This document shows positions 1 through 64,000 of a stretch of DNA of 64,000 bases, one piece after another. The stretch lies in the NCBI GenBank assembly GCA_039962225.1, contig JAMPKV010000005.1, positions 124,001-188,000 of the forward strand, in the 5' to 3' direction. The translations under genes and the position numbers were made by a program. How positions within the stretch are numbered: position 1 is the first letter of the stretch; each line of letters begins with the position of its first letter. This stretch comes from Microcoleus sp. AS-A8 (GTDB lineage Bacteria > Cyanobacteriota > Cyanobacteriia > Cyanobacteriales > Coleofasciculaceae). Below the pieces are notes generated by a model. That model did no database searches. It saw nothing but the letters and a program-made list of their open reading frames with translations, and was not told where the DNA came from.

Positions 1-131
1 TTCATCCATCGCTTCCCAGCCAAGTTGGGCAAATTGCTCTAACTCTGACTTAATCGCAAGACCATCTTTCTCTGCCTTGAATTTTTCAAATTTGTTGAGA
101 CTGGCCACTGGCTTGGTTGCGCTTGTCATAG
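1..131 (-). CDS. nirA: Ferredoxin-nitrite reductase, N-terminal part (runs off the window)
   Basis: Only the first 43 codons are present; the gene continues beyond position 1. It starts with ATG at 131 and reads MTSATKPVASLNKFEKFKAE, then KDGLAIKSELEQFAQLGWEA. The NKFEKFKAEKDGLA and GWEAMDE stretches match my recollection of the N-terminus of cyanobacterial NirA, which reduces nitrite to ammonium with reduced ferredoxin using sirohaem and a 4Fe-4S cluster. The catalytic part lies outside the window, so the call rests on this N-terminus and on the canonical NtcA-type promoter just upstream (220-261), which fits a nitrogen-assimilation gene. Confidence 0.85.
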
Positions 132-219
132 GTTTTTCCTCTTCGGGGTAGCGCTCCAATGTTCCCAAGGTCTTCCAGAGCGCTAATTCGATTGCTCTTT
201 AATTTACTGATTGCAGATA

Positions 220-261
220 AGGTTATTTGCGCTCCATGGGAGAATTTGTATCTTCAGTTAC
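220..261 (-). promoter_or_regulatory. NtcA-activated promoter of nirA
   Basis: On the minus strand the sequence has GTAACTGAAGATAC (248-261), a perfect GTA-N8-TAC NtcA site, followed after exactly 22 nt by TAACCT (220-225), matching the TAN3T -10 box. This spacing is the classical layout of NtcA-activated cyanobacterial promoters. The predicted transcript would start near 213 and leave a leader of roughly 80 nt before the nirA ATG at 131. Global nitrogen control (NtcA with 2-oxoglutarate) is therefore the likely regulator. Confidence 0.88.
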
Positions 262-617
262 AATATGTTTCAGTTTATGAAGAAAAAGCATAATTGCTAT
301 GCAGTTTGAACATAAAGGGGGGAATGAGAACACTATATTCAGCCCTAAGGTCGATCCAATCAAGGCTCAAAAGTTAGATGGGCTGTCAAATCTAGCCTTT
401 TTCCTCCCCATCAGTTACTAAACACGCTCAAGTGAAAATTTTTATTAAGATTTATGGAGAGATTGCCACTAAAGGCAAATAGGTGGCAGGGCCTTGGTTC
501 TAGGTGATTGCCTTTTGTCGGGTGAGTGTCACTTCCTAAAGTGTCACGTCCTTGAATCCGGCAGCGGCAGGGGAAGGGATATAGTTACTCTTGTGTGAGG
601 AGATTAAAGTTACAACG

Positions 618-664
618 AAAAAGCGCTTGGGGTCGAAACACGGCAAGACTCCCAGGCGCTTTTT
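618..664. terminator. Strong A/T-flanked hairpin, bidirectional terminator-like
   Basis: AAAAAGCGCTTGGG (618-631) pairs with CCCAGGCGCTTTTT (651-664) over 14 positions with one G-T wobble, and the stem continues with GTC/GAC after one bulged base. Outer A and T runs make it terminator-like on both strands. No gene ends nearby, so what it terminates is unclear; it could also be part of a small RNA. Confidence 0.55.
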
Positions 665-908
665 CATTGACGCCCATCTTGGGATTACGGCAATCTGTGC
701 TGGCTCCTTCAGGTGCGCTGACGCTAAGCTGATGTGCGTTGAAATTGCATCATCTTCTCCCCCAGCCTCCCCAGCTTCCCATTTTCTTACCCTGCAACTG
801 GAATGGCGATTAGCTGATCGTTGACTTACCTCCCCTAGGGCTGCCTCCCCTCTTGACACACTAGGGGCATTATGACCTGAATTTAAAATAGGATTTGAGC
901 AGCATCAG

Positions 909-951
909 GTTAAGCCATTATGCGGAGTTTAATTCAGCATAATGGCTTAAC
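909..951. repeat. Perfect 15-bp inverted repeat with 13-nt loop
   Basis: GTTAAGCCATTATGC (909-923) and GCATAATGGCTTAAC (937-951) are exact reverse complements; a G-T wobble and an A-T pair extend the stem outward. It is followed by a short T stretch on the plus strand. It is not GC-rich enough for a typical terminator, so its role is unknown. Confidence 0.7.
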
Positions 952-1193
952 TTTAGACTGAGCAATTATTCATAGAATATGAGCCTAAGCTTAAATTCGT
1001 TAATTTAACAAACCCAAAAATTGCGTATCTTTACCTAGGAGTTTAACTCAAACTTTACAACTATCAGGAATTTAATTCAAGCTTTTACCACTATCTGTCC
1101 AATTGTCTACAAATATCTACAAGCCATTTAAGCGAGTGATTAAAGATAAATAGACGCTCGGTTTGATAATTTATAATTGTGATCAAAGCCAAC

Positions 1194-1454
1194 ATGTTTG
1201 ACCCAACATCAACTTCAGATCAAAGTCTCAAGCAAACTTATTTAATAGTAAGTTCCAGGCGGAGACAAGCTAAACAAACATCAGCTATTGTCTCAGAAGA
1301 ATTGGCCATCGTTACCTGTAGTCTCCTGATTGCTGTATGCGCCATCCTAATGCTGATTGTCATGCAGGTGGTATCTGCTATGAGTTGGGGTACTGTCACA
1401 AGTGGGCAACTGCTCAATGGCAAAGGGTTATTCCAAGGCGGGGACAAGCTTTGA
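1194..1454 (+). CDS. Small hypothetical protein with one membrane segment
   Basis: An 86-residue frame starting at ATG 1194 (a GTG at 1179 would add five residues). I do not recognise it. A hydrophilic N-terminus with basic residues (SSRRRQAKQ) is followed by one long hydrophobic segment at about residues 38-60 (rich in L, I, V and A), then a short polar tail. This suggests a single-pass inner-membrane protein with a cytoplasmic N-terminus. A TATAAT hexamer at 1172-1177 lies close upstream. No clear ribosome binding site is seen, so the gene is only moderately supported. Confidence 0.45.
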   Translation: MFDPTSTSDQSLKQTYLIVSSRRRQAKQTSAIVSEELAIVTCSLLIAVCAILMLIVMQVVSAMSWGTVTSGQLLNGKGLFQGGDKL

Positions 1455-1460
1455 CAATGG

Positions 1461-1488
1461 GATTTTAGATTTTGGATTTTGGATTGGG
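1461..1488 (+). repeat. STRR heptad repeat, GATTTTG type
   Basis: Four heptads in a row: GATTTTA, GATTTTG, GATTTTG, GATTGGG. A 19-nt stretch of it is repeated exactly at 51650-51668 in front of trpA. Short tandemly repeated heptads are typical non-coding repeats of filamentous cyanobacteria. Confidence 0.75.
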
Positions 1489-1522
1489 TAGAATTAATCT
1501 CGCCAAAACCAAAAAATAGATA

Positions 1523-2821
1523 ATGTTAGAGCTTTTACAACAAGCGACTGCTGCGGCACATCAAGGAAATTGGTCATTGCTCAACCAATGCTTACAGCAC
1601 CTGCCATTGGGTACGAACGCCACAGAGGTGGATGCTCAATCAGCCACTCTCAATGAGACAGATTTAGAGCAAGTCCTGAATTTGGCTTTAGAGGTTCTCG
1701 ATGCAGGAGATTTTCGAGAACGCTGGGAGGTGGCTAAACTGTTTCCTAAACTGGGAGAACGAGCGATCGCACCCCTAATTGAAATTTTAGAAGATGACGA
1801 AGCGGAGATGGAGGCGCGCTGGTTTGCGGGTCGCATCTTGGCAGAATTTAATCATCCCACTGTGATAATTACTTTGGTTAATTTGCTCAGAACGGCTGAG
1901 GATGAAGACTTAGCGCTCATGGCAACTAATGCCCTTTCGAGTTTGGGGAACTCAGCCGTTAACGGTTTGGCGGATCTATTACTCGATCCAGAAACCAGGT
2001 TGTTAGCAACAACTGCACTCTCCCAAATCCGCCGTCCAGAAATTATTGAACCCCTGCTGAGTGTGGTTCACGACTCCCAGGTGGCAGTACGTTCTACAGC
2101 GATTGAAGCCCTCAGCAGTTTCCATGACTCCAGAATTCCACCTATTCTACTTGAAGCGTTGGAGGATAGTGCAGCCATGGTGAGAAAAGACGCTGTAGCG
2201 GGTTTAGGCTTGCGCTCCGATTTGTGGGCAGAATTAGATTTACTCAATCGTCTGCAACCTTTACTTTATGACTTCAATCGAGACGTTTGCCAGCAAGCGG
2301 CGATCGCATTAGGACGCTCAAAAACTGATGAGGCGGCTGAGGCACTATTTGAGGTGATTCAATCCCCCGCAACACCTGTTCCTTTACAAATCAACTTCAT
2401 CCGTGCCTTGGGCTGGGTAGAAACAACTAAAGCTTTAGACTATTTAGAGCACGCACTGGCGGTTGTATCGGTGGAAGGCGTGCAGGAAATTATCACAGTA
2501 CTGGGACGCGTAGAACAACCAGGGCTTAAAATTAGAGCGGCTCAGATTCTCCTCGATTTCTTCCATTCAGAACACTCAGCCGCCCAGTCTATTCCTGTCA
2601 GACAAGCGCTGACACAAGCCTGGGGTCACTTAGGAGAACAAAGTGCCATAGATGCATTGTTAGGATTATTGGCAGATCCGGCGGACAGTACCAGACTCCA
2701 TGCGATCGCCGCTTTGAAAAACTTCCCTACGGCTTATCAGCAGTTAGAACAGTTGGCGATTGACGAGAACCTAACACCGGCTCTAAAACAAGGAATTGCG
2801 ATCGCCCTGGCAGAATGGTGA
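1523..2821 (+). CDS. HEAT-repeat (PBS-lyase-like) protein
   Basis: 432 residues built almost wholly of helical HEAT repeats of about 30 residues. Repeat signatures include KLGERAIAPLIEILEDDEAE near 74-93, SLGNSAVNGLADLLLD near 140 and HDSQVAVRSTAIEALSSF near 183-200, continuing to the C-terminus (IDALLGLLADPADSTRLHAI). Such proteins act as scaffolds; in cyanobacteria the family includes phycobilin lyases (CpcE/F type) and many unassigned binding proteins. No phycobilisome gene is nearby, so a bilin lyase role is not supported here. The ATG at 1523 follows an A-rich leader without a strong ribosome binding site. Confidence 0.8.
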   Translation: MLELLQQATAAAHQGNWSLLNQCLQHLPLGTNATEVDAQSATLNETDLEQVLNLALEVLDAGDFRERWEVAKLFPKLGERAIAPLIEILEDDEAEMEARWFAGRILAEFNHPTVIITLVNLLRTAEDEDLALMATNALSSLGNSAVNGLADLLLDPETRLLATTALSQIRRPEIIEPLLSVVHDSQVAVRSTAIEALSSFHDSRIPPILLEALEDSAAMVRKDAVAGLGLRSDLWAELDLLNRLQPLLYDFNRDVCQQAAIALGRSKTDEAAEALFEVIQSPATPVPLQINFIRALGWVETTKALDYLEHALAVVSVEGVQEIITVLGRVEQPGLKIRAAQILLDFFHSEHSAAQSIPVRQALTQAWGHLGEQSAIDALLGLLADPADSTRLHAIAALKNFPTAYQQLEQLAIDENLTPALKQGIAIALAEW

Positions 2822-2887
2822 GTTTAGTGATGAGGAATCGCCATAGCCGCAGGCCAAACGTCCTATATCAAAATCTTAATTCCCCAT

Positions 2888-3685
2888 TTAGGCTTGATAG
2901 ACCAACTTCCAACTCACCATTAATAGGATGGAATAAATCACAAAGCGGAGAGTCCGTTGAGGGGTGATTTTGCACAGCTTCGCACCCACTAATACACCCG
3001 GTACTGTACCCAACCAGATGGGTAATACCAAACTCCAGTCAACCGTCCCCAGCGTGAGGTGTCCCAGGGAAGTAAACAGCAACAAAATAGCGGCTTGTGA
3101 AATATCGGTACCCACCAACTTCCGAGAGTCAAGGCGGAAAAAGGCGATCAGCACCAGCGCAAACATCGAACCGGAGGATACGCTCGTTAAACCCACCATA
3201 CAACCTAAAACGGCACCCACACTGACGGTTTGAAGACGACCCGACTTCGTTTTTAAGTCAAACTTGGGCAGTTCAGGTAACTTTAACTTTGGCACAAACG
3301 TCTTGAGCAGTAACTGCGCCAGTGCCGACACCGTGACGACTAACATCATGGCACCGATCAAGCGGAGCAGGATGTAATCCAGGTTAATGCCTCCCATATG
3401 CTGGAGCAGATATAAAATCCCGACTCCCGTCAGTGAACCGGGTACACTCCCCAAAGCCAGCCATTTGACTACTTGCAGGTCAAGGGTTTGCTGCCGCCAG
3501 TGCTTGACGCCGCCAATAACCTTCATTAATGTAGCTGCCACTACATCAGAGCTAACCGCGATCGAAGGTGGAACTTGGAACAGGAAAATCAACATCGGAG
3601 TGATGAGGGATGCTCCGCCTACTCCCGTTAATCCAACGACGATGCCAACTAAGAAACTTAAGAGCGGTAGTAAGAAGTAATGCAT
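2888..3685 (-). CDS. TauE/SafE family anion exporter (DUF81)
   Basis: 265 residues, about eight hydrophobic segments. The N-terminal GLTGVGGASLITPMLI signature and the internal second-half signature (LGCMVGLTSVSSGSMFALVL near 158-177) are the twin motifs of the TauE/SafE family. Members export sulfite, sulfoacetate or other organosulfur and carboxylate anions. A second family member is at 13524-14360 and differs clearly in sequence. The gene stands alone between a HEAT-repeat gene and a long intergenic region. The substrate cannot be read from the sequence. Confidence 0.85.
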   Translation of the reverse strand: MHYFLLPLLSFLVGIVVGLTGVGGASLITPMLIFLFQVPPSIAVSSDVVAATLMKVIGGVKHWRQQTLDLQVVKWLALGSVPGSLTGVGILYLLQHMGGINLDYILLRLIGAMMLVVTVSALAQLLLKTFVPKLKLPELPKFDLKTKSGRLQTVSVGAVLGCMVGLTSVSSGSMFALVLIAFFRLDSRKLVGTDISQAAILLLFTSLGHLTLGTVDWSLVLPIWLGTVPGVLVGAKLCKITPQRTLRFVIYSILLMVSWKLVYQA

Positions 3686-4074
3686 ACAAGCTGTTCTGCC
3701 TTAGAGGGTGAGAGTGTGAAAGCGATATTTCTTCGGATAGATGCGCTTCACACTGGTAGTCCGCTTTAGCGTTTCTGCGAAAATACAGCTACGCCGACAA
3801 GCAAGACGTTGGTAGTAGACACAGCCCTTTTGCGTGAGTTCACGCGCTTCTGTCCGTAACAAAGCTTCGGTGGATTCAATCTACGGTAAGTCGAGCGACT
3901 TACGGGTATAAAATGTTATTAAAATCTTATTCGGCTTCTTGTCTAATTGGCAAGAGTTAGAGTAATTTCATCAACTCTTATTATGTTTGAGCCGTAAAGT
4001 TCATCGAATCTTTAATTCTTGTGCTATTAAAAGCAAGCCACGATGCCTTATATGGAAGCTTGGAACAATCTCCC
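3686..4074. other. Intergenic stretch upstream of the tandem repeats
   Basis: No gene seen. It holds a short near-perfect palindrome GTAAGTCG-AG-CGACTTAC at about 3886-3903, closely followed by TATAAAAT, which could be an operator next to a -10 box. No coding frame lies downstream of it before the repeat array. Confidence 0.4.
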
Positions 4075-4245
4075 CTAATCCCGCTTTCATCATGTGGGAT
4101 TCAAGGAACTTCGAGCCGCAAGAAAAAAAACTGACTCCCTAATCCCGCTCTCATCATGTGGGATTCAAGGAACTTCGAGCAGCAGGGAAAAAAAATGACT
4201 CCACTAATCCCGCGCTCATCATGTGGGATTCAAGGAACTTCGAGC
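4075..4245. repeat. Three tandem copies of a 42-nt hairpin-forming core
   Basis: Cores at 4075-4116, 4139-4180 and 4204-4245 differ only in two bases of a loop. Each begins CTAATCCCGC, forms an 8-bp stem (AATCCCGC with GTGGGATT, one wobble) and ends GGAACTTCGAGC. The intervals of 22-23 nt also resemble each other (A-run of 8 followed by TGACTCC), so the true unit is a 64-65 nt tandem repeat, not a CRISPR. Any open frame read across it only translates the repeat. Confidence 0.85.
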
Positions 4246-4428
4246 AGCCAAAAAAAACTGATATATCAACGCCAAAAATGTTATAATTTTATACTTTATT
4301 TTATCAGTGTATTTCAACCCATAGTAATTGGGAAAAATAGTCGGTTTATTTTACTTTGTTGGAAAAATATTAGAGCTTGAAAAAGGTGCTTCTCAGCTTT
4401 GATAATTTTGGTTACATCTGATTGAAAC

Positions 4429-5238
4429 TCACTTTTCGGAATTTTTAACGAATTGGCTTAAATCTAACAATTTGACACCTCCCTTGCCCACAACCAAGGG
4501 TAGTTTTCCATCCCAGCGATCTATGGCTTGTTTGTGCAGTATCTCTGGAGTTAAAGTCACACGCAGCAACCTTTGCGCTTCAGCTTCTCCGCGTGCTAAA
4601 TTCACCTTAGCCTCTGCCTCTTTTATAGCCCTTAACACGACAAACCCTGCCTTCTTAGCCTCTTGCTCGGCAATTTGTTTCGCTTCAACGGCATCACTAA
4701 ATCGCGGAGAGAAGTGAACATGTACCAAAGAAATATCATCGACATCAATGTGATAATTATTGAGTCTTGTCATTAATGATTCATCTACACCCGCTTTGAC
4801 TTCTCCGCGCTTGGTAATAATTTCTTCAGCTGTGTACTCGGCTATGACAGCTTTTAGTACTTCTTCTACGGCTGGGTTAATAATTCGCTCGACGATAGCT
4901 CTCTCGTCCCCAATTTGCTGAAAAGTCGCATTAACTTTTTCTGGGATAATATGCCAGTTGAGAGCGACATCGGTGAAAACTTCTTGAAGGTCTTTCGAGG
5001 AGGCTTCGGCAGCAATTTCCTGCTTTTGTACGCGAACGCTCAAATTTTTCACAGTATTAACGATAGGGATTATCAGGTGAATTCCTTCTCCGAGTACTGT
5101 GTCCTGCACTTTGCCGAACTGCATTAGGACACCTCGTTCTCCAGCATTGACAATTACGAAAGGTGAGAAAATGATAACTGCCAGCGATAAGATTAGAAGG
5201 AATCGAACTGCTCTGTAGAGAGCTTTTTTTGATGTCAT
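4429..5238 (-). CDS. Prohibitin-like SPFH (band 7) membrane protein
   Basis: 269 residues. One N-terminal membrane anchor (residues about 12-32) is followed by the SPFH domain (GERGVLMQFGKVQ near 33-45, GIHLIIPIVNTV near 52-63), and an Ala/Glu-rich coiled coil near 180-225 (EAKQIAEQEAKKAGF, EAEAKVNLARGEAEAQRL). This order and length match the prohibitin subfamily (mitochondrial PHB1/2, cyanobacterial Phb1). Such proteins form ring-shaped membrane scaffolds, in cyanobacteria at plasma or thylakoid membranes, and affect protease access. It stands alone, with no NfeD partner. Confidence 0.9.
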   Translation of the reverse strand: MTSKKALYRAVRFLLILSLAVIIFSPFVIVNAGERGVLMQFGKVQDTVLGEGIHLIIPIVNTVKNLSVRVQKQEIAAEASSKDLQEVFTDVALNWHIIPEKVNATFQQIGDERAIVERIINPAVEEVLKAVIAEYTAEEIITKRGEVKAGVDESLMTRLNNYHIDVDDISLVHVHFSPRFSDAVEAKQIAEQEAKKAGFVVLRAIKEAEAKVNLARGEAEAQRLLRVTLTPEILHKQAIDRWDGKLPLVVGKGGVKLLDLSQFVKNSEK

Positions 5239-5515
5239 AATCGGTTGATGCGGCGGATTGAGACCCTAGTTGATGAATGACTTTAAAAAGTTTATCGAGG
5301 TAGTAACTCCTGTTGGCATCACAATAAAATAGCCTTAGTCAAGAATAAGTGATTTCTGCCTAAGGCTAAACTTCCCAATATATAGCCTTTCTCAAATAGA
5401 TGAAATACATCAACAGCATTAAGTAAACAGCAGTCAAGGGCTTGTGGTGTATCTCAGTTATTCGAGAACCGCTATAAATATATTAGGATTATTGAATTGC
5501 TACTTTTAATCCTGA

Positions 5516-5980
5516 TTAAACACCAGAGAAGAGAACGGGAGCTTCTAGAATTTTAAACTGAATCAAAGCCAAAATCACAAGAGTGTAAACGGCTGAGGAA
5601 ACTAAACCCATTAATAACTCTTTTTTCAAGTTACGATCTTTGGGTTGCTCCTGAAAAACATCCACAGCCCCTACTTGCATTAAGAGAATCCCTAAAATAT
5701 TTGAAATCCAATATCCTGCGATCGCGCAAGGCAGGAGTAAATCGGGGTTAAACCAACTACAGATATACCCAAAGCCATAAGCAATGGGCAGGTTAAAAAA
5801 CAGGTCATTCCAAAATGATAGGGGTGAAAGCAAAAATCCAAGTACCAAAAGGAATCCGCCTCTGAGCTTTTTCAACCAAACTTTGAGGCTGAATTCCTCT
5901 GGCACGAGCTGTTGTAACGACTCGGAAGCCCCCTGTCCTACGAAAGGAAGCTCGTCAATGACTGTTTTGGCCTTTTCCAT
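5516..5980 (-). CDS. Hypothetical multi-pass membrane protein
   Basis: 154 residues that I do not assign to a family. A hydrophilic N-terminus (about residues 1-37) precedes hydrophobic segments near 40-58, 63-78, 82-105 and 126-146, so three or four membrane passes are likely, with a charged loop (EQPKDRNLKKEL) before the last. It lies upstream of the prohibitin gene on the same strand but 277 bases away, so co-transcription is only possible. The start ATG at 5980 is the only good choice in frame. Confidence 0.6.
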   Translation of the reverse strand: MEKAKTVIDELPFVGQGASESLQQLVPEEFSLKVWLKKLRGGFLLVLGFLLSPLSFWNDLFFNLPIAYGFGYICSWFNPDLLLPCAIAGYWISNILGILLMQVGAVDVFQEQPKDRNLKKELLMGLVSSAVYTLVILALIQFKILEAPVLFSGV

Positions 5981-6224
5981 CGAACTGCGTTATCCCGATA
6001 TACTTACCGTAGTTTAATCGAGAGAGTCAGTAAACGTCTAGTACATAACCAGGGATTGGGGGTGAGGACTGACACACAGCATCTCTAGAGGCAATCTCCT
6101 CACCTCATTGGCGGTTGTGGTTGCCCAGCTTTTTCTTTTACGCAAGATCTTTCACGCAAGATAGAGAGGCAATAGGTTCACTCCTAGGTGGCGTAAAGCC
6201 ATACCCCTTGTGATGGAGGGGGAT

Positions 6225-6890
6225 TTAGGCTCTCAGCCACGGCAGGAGACTAAAGGTGCCTCGCTCGTACATGATAAATAGACCTAGGGCAATCAAGACA
6301 AAAGGGACAATGGCATGACCATAGCGACTCAAAACCTGAGCAATGTTCGGTTGACGCGTTAATTGGTAAGCGCAAATACACCAAACGCCTACCATCAAAA
6401 AAAAGACAATGATAATCACTCCCAGCCTGAGGAGGCTACTCCCGGCAAACAACGGAATGTAGATGCTGATATTGTCACCCCCATTGGCAAACGTTACCGC
6501 CGCCACTTGATACGTTGGGGGAGAAATCACACTTGAGAGGAAGGAGATTAGCGGGTTACGAGGTGAAGACGGCTCAAAATTAGGGGTTACCGTTTGCACC
6601 TGCGGTGTATCGTCTTTTTGCCGAGTCACCAGTTGCCTGATGCCAATGGCAATGGGTAGAAGTCCGAGTAATCCAATCCATTCGCGGGATACCACCAAGC
6701 CACCAAAAAACCCCGGTAAGCTGGCGAGGATGAGGACTGTAAAACCCAGGTACTGACCCACTACAATATGACGACGCCGGAAGTTAGCATCGACTTGAGT
6801 AAAAAATACCAGCAGGATAACGATGTCATCAATATTAGTGGCGGCGAAGGCTGTGATCCCTTCAGTGATAGCTGTCCCAAAGTCACTCAT
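6225..6890 (-). CDS. CadD family cadmium-resistance-type transporter
   Basis: 221 residues, about six hydrophobic segments. The N-terminal motif AATNIDDIVILLVFF and the second-half motif TFANGGDNISIYIPLFA are the paired signatures of the CadD family, with acidic residues inside membrane helices as expected for cation transport. Family members give cadmium resistance in Gram-positive bacteria; cyanobacterial members are uncharacterised to my knowledge. A paralogue lies at 9221-9922 and a third, ruined copy at 14403-14526, so the family has been copied locally. Confidence 0.82.
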   Translation of the reverse strand: MSDFGTAITEGITAFAATNIDDIVILLVFFTQVDANFRRRHIVVGQYLGFTVLILASLPGFFGGLVVSREWIGLLGLLPIAIGIRQLVTRQKDDTPQVQTVTPNFEPSSPRNPLISFLSSVISPPTYQVAAVTFANGGDNISIYIPLFAGSSLLRLGVIIIVFFLMVGVWCICAYQLTRQPNIAQVLSRYGHAIVPFVLIALGLFIMYERGTFSLLPWLRA

Positions 6891-7262
6891 GAGGGGGTAG
6901 AGCCGAGATTCCTATAAAAAAGTGCCCATTTTGGAGAAAACACTCTGTACGTTCGCGTTTCGAGTGTACTACGTTTGAGTCTGCCTAAGATTCAGGCACA
7001 ACACACGGGGAAAATCCCCAAGTAATAGCCCACCGTTTCGATAACCCCGTTATGGCCCAAAGGTGCAGCCGGAGGTCCTATGAGGATGGGGAAGAGATGC
7101 TTTAAACGCTTAAAAAAGGGGTTTACAACTCAGATTAGGTATAAACATAGCCCCTATAAATATCCATATAACCCGCTTTGCTGGCTCCTAGTGGGGTAAC
7201 AAAACCTTGAATAGCAGCCGTATTCCCCTCATTCTCCTCTAACTAATCGACTTTAAGGTTTG
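6891..7262. other. Intergenic stretch between CadD and DUF202 genes
   Basis: 372 bases without a gene. It contains a small hairpin GGGGAaaaTCCCC (7007-7019) and several short G/C-rich blocks. I compared it with the Mn2+ (yybP-ykoY) and other metal riboswitch consensus features I know and found no convincing match. Confidence 0.4.
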
Positions 7263-7730
7263 TTATTCAAATGCAGCATTCAACAACATAGGGTTGAGGG
7301 GGGCTGTAAACACAAAATAGATGACACCAGCTCCCAAGATGGTGACGGCAAGGCTGAACAGAAGTAGCCAACGGTCAGATGGTTCATAGGTATCTTCGTC
7401 GATATCGTGGCGAACGGAAAAGTAGTGCTGGGTTGAGAGTAACACCGTGAGCAGACCCACCAATGAGAAGAGCAAACCTAATTTCCATCCCGTGCCGGGA
7501 CGGGGAATCAAGGGAGGTTGAAAGTGACGAAGGCGAACGATGACAACGCCAAAACCCATCATAGCGATCGCAGTGCGTATCCATGCTAAGTAAGTGCGTT
7601 CGTTCGCTAAGTGATCTCGCACTCGCGAAGGATTTCGTCGTCCTTGTTGCTTGGTTTCTATCTCTTGAGATTTTGTATCTACCGTGGTGGCCTTAGTCTC
7701 TACTTTGGTTGGTTTGAATTGTAACTGCAT
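7263..7730 (-). CDS. DUF202 (YidH-like) membrane protein
   Basis: 155 residues from ATG at 7730, which has an AAGGGG ribosome binding site 8 nt upstream; a GTG at 7739 would add three residues. The DUF202 signature RDHLANERTYLAWIRTAIA sits near residues 37-55, followed by three membrane segments (the last at about 125-147). The polar N-terminus, rich in K, T and Q, is not part of the domain. The molecular function of DUF202 proteins is unknown. Its place between two CadD-type transporters is the only hint and may be coincidence. Confidence 0.8.
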   Translation of the reverse strand: MQLQFKPTKVETKATTVDTKSQEIETKQQGRRNPSRVRDHLANERTYLAWIRTAIAMMGFGVVIVRLRHFQPPLIPRPGTGWKLGLLFSLVGLLTVLLSTQHYFSVRHDIDEDTYEPSDRWLLLFSLAVTILGAGVIYFVFTAPLNPMLLNAAFE

Positions 7731-7840
7731 CAATAACACCCCTTATTCTCGCTCAGATGTACAACTAAAACAACTAGAGAGCCTCAATATTATTTTTATT
7801 CAGAGGCTGTTGCTTGATAAATTTTGATTCCCCTCAATCT

Positions 7841-7943
7841 CCTCGCTCTCATCTCCACCTCAAAAAGGGTGAACTTGCAGGGAGTGAGAATTTCTCATTT
7901 TTCAGGTTGCAATCGGAGATGAAAGTGAGGATGAGAAGCGAGG
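7841..7943. repeat. Imperfect foldback element
   Basis: CCTCGCTCTCATCTCC (from 7841) is matched, with small insertions, by the reverse complement of 7915-7943 (CCTCGCTTCTCATCC and following). The arms enclose about 52 bases. It resembles a decayed miniature inverted-repeat element. A short plus-strand frame across it (7814-8008) runs into the 3' end of the neighbouring gene and is not believed. Confidence 0.35.
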
Positions 7944-7966
7944 GAGAACCGTTCAGACTAGACGAT

Positions 7967-8794
7967 TCAACGCCTGTTGAGATAGCTAGGTTTCGGCGCA
8001 ACGGATGAGGCTTCGGGTTGAGCCTTCGCCTGTTCCGGGGACTTGCTCTGTCCTTGCGTGTTCGGAGAATTATTGGATTCTACGACATTTTTTTCGGGGT
8101 TGGTGGTCATAACCACTAAATTATCTCCCTTCAATTTTTTAGCCGTCGGCGCATTAGCAACGCGTGTATCGATCACGGCTTGTGACACTTTGGGAATAAA
8201 CCAGTTAGCTTCACCCGTTTTGAGGATTTGAGTGGGAGGGATGCTGAATTCTATCGCACCGGTGTCTGCATTAGTTCTCACGATTAACTGAGTTCCATCA
8301 ACCACCTTGATTGCAGCAGGCCCTGCTAATTCTTCATTCTGTCCGTTAGAGCTTATCGTTGTTTGGGCATCACTGGGTAGATAAACACCCTGACAATCCC
8401 ATTTATTTTTGGTTGTCTGACCATCAGCTAAGAAATATAGGCCATTAGCATAGGGGTAATCTTCTTCGTCATCATCATCATCAAACTTAGGTTGTGGCCC
8501 ATAGACAGCGAGTGTTTTTCCCGTTGCATTTTCACACTGCCCCCAGTTGATTCCGGTCTCTAGAGCATATTTTTGAAACTCTAGTTCATCGATTTTGTTT
8601 TGGATTTGCTCAGGGTTATAATTTTCGGTTTGAGCTTGTGTCTCTTGCGCCATCTTCAAGGCATTAAGACTTTGATTTACCTCAATATAGTCAGGATTTT
8701 TGAGAAAACTTGGCTTGTCAGCCCATGAAGGTTGAGCAAACAATAAATTTGCAATCAATATCAAACTTACTAAAAGGAAATTTGCAAGTTTCAT
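7967..8794 (-). CDS. Secreted or periplasmic protein of unknown function
   Basis: 275 residues. It has a clear signal peptide (MKLANFLLVSLILIANLLFA, then QPSWA-DKPS, likely cleavage near residue 25). The mature part contains a short amphipathic region (about 35-75), a striking acidic run (DDDDDEED near 115-122), two cysteines flanking it that may form a disulfide, and a low-complexity Pro/Ser/Gln C-terminus (from about 240). I do not recognise a domain. The start has an AGGAGAAAG ribosome binding site just upstream. Confidence 0.65.
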   Translation of the reverse strand: MKLANFLLVSLILIANLLFAQPSWADKPSFLKNPDYIEVNQSLNALKMAQETQAQTENYNPEQIQNKIDELEFQKYALETGINWGQCENATGKTLAVYGPQPKFDDDDDEEDYPYANGLYFLADGQTTKNKWDCQGVYLPSDAQTTISSNGQNEELAGPAAIKVVDGTQLIVRTNADTGAIEFSIPPTQILKTGEANWFIPKVSQAVIDTRVANAPTAKKLKGDNLVVMTTNPEKNVVESNNSPNTQGQSKSPEQAKAQPEASSVAPKPSYLNRR

Positions 8795-9220
8795 GACTTT
8801 CTCCTAGGAAAGGTTAGTGAATTGTTTTTGTGAAATTATTGGAGGGGCGAGAATTACAAACTTGTGACGACGATTCAATTCCCAAATTTGTTCAACCCGA
8901 ATTTTTACGGTCGTATTATTAATCATTTTATCACCTGGTTTTATTTTAAAATTTAAATTTTATCTAATTTAATTTGCCCAAAAAATTAGGTTAATTTCAT
9001 TCAAAACATGGATAAATTTATCCATGTGTTACTGAACTTATATTAATTTTTCCAAGCCAAATCATCTAACTTTTGAGAGAGATGGGAAGATGGGAAGGTA
9101 GAATTTAGAGTTGCAGTTGAACAAAAATTCCCTGCCAATATTTACCTCCAAAGCGCTGGTTCCAGTCTTTGGGACTACTCATATTCTAGGGAAACGCTCA
9201 GGTTTGACCAAGAGCCAACT
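8795..9220. other. AT-rich intergenic stretch
   Basis: 426 bases, strongly AT-rich between about 8900 and 9060. It must carry the promoter of the secreted-protein gene, but I cannot point to a clear -10/-35 pair. No RNA gene or credible small protein is seen. Confidence 0.4.
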
Positions 9221-9922
9221 TCAATTTTTGGCGAGTTCTTCCAAGCGACTGTTAATAGTGAAAAGACCAGTTAAACACAGACAACTTAATCCTAGGGCTA
9301 GTGGTGTTAACGCCTGACTTTCCAAAACAATAAACACACCTAATCCGATTAAAACGAACGGAACAAAAGTGCTGCCATGGCGACTTAAAAGGTGAGCAAT
9401 TGCTTTCTGGTGAGTTAATTTATAGGCGGCGTAACACCAAACTCCAACCAGCACAAAGAATATACCCAAAATTCCCACTAAACTCTCGAAGCTACTACTG
9501 GCAAACAAAGGGACATAAATCCCAATATTGTCACTGCCATTAGCCATCGTGACAGCAGCAACACTGTAAGCTTGGGGAGACAGAAAGCTAGCGAATGAAG
9601 ATTGATTTAATGGTTCAATTTCTGCCTCATCCTCTTCAGCGGAATCGCTTTCTGTGTTCAGTAAGCGCATCAGTCCGAAAGCGATGGGCACTAAGCCTAA
9701 AAGTCCAATCCAGTGGCGTGGCAAGATTAAGCCACCAAAAAAGCCGGGAAGGCTAGCTACCACTAATGCAGCGAATCCGAGATACTGACCAATAACAATA
9801 TGTCGTCTACGAAATGTCGAATTCACCTGAGAAAAAAACAGTAACAGGATGACAATATCGTCGAGGTTGGTGGCACTGAAGGCAGCTAATCCGGTGGGAA
9901 TTGAAGTGACTAAGTCGTTCAT
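9221..9922 (-). CDS. CadD family transporter, second copy
   Basis: 233 residues, about six membrane segments. It shares with the copy at 6225-6890 the motifs AATNLDDIVILLLFF-type start, RRRHIVIGQYLGFAAL, PGFFGGLI, MANGSDNIGIYVPLFA and the C-terminal FVPFVLIGLGVFIV. The loop between halves is acidic (SDSAEEDEAEIE, near residues 94-105), where the paralogue has a different linker. A cation substrate such as Cd2+ is inferred from the family only. Its C-terminal 40 codons are clearly related, even at the DNA level, to the broken copy at 14403-14526. Confidence 0.82.
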   Translation of the reverse strand: MNDLVTSIPTGLAAFSATNLDDIVILLLFFSQVNSTFRRRHIVIGQYLGFAALVVASLPGFFGGLILPRHWIGLLGLVPIAFGLMRLLNTESDSAEEDEAEIEPLNQSSFASFLSPQAYSVAAVTMANGSDNIGIYVPLFASSSFESLVGILGIFFVLVGVWCYAAYKLTHQKAIAHLLSRHGSTFVPFVLIGLGVFIVLESQALTPLALGLSCLCLTGLFTINSRLEELAKN

Positions 9923-10032
9923 TTCTTTCTGTCCTGTCCTAAGGTTCTTAATTCAGTCATGTTTTACGGGTCATTAGTCCTAGATTGGGGGTTAAGTGTG
10001 GCTTAAGGACTTATGATTTCTGGACGAGGAAG

Positions 10033-11538
10033 TTAAAGGTCTTCAAATTCATCGAATCCCACAGGAACAGTTTCAACCTTCACTTCCCTGTTATCAAATC
10101 TGGCGTGTATGGCTTCAACGCCCTGCTCCATGGATGTCACAATTTCTGGAGAACGAAGTCTTTGTAAAATGAACCAGCCACAGGTTACGAGCAGGTACAT
10201 CAAAAATAGGTAAGGAAACGCATCGTAAGGGGGTTCTGGAACTGGGAACAGCTTGCTTCCTGGAATTCCCACACTGCCCAAAACGGGAATCATCATGAAC
10301 CCAATCGCCATAACCGAGAACAGGATATCTCGCAGATGCAGTTTTTTAATTTGGCGTAGGTAAACCGGAGCCGCAATTGAAATCAGGATATAGACGGTTA
10401 AAAACCCGAAACTCGCGATCGCACCCAAATATCCCATACAGTCGAACAGTTTGACGTGAAACAGTGACATCGCTGCGGGGATGAGAAAGGCAATCAGCGA
10501 ACACATCGTCACGGCAACATGAGGGGTGCGGTTAGCCGCATGTGCTGAACCCAAAGATGAGTGAAACAAGCCATGACGTGCCATCGTGAAGAACACCCTA
10601 GCGGCTGGATTGATACTGCCGAGGACACAAGCAAAAAAGCTAAACAAGGCACTGAAAGCAACCAAGGTTCCCAGAAAACCCACTCCGGCTTGCTGTGCGA
10701 GAAAACCCAGGGGTTCTTCAGTGGTGGTAATCGATACTCCTGTGCCGCTAAAACCCAATATCTCAATGTAGGTCATGGAAATAAAGAAGAGACCGGCTAG
10801 GATCACACTACCCATGACGGCTCTAGGAATTGTCCTCAAGGGGTTTTTTGCTTCATCACCTAAAGAGGTAGCGCTTTCAAAACCAGAGAAACCAAACATG
10901 ACCAAAACCAGCCCCATTGCCACGTTGCCTGGGGTGACATCTTGCAATGTCAATTGGGACATATCTAAGGCAAAGCCTTTGTGTGCCCAGATGATGCCTC
11001 CCAAGACGGCGATGAGAACTAAAGAGGCTCCCTCCATCCACAGCATCGCCATCGCTGAAAGCTGGATATCTTTATAGGCGGCATACCAGGAAATACCTGC
11101 GCCTATCGCTAACAACGTGATGGTCGAGGGGTGGATGCCTAGATGCCCGATTAAGCTACTGCTAAAGTTGGCAAAACCACACAGAACTGACATTCCCGTA
11201 AACAGATAAGCCAGCACCAAACTCCAGCCGCAGATGACACCTGCCGTTGGCCCCAACCCTTTGACAATATAAGAGTAGAGCGAACCTGGAGAAGCTGAGC
11301 GACTTGCAAACTGGTTGATGTTGATACTCACAAACACCAACCCAATCATGCCAATCACGAAACTTAACCAGGCACCGTTTCCTGCAAGGGCAACAATCAA
11401 GCCCAAATTTGAGGCGGGGATGGTTGTGGGTGCAATGACGGCAAAAGATTGAGCTAATACTTCCCCAAAAGGAAGACAGGCGGGCTTTAACCCATGTGTA
11501 CTCCGATGTTTTTGCTTTGTCTTAGTCCTTGTACTCAT
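10033..11538 (-). CDS. APC superfamily amino acid permease
   Basis: 501 residues, about 12 membrane segments. The N-terminal stretch (GEVLAQSFAVIAPTTIPASN) and the middle GFSGFESATSLGDEAKNPLR match the APC family signature, the latter being the conserved region after helix 5-6. Members import amino acids or related amines with protons or by exchange. The C-terminal tail (about 450-501) is hydrophilic and acidic. The gene is divergent from the LysR regulator at 12078, and the region between them has five copies of a GAGTTC-type motif, so control by that regulator is plausible. Confidence 0.85.
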   Translation of the reverse strand: MSTRTKTKQKHRSTHGLKPACLPFGEVLAQSFAVIAPTTIPASNLGLIVALAGNGAWLSFVIGMIGLVFVSININQFASRSASPGSLYSYIVKGLGPTAGVICGWSLVLAYLFTGMSVLCGFANFSSSLIGHLGIHPSTITLLAIGAGISWYAAYKDIQLSAMAMLWMEGASLVLIAVLGGIIWAHKGFALDMSQLTLQDVTPGNVAMGLVLVMFGFSGFESATSLGDEAKNPLRTIPRAVMGSVILAGLFFISMTYIEILGFSGTGVSITTTEEPLGFLAQQAGVGFLGTLVAFSALFSFFACVLGSINPAARVFFTMARHGLFHSSLGSAHAANRTPHVAVTMCSLIAFLIPAAMSLFHVKLFDCMGYLGAIASFGFLTVYILISIAAPVYLRQIKKLHLRDILFSVMAIGFMMIPVLGSVGIPGSKLFPVPEPPYDAFPYLFLMYLLVTCGWFILQRLRSPEIVTSMEQGVEAIHARFDNREVKVETVPVGFDEFEDL

Positions 11539-11605
11539 AGTCCTCTAGAATCTCCTTGCACGGTCGAGCGAGCAGTGTTATGGGTGCGTTATAGGGAATT
11601 ACTGC

Positions 11606-11736
11606 TGAGTTCGACTCAAATGGATAGGCTCTCCCTAAAATGAGTTCGATGTAACGTTGAGTGCCTTGAGTTTTGGAACTCATGCGCTGTAAGTATCTTT
11701 AATCGTTGAGTTCAGTGGCTTTTGCTGTTGAACTCA
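11606..11736. promoter_or_regulatory. Cluster of five TGAGTTC-type motifs between permease and LysR genes
   Basis: TGAGTTC occurs at 11606-11612, 11641-11647 and 11707-11713, and its complement GAACTCA at 11676-11682 and 11730-11736. The first three start 35 bases apart. The first copy is part of TGAGT-TCG-ACTCA and the last two form an inverted pair. Multiple half-sites in a divergent promoter region are typical of LysR-type operators, but the link to the adjacent regulator is inference. Confidence 0.5.
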
Positions 11737-12077
11737 GCTATAAGATGAAAAGCTACTCTTCACGTTAGAATTGCTACTGCGTGGAATCAAACGTTTTTTC
11801 TTTTTAATTGGATAAATAAAATTGATGATAAGCTGCATGGACAGTTTCCAGGCACCCTAATGGTCTGAGGAGTCTATTTGTCAATATTTCTAATTGGGGT
11901 TAGAGCTTTCTTTAAAGGACTGTTCCATAGGATGGAGACTTATTTAAACAGCACAGGTAAGGAGCCTGGAGATCTTTAGGGTAGTTGTAATCCCGATTGC
12001 TGCGTTTGTCAGCCCTAAAGTGGTACTAAGAATTTAAGTAAAATCTGATTTGTTGGCTTGAGGGATACATACCATTA

Positions 12078-13019
12078 ATGGCGGGGATGACGTTTGACCA
12101 ACTCCGAGTTTTTCTGGTTGTGGTAGAATATTTGCACTTTACCCGTGCCGCAGAAGCACTTTACATTAGCCAGCCTGCTGTGAGTGCGGCAATCCAATGC
12201 TTAGAAGATCAATATGAAGTGAAGCTATTCCACCGTATTGGTCGCCACATTGAGATTACTGAGGCTGGGAAATTATTACAAGCAGAAGCCCAAAAAATTA
12301 TCGACCAAGTCGCTTTGACAGAGCGGGGGTTACGGGAATTAAACAACCTCCAGCGGGGTGAATTAAAATTGGGTTCGAGTCTCACCATTGGTAACTATTG
12401 GTTACCGGAGAAGATTAGCCAATTTAAGCACCAATATCCTGGCATTTCGGTGAATTGTACCCTCGCCAACACGGAAGAAATATGTGAAGGAACAGCGACG
12501 GGATTGTTTGATTTAGGCTTAGTGGAAGGAGAGGTTAAACCAGCCGTTAAAAATATTCTAGAAGAAGATAGTGTAGGGGGCGATCGCTTAGTGATTATTG
12601 TAGGCCCATCTCACCCTTGGTTTCAGCAGGGAGAGGTTGCCCTCACAGAACTTTATCACACCGATTGGGTGATGCGAGAAGCGGGTTCTGGAACTCAACA
12701 AAGATTTGAGCAAGCCCTGCAAAATTGGGGAATTACGCCCTCAGATTTGAAGAGGATTTTAGTCTTGCACAGTGGCGAAATGGTGAAAGCCATCATTGAA
12801 AGCAGTGTTGGTGCAGCCGCCATTTCTGAATTGATGGTCAAAAAAGAACTCCAGCTTGATACCCTACGTGCGATTAAAGTTAAAGATCATAGAAATGGTG
12901 CTGCTGTGACGTTGGAAATCGTGCGTCCTTTTTTGAAACTGAAGCATCAGCGACGTTTTCAAACTCGTCTTGCAAAAGCTTTTGAACAGATGTTGACTCT
13001 GGGGACGCACTCTCAATAA
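12078..13019 (+). CDS. LysR family transcriptional regulator
   Basis: 313 residues from ATG 12078 (a second ATG nine bases on is also possible). The winged HTH occupies residues 4-63, with the recognition region FTRAAEALYISQPAVSAAI near 21-39. The effector domain follows (ELKLGSSLTIGNYWLPEKI near 94-112, a typical LysR fold start). The family includes CysB/CbbR-like regulators that sense small metabolites. Possible targets are the divergent APC permease (11538, minus) and the convergent DUF1634-TauE pair. Sequence alone does not identify the effector. Confidence 0.88.
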   Translation: MAGMTFDQLRVFLVVVEYLHFTRAAEALYISQPAVSAAIQCLEDQYEVKLFHRIGRHIEITEAGKLLQAEAQKIIDQVALTERGLRELNNLQRGELKLGSSLTIGNYWLPEKISQFKHQYPGISVNCTLANTEEICEGTATGLFDLGLVEGEVKPAVKNILEEDSVGGDRLVIIVGPSHPWFQQGEVALTELYHTDWVMREAGSGTQQRFEQALQNWGITPSDLKRILVLHSGEMVKAIIESSVGAAAISELMVKKELQLDTLRAIKVKDHRNGAAVTLEIVRPFLKLKHQRRFQTRLAKAFEQMLTLGTHSQ

Positions 13020-13058
13020 TTGAAAAAAATGTTTAGGATGTAAACATCGTGATACATC

Positions 13059-13520
13059 CTAAACATAGGCTCCTATCATGCTGTAAATCAGCGCCACGAG
13101 TACACATAAGGTGACAATAATATAGGTAAAATCTCGTTGACGTAGGAAGGCCAAAAAGGAAAATACGACGCGTGCGATCGGTGTGGCAATCAGTATCAGT
13201 AGTCCGAGTTGAATTAAACCACGCCGACTCCCCGACAAAACCGCTGTCAATACACCCTTTGGAGAACAAAATTCAGAGGGCGTTCCTTGAAAAAATCGAT
13301 AGTCAGCCGGTTCATTACCGTGGCGAATTAAGTACAAAATGCCACCCACTAAAACGATCACGCTAGCGAGAAGAACCCCGTATTTGAGTAAATTACTGAT
13401 AAACTGCTCCAAATGGCGATCGCTCTTGGCACTGTGCGGCGTGCAATCGCTAGATGGAGGGGTAAGGTTGCTCTCGCTCTCAACTTGTTCCTCATTCGCT
13501 AACTTCCCTAATGGATACAC
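13059..13520 (-). CDS. DUF1634 membrane protein
   Basis: 153 residues from a GTG start at 13520, three bases after the TauE/SafE stop codon, so translation is probably coupled. Three hydrophobic segments lie near 45-63, 100-120 and 128-150. The layout GVLLASVIVLVGGILYLI, then GLLILIATPIARVVFSF and a short C-terminal helix, matches DUF1634. This family is usually encoded next to TauE/SafE exporters and is thought to be an accessory subunit; the pairing here supports the call. Function beyond that is unknown. Confidence 0.8.
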   Translation of the reverse strand: MYPLGKLANEEQVESESNLTPPSSDCTPHSAKSDRHLEQFISNLLKYGVLLASVIVLVGGILYLIRHGNEPADYRFFQGTPSEFCSPKGVLTAVLSGSRRGLIQLGLLILIATPIARVVFSFLAFLRQRDFTYIIVTLCVLVALIYSMIGAYV

Positions 13521-13523
13521 TCT

Positions 13524-14360
13524 TTATTGCCCCCCAGTTAGACTGTTGTAAACCATCTTGAACGCCATTACCACGAGGACAAAACTGAAAATCGTCCTCA
13601 AAATCTGAGTTTGAGATCCTACCAAAACTCTGGCTCCCAAAAAAGCGCCAGGTAGTACTCCTAACATCACCGGCATTGACAAACCTGGATCGATGTAACC
13701 CCGCGCCAGGTAAACTCCTGCTGAGGCCGCGGCTGTTACACCTATCATAAAATTGCTAGTAGTAGTGGAAACTTTGAAGGGCAGACGCATAGCCTGATCC
13801 ATTGCCAGCACCTTAAATGCGCCTGAACCAATACCCAGTAATCCGGAAAGCACCCCAGCGACTAACATCACACTAAACCCAACCGGAACCGCATGAACCT
13901 GATAAGACATTAATCCATCGGCAGTGGGATAAGTTCCATTCAGTCTGAGATGATCAACTAAAGGGTCAGAAGATTCCGTATCCGGGGATTCAATTCGGGG
14001 TTGTTGTGACAGATAGGCGGAATAAAGTAAGACAATAGCCAACACAATGGTGAGGGCTTTAACCGAAACAAAGGTGGCAATCAATGCACCGATTATGGCT
14101 CCAATTGTTGTCGCGACTTCTAAAAACATTCCCAGTCGCAGATTGGTAAACCCCTTCTTAATATAGGTCGATGCTGCTCCGGAAGAAGTTGCAATGACAG
14201 AGACTAAGGAAGCGCCAACAGCGTAGCGAATATCAACACCAAACACTGAAGTTAAGAGGGGCACAATCACCACTCCACCCCCTAAGCCAGTGAGTGACCC
14301 TAAAAAGCCAGCTGTAAACGCTCCCACCCAAACGAACAGAGAAAATTCCAGGATGTTCAA
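13524..14360 (-). CDS. TauE/SafE family exporter paired with DUF1634
   Basis: 278 residues, about eight membrane segments. Twin signatures: GSLTGLGGGVVIVPLLTSVF near 21-40 and SGLLGIGSGAFKVLAMDQAM near 171-190. A polar loop (about 120-150) separates the halves. It forms an operon with the DUF1634 gene downstream (3-nt gap). TauE/SafE proteins export sulfite or organic anions; the DUF1634-linked branch has no fixed substrate to my knowledge. The 5' region contains a CadD-family gene fragment, suggesting rearrangement at this point. Confidence 0.87.
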   Translation of the reverse strand: MNILEFSLFVWVGAFTAGFLGSLTGLGGGVVIVPLLTSVFGVDIRYAVGASLVSVIATSSGAASTYIKKGFTNLRLGMFLEVATTIGAIIGALIATFVSVKALTIVLAIVLLYSAYLSQQPRIESPDTESSDPLVDHLRLNGTYPTADGLMSYQVHAVPVGFSVMLVAGVLSGLLGIGSGAFKVLAMDQAMRLPFKVSTTTSNFMIGVTAAASAGVYLARGYIDPGLSMPVMLGVLPGAFLGARVLVGSQTQILRTIFSFVLVVMAFKMVYNSLTGGQ

Positions 14361-14402
14361 TGTTTATTCCTTTTTTGAGCGTCTGTTCATCTGGATCAGA
14401 CT

Positions 14403-14526
14403 CCATCAAGTCGAAACAACTAACCCCTCGTGGGAGTGGAGTTAAAGCCTGACGTTCGCAGACAATAAACACACCTAATTTAATTAAAACAAAAGGAACG
14501 AGATTATTACCGGAGCTTTTCAGATT
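14403..14526 (-). pseudogene. Remnant of a CadD family gene (C-terminal end only)
   Basis: A stretch reads NLVPFVLIKLGVFIVCERQA then LTPLPRGVSCFDL, matching the C-terminal end of the intact gene at 9221-9922 (FVPFVLIGLGVFIVLESQA, LTPLALGLSCLCL). The DNA also matches: AATAAACACACCTAAT is identical in both, and flanking bases agree at most positions. No upstream part of the gene remains between 14527 and 14755. The frame runs on into unrelated sequence, and the following TauE gene overlaps its tail. Confidence 0.8.
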
Positions 14527-14606
14527 GGCTTTAAACAACCCCCAGTAACTGCATCGAGATAGTTTACATAAAAATCTCTTATAAAGATTATAAATTTTTC
14601 AGCACT

Positions 14607-14630
14607 GGCAAGAATCAGTTGATTCTTGCC
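14607..14630. repeat. Perfect 10-bp hairpin
   Basis: GGCAAGAATC (14607-14616) and GATTCTTGCC (14621-14630) are exact complements around the loop AGTT. A further stem, CAAAAGAG with CTCTTTTG, lies at about 14651-14684. Both sit between the CadD remnant and the thioesterase gene and may be a terminator or leader structure. Confidence 0.55.
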
Positions 14631-14754
14631 ACGGGCACCACCCCAAAGTGCAAAAGAGAGTTGCAGCAGTTGTGAACTCTTTTGCATGATCAAGAGGTGG
14701 ATGATCACACTCAATTCATCCTGCCGTATTCAATACACTAAAATCATTGGTCAA

Positions 14755-15246
14755 ATGCCGGAAAAATCACCAACCTCAGCCCAACTGCCACCCAGCGCCG
14801 AGATCCAAAACTATTCTCTAACAGCCACCACGGAGAACTGGTTTGAATATCTGGTGCGGGTACAACCCCATCACACGGATTATTCGGGTGTTGTCTGGCA
14901 TGGCGCTTACCTAGCCTGGATGGAAGAAGCACGAGTTGAATGCTTGCGCTCAATCGGCATCGATTATGCTGACTTAGTCGCCTTGGGATGTGAGTTACCT
15001 GTTGTAGAACTTTCCATACGCTATCACCGCTCCCTGCGGATGGGAATGGCAGCCGCTGTTAGAACCCGTATGGCAGATATGGAAGGTGTGCGAATCAACT
15101 GGGATTATCAGATTCAATCCCTAGACGCAGAAGAACTTTACTTAACAGCTCGTGTTACATTAGTGGCCGTTGATGGTGAGAAAGGCAAGATTTTGCGACA
15201 ACTGCCTTCAGCCGTGAAAGATGCATTAGTGAAGCTTTCTGTGTAA
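14755..15246 (+). CDS. Acyl-CoA thioesterase, 4HBT/YbgC-like hotdog fold
   Basis: 163 residues from ATG 14755; longer in-frame starts back to 14626 would pass through hairpins and read as unlikely protein, so I reject them. The hotdog signature HHTDYSGVVWHGAYLAWMEE lies near residues 40-59, with the Asp of HTD and the Tyr/His of WHGAY placed as in 4-hydroxybenzoyl-CoA thioesterase-like enzymes. Family members hydrolyse acyl-CoA or acyl-ACP thioesters in the cytoplasm. It could be a DHNA-CoA thioesterase-like enzyme, but I cannot tell. A HIP1-containing terminator hairpin follows. Confidence 0.8.
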   Translation: MPEKSPTSAQLPPSAEIQNYSLTATTENWFEYLVRVQPHHTDYSGVVWHGAYLAWMEEARVECLRSIGIDYADLVALGCELPVVELSIRYHRSLRMGMAAAVRTRMADMEGVRINWDYQIQSLDAEELYLTARVTLVAVDGEKGKILRQLPSAVKDALVKLSV

Positions 15247-15312
15247 AGACCAACATTAAGCTGGGAAATTGGAGAGAGTTTCCTAACCTAAGTATTAGAT
15301 AGGATGTGCAAG

Positions 15313-15352
15313 GTGCGATCGCCTCCCGTAGCAGATTCAGAGGCGATCGCAC
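15313..15352 (+). terminator. Hairpin terminator built from HIP1 sequences
   Basis: GTGCGATCGCCTC (15313-15325) and GAGGCGATCGCAC (15340-15352) form a perfect 13-bp stem with a 14-nt loop; each arm contains GCGATCGC. A pyrimidine-rich stretch with TTTTT follows. It is 67 bases past the thioesterase stop codon. Confidence 0.65.
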
Positions 15353-15756
15353 GTCTTCTCTTTTTCTTAATAAAATCCTACAAAACAAACAAGACCTAGT
15401 TTCTAGGTTGGGTAACTATCTATCTAGAGACGTACTTGTCTTCTCACAGAGAAATGAATTGTAGAATGCAGATACGATGTGTTTGTGAATATCTAAAATA
15501 ACTAGGTGAGTGCGTCAAAGCAATGACGGCTGACATCAACAGGATATTCAAAACATCTTCAAGCTCCTTCGTAGCATTAGAGCGGAGGTAGTGTTCGCTA
15601 AGCCCGAAACAGCCTCAGCCTTTGACGCGAAAGTTAGCAATTGCAGCGCTTTGTCATTGGTCAAGAGGTCATAGTCATTTTTTGACTCGTACTGAATCAA
15701 TCACATTTAACCTAACTGCTTCAAAATCGCAAAATTCACAAGGCAGATATTAAGTT
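15353..15756. other. Leader region of the phosphoketolase gene
   Basis: About 400 bases with no gene. It presumably carries the xfp promoter, but no clear consensus element or NtcA site was found. The immediate leader before ATG 15757 has no strong ribosome binding site. Confidence 0.4.
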
Positions 15757-18237
15757 ATGATTCAAGCGACCACTCCCAGAGCACAACAAGGCTCTCTTTC
15801 TCCAGAAGAATTACGCAAGATGAACGCCTACTGGCGTGCAGCTAACTACCTTTCTGTGGGACAAATCTATTTATTAGACAATCCACTGCTTAAGGAACCT
15901 CTGAAGTTAGAACACGTTAAGCCTAGGTTGCTGGGACATTGGGGCACGACTCCGGGACTTAACTTCATCTACGTCCACTTCAACCGCATCATTAAGAAAT
16001 ACGACTTAAACAGCATCTACATTGCAGGGCCAGGGCATGGGGGGCCGGGGCTAGTTGCGAATACGTACCTAGAAGGCACCTATAGCGAGTACTACCCCAA
16101 CGTTTCTCAAGATGCGGGAGGGATGAAGCGACTGTTCAAGCAGTTCTCCTTCCCTCGTGGCATTCCCAGCCACGTTGCGCCTGAAACTCCGGGTTCAATC
16201 CACGAAGGCGGTGAACTGGGTTATGCCGTTTCCCATGCTTATGGCGCTGCCTTCGATAACCCTGACCTATTAGTCTGCTGCGTGGTGGGTGACGGGGAAG
16301 CTGAAACCGGCCCCTTGGCTACCGCTTGGCACTCCAATAAGTTCCTCAACCCTGCCACGGATGGGGCTGTTCTGCCCATCCTGCACCTGAACGGCTACAA
16401 AATTGCTAACCCGACTGTCCTATCCCGGATTAGTCATGAGGAGTTAGAAAGCCTGTTCGTTGGCTACGGTTACAAGCCCTACTTCGTAGAAGGTTCAGAA
16501 CCCGAAGCCATGCACCAATTGATGGCGGCTACCCTGGACACTGCCATTGAGGAAATTAAAGCGATTCAGCAGGATGCCCGTACTAATGGGTTTACCAAGC
16601 GTCCCCAGTGGCCGATGATCATTTTGCGATCGCCCAAGGGTTGGACAGGGCCGAAGGAAGTGGATGGCAAGAAAACCGAGGGATTTTGGCGATCGCACCA
16701 AGTTCCCTTCGCTGAGTTGGCAAGCAAGCCAGACCACATTAAACTCCTTGAAGACTGGATGAAGAGTTACAAACCCGAAGAACTCTTCGATGACCATGGC
16801 AAGTTAATTGACGAACTCGCAGAACTGGCTCCCAAGGGGCATCGTCGCATGGGTGATAACCCCCATGCCAACGGCGGTATTCTGCTGCGAGACTTGAAGA
16901 TGCCCGACTTCCGGGATTATGCAGTCGAGGTGACCAATCCCGGCACTACCTATGCAGAAGCCACTCGCGTCATGGGCCAATTCCTGCGGGATGTGATGAA
17001 GCGCAACCAGGAAAGCCGCAACTTCCGGATCGTCGGGCCAGACGAGACAGCGTCCAACCGTTGGGGCGATGTGTTTGAAGCCACGGATCGCGCCTGGATG
17101 GATGAAACCTACCCCTATGACGATCATCTTTCTCCCGACGGGCGGGTGCTGGAAATGCTCAGCGAACATACCTGCCAGGGTTGGCTGGAAGGCTATTTGC
17201 TCACAGGCCGTCATGGCTTCTTCTCCTGCTACGAGGCGTTTATTCACCTCGTTGACTCGATGTTCAACCAGCACGCCAAGTGGCTTGAGAGTTGCCGTCA
17301 CATTCCCTGGCGCAGACCGATCGCTTCTCTCAACTACCTGCTAACCTCTCACGTTTGGCGGCAAGACCACAATGGCTTTAGCCACCAAGACCCCGGCTTC
17401 ATCGACCATGTGGTCAACAAGAAGGCAAGTATTATCAGGGTTTACCTGCCACCTGATGCCAACACCCTGTTGTCTGTAACCGACCACTGTCTGCGTAGCC
17501 GCCACTATGTCAACGTCGTCGTCGCTGGAAAACAACCAGCATTGCAGTTCCTGGATATGGATGCCGCTATCAAGCATTGCACGGCAGGTGTCGGTATTTG
17601 GGAATGGGCAAGCAACGACCAGAACAGTGAACCCGATGTCGTGATGGCTTGTTGTGGAGATATTCCTACCCTGGAAGCTTTGGCGGCGGTTGACTTACTG
17701 CGCCAGCACTTCCCTCAACTTAAGGTACGGTTCGTGAACGTGGTGGACTTGATGAAACTCCAACCCGATAAGGAACATCCTCATGGTCTTAACGATAAAG
17801 ACTTTGACTCGATCTTTACACCCGATAAACCGGTCATCTTTGCCTATCATGGCTACCCCTGGCTGATTCACCGCCTGACTTACCGCCGGACAAACCACAA
17901 GAACCTGCATGTGCGGGGATATAAGGAAGAAGGCACGACGAGTACGCCTTTTGACATGGTGGTGCGTAATGATGTGGATCGCTTCCATCTGGTAATGGAT
18001 GTAATTGATCGCGTGCCCGGGCTTCAGTATATCGGAGCGCATGTAAAACAGAAGCTCCACGATAAGTTAGTCGAACATGTGCATTACATCTCTAAGTACG
18101 GGGATGATCTGCCTGAAGTTCGTGACTGGAAGTGGCCTTACTCTGGCGGTGCTCAACCTGAAACACCCGGTGAAACTAAATCAACGGATGCCGCCGATGA
18201 AGGGGGAACTGTGCGATCGGGTGCTCCTGTTAAGTAG
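15757..18237 (+). CDS. xfp: Xylulose-5-phosphate/fructose-6-phosphate phosphoketolase
   Basis: 826 residues, full family length. It splits xylulose-5-P (or fructose-6-P) with phosphate into acetyl-phosphate and glyceraldehyde-3-P (or erythrose-4-P), using thiamine diphosphate. Family signatures are visible: GPGHGGPG at 91-98, the ThDP/metal motif GDGEAETG at 178-185, and SHEE near 228. The tail after about residue 800 is low-complexity ([13 protein letters not shown]) and not part of the enzyme. Acetyl-phosphate made here is the substrate of the acetate kinase encoded at 21401, with a sugar transporter between, so the region forms a phosphoketolase overflow or fermentation route. Confidence 0.96.
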
Positions 18238-18282
18238 CGATACCGTTTTCTCAAGCATTTATTTGCAACAGTTCCAGTTAAG

Positions 18283-18311
18283 AGAAGGGGGTGTTAATAA
18301 CGCCCCCTTCT
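18283..18311 (+). terminator. Terminator of the phosphoketolase gene
   Basis: AGAAGGGGG (18283-18291) pairs with CCCCCTTCT (18303-18311); GTT/AAC pairs and a wobble extend the stem inward. The tail is T/A-rich but has no long T run. It is 46 bases past the xfp stop. Confidence 0.65.
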
Positions 18312-18344
18312 TATAGAGGGTGATTGTTGATGCTCCTCTCTGAC

Positions 18345-19094
18345 CTATGAGCCAATTTGAACGTTCCAGGCTTTTGTCTCTTGCTGTGTGTAAAATTCTG
18401 CCCTCACTCGCTCACAAAATAGTTGTAAATTATCCAGTTTTAGCGCTTGTTCTTTGAGGCGGGATTGCAAAGAATCATACATCAACCGTGAGAGAAAACC
18501 ATAGGCAGCCGCATCGAGAGTGGTGGCTTTCTCCCCCATAAAAAACGGCTTATTTCCCAAGAAACCAGACAAAGCGCACAAATCACGCTTGCAAATTTCA
18601 TAGATTTCCGCCTCAGAATGACGACCCATACCATGACCCCACAATTGTTTTAGGATTTGGTCGTACAACTCTTCAAGAATCTGGTTCCGAAGAGATTCTG
18701 GGAATTCCTTTAATATTAATTCTTCTAGAATCGTTCTATAGGATAGCCAGTTATCCTCTACTTTATAAATGTAATGAATTAGCCCCCAGTAAAGATTTTC
18801 TTCTATTAGCCGTATAAAGGCTAAGGAAACAGCTTTTTCTTCCTGACTTAAGTTTTCATTCGGGTTGATTTTTAAGGTTTTATTCAGGTAATCAATAATT
18901 AAATTCGAGTCGCCAATCAGTTTATTGTTGTATCGAATAAACGGGGTCTTCCCTTTAGGTGCATCTTGAAATTTTAGTTCACTGCTCACTTCATAGGGCA
19001 GCTTAGCAATCCGAAAATATGTATGTAATTTGATACAAAAAGGACTTAAATCTGGTAATCCCCAACAGGGTGAAGATTGGTGAAGTTCAATCAT
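18345..19094 (-). CDS. Glutathione S-transferase-like protein (metaxin/FAXC type)
   Basis: 249 residues. N-terminal thioredoxin-like half with LSPFCIKLHTYFRIAKLPYE near 17-36 and GKTPFIRYNNKLIGDS near 48-63; helical C-terminal half with MGEKATTLDAAAYGFLSRL near 187-205. This matches the Tom37/metaxin and FAXC branch of GST-fold proteins, whose N-terminal Cys sits in a C-x-x-L rather than CPYC setting. Enzymatic activity is unproven for most of this branch. It is transcribed against the phosphoketolase and sugar transporter genes, so it is probably an unrelated insertion in that block. Confidence 0.75.
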   Translation of the reverse strand: MIELHQSSPCWGLPDLSPFCIKLHTYFRIAKLPYEVSSELKFQDAPKGKTPFIRYNNKLIGDSNLIIDYLNKTLKINPNENLSQEEKAVSLAFIRLIEENLYWGLIHYIYKVEDNWLSYRTILEELILKEFPESLRNQILEELYDQILKQLWGHGMGRHSEAEIYEICKRDLCALSGFLGNKPFFMGEKATTLDAAAYGFLSRLMYDSLQSRLKEQALKLDNLQLFCERVRAEFYTQQETKAWNVQIGS

Positions 19095-19673
19095 GGTTAA
19101 TCCTTGGGATTACTAAATCTCAAATAGTGATGCAAACTTATATCAGATATTGATGCCCGAAGCTGATTTATCAACAAAATTTAATAATTTTAGCCATGTT
19201 TTGAAATTTGCTCTTTAACATATATCTGCCGATATACAACGTTTTCAGAATAAATAATTGCTACATATAAAAGCTAATTTATTAAGTTTAAAAAACATTC
19301 AATTTCTTGAATAAACAGGCTTTTCCATTTACTCTATGTCGCCAGAGAGATTAATAGCCCAGAATTTCTATGCTATAAGAAATACTCTCTACCTATAGAA
19401 ATTCCGTGAAAAAGGTTGAGTTAGCCCACTGTAAGAGCGGGTGGTATTCCGTATTGGTTTTAATCCAAAGATAGGACTGATGGGGCGGCTAGGTTAGCTG
19501 TCAAGATAGGATTTCACTGAAATCTATTTTTGACTAACCATGCATTTGAAATGCGCTTGGTTGGGTTGGTGCTGTTCGCAAAACAGGTGTGTAGTTCGTA
19601 AGCGATCGCAAGTTCAATTCAAGCGCAACCAAACCGAACCAAGAATGTGGCTCAAACGTTGAGGAATGAAATC
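19095..19673. other. Intergenic region upstream of the sugar transporter
   Basis: AT-rich for the first 300 bases. A 10-bp inverted repeat, GAATTTCTAT (19362-19371) with ATAGAAATTC (19395-19404), encloses 23 bases. The divergent promoters of the GST-like and transporter genes must lie here, but no clear elements were identified. Confidence 0.4.
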
Positions 19674-21086
19674 ATGTTTACTCAAAAAAATGATATTGCT
19701 GCTAAACCCAAAACTTCCTATGTTTTTCTAATTGCTTGTGCGGCTGCCCTCGGTGGCTTTTTATTCGGTTTTGATACTGCCGTGATCAATGGTGCTGTTG
19801 GAGCACTGCAAGCGACATTCAACTCTAGTAGTGCAATGACAGGCTTTGCCGTATCCTCTGCATTGCTAGGTTCTGCCCTTGGAGCCTTTATTGCGGGACC
19901 GATCGCAGATCGGCAGGGACGTATTAAGACAATGATTGTTGCTTCGATTCTGTTTTCCCTGAGTGCCATTGGTTCCGGTATTCCTTTTGGCATCTGGGAT
20001 TTCATGTTCTGGCGTGCCTTGGGTGGAATTGCAGTTGGGATGGCTAGTGTCATTGCACCTGCCTATATTGCAGAGGTGGCTCCCGCTCACTTACGGGGAA
20101 GGCTGGGTTCTCTCCAACAAATGGCGATTGTAGTGGGTATTTTCGTGGCACTGCTGTCCGACTACTTCATTGCTTTGGGAGCGGGGGGGTCAGCTGAAGG
20201 ACAATTTTGGTTTGGAGCTACGGCTTGGCGTTGGATGTTTTGGTCAGAAATCCCGCCCGCCATACTCTATGGGATAGCCGCTTTGACGATTCCCGAATCA
20301 CCTCGGTATTTGGTCGCTCAAGGACGACATCAACAAGCTGCTAACGTTCTCGCCAAAGTTGTGGGGGGTGACGTAGACGCCAAAGTCCAGGAGATTGCTC
20401 AGACCGTTCTCACGGAACGTAAACCTCAATTTTCTGACCTTTTGAGCCGAAGTGGTGGTTTGCTGCCGATTGTCTGGGTAGGAATGGGTTTGTCCATCCT
20501 CCAGCAGTTTGTTGGTATCAACGTCATCTTTTACTACAGCAGTATATTGTGGCGGTCAGTTGGATTTTCAGAAAGAGATTCGCTATTGATTACGGTAATC
20601 ACAAGTATTGTCAACATTGTGACAACCTTGATCGCGATCGCTACCGTAGACAAGTTTGGTCGCAAGCCTCTCCTGCTCATAGGGTCGATCGGGATGACCG
20701 TTACTCTGGGAACGCTGGCAGTTGCCTTTGGCAATGCCGCGATCGACCCCGCTACGGGTAATCCTGCCCTAACCGGTTCGGCTGGAATCATCGCTCTTTT
20801 GGCAGCTAACCTCTATGTCGTTTTCTTCGGTTTCTCTTGGGGACCAATCGTCTGGGTGCTGCTGGGAGAAATGTTTAATAACAAAATTCGAGCGGCTGCA
20901 CTTTCAGTCGCTGCCGGAATCCAGTGGATTGCCAATTTTCTGGTCTCCACTACATTTCCTCCCCTACTCAAAAGCTTCGGATTAGGTTCTGCTTACGGTA
21001 TTTATACGATCGCAGCCGCCATCTCCATCTTTTTCGTAGCACTTTCAATTAAGGAAACGAAAGGTAAAGAACTAGAAGAGATGTAA
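19674..21086 (+). CDS. MFS sugar porter (glucose/H+ symporter type)
   Basis: 470 residues from ATG 19674, which has GAGGAATGA upstream; a GTG at 19647 would add nine residues. Twelve membrane segments. Sugar-porter signatures: GGFLFGFDTAVINGAV near 23-38, ADRQGRIK near 79, PRYLVAQGR near 215, QQFVGINVIFYYS near 276, DKFGRKPLL near 325 and a C-terminal KETKGKELEEM. These fit the GlcP/Glf/XylE family, importing glucose, fructose or xylose. Its position between phosphoketolase and acetate kinase suggests uptake of sugar for the phosphoketolase route. The exact sugar is not decided. Confidence 0.9.
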   Translation: MFTQKNDIAAKPKTSYVFLIACAAALGGFLFGFDTAVINGAVGALQATFNSSSAMTGFAVSSALLGSALGAFIAGPIADRQGRIKTMIVASILFSLSAIGSGIPFGIWDFMFWRALGGIAVGMASVIAPAYIAEVAPAHLRGRLGSLQQMAIVVGIFVALLSDYFIALGAGGSAEGQFWFGATAWRWMFWSEIPPAILYGIAALTIPESPRYLVAQGRHQQAANVLAKVVGGDVDAKVQEIAQTVLTERKPQFSDLLSRSGGLLPIVWVGMGLSILQQFVGINVIFYYSSILWRSVGFSERDSLLITVITSIVNIVTTLIAIATVDKFGRKPLLLIGSIGMTVTLGTLAVAFGNAAIDPATGNPALTGSAGIIALLAANLYVVFFGFSWGPIVWVLLGEMFNNKIRAAALSVAAGIQWIANFLVSTTFPPLLKSFGLGSAYGIYTIAAAISIFFVALSIKETKGKELEEM

Positions 21087-21163
21087 AGAGCGGCAACTTG
21101 TTCAGCTTTGTTCATCAGTCACCTTAAATATTGACTTCTCTGGGAAGTTTCTATCACTCCTAC

Positions 21164-21188
21164 ATTTGACCTCTGGCAAAGGTCAAAT
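21164..21188 (+). terminator. Possible terminator of the sugar porter gene
   Basis: ATTTGACCT (21164-21172) and AGGTCAAAT (21180-21188) form a perfect 9-bp stem with a 7-nt loop, 78 bases past the stop. It lacks a T run afterwards, so termination is uncertain. Confidence 0.4.
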
Positions 21189-21230
21189 TCCCCCGCCTCA
21201 ATCCCTCTAATATGAGGGAAAGAAATCTTG

Positions 21231-21314
21231 CTCCCTCCCTACCCCTCTCGTTCTCCCTTAAAAGGGGAAATATCAGAGGACGAAGCCTTTTTTCACGGGA
21301 GGGATAGGGAGGGG
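21231..21314. repeat. Foldback element with CCCTCCCTACCCCTC arms
   Basis: CCCTCCCTACCCCTC on the left (ending at 21247) is matched by the reverse complement of GAGGGATAGGGAGGG on the right (from 21300), with one mismatch in 15. The arms enclose about 50 bases. It looks like a miniature inverted-repeat element of a type common between cyanobacterial genes. Confidence 0.5.
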
Positions 21315-21400
21315 CTTTAATCATTGAAGCAAGACGTCTGGTGCGCGATGCTATTACTCAATCTCGCTTTGATCGGGTCAAATAGATTTAGATGACTATT

Positions 21401-22621
21401 ATGAAAATCTTAGTACTGAATGCGGGATCGAGTAGTCAGAAGAGTTGCCTGTACGAACTCGCTAATACATTGCCAGAATTGCCACCGAAACCGCTTTGGG
21501 AAGCGAAGATAGATTGGACGAAACACCCAGGAATGGCAGAACTTGAGGTCAAAACGCCCAGTTCGATCGCCTTAGAAGAACAGTTACAAACCGACTCGCG
21601 ACCGGATGTGATGGCTCACATGCTAGACACACTAACGAGTGGACAGACTCAGGTGATTGATCATCTAGCTGAGATTGATGTAGTCGGTCATCGCGTGGTA
21701 CATGGGGGGCAGGAGTATCGGCAGGCAACGTTGATTAAGCCAGAAGTCAAAGACGCGATCGCTAATCTTGCCAGCTTCGCTCCTGTTCACAATCCGGTTA
21801 ACCTGGAAGGGATCGAAACGATTGAGAAAATCCTAGGAACGGCTACACCTCAAGTTGCCGTCTTTGATACCGCTTTTCATGCCAATTTGCCGCTGGCGGC
21901 TGCCACTTACCCCATTCCCTACGAATTCTTTGAGCAAGGTATCCGGCGCTATGGATTTCACGGTATCAGCCATCAATACTGTGCTAATCGCACCGCTCAG
22001 CTAATGGGTAAAGAGTTAGCATCCTTGCGTCTAATCACCTGCCATTTAGGTAATGGTGCTTCCCTTGCTGCGGTCCGCAACGGTGAGAGCATTGATACCA
22101 CCATGGGATTCACCCCCCTAGAAGGCTTGATGATGGGCAGTCGCTCTGGCTCAATCGACCCTGGTATCCTACTTCACTTGTTGCGAAAGGGTGATTACGA
22201 TGCCCAATCGTTAGATGAAGCCCTGAATAAGGTGTCTGGAATGAAGGGAATTTCTGGAATATCGGGCGATTTACGCCAGATTATCAGTGAAATTAACCAG
22301 GGCAACTCACGCGCAAAATTAGCATTGGATATGTACATCCATTCTCTGCGTAAGCATATCGGTGCCATGCTTGCGTCTCTGGGAGGATTGGATGCTTTGG
22401 TGTTTACGGGTGGCATTGGGGAAAATTCAGCCGCCATCCGCGCCAGCGCTTGTGAAGCGTTTGGATTTCTCGGCTTGAAACTCGATTCCCACAAGAATGA
22501 TGCCTCCCCTGTGGATGTCGATATTGCCGCCACCGATTCAGCGATTCGCGTCTTTGTTGTACATACCGAAGAAGATTGGGCGATCGCACAAGAATGCTGG
22601 AAATTGCTGACAACGCAATAA
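21401..22621 (+). CDS. ackA: Acetate kinase
   Basis: 406 residues from ATG 21401, the usual family start (MKILVLNAGSSSQK); an ATG nine bases earlier is also in frame. It converts acetyl-phosphate and ADP to acetate and ATP. Signatures: NAGSSSQKSCLYEL at the start, VVHGGQEY near 101, FHGISHQY near 190, HLGNGASLAAV near 217 and FTGGIGENSA near 332. It completes the phosphoketolase-to-acetate route with xfp at 15757. No phosphotransacetylase gene is in the window. The frame is intact and of normal length. Confidence 0.96.
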   Translation: MKILVLNAGSSSQKSCLYELANTLPELPPKPLWEAKIDWTKHPGMAELEVKTPSSIALEEQLQTDSRPDVMAHMLDTLTSGQTQVIDHLAEIDVVGHRVVHGGQEYRQATLIKPEVKDAIANLASFAPVHNPVNLEGIETIEKILGTATPQVAVFDTAFHANLPLAAATYPIPYEFFEQGIRRYGFHGISHQYCANRTAQLMGKELASLRLITCHLGNGASLAAVRNGESIDTTMGFTPLEGLMMGSRSGSIDPGILLHLLRKGDYDAQSLDEALNKVSGMKGISGISGDLRQIISEINQGNSRAKLALDMYIHSLRKHIGAMLASLGGLDALVFTGGIGENSAAIRASACEAFGFLGLKLDSHKNDASPVDVDIAATDSAIRVFVVHTEEDWAIAQECWKLLTTQ

Positions 22622-22641
22622 CTCCAGCCCAGACTTAGGCT

Positions 22642-22703
22642 TGACACCCAGGTCGAGGGTCGTTACACTCAAATTAACGTTAACGTTAACGTTAAGGTTG
22701 ATC
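22642..22703 (+). promoter_or_regulatory. Promoter and TTAACG repeat in front of the merR gene
   Basis: TTGACA (22642-22647), a 17-nt spacer and TACACT (22665-22670) make a good sigma-70 type promoter. Just downstream, TTAACG is repeated three times and followed by TTAAGG (about 22674-22697), giving overlapping palindromes of AACGTT/TTAACGTTAA. The same TTAACGTTAACG sequence returns between merR and dinB, so it is probably the operator of the MerR protein. Confidence 0.6.
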
Positions 22704-22726
22704 GAAAACAAAACTTGACTGAAAAA

Positions 22727-23104
22727 ATGCGTATCGGGGAACTTGCCGAGAAAGCTGGCGTTACTCCTCGAACAATTCGCTACTACGAAAACTTGGGACT
22801 CTTGAGTCCCAGCGAACGCGAGGGAAAGGGCTTTCGGTACTACACCGAGGCTGAGCTAGCCAGACTCCGCAAAATCGATGCGCTCCAATCTCTGGGGTTA
22901 TCTCTAGAAGAAATTGGCAGTATCCTCGATCTGTTTTTTGAAGAACCGACAATGTTACGGGGGAAGCAAAAATTGTTGGAAATTCTCATGACTCATCTCC
23001 AGGAGACAGATGAGAAAATCATCGCCCTAACGCAATTCCGTTCAGAGTTGCAAGCCAATATTGCTAAAGTACAGCAATACATCGAGCAAGTCAGCCAGCC
23101 CTAA
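22727..23104 (+). CDS. MerR family transcriptional regulator
   Basis: 125 residues from ATG 22727 (MRIGELAEKAGV, the standard family start); an upstream TTG at 22715 is possible. The winged HTH covers residues 1-70 with TPRTIRYYENLGLLSP near 13-28 and FRYYTEAELARLRKI near 37-51; a long dimerisation helix follows. There are no clustered cysteines in the C-terminal part, so this is not a classical mercury or copper sensor. It probably controls itself and the following DinB, methyltransferase and aldo/keto reductase genes through TTAACG motifs. Confidence 0.88.
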   Translation: MRIGELAEKAGVTPRTIRYYENLGLLSPSEREGKGFRYYTEAELARLRKIDALQSLGLSLEEIGSILDLFFEEPTMLRGKQKLLEILMTHLQETDEKIIALTQFRSELQANIAKVQQYIEQVSQP

Positions 23105-23119
23105 TTTTTTTGGGTCAAT

Positions 23120-23138
23120 ATTAACGTTAACGTCAAAG
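23120..23138 (+). promoter_or_regulatory. Second TTAACGTTAACG operator between merR and dinB
   Basis: ATTAACGTTAACGTCAAAG lies 40 bases before the dinB start. It repeats the motif seen upstream of merR, which supports a common regulator. The sequence on the minus strand, TTGACGTTAACGTTAA, resembles operators described for several MerR-family proteins. Confidence 0.55.
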
Positions 23139-23165
23139 TTACTTTAGAGCGGGGAAATCTTGAGT

Positions 23166-23657
23166 ATGCTCCTACAGCATTTTCAAATGCTTGCCCGATA
23201 CAACACCCTAGCCAACCGCAGAATTTATGAGAGTTGCTCACAACTAACGGATGCAGAGCGTAAGCGTACCCGACCGGCGTTTTTTCAGAGTATTCATGGG
23301 ACGCTAAACCACATCATGGTGGGCGATCGAATCTGGCTAACGCGATTTGAGGGTGGAGAGATTGCGTCTACGGGACTCGACGCGATTCTCTATGAAGACT
23401 TCGACGAATTGCGAGAGGCACGGATAGCGGAAGATCAGCGGATTGAAGCGTTTGCCTCAGGTTTAGCTGAAGAGTTTTTAGCGAGTACGATTACCTACCG
23501 TAATAACGCCGGAAATATTCATACCGATCCCGTCAACTTGCTCGTGGCTCACTTTTTTAACCATCAAACCCACCACCGGGGACAGATTCACGACATGCTG
23601 ACGCAGACTGAAATTGCCCCACCCGTCTTAGATATGCATCGAGTGCTGCGACCTTAG
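23166..23657 (+). CDS. DinB family protein
   Basis: 163 residues from ATG 23166 with GAGCGGGG upstream; a TTG six bases earlier is possible. A four-helix DinB/YfiT-like fold is expected. The three metal-binding histidines of the family are visible: one in HGTLNHIMVGDRIW (near 45-58) and two in FNHQTHHRGQIHDML (near 130-144). Family members are metal-dependent thiol transferases (bacillithiol or mycothiol S-transferases) or unknown stress proteins. The MerR regulator upstream fits a detoxification role, but the thiol partner in a cyanobacterium is unclear. Confidence 0.85.
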   Translation: MLLQHFQMLARYNTLANRRIYESCSQLTDAERKRTRPAFFQSIHGTLNHIMVGDRIWLTRFEGGEIASTGLDAILYEDFDELREARIAEDQRIEAFASGLAEEFLASTITYRNNAGNIHTDPVNLLVAHFFNHQTHHRGQIHDMLTQTEIAPPVLDMHRVLRP

Positions 23658-23677
23658 CCACTGGAGAGCGAAGTAAT

Positions 23678-24382
23678 ATGAGCATACTTCCTGCATGGTT
23701 CTATAACGAATTTCAACAAGTCGGAGTTGACTTTGAGGATAGAGTACAGGTTGAGACTTATGACGATAATCAGCGATCGAGTAGCGAACAAGCCGAACGG
23801 AAATTAATTGAGTGGCTAGGTATCTCAGCCGATCATACCGTCATTGACTTGGGTGCGGGTACTGGCACGTTTGCCATTCAAGCCTGTAAGGCAGGTGCCT
23901 GCGTCCATGTGGTGGACGTGTCACCAACCATGCTGGCTTATGCCCAAAAAAAGGCTGGCGCGGCTAAGGCGGAGAACCTTAAGTTCCATCATGCTGGATT
24001 TCTGACTTACGAGCATCAAGGCAATCCGGCTGATTTCATTGTCACAAAGTCCGCATTTCATCACTTGCCGGACTTCTGGAAGATGGTGGGACTGTTGCGT
24101 ATGGCATCGATGTTGAAGGCTGGAGGGATTCTTTACCTGCGGGATGTGGTGTTCTCGTTCAACCCCAGCGACTATGGTGCCCGTATTGATGCCTGGATTG
24201 AGCGAGTAACAAAGCCAGCAGGTGAAGGTTTTACCGCCAGCGATTTTGAGACTCATGTTCGCGAAGAATACAGCACATTCGCATGGATTCTTGAAGGGAT
24301 GTTGACCCGTGCTGGTTTTGAGATTGAACAAGCTGATTATCTAACCCCCGAATATGCCCAGTATGTATGTCGGAAACGTTAG
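23678..24382 (+). CDS. Class I SAM-dependent methyltransferase
   Basis: 234 residues. The SAM-binding motif I is VIDLGAGTGTFAIQACKAGA near 48-67, motif II VHVVDVSPTMLAYAQKK near 70-86, and a PADFIVTKSAFHHLPDFWK region near 113-131. It starts 20 bases after dinB on the same strand and ends 42 bases before the aldo/keto reductase, so these genes are probably one operon. The substrate is unknown; the UbiE/ArsM-like small-molecule type fits best, without the cysteine set of ArsM. Confidence 0.85.
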   Translation: MSILPAWFYNEFQQVGVDFEDRVQVETYDDNQRSSSEQAERKLIEWLGISADHTVIDLGAGTGTFAIQACKAGACVHVVDVSPTMLAYAQKKAGAAKAENLKFHHAGFLTYEHQGNPADFIVTKSAFHHLPDFWKMVGLLRMASMLKAGGILYLRDVVFSFNPSDYGARIDAWIERVTKPAGEGFTASDFETHVREEYSTFAWILEGMLTRAGFEIEQADYLTPEYAQYVCRKR

Positions 24383-24424
24383 ACGACAGCAGACGAAATT
24401 TATCAAGAAATTAGGAAAAAGAAC

Positions 24425-25405
<981 letters not shown>

Positions 25406-25538
25406 CTCTATTTTAAATTTCAACCTTTAACTGATCTGGAGCCTCATCTGGGGACGGGTTTGTCGGGCTAGATATAGCGATCGCCAAGGCAATTAACACT
25501 CTCGCCAAATACTGAAACCTTCAACCGTAAATCTTTTC

Positions 25539-25589
25539 CCTTGTGCCTTGTGCCCTCTGCCTTGTGCCTTTTGCCTTGTGCCTTTTGCC
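25539..25589 (+). repeat. STRR heptad repeat, CCTTGTG/CCTTTTG type
   Basis: Seven heptads follow without interruption: CCTTGTG twice, CCCTCTG, CCTTGTG, CCTTTTG, CCTTGTG, CCTTTTG, then CC. A short frame reading through it on the minus strand gives repetitive Lys/Gln/Arg protein and is not a gene. Confidence 0.85.
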
Positions 25590-25600
25590 ATACCACAACA

Positions 25601-25644
25601 AAAAAAAAGCTGTCCCTAGATGCGCTAAGCGACAGCTTTTTTTT
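25601..25644. terminator. Bidirectional rho-independent terminator
   Basis: AAAAAAAAGCTGTC (25601-25614) and GACAGCTTTTTTTT (25631-25644) are exact complements around a 16-nt loop, giving an 8-base T run for either strand. It separates the aldo/keto reductase operon (plus) from the convergent gene at 25716-26357 (minus). Confidence 0.9.
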
Positions 25645-25715
25645 GAGTTTTTGGAGCCAACGATAACCATAAAACCTGTACCGAAAGCTCTCAATCCCAA
25701 ATCCCCAATGGATCA

Positions 25716-26357
25716 TTAATCGTAGTCGATATGCTCAACTTGTCTCTCCATAACTGGAGGGGGCATATACTCCCTGCGTCTGGTTTGTATCGTTGGGGGA
25801 AGAGCCGCCGTGTAGGGATGTTGCACCACATAAGTTGTCCGAGGCGGACGCTGTTGTCGAGACAGTACAGATAATGCCCCAATGACGACAACACCGCCAC
25901 TAATCGTGACTGCCATACCTCCTAGCGCCCAGACTAATCCTGAAAGCATGGGATTATCTTGCTGCTCGACTTGAGTTTGCCCAGGTTGGGGTTTAGTTTG
26001 TGCAAATAAACTATTCGCATTCGTCTCGTTTTGCGCCGTCATCCTTTGCATGAACGATTGCTGATTTTGCAGTTGCTGCCTAAGCTGCTCAATTTCAGTT
26101 CGTTGCTGCTCTAGCTGCATGACAAGCCGTTGTTGGTCAGGGCTGTATAATGCTGAGCCGGGTGAAACCGTAGGCATAGCCTGCGGTTGTGTGCCATTCA
26201 TAAAAGGAGTGGTGAAAGGCGTCGGTGAGACTGGTGGGAGTTGTGCAACAGGTGGAACTGTTGCGCCAATATTTGCCCCTGCCCCTCCCCTCATCAGAAA
26301 AAGAACTGCCACTCCAGCGAAGGCAGCTCCTGTCAGGAAAGCCATACCATCACTCAT
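25716..26357 (-). CDS. Hypothetical protein with two membrane segments and a coiled coil
   Basis: 213 residues, no family recognised. A short N-terminal hydrophobic segment (about 5-22, FLTGAAFAGVAVLFLM) is followed by a Pro/Thr-rich stretch (about 30-68), a Gln/Glu-rich coiled coil (about 73-110, QRTEIEQLRQQLQNQQ), a second hydrophobic segment (about 140-165) and a basic Pro/Tyr-rich tail. This order suggests a membrane-anchored protein with an extended exposed loop. The ORF uses normal codons and faces a strong terminator, so I take it as a real gene. Confidence 0.65.
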   Translation of the reverse strand: MSDGMAFLTGAAFAGVAVLFLMRGGAGANIGATVPPVAQLPPVSPTPFTTPFMNGTQPQAMPTVSPGSALYSPDQQRLVMQLEQQRTEIEQLRQQLQNQQSFMQRMTAQNETNANSLFAQTKPQPGQTQVEQQDNPMLSGLVWALGGMAVTISGGVVVIGALSVLSRQQRPPRTTYVVQHPYTAALPPTIQTRRREYMPPPVMERQVEHIDYD

Positions 26358-26994
26358 CGCCCTTACCTCTAAACTTCAACTGAATCATCAATAATGGGAA
26401 TGGATGCACTCTGATACTCCTCACTGGGACATTACTTAAGCTTGGATTAATACGCCATCTCCTCACGGAAAGGGGGGTAGTCGCTGTTGCCCTGTTGATA
26501 TCTGCTCATTCATTCAAAACTACATTTGTTAAATTGTCCACCTTAGCGAGGTCTAAAACTTTTAAGTTCCTTGATGAGCCATTTTTATACTAATTAACTC
26601 TTTTGATATATGGGACTGGCAGACTTGACGTCAAGGCTATGAACTTGCTATGCCCTGAAAATAATACACCGATGCCAGCCACTGGAGTAAAAGCCTTGAG
26701 ATTTTTTAAGCGTGAAACGGTGATCCCTACAAGCAAGATGCTCATGCCCGTCAAACCCAATCTCACAGCCCTAACAGACCTATGTAACCTTAGCGGTAAG
26801 GTACACCTCGTCAAACTCAGGAAATTGCCCAGGAATGCAGCCGATTGAGCAACCACCAAGTTTTTAGAATCTCACAGGAGCCTTATTGGCGCTCTTAAGG
26901 TCAAAAGGTTCACAGCTTTGGTGATACTTCCTGGTCGCCAGGTTTAACACCCATCTATCTATTCCACAGTTCACTCTTACCCTTCTCAACGCTC
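26358..26994. other. Intergenic stretch upstream of signal peptidase gene
   Basis: 637 bases. Two overlapping opposite frames (26590-26859 minus, 26603-26848 plus) are open, but neither has a recognisable domain or ribosome binding site and I cannot choose between them. No RNA gene seen. Confidence 0.4.
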
Positions 26995-27606
26995 ATGCAT
27001 CATCAGCACAACCAAGATTTTAACAATCATTCCCAGCCAAACCGCAACAATCTCTGGTTAGAGGGCAGCAAGACAGTGGCACTGAGTTTGGTGTTCGCTT
27101 TTGGGTTTCATATCCTTGTCGCTGAATCTCGCTATGTCGCCTCTGGGTCGATGCTTCCTACCCTAGAAGTTAATGACCGCCTGGTAATCGACAAATTGAG
27201 CTATCGTTGGTCAAACCCAGAACGAGGGGATATCATTGTATTTTCCCCCACTGAGAAGCTCAAGCAACAAAATGTCCGGGATACGCTAATCAAACGAGTT
27301 ATTGGTTTACCAGGAGAGAAAGTCGAGATTAAAAAGGGACGAGTCTATATTAATGATGGACTCTTGCCAGAAAAGTATATTGCAGAGAATTTGAGGTATC
27401 AGTGGGGGCCTGTTAACGTGCCAGCCAAGTCTTATCTAGTGATGGGTGATAACCGCGATTCTAGCTATGACGGTCGTTACTGGGGATTTGTTCCCCATGA
27501 CAATATTATTGGCAAAGCCATTGTCCGCTTTTGGTCTCCTGACCGCCTGGGGCAAATTGATCCAGTTCCGCTGTATCCAGCCTCCCAACCATCCTCCTCA
27601 CAATAA
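26995..27606 (+). CDS. lepB: Signal peptidase I
   Basis: 203 residues. It cleaves signal peptides from exported proteins at the plasma or thylakoid membrane. A His/Asn-rich N-terminus (1-20) precedes the single membrane anchor (about 25-44). The catalytic Ser is in SGSMLPT (Ser52) and the general base Lys in [11 protein letters not shown] (Lys100). Other family boxes present are ERGDIIVF near 76 and [16 protein letters not shown] near 147-162. Length matches cyanobacterial LepB proteins. It stands alone. Confidence 0.95.
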
Positions 27607-28423
27607 TCTACCGAATTGGGAATCGAGAAAAGTAAACGTCAAGCTGAAGGTTGAATTATGAAGTATGGAAGTTTTTCATCTCTTAATGTCGCCTAGGAAA
27701 CAATGGGTTAAGAGCAAAGTTAGGCTGTCACAGCTGTTAAATGTAACCCATGATACTTCTTAAGAAGCTCTTAGCATTCTCTCCTAACTCTGGCAAGAGA
27801 ATTTTCAGAAAATCACACAGAAGGAATCAGAAGTAAAAAGCAGGAAAACCTTTATCAGCCATTGATTCCAGCATTAATTTTCCAGTTGGACTTGCGGAAT
27901 TTCCTTCACATTTTCCTCCCGAATTTCTTCATAATATTCACACAATATTTTTAGACATATCCTTACTATTCGTGAGATATTGGTTATACTATCAAAAGTA
28001 GTAGAGTAGATTGAGAACTCACCTAAAAAATACTTCTAGAAAGCCCAAGTCATCACCGTTCATAAAGCCTCTCAATTTACTCGATTGCTATAATCTGTAA
28101 ATTAAGTCTTTCTGGAGATATTTTTTGAGACATCCATTCTCTTCGGCTAAAAAGGGTTACCCATCTATAGGGATTAACCGTAGCTGAATCACTGAGTAAG
28201 AAGTGTAGAACCTTAGACTAATCCCGAAAGTTCTGGGAAGTACAGGAGGGTTGAAAATCTTCTTATGCCATGTGTCGGTTTTAAAGTATTTAATCGACAC
28301 CGAATACCTATGGGAGTTTTTCCTAGAAAATACCCAAGGCTAGAGTTTTTTCTCTCGTCAGAGCTTGCTATATCAAGCTTCAATCATTTCACTTGAGATT
28401 CAGTAACTTTAAAGGAGGCAACT
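27607..28423. other. Long intergenic region before the E1-type dehydrase gene
   Basis: 817 bases, AT-rich, no credible gene. It ends with a strong ribosome binding site AAAGGAGG (28411-28418) five bases before the ATG at 28424. A stretch TATGAAGTATGGAAG near 27657 resembles the AAGTATG heptad repeats found at 43875 and 49452. Confidence 0.45.
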
Positions 28424-29770
28424 ATGACTCTAGAGGCAGACATTAGAGATTTTCTAAGTGATGTTGGTAACAATCATCAAATTCTCAAATACCTTTACAA
28501 TACAACGCCGGAGAGCTTTGTTCCCTTTGAAACGCCCATCTACTACTCAGGCCCTTACTGGGATCAGGAAGAAATTGTAGCCATTATGAAGGCTATTTTA
28601 GGAGGGAAGTGGATTACCAGTGGAGAAATGGTTCAGAAGTTTGAAGCCAAATTCTCTAAAAGATTTAACCTGAAATACTCGGTCATGGTTAATTCAGGGA
28701 GTTCCGCTAACTTAGCCTTAGTGGGAGCTGTGAAAAAGTACCTGGAATGGCAAGACGGAGACGAAGTTATTTTGTCTGTCGTTGGGTTTCCCACCACTCT
28801 AGCTCCCCTCCTTCAACACAATCTCAAACCTGTCCTCATCGACATCGAATTAGATTCTCTAAACTTTGACTTAGAGCTAATTGAGGAAAAAATTACTCCA
28901 CGCACTAAAGCAATTTTCTTATCTCCGGTTTTAGGTAACCCACCTAACATGGATCAGTTATTGGAAATTTGTGAAAAACATGGTCTTGAATTACTTCTCG
29001 ACAATTGTGATAGCTTAGGCAGCACTTGGCGAGGTAAATACCTCAATGAATATGCCATCGCTTCCTCTACCTCATTCTACCCAGCACACCATATCAGTAC
29101 TGGGGAAGGAGGCATGGTTTCATCCAACATCGAAGAAATTGTCAAAATTGCCCGCTCTTTAGCTTGGTGGGGGCGGGACTGTTATTGTGTGGGAGCCGCC
29201 AACTTATTATGCAATGGAAGCTGTGGAAACCGCTTTGATCGCTGGTTGCCTGAATATGATGGGGTGGTTGATCACAAGTATGTTTTCACTAATATCGGCT
29301 ACAACCTGAAGCCATTAGACTTACAAGGCTCGATTGGCTTAGTGCAGTTAGAAAAGTTTGAAGAAATTGAAACAAGAAGGCATGAGAGTAAGAAGCGCTT
29401 GCAGGCCATTTTGGAAGAGAATGTCGAGGGAATTAAAGTTCCCAATCAATTGCCTGAAGCCGGAACCTGTTGGTTTGGCACCCCGATCGTTTGTCCAGAT
29501 CGAGAATCCAAACGAGTGCTCGTAGATTACTTCGAGACGAACAAAATCCAAACCCGAAACTATTTTGCCGGAAATATTTTAATGCAACCCGCTTACCGAC
29601 ACTTAGACAAAGCGGAAAATTACCCAAATGCCAATGTGGTGTTGGATCGGGTGTTCTTTATCGGCGCAGCTCCCCACTATCACGAGAAAATCTTTGAATA
29701 TATTCAAGAAAGACTCAAAGCCCGGTTGGAGAGTCAGAAATTAGAGAAGGTGTTGAATCCCTCGTGTTGA
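28424..29770 (+). CDS. rfbH: E1-type CDP-6-deoxyhexose 3-dehydrase (DegT-fold, 2Fe-2S)
   Basis: 448 residues of the DegT/DnrJ/EryC1 fold. Two features mark it as the PMP- and iron-sulfur-dependent dehydrase E1 (DdhC/RfbH/AscC) and not an aminotransferase. First, cysteines at 195, 253, 255 and 263 give exactly the C-X57-C-X1-C-X7-C pattern of the E1 2Fe-2S centre. Second, the internal Lys is replaced by His in SFYPAHHISTGEGG (His222/223). E1 removes the C3 hydroxyl of CDP-4-keto-6-deoxyglucose on the way to 3,6-dideoxyhexoses. Its reductase partner (E3) and the CDP-glucose genes are not in the window. The glycosyltransferase and acyltransferase downstream fit surface polysaccharide synthesis. 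Confidence 0.92.
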   Translation: MTLEADIRDFLSDVGNNHQILKYLYNTTPESFVPFETPIYYSGPYWDQEEIVAIMKAILGGKWITSGEMVQKFEAKFSKRFNLKYSVMVNSGSSANLALVGAVKKYLEWQDGDEVILSVVGFPTTLAPLLQHNLKPVLIDIELDSLNFDLELIEEKITPRTKAIFLSPVLGNPPNMDQLLEICEKHGLELLLDNCDSLGSTWRGKYLNEYAIASSTSFYPAHHISTGEGGMVSSNIEEIVKIARSLAWWGRDCYCVGAANLLCNGSCGNRFDRWLPEYDGVVDHKYVFTNIGYNLKPLDLQGSIGLVQLEKFEEIETRRHESKKRLQAILEENVEGIKVPNQLPEAGTCWFGTPIVCPDRESKRVLVDYFETNKIQTRNYFAGNILMQPAYRHLDKAENYPNANVVLDRVFFIGAAPHYHEKIFEYIQERLKARLESQKLEKVLNPSC

Positions 29771-29983
29771 ACTGACGCAGATTCCTTTGTACCGTATGAA
29801 AGGTACAGGATGGAGACTAAAGATCCTGGCCAATTCCCATCAGAGAAAATCATTAGCATAGTTGGTTAAGGGTCGTCTTTTTTGCTCCTCCTGAACAAAG
29901 ATTTTTTCATCTGAATCATGCGGCAACCGCTACCCCCATATCTTCATTCTTGAGTCCTTCAGTCGCCTACCAAGCAGAAAAGT

Positions 29984-31204
29984 ATGTACAAGATCACCTT
30001 TCCGATTCCGGTTCTTCCTGTTGACGAAAAACACGTATCTATTCCTACGGGGTTAGCGCGCGACATTCTCACGCAACACAAATACGAGCCAAATCTGCGA
30101 CTCATCTGTCCGCAGGTTCCTGAGGGCACAATCATGCAGGATTCCTACACAATTTCCTTGGATGATTACCCAGGACTGTCGTTTCGCATGTTGCCTTGGA
30201 GTGGGGGAATGCGTAGTTGGCCGCTTCATTATCTAGCTGTAAGAGCAGCGTTAATTGAGGAAGTTCGTGATGCATCCGTCTGGCATACGGCCTGCGGCAT
30301 TGATTTGTGGGATGTGACGACATTGAGTTACGAGGTCGGACGCCTCTACAGCAAGGGAATTCGAGTGTTTTGCTTGGACAGCGACCCAACGTCCACACTG
30401 GAAACAAGTGGGGGCTGGTCATCGCTCAAAGCTAAATTAGTAGACTCACAAATCCAGCAGCGCGTAACGGATGCTGATGCCACACTCTTCTTAGGCGTTG
30501 GAGTGCAAAAAAGGTATGGGCACTTGGCGCGTCGATCCATCGCCAATCAAGCCGTTTGGCTTCAAAAAGAAGACGTTGCCAATGAAGAGGACGTGAAGCG
30601 CAAATTCCACCAATCGTCTGATGAACCTATCCGGATGATTCTTCCCGTTCGACTTGAGGCATGGAAAGGTGCGGACGACGTCATTCAAGCGTTGATCAAC
30701 CTCGGCGATCAGTTACCGCCGTACCAACTCGATATCATGGGTGTTGGTCCTTATAAAGAACACTTGGTCTCTCTAGCACGCAACCATACCGATAAGATTC
30801 GCTTTGTAGATCCCGTTCCCTACGGCCCTATCTTCTTTGAACGCTTGCGGTCTTATCACATGGTTTTCGTTCCAACTCGCGGCTTAGAAGAACAAAGAGT
30901 CGCTTATGATGCAGCCGCTTCGGGTTGCGTATTGCTTCATTCGCGCACGGTTACCCTGGAAACCTCGCTGCGTGATTTAGAGCCGCGCTGGAGTTTTGAA
31001 CCCGCTAACGTTAGCAGCCTATCCAGTGCAATTAAGTCTGCGATCGCCGAGCGCTCGCGTTGGCCACAAGCCGGACTAGCCGGAATTGGATTCATGCAGG
31101 GCAGAACCATCGATGAGATGCACCGCTCTCGCGCTGAGTTCATCCGTTCTGTGAGACACTCAGTCTATCCCAACGCCAAAGATTTAGTAGCTAGTGCTAC
31201 CTAG
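29984..31204 (+). CDS. Glycosyltransferase, GT4-like
   Basis: 406 residues. The C-terminal half has the GT-B nucleotide-sugar domain: MILPVRLEAWKGADDVIQAL near 214-233, LDIMGVGPYKEHL near 249-261, and an EEQRVAYDAAASGCVLL segment near 303-319 in place of the usual EPFG...EAMACG motif. It starts 213 bases after the E1 dehydrase gene on the same strand. A role in adding sugars to a surface polysaccharide or glycolipid is inferred from context. The E-x7-E region is degenerate, so activity is not certain. Confidence 0.75.
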   Translation: MYKITFPIPVLPVDEKHVSIPTGLARDILTQHKYEPNLRLICPQVPEGTIMQDSYTISLDDYPGLSFRMLPWSGGMRSWPLHYLAVRAALIEEVRDASVWHTACGIDLWDVTTLSYEVGRLYSKGIRVFCLDSDPTSTLETSGGWSSLKAKLVDSQIQQRVTDADATLFLGVGVQKRYGHLARRSIANQAVWLQKEDVANEEDVKRKFHQSSDEPIRMILPVRLEAWKGADDVIQALINLGDQLPPYQLDIMGVGPYKEHLVSLARNHTDKIRFVDPVPYGPIFFERLRSYHMVFVPTRGLEEQRVAYDAAASGCVLLHSRTVTLETSLRDLEPRWSFEPANVSSLSSAIKSAIAERSRWPQAGLAGIGFMQGRTIDEMHRSRAEFIRSVRHSVYPNAKDLVASAT

Positions 31205-31408
31205 GCCCTCTAGCCATGTTACTGAGAGGTTGAGTAGAGTAGCACAGAAAGATTGCTATCCGTGTAAGACGCGATCGCCGAAAAGACCCCAGCGAAACCC
31301 ATCACTAATTTTTTAGTAAGAGAGCATCGCGTCTTATATCGAAGGAAAGCAAACACTCGTTCTGTAGATGTACCCCTATATTTGAGTTGAATATTGAGGA
31401 ACAACCCC

Positions 31409-32131
31409 ATGTCAAGTGATGAGCTTGGAATGCCAGCAATGATCCATTCTGTCGAGGAGTTAAACGAAATTAAACCCCCTCCTCCACCTCGAGCAAGTCT
31501 AAAAGAACGTTTAATAACAAGCTTAATTGGATGGGTACCAGGGCCAGCACGAGGTCATATTTTACGCAGGCTGTTGTACCGGAGTATTTTCGCCAAAATC
31601 GGTAATTCCGTCTTCATTGATCGCGGCGTTGCTTTTGCTGGTACTTCTAATATTGAACTTGGAGATTCTGTTGTTATTTCCCCTAACGTTAATATTAATG
31701 CAGCAGGCGAGAACAATAGGATTAGTATTGGCTATCGGGTGGGTCTCCTGAAGGGTGTTAATATCGTAGGTTTGGAAAACACAACAGTTGAGATTGGCGA
31801 CCGTACATTCATTAACGTTGATGTATGGATCAATGGCCCCGGTCATATCAAAATCGGGGAAGACTGTCTGCTGGCACCGCGTGTATCCCTGATTGCTGTT
31901 AATCACATCTTTTCTGACCTCAAGCGACCCATCAATATCCAAGGGCATACGGCAAAGGGAATTACGATTGAGGATGATTGCTGGCTCGGATTTGGGGTGA
32001 CGGTAGTAGATGGAGTTACGGTTGGTAAGGGCAGTGTTATTGGAGCCGGAGCCGTCGTTACTAAAGATATCCCCCCCTATTCAATCGCGGTTGGTGTACC
32101 GGCCAAGGTAGTCGGCAAACGAGGGGAGTGA
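31409..32131 (+). CDS. Hexapeptide-repeat acyltransferase (LbH/WbbJ type)
   Basis: 240 residues from ATG 31409, which has GAGGA 8 nt upstream; a TTG at 31394 overlaps that site and is rejected. The C-terminal two thirds form a left-handed beta-helix of hexapeptide repeats (VFIDRGVAFAGTSNIELGDS near 68-87; WLGFGVTVVDGVTVGKGSVI near 192-211; IGAGAVVTKDIPPYSIAVGV near 211-230). The active-site His is probably in IAVNHIFSD near 165. Such enzymes acetylate sugars. It follows the glycosyltransferase and may modify the same glycan. Confidence 0.85.
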   Translation: MSSDELGMPAMIHSVEELNEIKPPPPPRASLKERLITSLIGWVPGPARGHILRRLLYRSIFAKIGNSVFIDRGVAFAGTSNIELGDSVVISPNVNINAAGENNRISIGYRVGLLKGVNIVGLENTTVEIGDRTFINVDVWINGPGHIKIGEDCLLAPRVSLIAVNHIFSDLKRPINIQGHTAKGITIEDDCWLGFGVTVVDGVTVGKGSVIGAGAVVTKDIPPYSIAVGVPAKVVGKRGE

Positions 32132-32242
32132 CATCCTCTGGCACCGTCTCAAAGATTACGGTGTAGGCTTCCCAACCGTGCTACGCATCGCTGCGCTAAC
32201 ACGATTGGGCTTGCCTGGTTATTCCCCAAATTAGACCCCAAC

Positions 32243-32293
32243 TATGAGCTAGCTCAAGGACTTCATCAAACACTTCAAGGAATATAAGGGTAG
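32243..32293 (+). promoter_or_regulatory. Promoter of the methyltransferase-cupin operon with TATGAGCTAGCTCA site
   Basis: TATGAGCTAGCTCA (32243-32256), containing the perfect palindrome TGAGCTAGCTCA, lies exactly 27 bases before ATAAGGGTAG (32284-32293); tATAAG (32283-32288) is a likely -10 box. The site centre is then about 41-44 bases before the transcript start, the position of class II CRP/FNR activator sites. TATGA-N6-TCA matches the CRP-family half-site spacing. The same layout occurs at 34298-34348 before the oxidase gene. Confidence 0.75.
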
Positions 32294-32316
32294 AGACGAT
32301 TCAGGAGGTCGCACCA

Positions 32317-33093
32317 ATGACCAACGCTACCCTTAACTTCAAAACAGCACCCGCTCATCAAGTTTTAGCAGCGGCTGGTAAGAAGATTTTACGACCCGGT
32401 GGACGTGCTGCTACAGAACAGTTGTTTGAGTGGGCGAATTTCCAACCTGGAGAAACAGTACTGGAGCTAGCTTCCAGTTTTGGTTACAGTGCGATCGCAT
32501 TGGCAAAACGGTTTGGCGTCCGTGTGGTTGGCGTTGAAAAAAATCTCGATAGTGTGGCACGCGCACGAGACAATATCCGTGCGGCTGGGGTAGAAGGACA
32601 GGTAAACATCATCGAAGGCGATATCTTTCACCTGGAAACGATTCCCGGACAGTTTGACTATGTATTTGCAGAAGCCATTCTGTCCATGCAATCTCCTGTG
32701 GGTAAAGCCAAAATTTTGCAGGGTATTCATCACAAACTCAAACCAGGGGGTAAGTTTCTTTCTCATGAATTGTTCATTCGCAACCATGAGCAAGAAGTTC
32801 ATCGCACGCTGTCTCAGGTTATTCGGATGAATGTCACGCCTCTCTCGCTAGAGAACTGGAGTAAAACCTGTGAAACGGCTGGACTAAATGTGCAGCAGCA
32901 TCAAACTGGAGCGATGGGATTATTGAATCCTGTGCAAATGCTGCGGGATGAAGGTGTTGTTGATACGGCTCGAATTGTATGGAATGTACTGACGAAAGCG
33001 CCTATTCGCGATCGCGTTCTACAAATGCGTCACGTCTTCAAGCACCATCAACAAGACTTGGGTTATATCTCGCTGTGCGCGATTGCTGATTAA
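32317..33093 (+). CDS. SAM-dependent methyltransferase
   Basis: 258 residues, with ribosome binding site AGGAGGT (32303-32309). SAM motif I is VLELASSFGYSAIALAKRFG near 48-67, followed by VVGVEKNLDSVARAR near 70-84 and a motif near 112-120 (FDYVFAEAI). A PGGKFLSHELFI segment follows near 143. The target is unknown. It is the first gene of a run with a cupin and an unknown protein, ending at a terminator, and shares its promoter design with the alternative oxidase operon. A link to respiration or nitric oxide response is inference from this shared promoter. Confidence 0.82.
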   Translation: MTNATLNFKTAPAHQVLAAAGKKILRPGGRAATEQLFEWANFQPGETVLELASSFGYSAIALAKRFGVRVVGVEKNLDSVARARDNIRAAGVEGQVNIIEGDIFHLETIPGQFDYVFAEAILSMQSPVGKAKILQGIHHKLKPGGKFLSHELFIRNHEQEVHRTLSQVIRMNVTPLSLENWSKTCETAGLNVQQHQTGAMGLLNPVQMLRDEGVVDTARIVWNVLTKAPIRDRVLQMRHVFKHHQQDLGYISLCAIAD

Positions 33094-33181
33094 CAGTAAT
33101 GCATGGAACTCACAGTTTTATATCTTGTTAATCACCACAAACAAGATTTTGTCACATCTACCTTAAAGAGGTATATTCATC

Positions 33182-33517
33182 ATGACTTCTACAAGTCAAG
33201 CCAATTCATCTTGTTATTTTCCACTCCAGGAACGAATTGAATATCCGGCAGATGGAGTGCTGAGTAAAGTTTTATTCAAGGACAAAAATTGCCAATACAC
33301 TCTGTTTTGTTTAGCCGCTGACACGAGTATTTCTGAACACACCTCAACTCGTAATGCTGTTATCAACGTCATCGAAGGCCGGGGAACTCTGACTCTAGAA
33401 GGACAAGAGATTCCACTAGAACCGGGTCTTTTCGTTGTCATGAAAGCTCACGCCCCTCATGCTTTAAAAGCTGAGCAAAACTTAGCCTTTCTCCTAACGC
33501 TATCTGAAAGCCACTAA
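33182..33517 (+). CDS. Small cupin-domain protein
   Basis: 111 residues forming a single cupin barrel. Motif 1-like HTSTRNAVINVIEGRGTLTL near 51-70 and motif 2-like PLEPGLFVVMKAHAPHALKA near 78-97 are visible; metal-ligand histidines are fewer than in classical cupins (His51, His92, His95). Ribosome binding site AAAGAGG is about 12 bases upstream. An inverted repeat (ATCTTGTT / AACAAGAT, about 33123-33148) lies in the 88-base gap after the methyltransferase gene. Role unknown; cupins of this size often bind a metal and act as sensors or small enzymes. Confidence 0.8.
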   Translation: MTSTSQANSSCYFPLQERIEYPADGVLSKVLFKDKNCQYTLFCLAADTSISEHTSTRNAVINVIEGRGTLTLEGQEIPLEPGLFVVMKAHAPHALKAEQNLAFLLTLSESH

Positions 33518-33564
33518 CAAACTTCACAACGTTAAGTCAATCTCATCAATTTAGGTTCCTGTCA

Positions 33565-34050
33565 ATGCTGTACATTTTTTTTCAACACCTTGGACTATCC
33601 ACCGCTGAGTTAGAAACGTTATTATCACTCAGTTTGCAGGAGTCTCTGACCTTACCTGCCGTGCAGGAATTATTAGGGAGTTTAGACACCCAACTCCTGC
33701 AAGCAACCTTACCGACAGCAGGAAGTGTTTTGGCTGAACGATTACCTCCTTTTTATGACTGGCTGAAAAATGAGTTAGGCGTCAAGCGAGTTCCTGATAG
33801 CCCAGACCATACAACAAAGTGGGTGATTGGTTTTCTCCACCATAAAGAAAGCTTGACTCGCTTAGTTGAACTGCATCGCCGCGTACCTCGTCCCGCTTTA
33901 GAACGATCAATTCCTCGCTTAGTCGCAGCGTTTGATGGGGTTGAACAGGAGAAGGTACGGAAGGAATGGCAAAAAGCGATCGCAGCCCTTTGCCTAGTCC
34001 TCGTTGTTGCAGCTCGCGCTGAAGAGCGGTCTCTCCAAGCGGTAATGTAA
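33565..34050 (+). CDS. Unknown helical protein in the cupin operon
   Basis: 161 residues, not recognised. It appears all-helical: Leu-rich helices in residues 5-55, a loop containing LGVKRVPDSPDHTTKW (70-85), then basic helices (HHKESLTRLVELHRR near 91-105) and a C-terminal hydrophobic helix (about 138-152, IAALCLVLVVAARAE). One His pair (His91-His92) could bind metal, but no known site is evident. It ends 25 bases before a strong terminator, closing the operon that starts at 32317. Confidence 0.65.
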   Translation: MLYIFFQHLGLSTAELETLLSLSLQESLTLPAVQELLGSLDTQLLQATLPTAGSVLAERLPPFYDWLKNELGVKRVPDSPDHTTKWVIGFLHHKESLTRLVELHRRVPRPALERSIPRLVAAFDGVEQEKVRKEWQKAIAALCLVLVVAARAEERSLQAVM

Positions 34051-34075
34051 AACTATCAAGACTGACAACTTTGCC

Positions 34076-34102
34076 AACCCCCAAATTGTTTTGGGGGTTT
34101 TT
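34076..34102 (+). terminator. Rho-independent terminator of the methyltransferase-cupin operon
   Basis: AACCCCCAAA (34076-34085) pairs with TTTGGGGGTT (34090-34099) over 10 bp with a 4-nt loop and is followed by more T. It sits 25 bases past the stop of the unknown 161-residue protein and separates this operon from the oxidase operon. Confidence 0.88.
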
Positions 34103-34297
34103 GTACTTATAACTACAAACGGAGTTAACAGTAGTCCTTTCTTCAGATAGAAGTGGCAGTCTAATAGAAATAGTTATTTTGTTAATAAAGTGCTATTTTA
34201 TCGATTGGCTTGGCTTGCAAGCTGTTTGCGCCAGTCTGTTTTAGCACGAATTACTCGCAGTAGTGCTTGTGCCATCGCTCTCCTGTCTCAATCTAAG

Positions 34298-34348
34298 TAT
34301 GAGCTAGCTCATAGCAGGAATTAAGACTATTTTTCAAAATAAGGGTAG
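34298..34348 (+). promoter_or_regulatory. Promoter of the alternative oxidase operon with TATGAGCTAGCTCATA site
   Basis: TATGAGCTAGCTCATA (34298-34313) is a perfect 16-bp palindrome. ATAAGGGTAG (34339-34348) follows with exactly the same 27-base distance from the shared TCA as at 32243-32293; aATAAG is the likely -10 box. The rest of the spacer differs between the two promoters, so conservation is restricted to operator and -10 region, as expected for a true regulatory site. Confidence 0.75.
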
Positions 34349-34376
34349 CAAAGGTACAGATAATCAATCTGTTACC

Positions 34377-35222
34377 ATGACTACTTGCAACATGGCACCA
34401 CGACAAGAGAAGCTTGCCAAAATCTACCTGAAAGCAAATCCTGTCGAAATTTCTCAAGAGACAGAGGAGAACCTAGAAATGATTCGACTGCTTGTAAACT
34501 TTTTAGTGTTAATTTTGAATATTTTTTATCACGATCGCATTTATCCCCGGTTCTTTGTTCTAGAAACCGTAGCGCGGGTTCCCTACTTTGCTTATACTTC
34601 AGTTCTTCATCTCTATGAAACAATGGGTTGGTGGCGTAAAGCTGACTGGATAAGGATTCACTTTGCCGAAGCTTGGAACGAGCTACACCACTTGCTGATT
34701 AGTGAGGAAATGGGTGGTAATCAATTCTGGATTGACCGCTTTGTTGCTCGTACCGGAGCCTTTGTCTACTACTGGATTATTGTGTTGGTGTACATGGTCG
34801 CACCACGCTCTGCTTATCGCTTCATGCAACTGGTCGAAGAACATGCCTACCATACCTATGACACCTATCTTCAAGAGCATGGGGATGAACTGAAAACGCA
34901 ACCAGCACCACAAGTCGCCATTCAATATTACTGCTGCGGCGACCTCTATCTGTTTGATGAATTCCAGACGAGCCGCCCACCAGAGGAGCGTCGTCCGAAG
35001 ATTGATAACCTCTATGATGTGTTTGTTGCCATCCGCGATGATGAAATGGAACATGTTAAAACAATGATTGCTTGCCAAAGAAACGATGCTCAATCGACCT
35101 TCAAGAGTCCTCACAGCCCTGATCGTGTAGCTCTGTCTGAAAGCACTAAAGTGGCAATTGAGGCCCATACCGATGACTTCAAGCAAGAGGCTGTTGAGCA
35201 AGAGCTAGTAAAAATGCCGTAA
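34377..35222 (+). CDS. Alternative (plastid-terminal-type) oxidase
   Basis: 281 residues. A di-iron plastoquinol oxidase that reduces oxygen to water at the membrane without pumping protons, and is insensitive to cyanide and NO in the family. The ligand motifs are complete: LETVARVPYF (Glu63), NELHHLL (Glu102, His105), VEEHAYHTYD (Glu154) and RDDEMEHVKTM (Glu223, His226). Hydrophobic stretches near 36-50 and 127-141 fit monotopic membrane attachment. EEHAYHTYD and the long loop before the last motif resemble PTOX more than mitochondrial AOX. It is followed after 11-29 bases by a YwiC-like gene. Confidence 0.95.
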   Translation: MTTCNMAPRQEKLAKIYLKANPVEISQETEENLEMIRLLVNFLVLILNIFYHDRIYPRFFVLETVARVPYFAYTSVLHLYETMGWWRKADWIRIHFAEAWNELHHLLISEEMGGNQFWIDRFVARTGAFVYYWIIVLVYMVAPRSAYRFMQLVEEHAYHTYDTYLQEHGDELKTQPAPQVAIQYYCCGDLYLFDEFQTSRPPEERRPKIDNLYDVFVAIRDDEMEHVKTMIACQRNDAQSTFKSPHSPDRVALSESTKVAIEAHTDDFKQEAVEQELVKMP

Positions 35223-35251
35223 CCCTGGAAATAGTGGAGAATGTTGAGACA

Positions 35252-36100
35252 ATGACTCAGCCAGCCATCAATGCAGTAACCGAAAATCTTTCATCTGCTA
35301 GAAGTCTTACTCAACCCAAATCTCTGGCGTGGTATAGACCGACCCTTTCTCACGAACATGGGGTTTATGTAGTGTTGTTGGTATCTTTCCTGACTGGAGC
35401 CGCATTAGCGCAAGCTTGGAAACTGGCAACTACATTGGCTTTGGTGTGTGCGTTCTTTGGCTTTCAGGCTGAGCATCCCATTGTCGTTCAAATCAAGCAA
35501 CGGCGGAGTCTCAAGCCTCGTTTTTTAGTGTGGGGTGGCTTGTACTCGGCTGTGTCACTTGCGATCGCATTTTGGCTCTATCTCAGTTTCCCGATACTTT
35601 TGTGGCTCTACTTAGGAGCAGTTACAGCACTGGTTGTCGATGCGGTTTCCGTTCTCCACCGCGAACAAAAATCCATTTTCAATGAGTTCATTACCTTTGC
35701 AGCGGTTTGCCTTTGCGCTCCTCTCGCCTACGCGGCTACCACTGGCACCATTTCAGCTACGGCAATGGGGTTGTGGGTACTCAACACGCTCTACTTTTCC
35801 AGCACCATTTTTACCGTCAAGTTGCGTAAGCCGAAAAGGAGTTCCATCGTTCCGGGAGTGGTTTATCATGCGATCGCAATTTTCATTATTACCCCTCTCT
35901 ATTACTTTGGTTGGCTACCTTTAATCGCGGCTTTGGCATTTGGATTAGCGCTGCTTAAATTTGGCCTTATTGCCTGGAATCAGGAGTGGTATCGCACTGC
36001 AAAAATTCAATGGGTAGCGATGCTCGAAACGGGAACGGCTTTCTGTTTCCTCACCCTTGTTGCTCTTTCAATTCTGCCAGCTCACTTAACCACATTTTAG
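35252..36100 (+). CDS. YwiC-like membrane protein
   Basis: 282 residues from ATG 35252; a GTG at 35234 would add six. About eight to nine hydrophobic segments. The LSHEHGVYVVLLVSFLTGA start near 29-47 matches the YwiC family, whose hallmark is an early HG motif. YwiC is named from Bacillus, where it lies beside the nar/fnr anaerobic nitrate respiration genes; its reaction is unknown. Here it is directly downstream of the alternative oxidase, almost certainly in one operon. This pairing supports a role in quinol-based respiration under low oxygen or nitrogen-oxide stress (inference). Confidence 0.78.
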   Translation: MTQPAINAVTENLSSARSLTQPKSLAWYRPTLSHEHGVYVVLLVSFLTGAALAQAWKLATTLALVCAFFGFQAEHPIVVQIKQRRSLKPRFLVWGGLYSAVSLAIAFWLYLSFPILLWLYLGAVTALVVDAVSVLHREQKSIFNEFITFAAVCLCAPLAYAATTGTISATAMGLWVLNTLYFSSTIFTVKLRKPKRSSIVPGVVYHAIAIFIITPLYYFGWLPLIAALAFGLALLKFGLIAWNQEWYRTAKIQWVAMLETGTAFCFLTLVALSILPAHLTTF

Positions 36101-36145
36101 GCTCATTATTCAGCATATCAGCGCCTATCTGTGAAGGTAGCCTTT

Positions 36146-36664
36146 ATGACTCAGGAACTAATCGGCCTAAGAGCTAACATTGTAGAAGGACACTATGCAG
36201 ATGCTTTGGCGATCGTGGATGAGCTAGAGGGGATGAGTCAACAAGCAATCCTCCGTAATATCGAATCGTTTCTGGTCACAATGCTGACTCACTTGATTCA
36301 AAATCAAGTAGAGGCGTGTTTAACTAATTTCTGGGCAGTTTTAATTTCAGATTCTCTTCAGCAAATTCAAAAATTAAATTTCAAAGAGAATAAAACGTCT
36401 TACTACATCAAGCAAGATGAATGGAAGCCTTTTCTAGAAGAGGCAATTGAGGTAGCACTTCGTCCGGCAAGTATAGAAGCTATGGATCGTTTCTATCACC
36501 CCTGCCAACTTGCAGCGTCGGTAGATAGAACAGAGATAATTATGACGGCTCAGAGATTGCTCGATTTAACGTATGAACATTCGGCAAAGATGTTACCAGC
36601 AATCATTGATGAGAATTTAGTTCAGCTACCAGGTGGGGAAGAGTGGAAAGAGGGTAGGCGATGA
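36146..36664 (+). CDS. DUF29-like protein
   Basis: 172 residues from ATG 36146; a GTG at 36131 is possible. The pattern GHYADALAIVDELEGMSQQA near 16-35, then ILRNIESFLVTMLTHLIQNQ and QDEWKPFLEEAIEVAL, resembles the cyanobacterial DUF29-related family that occurs in many copies per genome. Function is unknown. It begins 46 bases after the YwiC-like gene, but the family is usually scattered, so I do not put it in that operon. Confidence 0.65.
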   Translation: MTQELIGLRANIVEGHYADALAIVDELEGMSQQAILRNIESFLVTMLTHLIQNQVEACLTNFWAVLISDSLQQIQKLNFKENKTSYYIKQDEWKPFLEEAIEVALRPASIEAMDRFYHPCQLAASVDRTEIIMTAQRLLDLTYEHSAKMLPAIIDENLVQLPGGEEWKEGRR

Positions 36665-36741
36665 AAGTAATTTTATGGGTAGTACACACTGTACTTAGCT
36701 ATGCTAAACGAATGATACTGGAGAAATGAAAAGGGATAGAA

Positions 36742-37314
36742 ATGTTTAGGATTTTCATGAATACTAATCCTATTTTTGAATTTGAAGAAATTGTTAACAT
36801 GATTGTGGGAGTATACACGGATGCCACCATCGGCTTCGATATATACCAATCTAAGTTAGGACAGATAAGTGAAAATAGCTCTCCTGATGCCAAGGTTTTC
36901 TTTGGAAGTGGTAACCCAAATGATCCAGCAACTGAAGTTGATCATGTAGCTGTTATTACTGAAGTAGTATCCCGAAATATGGAAACTGGAAGTAATTTTC
37001 GATTTATCGGAAATATGTGCTTAATTTCCATTTATCAATATTGGGAGGATGATTATCGAAAAAAAATAGCAGAGTTATTTCACAAGAAAAAAAATGATCT
37101 TACGGAACCTATAATGGGTGATATTAAAGAACTCCGGAACTTGATTATTCACCACAAGGCGATTGCCTTACCAAAGGTGAAAAAATGTATTTTATTAAAA
37201 TGGTATCAGGAGGGCGATGAAATATTTATCAACAAGGAGCAGTTTAAAGAAATAATCAAGCATATACGTGCTTATATTAATAAGCTAAAGTCCGAGTATA
37301 AAAATCTAAAATAA
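36742..37314 (+). CDS. Hypothetical protein with HEPN-like motif
   Basis: 190 residues, ribosome binding site AGGGA six bases upstream. I do not recognise the family with certainty. The C-terminal half is helical and contains IKELRNLIIHHKAIA (near 133-147), in which R-N-L-I-I-H matches the R-x4-6-H signature of HEPN ribonuclease domains. The first half (1-90) is predicted alpha/beta. Codon use is more AT-rich than that of the neighbours, hinting at a separate origin. No MNT antitoxin gene is adjacent, so a toxin role is only a possibility. Confidence 0.6.
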   Translation: MFRIFMNTNPIFEFEEIVNMIVGVYTDATIGFDIYQSKLGQISENSSPDAKVFFGSGNPNDPATEVDHVAVITEVVSRNMETGSNFRFIGNMCLISIYQYWEDDYRKKIAELFHKKKNDLTEPIMGDIKELRNLIIHHKAIALPKVKKCILLKWYQEGDEIFINKEQFKEIIKHIRAYINKLKSEYKNLK

Positions 37315-37375
37315 AGTAGGAGAGTATGAACACTGCTCACTAAAGTATTAAAGCTGTACACAAGACCTGGTTTCT

Positions 37376-38518
37376 CTAATCAAGTTTCCGTAATGACCAT
37401 TTGTATAAACGCTTTTTATATGTTCCTGTACCAGACAAGTATTTGCCATCCGGTGATAAGGTGCCTGGATTGTCGCAAGGTATCCAGTATCCTGAAATAA
37501 CTCTTAACTGTCTTATTATTACTTTATGGGTTTTAGGATCGAGATTGCCATCAATAGCAACTTTAGCTATATTCCACCAATTTGTGCAAATCAAAGTGCC
37601 CTTAAATGAAATATTAGATTGGTAAGTAATACAGAGAGTAGCGTTGAGACTACTAAACTTACCCGACCAAGTTCCAACGATTTGCAGTGGAGAAGACCTA
37701 TTATCATTATCAATCTCAAGTAATGCCAACCAGTCGTGTATTGTCTGAGGGCGATTCTCTGGCTTGATCTCCATCCCCTTAAGAATCGCCTGATTTACCT
37801 TATCGCTGATATTTGGATTAATCTCTTTTGGCTCCAAAAACAACGGATTAATAGTCCTGAGTGGAGCAAGCGTTGGGACTTCTCCAGTGAGCAGTGAATA
37901 TAGTGTCGCGGCGAAAGCATCAACATCCATGTAAGCGCCTCGTTTTGCTCGTTTGTCGTACTGCTCAATCGGTGCGAAGCCATCGGACAAAATTTGAGTA
38001 TGGGTCTGAGTTAAATTCGGCGTAAACTCACGGGCAATGCCAAAATCAATTAACACTGCCTCCGATTTATCAGAGCGCAACATGATGTTTTGTGGCTTTA
38101 CATCTCGGTGCAATAAACCGTTATTATGAACAACTGCTAGCGCCTCACCAATCTGTTGAATGTAGCGTAATGCTTCAGCTTCCTGTAAAGCTCCCTTGCT
38201 CTCAATTCGACTGGCTAAATCTTCCCCATCAATATATTCCATTACCATGCACCATAGCTGCCCCTCTTGGATAACTTCATCAATTCTTACAATATGGGGA
38301 TGAGAGCATCTGGCTAACTTTAGCGCTTCATTCAGAAAATCTTGCTGAAATTTGGCAAAGTCAGAGCGGCGTTGCACATTGTCATTCAGGGTTTTGATCA
38401 CAACTTTTCGCCCATTATTATCTCTGGCGCGATAGGTAATACCAAAGCCACCTTCACCTAGTTCTTGCTCAATCGTGTACTTACCACCCTGCAACTTCTG
38501 TCCTGATGCCCAAGCCAT
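37376..38518 (-). CDS. Serine/threonine protein kinase with C-terminal unknown domain
   Basis: 380 residues. Kinase domain at 12-270: glycine loop GEGGFGITYRA (21-31), Lys in VVIKTLND (near 43), HRDVKPQNIMLR (near 139-150), DFG in IDFGIAR (near 158-164) and APIEQ in place of APE (near 183). All catalytic residues are present, so it should be active. The 95-residue C-terminal part (from about 285, IVGTWSGKFSSLNATLCITY) looks like a small beta domain (lipocalin-like YxG repeats), also seen in other cyanobacterial kinases. No membrane segment. Confidence 0.9.
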   Translation of the reverse strand: MAWASGQKLQGGKYTIEQELGEGGFGITYRARDNNGRKVVIKTLNDNVQRRSDFAKFQQDFLNEALKLARCSHPHIVRIDEVIQEGQLWCMVMEYIDGEDLASRIESKGALQEAEALRYIQQIGEALAVVHNNGLLHRDVKPQNIMLRSDKSEAVLIDFGIAREFTPNLTQTHTQILSDGFAPIEQYDKRAKRGAYMDVDAFAATLYSLLTGEVPTLAPLRTINPLFLEPKEINPNISDKVNQAILKGMEIKPENRPQTIHDWLALLEIDNDNRSSPLQIVGTWSGKFSSLNATLCITYQSNISFKGTLICTNWWNIAKVAIDGNLDPKTHKVIIRQLRVISGYWIPCDNPGTLSPDGKYLSGTGTYKKRLYKWSLRKLD

Positions 38519-38814
38519 AGCTCATGAATGTGAGACACTTGCCTTGATTGTGGCACAGCTTCAAAGAGGCATCAGATGGCTTCACTGAGATGAGCAATTT
38601 CGCTGCCAGATGCGATCGCACTTCCCCTCTTCAGCAACGAAAAGAGAGATCGCAGGATGCTCATGTAGGAGTAGAGAGTTAAGGCGATAATCTGAGATCG
38701 CCTAGATCCTGAAAGATTATGCCTTGAGACGGGTAGAAGTTACAGCTTAAAGCTTTGATGATGAAACTATCCACTCCTGACCCTACCCACTGCTTCCTCA
38801 GAGCTTATATATAA

Positions 38815-39345
38815 ATGTCTCAACCTTTATTAATTGTCGATGTGCAGATCGGTTTCATCAACTCATTTACACATCATATCCCCCAACGAATTGTCAGTTT
38901 AATTGAACGCGATCGCTATTCACCGCTTTTGTTTACTCGATTTGTGAACGCACCCGATGGCCCCTATGATCGCTTCCTCGACTGGCATAGTTGCAACACT
39001 AAGCCAGAAACCGACGTTGTCCCGGAACTCCAACCTTTTGCTCAAAAGGAGTTCATCTTTGCCAAGCAGGGACTGTGCGGGATGCCGGATGAGTTAACCG
39101 ACTACCTCCGTCAGCAGCGTATTGAACGGCTCTCTATCGTCGGCATTGATACCGATATGTGCGTTCTGAAAATTGCCATGGATTTGTTCGACATCGGCAT
39201 TGAACCCCTTGTTTTCACAGATTGCTGTGCTAGTACAGCAGGGTTACAGGCGCACTTTGCCGGGTTGGCGGTACTCAGCCGGAATATTGGTGCGATGCGA
39301 CTACGCGATGCTGGACTCAGTGGGGGTTCTCTGGCTGCACCTTAG
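38815..39345 (+). CDS. Isochorismatase-family cysteine hydrolase
   Basis: 176 residues. The catalytic triad is visible: Asp9 in LIVDVQIGFI, Lys in FIFAKQGLCG (near 83) and Cys in IVGIDTDMCVLKIAMDLFDI (near 118). The family includes nicotinamidases, isochorismatases and N-carbamoyl hydrolases; the short length fits the small YecD/YcaC-like group. The substrate is unknown. It is monocistronic, followed by a tandem 15-nt duplication and an 11-bp hairpin. Confidence 0.87.
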   Translation: MSQPLLIVDVQIGFINSFTHHIPQRIVSLIERDRYSPLLFTRFVNAPDGPYDRFLDWHSCNTKPETDVVPELQPFAQKEFIFAKQGLCGMPDELTDYLRQQRIERLSIVGIDTDMCVLKIAMDLFDIGIEPLVFTDCCASTAGLQAHFAGLAVLSRNIGAMRLRDAGLSGGSLAAP

Positions 39346-39373
39346 AAGAAAGTGCGATCAAGATGGGAGGCTA

Positions 39374-39403
39374 GTGAACAAGTCGTTTGTGAACAAGTCG
39401 TTT
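39374..39403 (+). repeat. Tandem 15-nt duplication
   Basis: GTGAACAAGTCGTTT occurs twice without a gap (39374-39388 and 39389-39403), just past the hydrolase stop. It looks like a recent slippage duplication in untranslated sequence. Confidence 0.85.
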
Positions 39404-39423
39404 GTCAAGCAAGCCCAATCTAG

Positions 39424-39452
39424 AGAGGGTATCCATAAGACGGATACCCTCT
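39424..39452. terminator. Hairpin between convergent genes
   Basis: AGAGGGTATCC (39424-39434) and GGATACCCTCT (39442-39452) form a perfect 11-bp stem with a 7-nt loop. It lies between the hydrolase gene (plus) and the small membrane protein gene (minus), so it may terminate both, though neither side has a long T run. Confidence 0.55.
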
Positions 39453-39466
39453 ATGATGAAGACGAA

Positions 39467-39616
39467 TTAGAAGTTGAAGATTCCGTAATAAGCACTAGCA
39501 GCTAGAAGCACAATGAGTAAAACTCCGATTGAAGTGCTGACTATATATTGAACAGCGGGTTTTTTAACAGGATTAGAGTTACTCTGGTTTGCAGGGGTTG
39601 ATTTTTCAGTGTTCAT
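39467..39616 (-). CDS. Small single-pass membrane protein, PsaX-like appearance
   Basis: 49 residues, below usual gene-finder limits. It reads MNTEKSTPANQSNSNPVKKP, then AVQYIVSTSIGVLLIVLLAA, then SAYYGIFNF. A polar, Pro/Asn-rich N-terminus is followed by one membrane helix (about 24-42) and an aromatic end. The helix end AASAYYGIF resembles, from memory, AAYYFGI of the photosystem I subunit PsaX, but the N-terminus differs and I cannot run the comparison. It could be another small photosynthetic subunit. The coding nature is supported by the TM layout and its place facing a hairpin. Confidence 0.5.
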   Translation of the reverse strand: MNTEKSTPANQSNSNPVKKPAVQYIVSTSIGVLLIVLLAASAYYGIFNF

Positions 39617-40049
39617 GGCATTTTCATCTCATGTGTATTTCTATTAACTGTTTTATTCAAGAATTTACTCAGCCTCCTCTTCCTGGAGTTATAAAGCCTA
39701 AATTCCGTTTTTCCTGGAAATGCTGAAGAGTGACCTAATCAGGAATTCACGAGTACAGCCCGGCGGAAATAAAGCTACCCTTCCAAATCACTGAAATGCT
39801 TACACTATAAGCATTTTGGATCTGAAATTTGAATTTGGGATTCCGCAAAGCGGTACTAGAGCCAAAGCTGCCAGCGAGCATCTTCTATCTTAAGGCATCT
39901 TATTTCCTCCTACTGGGTTATGATCTATTGCTCATAAATGCCTTAACTTTAGATAGAAGTTGAAACAGATAGTTTTTTTTTATTTTTGGTTAGAACAGGT
40001 TGAGATTCCTCATCGACTGAATGCACTTAGAGTTCATTGAGGTGCCAAG
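39617..40049. other. Intergenic region between two small membrane protein genes
   Basis: 433 bases, no further gene seen. It must hold the promoters of the small genes on either side; no clear consensus boxes were identified. A hairpin-like run around 39800-39850 is weak. Confidence 0.35.
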
Positions 40050-40139
40050 ATGGAGTACAGTGAATACCTCACTTTCTGCGTTATGGTTCTAGCGTTATTG
40101 GGCTGGGCACTTTCGGAGTGTTTGCTCTTTTTGAGTTAA
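40050..40139 (+). CDS. Very small hydrophobic protein (29 residues)
   Basis: ATG 40050 has a good ribosome binding site, GAGGT (40039-40043), six bases upstream. The product, MEYSEYLTFCVMVLALLGWA then LSECLLFLS, is one acidic turn plus a membrane helix, the size and style of small photosystem or cytochrome b6f subunits (PetL, PetM, PsbM and similar). I do not recognise it as any of them. A 7-bp hairpin TTCACCC/GGGTGAA (40172-40189) follows. The call is tentative because the frame is so short. Confidence 0.4.
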   Translation: MEYSEYLTFCVMVLALLGWALSECLLFLS

Positions 40140-40469
40140 TATTAATCAAGCTTTCCGGACTTTCTGGCTTTTTCACCCAATCGGGTGAACTCATCAGGTG
40201 AAGCCTTATTCTTGATCACAACCTACGATAACCCTCATACCCACGATTGTTTCGATTTTATAGACGTGAGGTATGTTATGACAAAGATTTGGTAAAGTAA
40301 CCGGAGCAGTCTATAACATTCAGTAGTTGTGTCTAGCAGCGCGATTGCATAACCGAGAAATTCTTCTCGTTGAGCCAACGCTCAGTGATTGAGAATTTCC
40401 AGGATAGGTGATTCGCCTGTCAACTTTCAGGACTAGGATGCTCAAAATTTTTGTTTCACGCTCAAGTTA
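40140..40469. other. Intergenic region before the DUF2949 gene
   Basis: 330 bases. Apart from the TTCACCC/GGGTGAA hairpin at 40172-40189 I see no feature. The leader just before 40470 is T-rich without a clear ribosome binding site. Confidence 0.35.
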
Positions 40470-40661
40470 ATGAAGTCTACACGGTTCCACAGTTTAATTG
40501 GTTTTTTGCAAGATGAGTTGGCGATTCCGTCGGCTTCTATTGATCTAGCCGTGCGCCATCATCCCGATACCGCCAATGTCTTGCCGATGATTCTTTGGCA
40601 ATACGGATTGGTGACGTTGGAGCAGTTAGATAGAATTTTTGAGTGGTTAGAAACCGCTTAG
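40470..40661 (+). CDS. DUF2949 family small protein
   Basis: 63 residues. FLQDELAIPSASIDLAVRHH (12-31) and LPMILWQYGLVTLEQLDRIF (38-57) match the small cyanobacterial family DUF2949, which is soluble, helical and of unknown function. The gene converges with the histidine kinase gene, with the two stop codons only five bases apart, so there is no room for a terminator between them. Confidence 0.8.
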   Translation: MKSTRFHSLIGFLQDELAIPSASIDLAVRHHPDTANVLPMILWQYGLVTLEQLDRIFEWLETA

Positions 40662-40666
40662 CAGCT

Positions 40667-42406
40667 TTAATGTATGCTTCGCTCCACGCCGACTTCGTTT
40701 TGACCACTAGAGGTAGTGAGTGGGAGTGTCACAGTAAATGTTGTTCCCACGTCCATTTGACTGTTGACGGTAATAGAGCCACCATGTAAGTCAACAGCAT
40801 TTTTGACAACTACTAAACCTAGCCCTGTTCCAGGAAACTTACCGGCATTGTTAGCGCGATGGAATGCTTCAAATAGCCGGGGCTGGTCTTCCTCTGGAAT
40901 CCCAATACCGTGATCTTGAATCTGAAATTCTAGATGGTTGTCGAGGCAGGTGAGAATAAACTCAATGGTACTACCAGCCGGGGAATACTTGATAGCATTC
41001 GAGAGTAAGTTACTAAAAATATGTAGCAAGAGTTTTTCATCCAGATCCACGGAAGTACAAAGACTTAAGTCCGCGTAATTCTGGGATTTACAGCCTGAAC
41101 CTTGAGACGTAAAGATGATCGTGTGTTGACTACCCGTGGAGAGTTGTAACTCTTCCACCAAATCGTGACAGAACTCAATCACATTCATCGGAGCCGGGTT
41201 AAACTCTAATTTCCCAGCTTCAGCTTTACCCACTAGTAAGACATCATCCAACATGTGAGTCATGTGTTTGACGCGGGAGTAAATCCGCTCAAAGTGAACT
41301 TGTTTTTTCTGGTCACTCCACTTGTCGCTGTAACACTCCAGTAATTCCGCTGACCCCAAGATGGCAGTCAGAGGAGTGCGAAATTCATGGGATGCCGTAG
41401 AAATAAAACGAGATTTGAGTTCATTGAGTTCCTTCTCTTTTCTGAGAGTCTCACGCAGCTCGTCTTCTACCTGTTTACGTTCTGTAATATTACGTATAAT
41501 CGCCACGACTTCATTCCCTTCACACACCGCTAACCGCGCTTCCCAATAAGATGTGTGTCCTTGCCAAGACCACTGATACTCCAAAACTTGTAGTTCACCC
41601 GTTTGTTGAGCTTGTTCCATACCATCCACAAAGGGTTGAGCGATGGAACTGGGCAGAACTTCCTCTACTTTTTTGCCCAGGAAGTCAGCCTCACACAGGA
41701 ACAACTGACTCTCTTTTGGCGCTTGGTAGTTCACCAACACACCATCTCGATTGATGCGAAACATCAAGTCGGGAATGGCATTTAACAGGGCACGATTGGT
41801 GGCAACACTGCTGAGCAGTGCTTTTTGTGTACATTCCTGCTTAACCACGGTCTGCTCTAACTTAGCGAGATTAAGGCGTAGCTCTAGCTGGCTGATCACT
41901 TGCCGCCCCAAAGCTTGAAGAGCGGTGATCTGCTGGCTGGTTAACTGGCGTGGAACCCGGTCAATCACACAAAGCGTGCCCAGGGGGAAGTGATCCGGCG
42001 TAACGAGGGGAACTCCTGAATAAAACCGAATGTTTGGGTCACGTACAACTAGCGGATTGGAAGCAAAGCGCTCATCCTCTAAAGCATCGGGCACAATCAG
42101 TGGCTCCGAAGGCGAGAGAATTGCATGAGAGCAGAAAGCCATGTCTCTAGGTGTTTCTGTGGCTTCCAGCCCTACTTTTGACTTAAACCACTGCCGTTTT
42201 TCATCAATTAAACTGACTAAGGCGATGGGTGTGTCACAAATCGAGGCGGCTAGCACGGTCAGATCGTCAAATGCTTGTTCCGGTAATGTATCCAGGACTT
42301 GATAGCGCTGGAGTGCCTGAAGCCGTTGAATCTCATTTTCAGGGTATGGCGCGGGCTGGGCTTTTGGTGTGGGAAGCGCCTGCAATCCGGGGGTAGGTGT
42401 TCTCAT
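40667..42406 (-). CDS. GAF-PAS sensor histidine kinase
   Basis: 579 residues from ATG 42406, which has AGGAAAAC directly upstream; the longer frame starts with TTG at 42499. Domain order: GAF (about 30-180, with ERFASNPLV and FYSGVPLVTP), PAS (about 205-315, ending ITERKQVEDEL), HisKA with the phospho-His in STASHEFRTPLTAIL (near 339), and HATPase_c with N box NLLSNAIKYSP, G1 DHGIGIPEED and G2 GTGLGLVVVKN. No membrane segment, so it is a cytoplasmic sensor. No response regulator is adjacent. It resembles the kinase at 58513-59808 in its core. Confidence 0.92.
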   Translation of the reverse strand: MRTPTPGLQALPTPKAQPAPYPENEIQRLQALQRYQVLDTLPEQAFDDLTVLAASICDTPIALVSLIDEKRQWFKSKVGLEATETPRDMAFCSHAILSPSEPLIVPDALEDERFASNPLVVRDPNIRFYSGVPLVTPDHFPLGTLCVIDRVPRQLTSQQITALQALGRQVISQLELRLNLAKLEQTVVKQECTQKALLSSVATNRALLNAIPDLMFRINRDGVLVNYQAPKESQLFLCEADFLGKKVEEVLPSSIAQPFVDGMEQAQQTGELQVLEYQWSWQGHTSYWEARLAVCEGNEVVAIIRNITERKQVEDELRETLRKEKELNELKSRFISTASHEFRTPLTAILGSAELLECYSDKWSDQKKQVHFERIYSRVKHMTHMLDDVLLVGKAEAGKLEFNPAPMNVIEFCHDLVEELQLSTGSQHTIIFTSQGSGCKSQNYADLSLCTSVDLDEKLLLHIFSNLLSNAIKYSPAGSTIEFILTCLDNHLEFQIQDHGIGIPEEDQPRLFEAFHRANNAGKFPGTGLGLVVVKNAVDLHGGSITVNSQMDVGTTFTVTLPLTTSSGQNEVGVERSIH

Positions 42407-42978
42407 GTTTTCCTGTCGCCGGGAGAACTGGAAAAACGAAGACAAGGAGTTGTTCAGCGCTTGCTGTGTATGGCGGAGAGCTTTAGGAATAATACTCAAA
42501 ATTTTGCTATCTATCCTTAATTCGAGGGGGATTTGAGAGTAGATGCGGTGCTATCTCAACTTCATAGTTGAACCCAAGGAACCGAGGAGTGAAGCTCTAG
42601 TTCTTTCTTAATGAAAGGTCAAAAAAAATATATTCTGCAACCGTATATTTACGGAGGGGGCTTGGTATTGAACTCACCGAGGTGTTTGTTTGGCTCTCTC
42701 GTGCGTTGGTGACATCGCCTCTGATAGCGTCGGTTCAGTAATCCCAAAAGGCCGATTTTTCTTAGGGGTAGTGCCTTAGGGAACAGCCCTAAAACTTTTG
42801 ATGGGCAAGCATAACCGAAGATGAGCCTGAGGAGATTGCCCCTACCATTAATGAATCGATGCTGTCGCTAACGTATTAACGGGGTGATGAGTTAGTTTTC
42901 GCGCTAACGTTGGAGAAAAGATTTGCGTTCACCCGAGAGACTGAATACAAACTCTGTCTAGCCTAAATATCAATTACC
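42407..42978. other. Intergenic region upstream of the histidine kinase gene
   Basis: About 570 bases up to the Crp/Fnr terminator. The region 42600-42660 is AT-rich with a possible promoter for the kinase gene. No RNA gene or small protein stands out. Confidence 0.4.
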
Positions 42979-43016
42979 AAAAAAAATGCCCTCTCGTTCC
43001 CATCGAAGCGAGAGGG
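42979..43016 (-). terminator. Terminator of the Crp/Fnr gene
   Basis: On the minus strand CCCTCTCG (43016-43009) pairs with CGAGAGGG (42996-42989), loop 12 nt, followed after CAT by eight T residues (42986-42979). It lies about 105 bases past the stop of the Crp/Fnr gene. Confidence 0.88.
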
Positions 43017-43121
43017 TTTCAGTGTCCAAAGGCTTATATTTAAAGAGTAAAGAATAAGTGTGAAGAATTTGTGAAAATTTCAAACGAGATGGCTTTTGAA
43101 TGGTTTTGATGCGCGGAATGC

Positions 43122-43826
43122 TCACAAAGAACTGTCACTACCAGAGGCAATGGCGGCTAAAGCTTCTGAGTCTAACACCATAATCTTACCCCCACGACTG
43201 TACGTGACAACTGACTGAATCGTCTTAAATAACCGCACGCACTCTTCATAGGTAATCCCGATACTGCGGGCAATTTGATAGTAGGAAAGTTTGATGTTCA
43301 AGCGCTGACCCTCAGGAGTGATTTCGGTTCCAGAGTGAGAAGCAAAATACTGAATGAACTGTGCCAATCGCACGATCGCTCGCTCGGAGACTAATCCATG
43401 AACAGTATCATGCAGCAGTTGGAGTCGCTGATTGAATACACTCAACATTCGCAAAGCGATCTCAGGCGTTTGGCGAATAGCCTCTACTAAGCCATCACGT
43501 TCAATCGTGAGAATGTGGCAATTTGTCTCGGCGGTGACAGCGGCGGGAGCGATACCATTGCCAAAAATAGCGGGTGCTGCAAAAATTTCTCCAGCGAATA
43601 AGGTGCGGAGAATGGTTTCCTTGCCAGTGGGCGCTGTCTTCGTGACACGCAAAGAACCCTGGAGCAGACTGTACAGTTTTGAGGAAAGGCGATCGCCTTC
43701 TTGCATGAGGATTTCCCCTCGCTGGTATTGCTGAACTTGGCTAAAGGGTTGTAATCGTTCTAACTCTGAAGGTTCTAAATCCCGAAAAACCAGAATTTGA
43801 GAGAGTTCCTCGACGGTTGCTTGCAA
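43122..43826 (-). CDS. Crp/Fnr family transcriptional regulator
   Basis: 234 residues from a TTG start at 43826 (no ATG nearby; the length fits the family). An N-terminal cNMP-type beta barrel (about 10-125) has the frame GEIFAAPAIFG but lacks the Arg of the cAMP-binding cassette, so cAMP binding is doubtful. C-terminal HTH (about 150-225): YYQIARSIGITYEECVRLFK. Glu and Arg are spaced as E181 and R185 of E. coli CRP (in YEECVR), the residues that read TGA in a TGA-N6-TCA site. It has no Fnr-type cysteine cluster. It could in principle read the TATGAGCTAGCTCATA sites at 32243 and 34298, but this is unproven. Confidence 0.88.
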   Translation of the reverse strand: MQATVEELSQILVFRDLEPSELERLQPFSQVQQYQRGEILMQEGDRLSSKLYSLLQGSLRVTKTAPTGKETILRTLFAGEIFAAPAIFGNGIAPAAVTAETNCHILTIERDGLVEAIRQTPEIALRMLSVFNQRLQLLHDTVHGLVSERAIVRLAQFIQYFASHSGTEITPEGQRLNIKLSYYQIARSIGITYEECVRLFKTIQSVVTYSRGGKIMVLDSEALAAIASGSDSSL

Positions 43827-43874
43827 GGTTATCTTAAAATGTTGCAGGTTGGAGGTTAAATGTGGAAATCAAAA

Positions 43875-43893
43875 TTTCATACTTCATACTTTA
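43875..43893 (-). repeat. STRR heptad repeat, AAGTATG type, copy 1
   Basis: TTTCATACTTCATACTTTA is the exact reverse complement of 49452-49470. It is a short run of the heptad AAGTATG, located between the Crp/Fnr and GAF-PAS genes. Confidence 0.75.
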
Positions 43894-43900
43894 GCCTTGA

Positions 43901-44908
43901 TTATTTAACTAAGGTTGATTCAGCCTCTCCTAAAGCTCCAATAATGACGAACTTGCCGTACAATTTAGTTCGGGTGCCGCAAATTTTTAGATCAATCTGT
44001 CTGCCATCTTTTCGTTGCCCTTGAAATCGACATAAAAGGCGTTGAAGTTGTCCCTGGAGACATTGATTAATTTGCGTAGCAATAAAATCACGATTATTGG
44101 GGGTAACGAGGTTGAGTACTGAATCCAACGAGATGAGTTCCCCAAAGGTATACCCAAAAATTTCAGCAAACCGATGGTTAACGTAGAGAAAATTTCCATC
44201 CCCAAACATGATAAAAATGCCGAGCTTCGATAATTCATCTTCAGTGGTTATCTCTTCTTCAAGGAGATGTAATTCTTTATGCTGTAATTCTGAGTCAGAC
44301 TGTCGGAATTTACTATAGAGTTCGGCATTTTCCAGAATTATAGCCATTTGCTGAGCGGTTATCTGCATCAAACGTGCGGAATCGGGAGTAAAGTGTCCTG
44401 GCTGTGAGTGCATGAGCGTGAGAACACCAAGTAATAGCTTACCCTTGAGGATTGGAACACACAGGGCAGAGCGAACTTGGTAAGGCTGATTGTGTAGTGT
44501 GATCCACCGCTCATCGTTCAAGGTGTCGGCGATTAATCCAACTTGGCGGTGTCGAACAACCCAGCCGGCTAACCCTTTGTTTAAAACTTCGCCAATCAGT
44601 CGTTGTTTTTGTGCTCGGATGGTAGCACCGCGAGCTAGGATACTCTCCGTGACAATACCAGACTCATCGAGTAAAAATAGACTCCCTTCTTCAGCGCTAG
44701 TGATGCGACGAGCAATGCTCAGAGTTTGTTGCAATAAACCCCTTAACATCAATGTTCCATTTGATGTTTGCAGCATGGTTACTAAGCTCCTCAGGAGTTC
44801 CTGCTGAGCATCAAACGCGGTTTTTACGCTTTTAAGGTGGGCAACTTCTCGGCGTAGTTCAGTTATTTCTTGAATGAGTGGGTTTTGTGTTGGGCTGCGA
44901 TCGCTCAT
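43901..44908 (-). CDS. GAF-PAS sensory protein without output domain
   Basis: 335 residues from ATG 44908, preceded by GAGGGAAAG; the frame is open to 45016, but the extra residues look non-native. A short coiled coil (about 10-40) leads to a GAF domain (about 45-200: RITSAEEGSLFLLDESGIVT, ALCVPILKGKLLLGVLTLM) and a PAS domain (about 225-325: FGDGNFLYVNHRFAEIFGYT). It ends after the PAS domain with no kinase or cyclase part. Such proteins may bind a ligand and contact a partner kinase or regulator; the neighbouring Crp/Fnr gene, cNMP-gated channel and cyclase are candidates for context only. Confidence 0.82.
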   Translation of the reverse strand: MSDRSPTQNPLIQEITELRREVAHLKSVKTAFDAQQELLRSLVTMLQTSNGTLMLRGLLQQTLSIARRITSAEEGSLFLLDESGIVTESILARGATIRAQKQRLIGEVLNKGLAGWVVRHRQVGLIADTLNDERWITLHNQPYQVRSALCVPILKGKLLLGVLTLMHSQPGHFTPDSARLMQITAQQMAIILENAELYSKFRQSDSELQHKELHLLEEEITTEDELSKLGIFIMFGDGNFLYVNHRFAEIFGYTFGELISLDSVLNLVTPNNRDFIATQINQCLQGQLQRLLCRFQGQRKDGRQIDLKICGTRTKLYGKFVIIGALGEAESTLVK

Positions 44909-45055
44909 CTTTCCCTCGTTAGTAAAATGCACCTTAGCTGAAAGCTGGTAATGATGGTTCAGGAGGCTTTGTCGAACAGGCAGGACGCCTGTCGCGTAGG
45001 GTATCTCAATGCCCAACTCAGTGCTATCAGCTTTCTATTTTGACTTATTACTAAC

Positions 45056-46513
45056 TTAAAGGCTAAACAGGTTGTTTAACCGTTTGCGAACCCAAGCTAC
45101 AGGATTTTTATCATCCTCTGCCGCATCCACTAACCCCATCGCTCGCAACTGCTGTTGCCGCTCCGCTAATTCTTCTCGATGCTTGCCTAACTCTTCAATG
45201 ATAATTTCGGCTAACTCAGGCTGTTCGTGCAAGAGTCTTTCAAATCCCTTGTTGTTGATCACAAATAGAATAGTATCTTCTAATGCTCGAACTGATGCTG
45301 TCCGGGGAATGCCTAACATCAAAGAAAGTTCCCCAAAAAAACTACCTGTTTCCAGGGTGGTTAGCTGCTTATCCAACTTTTCGACAAACACTTCTATGGA
45401 ACCCGAAAGAATAATATAAAAAGCATCCCCTGGATCGCCTTCTCGAAATAAGATAGTGGATTCTACTAGACGTTTCCGATACCCAATTTCAATCAATTGC
45501 CGCAATTCTAAGTCAGTAAAATTTTGGAAATAAGTAACTTGCCTGAGCAAATCTTTAATCGCTAAGGGCTTTGATACTTGTTTGGGTAATTCTTCCTGCA
45601 CCATTTGGGCTGTATCTTGTCCATTCCTCCTAGAACTCAGTCTTGAGGTGAAGACTTCAGGATTGCGAAACCACAAATCCATTTGTGGGAAGGGAATCGT
45701 GATTCCTTGTTGGCGTAAATTATACTCAATGATAAAGTTCAAGGAGCTTTTAATCTGAGCTTCCCGATCAATTCGATTTACCCACACCCATAGTTCAAAA
45801 CCTAATGAGTTATCCATAAAGCTTGTAAAAACAACTTCAGGAGTTGGCTCATGAAATACAGCTTTTTCCATATAAGCTGACTTTAAAAGAATTTCTGTTA
45901 CGACGACTGGATCGCTGTCATAGGAAACACCAACAGGAATTTTAATCCTTGATTTGAAGCCATCATAGCTCCAGTTTACAATTCTATCCTCTGCCATTTT
46001 GCTATTAGGAACAACGACATAGGCTCCATCCCGTGTGCGAATTAAAGTAGAGCGAATCGAAATCTCTCTGATAAAGCCTGAAAGTGTATCAAGTTGAACA
46101 AAGTCTCCAACCTTTAGCTTTCTTTCCAGCAATAAGGTTAAACCACTGACAAAGTTTTTTGTTGCGTCTTGTAAACCTAAACCAATTCCCACACCTAAGC
46201 CTCCCGCTAAGACAGCTAAAGAAGCGAGGTTAAAGCCCGTTGTTTGCAGGACGACGATTAATCCTAAGGTACCGAAGCTATAGCTGATGATTGTTGCGAT
46301 AGCTTCTCGATTCCCTTCATCAATTTTCAGTCTAACAAGCAGCCGTTGCTTAAGTAAATTCTTGCAAGCACGAGTAAGGAAAACGACAAACAGTAATGAT
46401 AGTATTAGTTGAACTATCGAACCAATCGATATAGGAGTATCCCCAAGTTTAAATAGGGGAGCCACTAGCATTTGGTAGATTTTTGTCAAGATTTCTTGTG
46501 GCATATTGTTCAT
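45056..46513 (-). CDS. MscS mechanosensitive channel with cyclic-nucleotide-binding domain
   Basis: 485 residues from ATG 46513; a TTG at 46549 would add 12. Membrane helices near 25-45 and 68-110 end in the pore-lining segment GGLGVGIGLGLQDATKNFVS, followed by the MscS beta domain (LKVGDFVQL, VVVPNSKMAED). The C-terminal part (about 330-450) is a cNMP-binding domain whose cassette FFGELSLMLGIPRTASVRA keeps the Glu and Arg that hold the cyclic phosphate. This domain order matches the bCNG family, gated by cAMP or cGMP rather than tension. The nucleotide cyclase gene lies next upstream on the same strand. Confidence 0.92.
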   Translation of the reverse strand: MNNMPQEILTKIYQMLVAPLFKLGDTPISIGSIVQLILSLLFVVFLTRACKNLLKQRLLVRLKIDEGNREAIATIISYSFGTLGLIVVLQTTGFNLASLAVLAGGLGVGIGLGLQDATKNFVSGLTLLLERKLKVGDFVQLDTLSGFIREISIRSTLIRTRDGAYVVVPNSKMAEDRIVNWSYDGFKSRIKIPVGVSYDSDPVVVTEILLKSAYMEKAVFHEPTPEVVFTSFMDNSLGFELWVWVNRIDREAQIKSSLNFIIEYNLRQQGITIPFPQMDLWFRNPEVFTSRLSSRRNGQDTAQMVQEELPKQVSKPLAIKDLLRQVTYFQNFTDLELRQLIEIGYRKRLVESTILFREGDPGDAFYIILSGSIEVFVEKLDKQLTTLETGSFFGELSLMLGIPRTASVRALEDTILFVINNKGFERLLHEQPELAEIIIEELGKHREELAERQQQLRAMGLVDAAEDDKNPVAWVRKRLNNLFSL

Positions 46514-47165
46514 TGCTGTCTGTTCTGTGTCCTCAATATTGAAATCCAATCATTTTGGACTTGTTGCTCAACTACCGATTTTAAAAGTATTATAAAATTC
46601 ATTAACAAGATTAATTTACAAAAATTGATTTTCATTGAATAGAAAATTTGCTGTTGGAATTCCATCTAATAGTCAGTCACTCAATTGTGAGCCTCAATTG
46701 AGTAGCAAAAAATAACCGCTCTTTCTAAGAAAGAGGAGCATACAGTTAGAATATGACTGCGATTTTTAAATGAATTCCATAGAGCAAACGAGGCGAAAGG
46801 GACGACAAGAAGTAGGCGATACGGAAAAAATGACTCTCTAAACAGTCCTGACAGAGGAACGTGGAGACATCTTGATTCAAGCCTTTTCTATTTTTTCCGG
46901 AGGCAAAAAATTTCCTCTGCTCCTTGTAGGGGGTGAGGCTTATCCCTATGAAAACGGCTGTGATACCAGTTCTCTACACGATTACTAGACATACGAGGGA
47001 ATGGAGGGTGGGGATGAGAGAGCGCCAATTACCAATTACCGCTAAAGAGCGACTCAAGTCTAGCAGAGAAAAAGAGAAATGGTAGAAGTCAACGAAAATT
47101 AATAAACTGAAGAAGAAAATTCAAGCTACCTCTTTAGTGTTCAATTCTGGGACACTCATCAGCTT
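46514..47165. other. Intergenic region between channel and cyclase genes
   Basis: About 650 bases. It has a 9-bp inverted repeat ACTCAATTG/CAATTGAGT (46679-46703) and several AT-rich blocks. The length makes co-transcription of the two neighbours unlikely unless the region is a spacer. No gene seen. Confidence 0.4.
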
Positions 47166-49403
47166 TTAGCGCTGAGAAGCACTATATTTGTAAAGGTTAT
47201 TTAACATGGATTCTATATCTGGCGGTAAGGAAGTGAAATGGATACAAAAATTTCCATTATCTGTGTCTCTTTCTATGACCTTGGCATAAATATCTTCACT
47301 GGCTGAGTCTGGGGTATTGTGGTTTAATAAATTGAATTTAATATTACTTAAAGCAACGATAGAAGATTGAGACCTGACTTCAGCCCCTTTGGCAGAAAGC
47401 TTGACTAAATTGCCTTTTAACATAACAGCACTAACATGCTTTCCATCGAGAATAGCGTATTGGATCGGAATAACTGCATCCAGGGGAAAGAATTCTTCTT
47501 CTTGTTGTTTTAAAAATAGATTATATTCCCCACCAATTCCGACAACATCATAGATAGTGACGGGTTTTTTAACACCTTTGGTGTAGACCTCTTTTTGCCC
47601 CTCTACTTTAACAATTGAGCCGGCCTCTTTTAACGTTAATTCTGAGATCAGGACTTGACCACCTACTGTATAAGATTCAATGCGGTAAGTCAGATTAACT
47701 TGGCTACCGACAACACCATACTTGCTACGCTTTTCGGAGCCAATATTTCCCACGACTACATCACCCGTATTGATGCCAATGCCCATTTCCAGGTGGGGCA
47801 AGTCTAATTGCTTTATTTTTTCATTAACCGAATCCATGGCTAGTTGCATCGCAATTCCACAGGCGATCGCTCTTTGAGCATCGTCCTCTCTCGCCGTAGG
47901 AGCACCAAACAGAACCAAGATTCCATCCCCCATAAACTCATCAATAGTTCCCTGGTATTGAGTAATCACATCTGCCATGCAGCCCAAGTAGAGGTTGAGA
48001 ACTTTAATCACCTCTTCTGGAGATAAGCGTTCAGACAAAGCTGTGAATCCTCTTAAATCGGACGTCAGAATCGTAATTTTTCGCCTCTCGCCGCCGAGTT
48101 TTAATCCTTCAGGATGTTCAAGTAAATTAGCAACCACTTCATCCGTCAAATAGCGCCCAAACGTCTTACGAATTCCTCTAGCCGTTTGGGCGATGTAAGC
48201 CATAATGACAAACGCAGAACCCGACAAAGCTAAGACGGGTGGGATAACCGGTATCCACCATCCCCCAACAAAGGCTATGTAAGTGCTACCGGCCAACGTT
48301 CCGCCCGCCAGAATTGGCCCAAATGCCCGATGGATGGAAAAATTGGTCACCCCACCCGTGTAACGTCCCTGCCAACTTAAAACGCCACCTACGGTAGCCC
48401 AAAGCAAAATCCACAGCCACTCCAAGGGTTCAGGCCAACTTTTGAGCAGAGAGCGACCTTCAACAGCCGCGCTGAGGATCTGACTGGCGATATTAGCATG
48501 AATTTCTACCCCAGCCATGCGCTCTGGGCTACTGAGCAGACTGCTACTGTAGGGGGTAAAGTACAAATCTGGGAAAGTCTCGCTCACTCCACCAATTAAA
48601 ATGATGCGATCGCGCCCCCAATCCTTCGCCACCTTATCATTGAGAATATCTCTCATCGGGACAATCGTGAAGCGATTGCTCGATCCCCGGTAATTCAACA
48701 ATACCTGGAAGCCCCCATCATCTGCTCGGATATAGCCCCCATCATTAGATTGAAAGCGGGCAAAAGTTGTCTTACCCAACCGCCAATCCGTTGTTCCTGG
48801 AATTTCCTGGATCTGGATGCCTTCCTTCTCCAGATACAGCAACGCCAGATACATACCCAAACTGGGCATCATTTCCCCTTTTGGAGTCTGTACAAACAGC
48901 AAATCACGCCGTACCTTGTTATCGGCATCCACGATCAGATCATTAGAACCCACTTGTCCTTTAGCTTTGAGTACGGGGGGGGGTGCTACCGCCTCACGGC
49001 TATTATTGCCAACTACCTTTTGAATTCCAATTAAATTCGGGGTAGATTTAAACACCTGAACTAATTTCTCATGACCTGGTTCTACGGGTAAATCGCGATA
49101 AATGTCTAACCCGATGGCTCTCGGCTGCATCGCTTTGAGTTTTTCCAGCAATCGGGCATAGATTTCATCGGGAATAATGGGTTGTCCAATGGCTCGGATA
49201 TCTGCTTCATCAATACCGACAATGACAATTCGCTTGTCTTGTGGTTCAGGGGGACGCAGCCGAAAATACTGATCATAAGCGGCCCACTCCCAAGGCTGTA
49301 AAAGGCCGAGCATCCGCAGGAGAATGACTAATGCTGCGGTCGTGGGAGCCGTAATCCACACCCCGCGCCAGTTCCAAAGCACCCGCTTGAATCGTTCTCT
49401 CAT
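47166..49403 (-). CDS. CHASE2-domain class III nucleotide cyclase
   Basis: 745 residues. A membrane anchor at about 17-36, an extracytoplasmic CHASE2 sensor (about 40-315: DKRIVIVGIDEADIRAIG, PRAIGLDIYRDLPVEP), two to three membrane segments (about 328-405) and the cyclase domain (about 440-610). Metal-binding Asp449 (TSDLRGFT) and Asp493 (FMGDGILVLFG), Asn570 and Arg574 are present, so it should be active. The substrate-choosing positions are Glu489 (IDEFMGD, Lys in adenylyl cyclases) and Gly563 (KYGVVG, Thr/Asp in adenylyl cyclases), which points to GTP. The tail (about 635-745) is an added PilZ-like or unknown domain. Confidence 0.92.
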   Translation of the reverse strand: MRERFKRVLWNWRGVWITAPTTAALVILLRMLGLLQPWEWAAYDQYFRLRPPEPQDKRIVIVGIDEADIRAIGQPIIPDEIYARLLEKLKAMQPRAIGLDIYRDLPVEPGHEKLVQVFKSTPNLIGIQKVVGNNSREAVAPPPVLKAKGQVGSNDLIVDADNKVRRDLLFVQTPKGEMMPSLGMYLALLYLEKEGIQIQEIPGTTDWRLGKTTFARFQSNDGGYIRADDGGFQVLLNYRGSSNRFTIVPMRDILNDKVAKDWGRDRIILIGGVSETFPDLYFTPYSSSLLSSPERMAGVEIHANIASQILSAAVEGRSLLKSWPEPLEWLWILLWATVGGVLSWQGRYTGGVTNFSIHRAFGPILAGGTLAGSTYIAFVGGWWIPVIPPVLALSGSAFVIMAYIAQTARGIRKTFGRYLTDEVVANLLEHPEGLKLGGERRKITILTSDLRGFTALSERLSPEEVIKVLNLYLGCMADVITQYQGTIDEFMGDGILVLFGAPTAREDDAQRAIACGIAMQLAMDSVNEKIKQLDLPHLEMGIGINTGDVVVGNIGSEKRSKYGVVGSQVNLTYRIESYTVGGQVLISELTLKEAGSIVKVEGQKEVYTKGVKKPVTIYDVVGIGGEYNLFLKQQEEEFFPLDAVIPIQYAILDGKHVSAVMLKGNLVKLSAKGAEVRSQSSIVALSNIKFNLLNHNTPDSASEDIYAKVIERDTDNGNFCIHFTSLPPDIESMLNNLYKYSASQR

Positions 49404-49451
49404 AAGATTGTGTTCAAAATTGAACGGAAGGATGAAGTCAAGTAGGAAGTT

Positions 49452-49470
49452 TAAAGTATGAAGTATGAAA
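49452..49470 (+). repeat. STRR heptad repeat, AAGTATG type, copy 2
   Basis: TAAAGTATGAAGTATGAAA is the exact reverse complement of 43875-43893. It lies between the CHASE2 cyclase gene and the DUF928 gene. Confidence 0.75.
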
Positions 49471-49522
49471 CAATTTTCCGCTTCATTTTGTATCTTCTCT
49501 GCTTTCCTCCATCCTTGTTAGA

Positions 49523-50248
49523 TCAGTTATCGGCTCTACAACACTCAACCAGTGGTTCAGTAGCGATCTCTTTTAGCTCCACTGACTCTAAAAGTTCTTC
49601 CCAAGCCGCATTGATATTGGGATCGCTCGGACGGTCATGGCGTAATTGAGCCAAAATACTGATAGTTTCTTGCCAAATTCCCGCTTTTGCATAGACCTCT
49701 GCTTGCTTGAGGGGTTGTCTGGCTGCCGCTAACTGAGCCTTCTGTGTTGAAGTGAGGACAGTACGCTTGATCTTCCCTCGAACCGAGCTATTGGATTCCT
49801 CAGTTTCCGGGTTTTGAGCGAGCGTCAACGCCCAATCGTATTCTTGACCAATTTTCAACCCTAAAGTTTTGGGTAGGCTAAGCTTCACCACACCCGGAAT
49901 ACCTTGGAGTGCCACCGTCGTTTGGTAAAAAAGTTGCCCCTGGTTGTCATAAACCACAAATTTTGCGGATTTTGCTTGGGTTTGAGGAATATACAAAAAT
50001 AAGGTCAGCTGGGCTGAAACCGTTGTTATTACATCACTTTGGGGAGACAAAACTCTTAAGGGTGGTTCTCCACGCGTCCCTCCGCCGATTGATCTCCGGG
50101 GCGTTCCTACAGGCGCGTCTGGGAATTTGATACTGACGTATAGTGGCTGTGCACTGACTTGTGGTGTCTCCAAAGAGAACGGCGCAAGTGCCACACACAG
50201 AGCCACGGAAAAAGTTGCCACATACGAACTCAACTTGTGATACCCCAT
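49523..50248 (-). CDS. DUF928 family exported protein
   Basis: 241 residues. A signal peptide (about 1-33, VATFSVALCVALAPFSL then VSAQP) precedes the DUF928 region: a conserved GTPRRSIGGGTRG loop near 48-60, LFLYIPQTQAKSAKFVVYDN near 83-102, and a helical end with PSDPNINAAWEELLES near 205-220. DUF928 proteins are cyanobacterial, probably periplasmic, and frequently encoded next to CHASE2-domain genes. Here the gene lies 119 bases upstream of the CHASE2 cyclase on the same strand, so an operon is likely and it may feed the CHASE2 sensor. Function unknown. Confidence 0.82.
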   Translation of the reverse strand: MGYHKLSSYVATFSVALCVALAPFSLETPQVSAQPLYVSIKFPDAPVGTPRRSIGGGTRGEPPLRVLSPQSDVITTVSAQLTLFLYIPQTQAKSAKFVVYDNQGQLFYQTTVALQGIPGVVKLSLPKTLGLKIGQEYDWALTLAQNPETEESNSSVRGKIKRTVLTSTQKAQLAAARQPLKQAEVYAKAGIWQETISILAQLRHDRPSDPNINAAWEELLESVELKEIATEPLVECCRADN

Positions 50249-50834
50249 TCTTCAAACCCCTCCTGGTTAAATTATTAGATCTTAACGATTGACAAAAAAG
50301 CAAGAATATGAAACAGGTGAATCAATGGCAGTTTATTGATTTTACAAAGCTGTCTACTCTAGTTTTTCGTCAGTAGATGTCTTATGAAAATAGAGTCGGA
50401 AACTGAGCAAAATCGTTCCTGATACTTCCTATTTTCATCCTCGGTGGTGGGTTTCCACCATGAGGGACTATCTGGAAAGCCGAGACTCATGGAGTAGTAG
50501 AAAGAGACTTTTCGGTTTCCGTTGTGTATGAAGTTCATACCGTCTCTTGCCATTGAGCTGCGACGCGTCGTATTTACTTATCTCTCTGGCTCTTGTCACT
50601 TATGCATATCATCTAAAGCCCTAACTGAGCTAGCCTAGATCTAAGCTGAAAAAGCTGAACGAGCAGGTGTTGAATTTTACGAATTGGAAGCAATGGGCTT
50701 GGCCTAAATGCAACCGATTTCCTCAAATTTCGGGACTTATGCTTATGGTGTCATCCCACTCTGGTAAGCAAGCAAAGCTTGACGCCCATCGTTGAAGTGG
50801 ATGGACTTCAACGACAAACCGCTCTGCCTGCTGA
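50249..50834. other. Intergenic stretch downstream of trpA
   Basis: 586 bases. It holds a 15-bp odd palindrome GTATGAA-G-TTCATAC (50526-50540), a CGACGCGTCG palindrome (about 50562-50571) and one short minus-strand frame (separate entry). No terminator with a T run was found after trpA. Confidence 0.4.
50359..50553 (-). CDS. Possible small protein, unrecognised
   Basis: 64 codons from ATG 50553, or 59 from ATG 50538. The translation (for example NGNRKVSFYYSMSLGFPDSP, then SWWKPTTEDENRKYQ) has a balanced, protein-like composition, but there is no recognisable domain and no ribosome binding site. The odd palindrome at 50526-50540 overlaps its 5' end. I list it as a weak candidate only. Confidence 0.3.
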   Translation of the reverse strand: MARDGMNFIHNGNRKVSFYYSMSLGFPDSPSWWKPTTEDENRKYQERFCSVSDSIFIRHLLTKN

Positions 50835-51632
50835 CTAATTGCTAAGGGCTGACTTCAAGTTTTGGCAAAACTCGCCAATGGCAGACAATCCCTCAGCGGG
50901 TGTGCCATCTGCTAATCGTTTGACAAAGGCACTACCGACAATTACCGCATCAGCTCCCCAATCTTTGATCTGTCGAGCTTGTTCGGGCTGGGAGATACCA
51001 AAGCCAACACCAATGGGCTTATCGGTTACAGTACGCATCTGCTGAAGGATATCTTGAACTCGTGATTCTATCTGGTTTCGGACTCCCGTGACGCCTGTAA
51101 CGCTAACCAGGTAAATGAAGCCTTGAGACTGATGGGCGATCGCTTCAATACGTTCTTTTGAACTGGTGGGTGCAACCAGTAGAACAACCTCAATCCCAAT
51201 TTCTGCCGCAGGTGTTAGGAGAGATTCTGCTTCTTCTAAAGGCAAGTCAGGCACCACTAATCCTTTGATACCCACCTCCGCAATCTGCTTTAAAAACGAT
51301 TCAATGCCTCGATTTAAAATTGGGTTGTAATAGGTAAACAGGATAATCGGCGCTTTTATCTGGGGCGCAACCTCCTTCACCATCTCTAAGACATCATCCA
51401 AGCGCACGCCCTGTTGTAACGCTCTAGTTGCCGCCGCTTGAATGGTAGGGCCATCTGCCAGGGGGTCTGAGTAAGGAACCCCCAATTCGATCAAGTCAGC
51501 ACCCGATTCATCGAGAATGCGTAAAGCTTCCGCCGTGGTCTTCAAATCGGGGTCACCAGCCGTGATAAAGGGAATCAGGGCGCACTGAGAAGAATCGTGT
51601 AGGGATTTGAAGCAAGCGGAAACCGAGGTCAT
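50835..51632 (-). CDS. trpA: Tryptophan synthase alpha chain
   Basis: 265 residues from ATG 51632. The frame is open to 51683, but the extra residues ([11 protein letters not shown]) are only a translation of the GATTTTG heptad repeat, so the shorter start is right. It cleaves indole-3-glycerol phosphate to indole and glyceraldehyde-3-P and passes indole to TrpB. Signatures: [13 protein letters not shown] near 17-29, the catalytic Glu and Asp in [16 protein letters not shown] near 46-61, and [13 protein letters not shown] near 214. The trpA - DUF3007 - ndhL order is conserved in many cyanobacteria. Confidence 0.96.
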
Positions 51633-51634
51633 TC

Positions 51635-51668
51635 GATTTTGGATGCGAGGATTTTGGATTTTGGATTG
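51635..51668 (-). repeat. STRR heptad repeat, GATTTTG type, second site
   Basis: GATTTTG, an 8-base interruption, then GATTTTG, GATTTTG and GATTG. The last 19 bases (51650-51668) equal those in the repeat at 1461-1488. It directly abuts the trpA start codon and probably is part of its leader. Confidence 0.75.
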
Positions 51669-51716
51669 ACCCCAAGAAGTCATCTAAGGGTGTAGAAAGT
51701 AGAGCAATGTTAATTA

Positions 51717-52037
51717 TTACCGATCAGTGGCCTCAGATCGCTGCTCCTTTTCAATTTCTGCTTGCAACTGAGTCAATTCTTCAGGAGTCATCTCTTCGAG
51801 GCGCTTTTGCAGGACAGCTTCCTTATAATCTTTCACCTGTTGGTTGTACGTCATGTTCTTGTTGCTAACTCGGAATAAATAGGTCAGCAGCCAGCCGATC
51901 AAACCGCCAACCAATAATGCCTGACTCCAGATGCCTGCTTTCAGGCTATCCAGTCCAGCTACCTGTAACACTACGTAGATGATTCCGCCAGCGGCAAAAA
52001 CACCGAAGGCAATTCCAATCGCGTCAATTCGTCGCAT
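51717..52037 (-). CDS. DUF3007 family membrane protein
   Basis: 106 residues. Two membrane segments (about 5-26 and 34-54) are followed by a charged helical tail (VKDYKEAVLQKRLEEMTPEE near 68-87). RRIDAIGIAFGVFAAGG at the start is typical of DUF3007, a family confined to cyanobacteria and plants. It is encoded 25 bases after ndhL, so a role connected with the thylakoid NDH-1 complex or its assembly is often assumed, but not proven. Confidence 0.88.
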   Translation of the reverse strand: MRRIDAIGIAFGVFAAGGIIYVVLQVAGLDSLKAGIWSQALLVGGLIGWLLTYLFRVSNKNMTYNQQVKDYKEAVLQKRLEEMTPEELTQLQAEIEKEQRSEATDR

Positions 52038-52062
52038 TTAGCAATAATTTAGCAGATGCCAT

Positions 52063-52275
52063 TTATGCCTGAATCTGACGCCGCTTGGGGCGAAAGTTCA
52101 GGAAAGGACTCAGGAGCAACAAACCCGGAAAGAAAAAGAACACCAGGAAGTACATAAAACCGCGCTCAAAGGAGCTAGCAATATACCACCGTTTTTGCAG
52201 GTAGAGATAAAGGGCGGCAGGAACCACTAAAAGGTAAACTCCGCTCAAGGCCAGGTACAGCAGTGCAACAAGCAT
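52063..52275 (-). CDS. ndhL: NAD(P)H-quinone oxidoreductase subunit L
   Basis: 70 residues, two membrane helices (about 3-26 and 40-60) and a basic C-terminus ([11 protein letters not shown]). [20 protein letters not shown] (24-43) is characteristic of NdhL, a subunit specific to oxygenic photosynthetic NDH-1, needed for CO2 uptake and cyclic electron flow at the thylakoid. First gene of the ndhL - DUF3007 - trpA string. Confidence 0.93.
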
Positions 52276-52512
52276 AGTTTCTGTTCAGGGCAAACAACGA
52301 AAAAGTGCTAGTCAAGGGTGTGCGGGGCATATTCGCACGTTGAGGAGCATTCGGCTCACTTTAATTCAAGACTCAAAGCGGCCTGCTCAACTTTCCCATT
52401 CTACAGTGTGACAGTTCCTTGCGGTTCTACTTGCATATAAGACCTACTTAGTGGTGCAATAGATAATTGCACGGGTTCTGTAGTAATATTAGATTTCTGT
52501 GCAACCTAGCAC

Positions 52513-52597
52513 GGGGGCGTGGCGGAATGGTAGACGCTACGGACTTAAAATCCGTTGACCTTAAACGGTCGTGCGAGTTCAAGTCTCGCCGCCCCCA
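52513..52597 (+). tRNA. trnL: tRNA-Leu (anticodon UAA), without intron
   Basis: Acceptor stem GGGGGCG/CGCCCCC, anticodon stem ACGGA/TCCGT around the loop CTTAAAA (anticodon TAA), a long variable arm (GACCTTAAACGGTC) and T arm GCGAG-TTCAAGT-CTCGC. The 3' CCA is not encoded. In many cyanobacteria this very gene has a group I intron in the anticodon loop; here the loop is continuous. Confidence 0.96.
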
Positions 52598-52644
52598 TCC
52601 AAATTTATTAATCAATTTTCTAGTCGTTGTGTCACTACAACCAT

Positions 52645-52682
52645 AAGTTGTCCGAAATGGTCAAAGTTGTCCGAAATGGTCA
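52645..52682 (+). repeat. Tandem 19-nt duplication next to tRNA-Leu
   Basis: AAGTTGTCCGAAATGGTCA occurs twice in direct succession (52645-52663 and 52664-52682), 47 bases past the tRNA. Repeated TTGTCCGAAATGGTCA-like units are reminiscent of the subterminal repeats of some transposon ends (IS21- or Tn7/Tn5053-like), but no transposase gene is present. Confidence 0.8.
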
Positions 52683-52764
52683 CCTTATGCTTTAAAAAGA
52701 TTCCGGCAATGAGCATCAAGAGTTGACCAAGTCACATCGGGAGTGGGTGTGAAACAAGGCAATT

Positions 52765-53520
52765 TCACGACCAACGAACCAAGTACAACTCAAACAACTC
52801 ACCCGATTTCCGCTTCACCAGCTTAGCGCCCGTCGCTTTAATCATTTTTTCCCACTCAGAAATTGGCTCTAAAAAAACCTCAGCACCCAGATACATTTCC
52901 AAAACCGCCCAATCCTCCGCCAGAGGTTGCTCTGGATTGAGGACATCAAACACAAATTGCCCCCCCGGCTTCAGCACCCGCTTGACTTGCGCCATCACCT
53001 CAGCCCAATAATCAAGGGGGTAATAGCAACTCCATCCTGTTGCGATCGCTAAATCAAACTGCCCAGACTCATAAGCCAACTGTTGTGCCGTCCCCAACGC
53101 CACGCCCTTGAATAGTTTCGAGTTCAACTGAGAACCTCTTGCATTGAGGGCATCCCGCGCCACTATACTGATTTCCTGACCATAAAAATAGGCATCCCAA
53201 TCTCGCCACGGATAAATCAAAAAGCTAACCCCACAGCCAATATCCAAACAACGCTGATTCTTTTGAGGTTTAGCAATTTCCCAGAAATTCGAGGCAACTT
53301 TACTGGTAAGTGTCCCCCCAACCCACTCCTGAAAAATGGGCATCGCCTCCACTTCCTCCGGCAGTTCAAAGGCTTCACCCTGATACTGTCGATTAAACCG
53401 AGACGCTATCTGCGCTTCTCGCTGAGTCATCTGGTAATTTGAGGAAAGGTTACCAGCCGCTGGGGGACGGTTTGAGGCTGGGCTAGCACTGTGTAAAGAC
53501 TCATCGCGTTTTTTAGACAT
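52765..53520 (-). CDS. Class I SAM-dependent methyltransferase
   Basis: 251 residues from ATG 53520. The frame is open to 53664, but that part lies on a repeat element (53562-53678) and reads as low-complexity, so the shorter start is preferred. SAM motif I is CLDIGCGVSFLIYPW near 90-104, motif II DAYFYGQEISIVARDAL near 107-123, motif IV FDLAIATGWSCYYPLDYW near 151-168, and LKPGGQFVFDVLNP near 179. The target is unknown. The first 40 residues are a disordered Ser/Pro/Asn-rich extension. Confidence 0.83.
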   Translation of the reverse strand: MSKKRDESLHSASPASNRPPAAGNLSSNYQMTQREAQIASRFNRQYQGEAFELPEEVEAMPIFQEWVGGTLTSKVASNFWEIAKPQKNQRCLDIGCGVSFLIYPWRDWDAYFYGQEISIVARDALNARGSQLNSKLFKGVALGTAQQLAYESGQFDLAIATGWSCYYPLDYWAEVMAQVKRVLKPGGQFVFDVLNPEQPLAEDWAVLEMYLGAEVFLEPISEWEKMIKATGAKLVKRKSGELFELYLVRWS

Positions 53521-53561
53521 CGGGACAATACGCCTCATCACATATTTGTCAATATAACGAC

Positions 53562-53678
53562 TGTAGGGGCAATCCCTTGTGGTTGCCCCAGGATGGGTTA
53601 GTTGCGCCACGGTGGATGCTTGCGCCACCGTGGATGGTTGCCCCAAAGCCAAGGGCAGGCACAAGAGTGACCCCTACA
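53562..53678. repeat. 117-bp miniature inverted-repeat element
   Basis: Ends are TGTAGGGG (53562-53569) and CCCCTACA (53671-53678); the inverted arms stay alike for about 25 bases (GTAGGGGCAATCCCTTGTGG against GTAGGGGTCACTCTTGTGCC). Inside is a short direct repeat TTGCGCCAC(C)GTGGATG. GTAGGGGC-ended foldback elements of this kind are common in cyanobacterial intergenic DNA. No transposase. Confidence 0.65.
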
Positions 53679-53815
53679 AAACCCATTATTCTGTGAATAG
53701 ATTGCCACACAACCCACGAACGAAATTCTGTGGCACTCAATAAAGCCAAGTCGTCAAGTTACACTCAATTATCGAGAAGCCTGCTCCTTGTCACGAGCAA
53801 TTGCACTGTTTGTTT

Positions 53816-55909
53816 ATGGAAACCACACTGGCGGGTCATTATCAGGTTATCGAACCCTTGGGGATGGGGGGATTTGGTCAAACCTTCCTAGCCAAAGACA
53901 TGCATTTACCCGGTAACCCCTTGTGTGTCGTTAAGCAACTCAAACCTAGAGATAGCGATTCCGCAACCTTGACGACAGCACAACGCTTCTTTGAGCGTGA
54001 GGCGGAAATGTTATACCGATTAGGCGAACATGACCAAATTCCCCGCCTTTTAGCTCACTTTGAGCAGGTCGGAAAATTTTATTTAGTCCAAGATTATATT
54101 GAAGGCCAAACCTTACATCAAGAACTTGCTCACCGCGAAAAGTTAAGCGAAGCTTCTGTCATGCGGATTTTGCAAGATATCTTGCAAGTATTAACCTTTG
54201 TCCATCAAGAAAACGTCATTCATCGCGACATTAAACCCGCTAATTTAATTCGACGTAATAGAGATGGCAAGATTGTTCTCATTGATTTTGGAGCGGTTAA
54301 ACAAGTCCGTAACCAGGCGCGTTATACTCCCAAACAAACCAGCCTAACCATTCCCATTGGCTCTCCTGGCTATATGCCTAGCGAACAACAAGCCTCTAAT
54401 CCCCACTTTAGTAGTGATATCTATGCTGTTGGGATGGTTTGTTTACAAGCCTTGACTGGATTATCTCCTAGAAGGCTACCGAAAGATGCCAACACAGGGG
54501 AGTTTGGTTGTGGCTTAGTGAGCGATCACGCCGCCATTAGCCCTGGTTTAGCCGCTATTTTAAATAAAATGGTGCGCTATGACTATCGCCAACGCTACAA
54601 AGATGCCGATGAAGCACTCGAAGCGTTGGAACAATTGTTTGCTCGCGCACAACCCGATAATATTGAATCTTCAACTCTAATTGCACCAACCTGCCCGCCT
54701 CCATCCTCATGCAGCGAGGAACCGGAGACTCAAGGGGTTCCCCTGCCGTTTCAGTCTCTAATTACCGATAAAACGGAAGGATTTGTGGGACGAAACTATG
54801 TGTTCGCGGCGATTGAAGAGTTTTTGGACAATGAAGCTTGCGGCTATTTCATTATTGAGGCTGACCCTGGTGTAGGGAAAACCGCTATTCTGGCGGAGTA
54901 TGTCAAGCGGACGCGGTGTGTGGCACACTTTAATGTGCGATCGCAAGGCATTAATCGTGCGGAAGAATTCCTGAAATGCGTCTGCACTCAACTCATTGAA
55001 CGCTACAAGTTACCCTATTCTCTCCCTTTAACCCCCGAACATACTCGCGACGGTAACTTTTTAGCACGGCTGTTGAATGAAATTAGCACGCTAGACACGA
55101 GTGTAGACGATACCTATGCCACGACAACCCTAAAGACGGGAGCCAAATCAACATCTAAATTAGTGATTGCCGTTGATGCTTTAGATGAGGTCGATCTAAG
55201 TAGTCACACTCTTGGTGCCAATGTTTTATATCTACCCGCCTCTCTACCCCAGAGCGTTTACTTTATCCTAACCAAACGCATGACACCGGTGCCGATGGTG
55301 GTGAACCACCATCGTGTGTTTGAGTTGATGCAGTATGCTACCGAGAGTCTGCAAGATGCAAAAACCTATATTCGATGCCGTGTTAACCACAGTGAGGCGT
55401 TACAAACCTGGATTGGTAGTCAGGGATTGACGGTTGAGGAGTTCGTTACCACCTTAGCCGAGAAAAGCGATCACAACTTCATGTACTTGCGCTACGTACT
55501 ACCCGCAATTGAAAGCGGCACTTACCAAGATTTAACCATCGAAAATTTACCAGAAGGTTTGGAGCAATACTACTACCAACATTGGCAAAATATGGGCATG
55601 ACAGCAAAACCTCTGCCCCGCACCAAGATTAAGATTGTCTATGTTTTAGCAGAAGCCCGAAAACCTGTTTCTCGCCAGTTAATTTCCGAGTTTTCCGGGG
55701 AGGATGCCTTGACAGTTCAAGAAGTACTGGATGAATGGCAGCAGTTTTTGCGAGAACAACGCATTGATGGACAAACTGGCTACAGCATCTATCACACCAG
55801 TTTCCAAGATTTTCTGCATTGCCAGGATATCGTGCAGGCGGCGGGAGTCACGATTCAGGGAATTAATGCGATGATTGCTGATAACTTAGCCCAAGAATTG
55901 GGGTTGTGA
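53816..55909 (+). CDS. Ser/Thr protein kinase fused to a STAND-like NTPase domain
   Basis: 697 residues from ATG 53816 (a TTG at 53801 is possible). Kinase domain about 6-265: GMGGFGQTFLAKD, Lys in CVVKQLKP, HRDIKPANLIRR, and DFG in IDFGAVKQ; all catalytic residues present. A linker (270-320) leads to an NTPase domain with Walker A in EADPGVGKTAILAEY (near 347-361) and Walker B-like LVIAVDALDEVDL (near 450-462), then helices ending in HTSFQDFLHCQDIV (near 660). The NTPase resembles NACHT/AP-ATPase proteins, which normally continue into WD40 repeats. The WD40 part is encoded separately 115 bases downstream. Confidence 0.9.
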   Translation: METTLAGHYQVIEPLGMGGFGQTFLAKDMHLPGNPLCVVKQLKPRDSDSATLTTAQRFFEREAEMLYRLGEHDQIPRLLAHFEQVGKFYLVQDYIEGQTLHQELAHREKLSEASVMRILQDILQVLTFVHQENVIHRDIKPANLIRRNRDGKIVLIDFGAVKQVRNQARYTPKQTSLTIPIGSPGYMPSEQQASNPHFSSDIYAVGMVCLQALTGLSPRRLPKDANTGEFGCGLVSDHAAISPGLAAILNKMVRYDYRQRYKDADEALEALEQLFARAQPDNIESSTLIAPTCPPPSSCSEEPETQGVPLPFQSLITDKTEGFVGRNYVFAAIEEFLDNEACGYFIIEADPGVGKTAILAEYVKRTRCVAHFNVRSQGINRAEEFLKCVCTQLIERYKLPYSLPLTPEHTRDGNFLARLLNEISTLDTSVDDTYATTTLKTGAKSTSKLVIAVDALDEVDLSSHTLGANVLYLPASLPQSVYFILTKRMTPVPMVVNHHRVFELMQYATESLQDAKTYIRCRVNHSEALQTWIGSQGLTVEEFVTTLAEKSDHNFMYLRYVLPAIESGTYQDLTIENLPEGLEQYYYQHWQNMGMTAKPLPRTKIKIVYVLAEARKPVSRQLISEFSGEDALTVQEVLDEWQQFLREQRIDGQTGYSIYHTSFQDFLHCQDIVQAAGVTIQGINAMIADNLAQELGL

Positions 55910-56024
55910 TCCCAAATCCTCATCTCTTCTCCATCTTGTTCTTTACTCAGCGAACACTGTGCCTCTGTGGTTACTTTAAAAAAAGGGGGTAGTCAATTCG
56001 GATTTGGTATGAGGATGAAAGCTG

Positions 56025-58391
56025 ATGGGTGAATTAGGCGAAGGACGCGAATCCGTCCCCCTACGCGATCGCTTAGCTAAAATGTCACCAGAACGGCGAC
56101 AGTACGCTTTGGAAACTCTACCGAGTCACTTGGCGAAAGCGTCTCAGTTTGAGCGATTGCATCGCTTACTTACAGATTTCGATTTTATTGAAGCCAAGCT
56201 TTTGGCTTTAGGAATACAACTCCTAATTGAGGATTACGACTTAGCCACCCCTTCAGTTCCCCCCAACCTCCCTGACAAAGAAAGGCAAGAGGTTAAGAAT
56301 TATCCCCCCCGTGTTAAAGGGGCGCAAGAGGGGGATCTAACCGATAAAGCAGAGACTGGACATTGCCAATTAGAAGCTGATGCCTCTCGGCGAGGACTAA
56401 GGGGGAGTCTAAAGGATAAAGCAGACACCTTAACGTTAATTCAAGGAGCCTTAAGACTCTCAGCCCACATTCTCGCTAAAGACAAAACCCAATTGGCAGG
56501 GCAACTATTAGGGCGTTTGCTGTCGTTTGAAGTACCAGAAATTCAGGCGATGCTACAGCAAGCTAAACCCAGGGAAACTCCTTGGCTACGTCCTTTAACC
56601 CCTAGCTTGATGCCTCCAGGTGGCGCATTGCTATGCACTCTCACAGGGCATACTGATGCAGTACAAGCTGTTGCAGTGACACCCGATAGTCGGTGGGTAA
56701 TTTCTGGATCGAATGACACAACCATTAAAGTCTGGAATTTGGCAACTGGAGAGGAACTCTCGACTCTTACCGGTCATACTAAAGCGGTGAAAGCCGTTGC
56801 CGTGACTCCAGATGGGCAACTCCTCATTTCCGCTTCCAGTGATAAAACGCTCAAAGTTTGGGATTTGGCAACGGGAGAAGAACACTTTACCCTAACGGGT
56901 CATCTGGGTAAAATACAAGCGATCGCAGTAACTGCCGATAGCCAACGGGTAATTTCCGGTTCTGATGACACGACGCTCAAAGTCTGGAATTTGTCAACAG
57001 GGGAGGAATTATTCGCCCTCAGTGGTCATCTCGACACCGTCCAAACCCTCGCCATCACCCCAGATAGCAAGCGGGTGGTTTCCGGTTCTGATGACACGAC
57101 GCTTAAAGTCTGGCATCTCAAAGCCAAAAAAAAGGAACGTTTGACCCTTGTTGCTCACGCTGAGTCAATTCAAGCGATCGCGGTTTCACCGAATGGTAAG
57201 TTAATCATTTCCGGTGCTGATGATACCACCCTGAAAGTTTGGCACCTGAAAACAGCGAAGGAACTGATCACCCTGACCGGTCATACTCAATCGGTACGTG
57301 CGATCGCTGTTACCCCCGATGGCAAACGCCTAATATCTGGGTCTTACGATAAAACGCTCAAAGTCTGGAATTTAGCCACGGGAGAGGAACTGTTCACCCT
57401 CATGGGTCATACTGGCAGGGTCAACGCCGTGACGGCAATACCCAACGGGACAGGAGTGGTTTCCGGGGCGAATGACAAGACGCTCAAAGTCTGGAATCTC
57501 GACATTAAACAGAAACAACGGTTCACTTTCGCCGGTCATAGGGGTGGTGCAAAGGCGATCGCCGTCACGGGAAATTGGGTGATTTCCGGTTCCGATGACA
57601 CGACGATCAAAGTCTGGAACTTGGCAACGGGAGAAGAACACTTCACCCTGACAGGTCATACCAGTAAAATTCACGCGATCGCCGCCACGAAAAATTGGAT
57701 TGTTTCTGGGTCAGAAGATAGCACGCTCATCCTTTGGAATCTGGAAACGAGAGAGAAATTTTTTACCTTCACCGGTCATAACGGTAGGGTTAATGCAGTG
57801 GCCGTCACGCCAGATGGTCAGTGGGTGATTTCCGGTTCTTACGATAAGACCATCAAAGTCTGGAATTTAGAAACAGGAGAGGAACTCTTTACCCTAACAG
57901 GTCATAACAGAGGTATTGATGCGATCGCAGTAACACCTGATGGTCAACGGCTGATTTCCGGTTCCTATGACAATACGCTCAAAGTTTGGGATTTGAAAAG
58001 TAGGAGGGAACTGTTTACCCTGATCGGTCATGCTAGCGGAGTCAATTCGGTTGCGCTCACGACGGATAGCCAGTGGCTGATTTCGGGATCTTATGACAAA
58101 ACAATTAAGGTCTGGGACTTGAAAAAGAGAAAGGAATTGTTTACCCTGATCGGTCATACCGACCCAGTCTTAACTGTAGTGGTGACGCCGGATGGTAAGC
58201 GAGTGCTTTCAGGGTCCTGGGATAAGACATTCAAAGTTTGGGATTTGCAAAGTCGGCAGGTTATTGCCAGTTTCATCGGAGATGGTGCATTGCTGTCCTG
58301 TGCCGTTGCGCCGGATGGGGTAACGATTGTGGCCGGTGAGGCGTCGGGACGAGTGCATTTTCTGTGCCTTGAAGAATATCGCGAGTCCTGA
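56025..58391 (+). CDS. WD40-repeat protein with 14 repeats
   Basis: 788 residues. Residues 1-60 are helical (RRQYALETLPSHLAKASQFE) and resemble the helical segment that joins an NTPase to WD40 repeats in STAND proteins. A variable linker (60-130) follows, then about 14 WD40 repeats from about 200 to the end, each of the form LTGHT...AIAVTPDG...VISGS.DTTLKVWNL, enough for two seven-bladed propellers. Repeats are very alike, suggesting recent internal duplication. It probably works with the kinase-NTPase just upstream as a split version of one kinase-NTPase-WD40 protein. Confidence 0.92.
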   Translation: MGELGEGRESVPLRDRLAKMSPERRQYALETLPSHLAKASQFERLHRLLTDFDFIEAKLLALGIQLLIEDYDLATPSVPPNLPDKERQEVKNYPPRVKGAQEGDLTDKAETGHCQLEADASRRGLRGSLKDKADTLTLIQGALRLSAHILAKDKTQLAGQLLGRLLSFEVPEIQAMLQQAKPRETPWLRPLTPSLMPPGGALLCTLTGHTDAVQAVAVTPDSRWVISGSNDTTIKVWNLATGEELSTLTGHTKAVKAVAVTPDGQLLISASSDKTLKVWDLATGEEHFTLTGHLGKIQAIAVTADSQRVISGSDDTTLKVWNLSTGEELFALSGHLDTVQTLAITPDSKRVVSGSDDTTLKVWHLKAKKKERLTLVAHAESIQAIAVSPNGKLIISGADDTTLKVWHLKTAKELITLTGHTQSVRAIAVTPDGKRLISGSYDKTLKVWNLATGEELFTLMGHTGRVNAVTAIPNGTGVVSGANDKTLKVWNLDIKQKQRFTFAGHRGGAKAIAVTGNWVISGSDDTTIKVWNLATGEEHFTLTGHTSKIHAIAATKNWIVSGSEDSTLILWNLETREKFFTFTGHNGRVNAVAVTPDGQWVISGSYDKTIKVWNLETGEELFTLTGHNRGIDAIAVTPDGQRLISGSYDNTLKVWDLKSRRELFTLIGHASGVNSVALTTDSQWLISGSYDKTIKVWDLKKRKELFTLIGHTDPVLTVVVTPDGKRVLSGSWDKTFKVWDLQSRQVIASFIGDGALLSCAVAPDGVTIVAGEASGRVHFLCLEEYRES

Positions 58392-58512
58392 AGTACAGCC
58401 TTGTGCGGTTACCTTGATCACATCCATCATCAGGACCGAAATGGGACGATATAGGCTTGTGTTAGAAATTGAGAAGTAAGGAATACCCTTTAGCCTGCAA
58501 TATTATCGCCTG

Positions 58513-59808
58513 TTGCTTCCTGATGATACGACTCGTTGGGCGGCAGAGAAGGGCGATTTTCTGTTTGATGAATCAGGTCAACTCAGGAGATTGATTAGTG
58601 TGATGATGGATCTTACCGAGCGCAAGAGTGTAGAAGATCAACTCAGGAAGAGTGAAGCTCATTTGGCTGCCGCACAAAGAATAGCCCATTTCGGAATCTG
58701 GGAGTTTGATGTGCGCTCGCAGCAGTTAATGTGGTCAGAGGAAAAGTTACGCATTTTCGGTCTTGACCCCACCGGACCCCAACCCACGTATAGCCAACTC
58801 ATCGAGATGATGCATCCCGATGACCGAGGCAGTTTTGAGCAATTGGTCTATCGAGCACTGACCGATGGGACATCCTACGAAATCGTCTTTCGGATCACGC
58901 GACCCAATGGTCAACTCCGGCATATTGAAACTAGGGGAGAAGCCATTTTTAACAGCGCTGGGCAGGTCATCCAACTGTTTGGAACAGTAGTAGATATTAC
59001 TGAACGCAAGCAAGCGGAGGAAGAGACGTTAAAGGCACTTCAGCGGGAACGAGAACTCTCAGAAGCTAAGTCACGCTTCATCGCCATGACCTCTCACGAG
59101 TTCCGCACTCCTCTAACAACAATTCAGTCTTCAACGGACTTGCTCAAACGTTATTCAGACCCCCACTTACAAGAGAAACGGCTAGAGCATTTAAACCGTA
59201 TCTCTAGCGCGATCGAGCAGATGAACTCGATGGTACAAGATGTCTTGCTCTTGTCCGAGGCGGAGGCCGGCAAGTTGCAACTTAAACCCGCTCCTGTAGA
59301 CTTAGTGCAACTATGCCGCTCTTTGGCCAGTGAACTGGTCGTAGCGGATAGAAAACAACACAACATTATATTCACTCCGCTGGGAGAGTGCTCATTCGCG
59401 CTTTCTGAAACGACCTCACTGGAGTGTGAACAAGCGGCTCCCATGGAGTATTTTCTAGATGAAAAGCTCGTTCGTTACATCCTCATAAATCTCCTTGGCA
59501 ACGCCCTCAAATACTCTCCCCCAGGAAGTGCCGTCCAATTAGACCTGACCTGCCATCCCGACCAAGTGGTCTTCCGGATTCAAGACCAAGGCATTGGCAT
59601 TCCCTTAAAAGATATACCCCGATTATTTGAGTCTTTCCATCGGGCGTCTAACGTAGCTACCACTCAAGGGACGGGTTTAGGATTAGCGATCGTCAAGCAG
59701 TGTGTGGACTTGCACGGAGGTCATATATCCGTTGATAGTGTCCTTGGAAAAGGTTCGACGTTTACCGTCACGCTGCCCTCGCTCCACTCAATTGAGGTGC
59801 ACGATTGA
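58513..59808 (+). pseudogene. 5'-truncated PAS-PAS histidine kinase (possibly still expressed)
   Basis: 431 codons from a TTG at 58513. The reading frame is PAS-like even before this codon (58498 onward reads LQYYRLLLPDDTTRWAAEKG, the end of a PAS domain) but meets a stop at 58477 with no start codon between, so the original N-terminus is missing. What remains: rest of the first PAS/PAC (1-45), a second PAS (about 55-165), HisKA with His in TSHEFRTPLTTI (near 197), and HATPase with NLLGNALKYSP, DQGIGIPLKD and GTGLGLAIVKQ. The kinase core is intact and could function if translated from an unusual start. Confidence 0.7.
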
Positions 59809-60043
59809 AAATCAGTACTATGCAAAAGCTAAAAGTATTACCGAAACAACGCTCAGTGAGCGACCACATTGGCTCACGCTGCGACGTGCTATATGCTATA
59901 TGTGACCTGCTACAATGGCATCTTCGCTTTTCTCTGGCGAGTGACATTTAGCCAGATGAAAGCGAACTGGCATAACCCAGGCACACGTTCTGCGTGAGCC
60001 TATGCCAAGATTGGAAAATGAACTATGCGAGCGCGTCACCCCC

Positions 60044-61987
60044 ATGTTAGGCAAGCTACTTGACAGGCGTTATGAAGTCACTCAAGTACTCGGTGCTGGT
60101 GGATTTGGTAGAACCTACTTGGCACGGGATACCAGGCGTCCTGGTAACCCAACTTGTGTTGTCAAGCAACTGAAGCCTCTCAGCAGCGATCCAAACTTTT
60201 TGGAAACGGCGCGACGTTTATTCAACAGTGAAGCTGAAACTTTGGAACAGCTTGGACATCACGACCAGATTCCTCGCCTTTTAGCCTATTTTGAGGAAGA
60301 CCAAGAGTTCTACTTAGTACAAGAGTTTATTGAAGGTCATACACTTACTCAAGAGCTGCAACAGGGTCAACGGTGGGAAGAAAGCCGAGTCATGACGCTG
60401 CTCGAAGAAGTCTTGAGTGTTTTAGACTTTGTCCACTCTCACGGCGTTATTCATCGCGATATTAAACCCGACAATCTGATCCGGCGCAACAGTGACCATA
60501 AATTAGTCTTAGTGGATTTTGGTGCGGTCAAACAAATCCGAACTCAGTTTGCGGCAACTCAGGGTAGAGCCAGCAACACCGTTGCTATTGGGACTCCTGG
60601 CTATATGGCCAGTGAGCAAGCGTTAGGCCAGCCACGCCCTACTAGTGATATTTATGCATTAGGAATTATTGGTATCCAGGCTCTTACAGGTCTGATGCCC
60701 GTTAATTTCCAAGAAGACCTCAGTACGGGCGAAATCCTTTGGCAGCATTTGCTGCCGGTGAGTCGAGGGTTGGCAACGCTGTTGTCAAAGATGGTGCGGT
60801 ATCATTTCAAAGACCGTTATCAGTCAGCGGCTGAAGCGTTAGAATCATTGCGGCTACTGAATACGGCTTACTCACCCCCTGCCCCTTACCCTGCTGTCCC
60901 CAGGACTCCATCGGCAAATGATGCCCCCCCGTTGGGACAGAGGGTACCGCCGCCCCCCTATCCAGCCGCCTCGATCTCAGAACGCCAAACTTTGGCAGCT
61001 AGTCCGGGGGCACCTCCCAGACAACCCAGCAATCCCCCGCTCAGTAGTCCTTCAGGTGGCACTTCTGATAAAACCCCCCTTATGGTTGGCATCGGAATGG
61101 CGATCGCAGTCGGTGCAGTTGGCATGGCTTTCGCCCTGCGTCAGGGTTCCTTGTTACCGAACTTCAGTGGCAACGGAACTCAAGTGGGAGATACGTCAAA
61201 TGGAAGTTGCACAGTAGTCAGCGGGGCATTAAACATCCGCTCCGCACCCAAAGGTTCGGTCGTTGCCACGGTTCAGAGAGGTACCTCTCTTTCTCTCACT
61301 GGCGCAGAACGAAATGGTTGGGTGGAAATTAGCACACCCAAGAAAGGATGGGTTTTTAACGGTAGCCAATACATCAAATGTACCTTAGCGAATCAGACAC
61401 CCGTTGAGACGGTTCAAGTGAATCCGAAGCCAGTTGAAACGACCGTAAGTCCAAAACCTGTGGAGACGACAGTAAGTCAGAGACCGATTGAGACTCCTCA
61501 GCCGAAACCCTCAACAACTCCGCCAAAAGCTGTTGATAACAGTTCCAAGACGTTAGACACAGCGGCGGATAAGTATGAAAATGGAGACTTGCAAGGCGCG
61601 ATCGCTGACGCTCAAAAAGTTCTCCCCGGCAGTGAGGCTTACAAGGAAGCTCAAGCCAAAATTCAAAAATGGCAGGACGATTGGAAAGCGGCTGAAGCAA
61701 AATACAACGAGCTGCAAAAAGCTGTCGAAGAAGGTCGCTGGGATAAAGTATTTATTGCTGCAACTGATCGAAAGTTTTTGGAGCAACGCTATTGGCAAGA
61801 TAAGTTCACTCAACTCATTGAGGAAGCCAAAAAAAGAAAAGCCGAAGCCGAAGCCGAAGCGAACAAAAACCCAACAACTCCGCCGGAAGAACCCCAACAA
61901 CAGAAGCCTGTACCTGATGCCAAACCATCAGGTAAGGTGTCACCCAGCCCCAGCGGGGAAACTCAGGACAACCCCACGAATCAATAA
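60044..61987 (+). CDS. Ser/Thr protein kinase with SH3 domain and coiled-coil tail
   Basis: 647 residues from ATG 60044, the common family start (MLGKLLDRRYEV); an in-frame ATG at 60002 would add 14. Kinase domain about 10-270 with GAGGFGRTYLAR, CVVKQLKP, HRDIKPDNLIRR and VDFGAVKQ, closely like the kinase at 53816. A Pro-rich linker (280-345), one membrane segment (about 348-368), an SH3b domain (about 390-445: ALNIRSAPKGSVVATVQRGT), repeated KPVETTVS units (near 462-480) and a charged helical tail with Pro-rich end follow. The SH3 part would lie outside the membrane and might sense cell wall. Confidence 0.9.
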   Translation: MLGKLLDRRYEVTQVLGAGGFGRTYLARDTRRPGNPTCVVKQLKPLSSDPNFLETARRLFNSEAETLEQLGHHDQIPRLLAYFEEDQEFYLVQEFIEGHTLTQELQQGQRWEESRVMTLLEEVLSVLDFVHSHGVIHRDIKPDNLIRRNSDHKLVLVDFGAVKQIRTQFAATQGRASNTVAIGTPGYMASEQALGQPRPTSDIYALGIIGIQALTGLMPVNFQEDLSTGEILWQHLLPVSRGLATLLSKMVRYHFKDRYQSAAEALESLRLLNTAYSPPAPYPAVPRTPSANDAPPLGQRVPPPPYPAASISERQTLAASPGAPPRQPSNPPLSSPSGGTSDKTPLMVGIGMAIAVGAVGMAFALRQGSLLPNFSGNGTQVGDTSNGSCTVVSGALNIRSAPKGSVVATVQRGTSLSLTGAERNGWVEISTPKKGWVFNGSQYIKCTLANQTPVETVQVNPKPVETTVSPKPVETTVSQRPIETPQPKPSTTPPKAVDNSSKTLDTAADKYENGDLQGAIADAQKVLPGSEAYKEAQAKIQKWQDDWKAAEAKYNELQKAVEEGRWDKVFIAATDRKFLEQRYWQDKFTQLIEEAKKRKAEAEAEANKNPTTPPEEPQQQKPVPDAKPSGKVSPSPSGETQDNPTNQ

Positions 61988-62025
61988 AAAGCTGGTCAGT
62001 TAATGAGTCGTAAGGATGTACTCAA

Positions 62026-62637
62026 TTAAGCCTGTAGCTGTTTATACCGCAGTTGGAGTTGTTGAATCGTAAACAAGGTCTGAAACTTCAGTCCGCTTGA
62101 CTCGTACAACTCGGCACCGCCTTGTTGTCGATCTACTAACGCCATCACCTGCTCCACGCTGTAACCGGCCTCCTTCAGACGCTCTACAGCTTTCAGGGCG
62201 GATTGCCCAGTTGTCACAACATCTTCTAAGACCACCACCCTCGCTCCGGCGGACAGGCTAGGCCCTTCAATGTAGGCCATTGTTCCATGCCCTTTGGCTT
62301 CTTTACGGATAATCAGCGCTGGGATGGGTCGATTTTCCAGCGCCGAAACAACACTGACAGCACTCACAATCGGGTCAGCCCCTAGCGTCAAACCCGCCAC
62401 CGCTTCGGTATCGAAGGGTAGAGAGGAGAGTAGTAGACGCCCAATGGCTAAGGCTCCTTGGGGATGGAGGGTCACTTGCTTTCCATTGATGTAATAAGAA
62501 CTGCGCTGTCCTGACGAGAGAACAAAATCCCCCTCTTTGTAAGCCAGTTGGCACAATAAATCCAGGAGGAATTGACGCTGTTGAGTTAAATCGATGGTAG
62601 TGCTGGAGTCCGGTGGGGGTTGAAGTGAGTCAATCAT
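62026..62637 (-). CDS. pyrE: Orotate phosphoribosyltransferase
   Basis: 203 residues. It joins orotate and PRPP to OMP in pyrimidine synthesis. The PRPP-binding motif VVVLEDVVTTGQSALKAVE is near 133-151; FVLSSGQRSSYYINGKQVTL near 38-57 and LIIRKEAKGHGTMAYIEG near 108-125 are further family signatures. Length is normal. It stands alone and converges with the kinase gene. Confidence 0.95.
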   Translation of the reverse strand: MIDSLQPPPDSSTTIDLTQQRQFLLDLLCQLAYKEGDFVLSSGQRSSYYINGKQVTLHPQGALAIGRLLLSSLPFDTEAVAGLTLGADPIVSAVSVVSALENRPIPALIIRKEAKGHGTMAYIEGPSLSAGARVVVLEDVVTTGQSALKAVERLKEAGYSVEQVMALVDRQQGGAELYESSGLKFQTLFTIQQLQLRYKQLQA

Positions 62638-62755
62638 TAGTTACAGTCAAACATTTGAAAATAGGCACTGGCGAAGAGAGCCAATTGGCGCGATCGCCCT
62701 CTAATTTGCCCCTCAACAATCTTAAACTGCAATATCAGATATTATTGAGAAAATT

Positions 62756-63277
62756 ATGAGTGTGAGGATTATGCAAATGCGGTTGACCCAGTTGCTCAGT
62801 GCGTTGGTTCTTGCTGCCGCTTCTAGTGGGTTTATTTCAGCGGCGAACGCCCAAACCACTGTCCCAAACCCAACCGGAGAATATACTGGCCCTAGAACCA
62901 TGGGTCTTGACGCATCCTTCACTACCCCACCCAGGCGTCTCGAAACAATTCCAGAGGCATTTAATCGCGCCTTTTTCCAAGAATCTGGAGACTTCTACCG
63001 CAACCGCAAGATTGATCGGCAAATCAATTACATTATTGGTGCTGGTGTACCCTGGGGTGCAGGTTTTCCTGATCTGGAAGTTGAGCGGGATGCTGAACGT
63101 ATCTTTAAACTTTATCGAGAACAATTAGAACTACAGGTTTCCAGTGACCCTGTCATTCGTACCCCCGACTTAGCTAACCCCTTCAATTCTTCACTGCGAC
63201 TCATTTCGGGCCCCCCCCGTTTTGGTAATCGGCTGGAGGGAGGTGAGTTTATTTTCGATAGCGTACCACCTCAATAA
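62756..63277 (+). CDS. Conserved secreted protein of unknown function
   Basis: 173 residues. Signal peptide at about 1-32 (QLLSALVLAAASSGFISAAN, cleavage after ANA). The mature part contains RRLETIPEAFNRAFFQESGD near 60-79 and QINYIIGAGVPWGAGFPDLE near 89-108. I believe this type is conserved in cyanobacteria but know no function. Later in-frame ATGs at 62771 and 62777 could be the true start. The coding sequence includes a run of eight C residues (about 63210-63218). Confidence 0.7.
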   Translation: MSVRIMQMRLTQLLSALVLAAASSGFISAANAQTTVPNPTGEYTGPRTMGLDASFTTPPRRLETIPEAFNRAFFQESGDFYRNRKIDRQINYIIGAGVPWGAGFPDLEVERDAERIFKLYREQLELQVSSDPVIRTPDLANPFNSSLRLISGPPRFGNRLEGGEFIFDSVPPQ

Positions 63278-63328
63278 CCCTGTGCTGGAGTCATCAACGA
63301 AACAGGCAGTGAAACGCGAATTGTTCAA

Positions 63329-63401
63329 TCCAGGGTGCAGGAGTTGAACCTGCCTTGGGCGAATTATGAGTTCGCTGCCTCAACCGCTCGGCCAACCCTG
63401 G
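63329..63401 (-). tRNA. tRNA with CAU anticodon (Ile2 or elongator Met)
   Basis: On the minus strand: acceptor CCAGGGT/ACCCTGG with discriminator A, anticodon stem GCGAA/TTCGC around CTCATAA (anticodon CAT), T arm GCAGG-TTCAACT-CCTGC, no encoded CCA. The AACTCATAATT context resembles plastid and cyanobacterial tRNA-Ile(CAU), where C34 becomes lysidine, but elongator Met cannot be excluded. It is not initiator Met, since the anticodon stem lacks the three G-C pairs. Confidence 0.85.
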
Positions 63402-63545
63402 TTAATCTATTATTACCATATTGGCATACCCACTTTATCTAGGGCCGACGATTTCTATCTCAACCCGTCAAGTGATTCTCCAACTCAGGGCACCGTTCGT
63501 TACACATGATCCAAAGGCATGACTAGTATTTCTCCCACCCTCATG

Positions 63546-63635
63546 CTCATCCTCATATGATCTCCGGTCATCTGGGGCACTCATCTCCGGTCTTACCTTC
63601 TCCCATCCTCATCCTCGTATGATCTCCGGTCATCT
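63546..63635 (+). repeat. Two near-identical 28-nt direct repeats
   Basis: CTCATCCTCATATGATCTCC... (63546-63573) recurs at 63608-63635 with one changed base (A to G), 62 bases apart; a partial third copy TCATCTCCGGTC lies between (63581-63592). ATGATCTCCGGTCAT is itself partly palindromic. Confidence 0.75.
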
Positions 63636-63720
63636 CTGACCCCACTCCCCCCACTCATGTTTCTGGAAACAAGAGATTGACTTTTTTTGAGTAAGTGCTA
63701 AAACAGACAACTAAGATAGA

Positions 63721-63751
63721 AACGGCTTGCTTGTTTTGGCAGCAAGCCGTT
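63721..63751. repeat. Perfect 11-bp hairpin
   Basis: AACGGCTTGCT (63721-63731) and AGCAAGCCGTT (63741-63751) are exact complements with a 9-nt loop. There is no T run, so it may be a leader structure for the gene at 63861 or a small-RNA part. Confidence 0.6.
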
Positions 63752-63860
63752 CCCTATGAATTTTTATGTCAAAATTTTGTGTCGAACGGCTGTCGAGCTG
63801 TAAGAGAAGCATAACTGACAGCAACTTCACGGAGCATGTGCGGAGTAATTTGAATCACTC

Positions 63861-64000
63861 ATGAAATTAAACTCAACTGTAGCTCTCACCTTAATTCTGC
63901 TGGCAATGATGTTAGGTGCCGGTTTTGTGAGTTCGATGTGGGGATTCACTCTCGGTCACGAGGCCCTCAAAGGCGTTACCCAGCCAGATGTTCGCCCCAT
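63861..64000 (+). CDS. Small conserved membrane protein, partial (runs off the window)
   Basis: The first 46 codons are present. MKLNSTVALTLILLAMMLGA then GFVSSMWGFTLGHEALKGVT: one N-terminal membrane helix (about 7-27) followed by a short exposed segment. I recall similar short proteins in other cyanobacteria, without known function. The ATG at 63861 is the first in frame; no strong ribosome binding site is seen. Confidence 0.6.
   Translation, partial: MKLNSTVALTLILLAMMLGAGFVSSMWGFTLGHEALKGVTQPDVRP

Follow-up and report, generated by a model that had tools for sequence, protein, structure and literature searches.

A conserved Crp/Fnr-type operator in cyanobacteria, its candidate regulator and a probable role in nitric oxide defence

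In cyanobacteria, the class II promoters of NtcA carry a GTA-N8-TAC palindrome centred at -41.5, upstream of a -10 element of the form TAN3T. Regarding nitric oxide (NO), HcpR sites were predicted in 2005 for norB of Synechocystis and hcp of A. variabilis, and according to the sections of the same study dealing with NO, known NO regulons repeatedly contain RIC (dnrN), NO reductase and globin-type NO dioxygenase (Rodionov et al., 2005; PMC1274295). Its section on operator recognition states that R180 of the regulator correlates with G3 of the operator, and E181 with A6. Here we describe a further operator, for which we consider it likely that a conserved cyanobacterial Crp/Fnr activator acts in class II position at an extended -10 to control a regulon of nitric oxide and nitrosative stress defence. 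In the open-licence literature searched, no report of this regulator/operator pair was found, and the letters of the operator matched unrelated papers only. The outcome is a candidate regulator with its operator, the geometry of the promoters and a list of genes extending across many genera, which gives a context to some cyanobacterial alternative oxidase (AOX) and YwiC genes and probably links a methyltransferase-cupin pair, so far uncharacterised, to NO stress.

The window, i.e., the whole 64-kb stretch of DNA analysed, contains two operons of interest, methyltransferase - cupin - U161 and AOX - YwiC (Table 1). A sequence scan located TATGAGCTAGCTCA at 32243-32256 and 34298-34311 and, exactly 27 bases past each copy, ATAAGGGTAG at 32284-32293 and 34339-34348, the spacers being unlike each other at the two promoters. 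The coordinates thus confirm the identical TATGAGCTAGCTCA-N27-ATAAGGGTAG arrangement reported in the preliminary description of this DNA, as well as the perfect 16-bp palindrome announced before the oxidase (TATGAGCTAGCTCATA, 34298-34313); before the methyltransferase, the operator reads TATGAGCTAGCTCAAG. Exact TGAGCTAGCTCA occurs in the window just at the two operon promoters, and the exact core palindrome has 3 copies in the 7.75-Mb genome, the two window operators included. The third copy sits within a response-regulator gene and was rejected as a regulon member, which leaves the two operons as the only places of this genome with the exact operator upstream of genes. The degenerate pattern TGAGnTAnCTCA is hardly enriched there (12 places, the reversed control having 9) and a quinol-type NO reductase (qNOR) was not found in a search run without positive control; for these two reasons, the regulon of this genome may consist of these two operons alone.

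Table 1. Positions of the operon genes, promoter elements and candidate regulator gene in the window.
Feature	Position	Strand	Remark
Operator 1, TATGAGCTAGCTCAAG	32243..32258	+	centre about -41.5
-10 GAATAT (32280-32285) and conserved stretch to predicted start (~32292), contains ATAAGGGTAG	32280..32293	+	start predicted
SAM-dependent methyltransferase (MT)	32317..33093	+	most frequent gene behind the site
Cupin protein (CUP)	33182..33517	+	
U161, 161-aa protein without Pfam match	33565..34050	+	
Terminator-like stem-loop after operon 1	34076..34099	+	weak alone: region has 5, shuffles expect 4.8
Operator 2, TATGAGCTAGCTCATA, perfect palindrome	34298..34313	+	
-10 CAAAAT (34335-34340) and conserved stretch to predicted start (~34347)	34335..34348	+	start predicted
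Alternative oxidase (AOX)	34377..35222	+	residues ~6-33 resemble the N-terminus of SMALL
YwiC-like protein	35234..36100	+	
Crp/Fnr-family regulator (REG), candidate activator of both operons	43122..43826	-	

The candidate regulator was reached through 36 loci of AOX orthologues, which led to a cluster of Chlorogloea CCALA 695 (L024) with the order SMALL - AOX - PNPOx - methyltransferase - cupin - U161 - YwiC, two sites and a Crp/Fnr gene at its end. The window encodes an orthologue of this Crp/Fnr protein (66% identical), hereafter REG, only ~9 kb from the two operons, and the dedicated Crp/Fnr-type regulon proposed earlier is supported. Another of these loci, from Microcoleus vaginatus WJT46 (L026), combines sites with a qNOR. 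In Nodosilinea LEGE 07298 (L048), methyltransferase, REG, YwiC, qNOR and AOX genes stand together, with sites before YwiC and qNOR; since L048 and L172 (G323) have an identical stretch in common, they probably represent the same genome. Sites at 2 mismatches or fewer were held by L024, L026 and L048 only among these 36 protein-chosen loci, L033 and L056 having 3-mismatch sites far off. Because so few AOX loci have sites, AOX orthologues were given up as an entry and the regulator was used instead.

REG contains a cNMP-binding fold (PF00027, 1.1e-18) and a Crp-type HTH (PF13545, 1.4e-07), which places it in the Crp/Fnr superfamily. Among 71 aligned sequences with a length of at least 215 aa, H139 is present in all 71 and H143 in 70, and the recognition helix (I/V)(T/S)YEE-x2-R is found in 70, the remaining sequence being gapped there. 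By hand alignment to the E. coli CRP sequence, H139 and H143 presumably correspond to S128 and G132, in the dimer helix that flanks the site of cAMP binding, and the DNA-contact trio R180-E181-R185 to Tyr-Glu-Arg. REG is thus set apart from CRP by the Tyr at the 180 position, on the same assumed alignment, and by a half-site TATGA instead of TGTGA-N6-TCACA. Following the correlation given in the recognition section of PMC1274295, a TATGA half-site devoid of G3 but retaining A6 is what is expected from a regulator with Tyr for Arg180 and Glu181 kept. A conserved Fnr-type cysteine cluster for [4Fe-4S] is absent from the 71 sequences, the commonest cysteine before residue 150 occurring in 25 of them. 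The operator itself is of the family's type, a 16-bp palindrome with a TnnGA-like half-site and conserved TATGA-N6-TCATA. It is predicted to be bound by REG, whose gene in the window probably controls it; that REG would hold a haem or a metal is a guess suggested by the histidines.

The site and the regulator keep company in cyanobacteria. In a class sample of 388 cyanobacterial genomes, with the site defined as the 16-mer at 1 mismatch or fewer and the regulator as a match with E up to 1e-25, the site was found in 68 genomes, the regulator in 75 and both in 53 (Fisher p = 9e-34, uncorrected for kinship and genome size). The reversed control pattern occurred in 20 genomes, 7 of them with the regulator (p=0.07), and counting by genus gave the site in 45 of 160 and the regulator in 49 of 160. 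No regulator was detected in 15 of the 68 site genomes; several sites in such genomes lie away from labelled genes and look like chance occurrences. One of the 75 regulator genomes is G104 (7.4e-26, 30% identity); the same gene is an HcpR-like hit (9.4e-51), the genome has no site, and the protein is probably not REG.

Regulator loci were then delimited by taking at most 7 kb of sequence from either flank of the regulator gene. The clean set comprises 64 loci chosen by the regulator protein; kept out of it were about 10 partial or later-noticed regulator matches, L147 and L160 (their stretch having been widened to include the site) and L257-L260 (three of the four already known to hold sites). 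These 64 loci contain 55 sites, distributed over 44 loci, whereas 60 palindromes shuffled at constant composition gave 1.2 sites on average and never more than 4. As many as 49 sites have a labelled gene starting no more than 250 bp downstream, 4 precede other ORFs only and 2 precede none. At 20 loci no site lies in the stretch covered, the recognition helix being nonetheless unchanged. Two broader tallies are consistent with this (59 sites in 68 loci; 62 sites in 70 loci), with the locus choice or length partly influenced by the site.

Promoter anatomy was deduced from an alignment of 88 promoters derived from 85 sites, at loci chosen by regulator and site together and with the direction toward REG excluded. 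Information peaks at TATGAG(C/G)TA(G/C)CTCATA(GA) and, at a fixed distance, at TTTGnCAnAnT followed by a purine-rich stretch. CAnAnT stands at offset 21, i.e., 22 bases past the 16-mer, in 65 of the 88 promoters, and no other offset has it in more than 6; the count is 40 of 49 when only the 64 regulator-chosen loci are taken, and 0 of 18 for the promoters read toward the regulator gene. The layout is that of an extended -10, with TG at -15/-14, C at -12 (90%), A at -11 and T at -7, the -10 signal itself being read from the site-bearing promoters. Counted from the predicted start, the palindrome centre is at -41.5 and at a constant distance from the -10, which is the class II Crp-type arrangement and agrees with the CRP/FNR-type site at an activator position put forward in the preliminary description. 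The same alignment corrects its assignment of ATAAGGGTAG as the -10, this element falling at about -8 to +2. In the window, CAAAAT before AOX fits CAnAnT and GAATAT before the methyltransferase does not; in the sister genome G001, the -10 before the methyltransferase is CAATAT. The C at -12 is unusual for a -10. Variants of sigma-70 region 2.4 can read C at this position, and no sigma-factor gene beside the regulator was seen by eye among the 32 most recurrent families listed.

Within the 64 loci, the site precedes 26 of 32 methyltransferase genes, 7 of 7 globin (GLB), 2 of 2 RIC, 5 of 8 SMALL and, in 15 of 64 cases, the regulator gene, followed by cupin (3/29), YwiC (3/19), qNOR (1/5), AOX (1/7), PNPOx (1/2) and U161 (0/7), as compared with 10 of 735 other ORFs. 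The globin and RIC rates are partly circular, because the two labels derive from genes that were initially encountered behind sites. Cupin, U161, YwiC and AOX genes are frequently downstream of a site-bearing first gene, and AOX is a direct target for 3 of 43 AOX ORFs of mixed sources. Among the regulon members suggested earlier, AOX itself is an occasional direct target only. The motif, whose absence from relatives would have spoken against a regulon, also precedes the methyltransferase gene of G001, a genome from the same genus, as it does at the loci counted above. An intradiol dioxygenase gene (PF00775) with a site 78 bp upstream was also observed (L218, 7001; G244).

The AOX promoter of the window has a history of its own. 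Residues 6-33 of AOX (MAPRQEKLAKIYLKANPVEISQETEENL; window 34392-34475) match the N-terminus of SMALL, with alignment scores of 95 for the L147 protein and 81 for that of L024, the best of 200 shuffles reaching 33 and 39, respectively; 12 of 13 SMALL ORFs score above their own shuffles, the exception being L148. SMALL stands between the site and AOX in L024 and is often the first gene behind the site. These alignments suggest that a deletion joined AOX in frame to the promoter and start of SMALL, and AOX would thereby have taken over a regulated promoter. SMALL is a family of ~155 aa without Pfam match and with HDYDHY-like and EI-x-AY motifs (L024 5355-5810; L147 13188-13655); it could be a metal-binding helical protein. 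In G001, the methyltransferase operon retains the site, and a 79-bp 3' relic of AOX, 85% identical, lies between U161 and YwiC (L271 13815-13893); as this short relic is all that is left there, AOX has probably been lost from that genome.

A second regulator is associated with an overlapping set of genes. In other cyanobacteria, an HcpR-like regulator is encoded beside qNOR, RIC or YwiC, with the operator TTGACTTAAGTCAA. It was followed in 33 loci (the best 30 of 63 genomes, mostly as 3.7-kb stretches, plus L044, L045 and L054), of which 25 hold a TTGAC-type site and none TGAGnTAnCTCA, the TTGAC-type site being in agreement with the HcpR sites predicted in 2005. Neighbours comprise qNOR (14), RIC (8), YwiC (3), AOX (3) and cupin (1), the AOX count being biased because L044, L045 and L054 were all fetched by AOX; L045 has qNOR-AOX-RIC-YwiC in a row. 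At the 25 HcpR-like sites, several of them near-copies, the -10 at the same distance is TAnnnT in 25 of 25 and CAnAnT in none. REG and HcpR-like proteins form separate clades with support of 100/99 (26 REG sequences, i.e., every third one plus three, and 6 HcpR-like). Overlapping defence genes are thus placed under two different regulators. Mutual exclusion between the two was considered and dropped, 16 of the 63 HcpR-like genomes (4 of the 34 strongest) also having REG, which is about the overall rate. The genome of the window itself encodes, outside the window, an HcpR/Dnr-like regulator (G000:C5:310529-311191) 52% identical to that of L054.

Site-bearing genes in relatives include qNOR, RIC/YtfE/ScdA (PF04405 and PF01814) and single-domain globins (PF00042), i.e., the NO reductase, iron-centre repair and globin targets that characterise an NO-response regulon. 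Together with AOX, they indicate nitric oxide, and the nitrogen-oxide response proposed from the window alone gains support from them as well as from the independent HcpR/Dnr-like regulator beside overlapping genes; the earlier interpretation was largely correct. For the genome of the window, the NO reading rests on relatives, since qNOR was not found and the exact site is confined to the two operons. Its globin was rejected as a target: the gene is a fusion-like ORF of 231 aa with no TGAG-N4-CTCA over the 400 bases that lead up to its start. This ORF (L270 1198-1893) joins an HTH-like N-terminus to a globin-like domain.

The computed evidence covers the site, the constancy of its spacing, how it co-occurs with the regulator gene and lies next to it, and the genes behind it; from this, we infer how the system may operate. 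A REG dimer would bind TATGAG-nTAn-CTCATA centred at -41.5 and, as in class II activation, touch RNA polymerase at the extended -10 TTTGnCAnAnT. The regulon would comprise NO reductase, YtfE/RIC for iron-centre repair, globin, the NO-tolerant AOX, YwiC and the methyltransferase-cupin pair, with NO as the signal, perhaps perceived through a haem or metal on the two conserved histidines. It is conceivable, although on balance doubtful, that REG represents a separate class of cyanobacterial NO sensor-activators, with a haem- or metal-containing Crp/Fnr protein operating through H139/H143 on -12C promoters, and a gene set shared or swapped with HcpR/Dnr. If so, a particular sigma factor, or an opening step that depends on the activator, would be required for the -12C.

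Other explanations have to be weighed. The same regulon and regulator could respond to low oxygen, redox state or cyanide, with qNOR, RIC and globin being anticipatory, which would suit an AOX known to tolerate cyanide; in addition, norB of Synechocystis rises in far-red light, when cells are low in oxygen, according to the part of PMC10830646 concerned with this gene. We regard this as rather unlikely, REG being without a conserved Fnr-like cysteine cluster and RIC, NO reductase and globin-type NO dioxygenase being the recurrent members of NO regulons in the section of PMC1274295 cited above. Repression by REG, or mere autoregulation, would account for the sites upstream of the regulator gene itself, most of which are shared with a divergent target; the exact -41.5 spacing to the -10, in the absence of any further conserved -35 element, is what a promoter dependent on an activator looks like and makes this reading highly improbable.

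The sites could also be bound by another Crp/Fnr protein, i.e., the HcpR-like one encoded in the same genome (G000:C5:310529), NtcA or CRP. Very little probability can be given to this, considering the TTGAC-type sites of the HcpR-like loci, the well-supported separation of the two clades and an operator with neither GTA-N8-TAC nor TGTGA-N6-TCACA. As for coincidence, or a recently duplicated promoter devoid of common control, two copies 2 kb apart might have evoked it; the element is found before orthologous and before unrelated genes of many genera, the spacers having diverged, and this explanation, already refuted, has a negligible chance of being right. An NO-responsive activator regulon is the preferred reading.

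Compared with known systems, the closest are the cyanobacterial HcpR/Dnr regulators (Synechocystis slr0449 with norB; Anabaena variabilis with hcp), which, as described in the HcpR section of PMC1274295, share with REG the Crp/Fnr family and the link to NO reductase. They differ from it by the operator TTGAC-N4-GTCAA, a Pro at the Arg180 position, a separate clade and a TAnnnT -10; judging from its site and norB link, the HcpR-like L054 type, which also stands next to RIC or YwiC, is presumably the orthologue of slr0449. DNR and NnrR of denitrifying proteobacteria are, like REG, of Crp/Fnr type and without Fe-S cysteines, and are activators of NO responses in the corresponding section of PMC1274295. 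The DNR of known structure is distant from REG by sequence (7.6e-08), and the gene set of REG adds AOX and the methyltransferase-cupin pair. The targets of NsrR and NorR overlap those of REG (ytfE/dnrN, globin-type NO dioxygenase and NO reductase, as far as covered in PMC1274295), whereas the proteins and operators belong to unrelated families. Finally, NtcA promoters have the -41.5 position in common with those described here, and combine GTA-N8-TAC with TAN3T where the present ones combine TATGAG-N4-CTCATA with CAnAnT and an extended TG.
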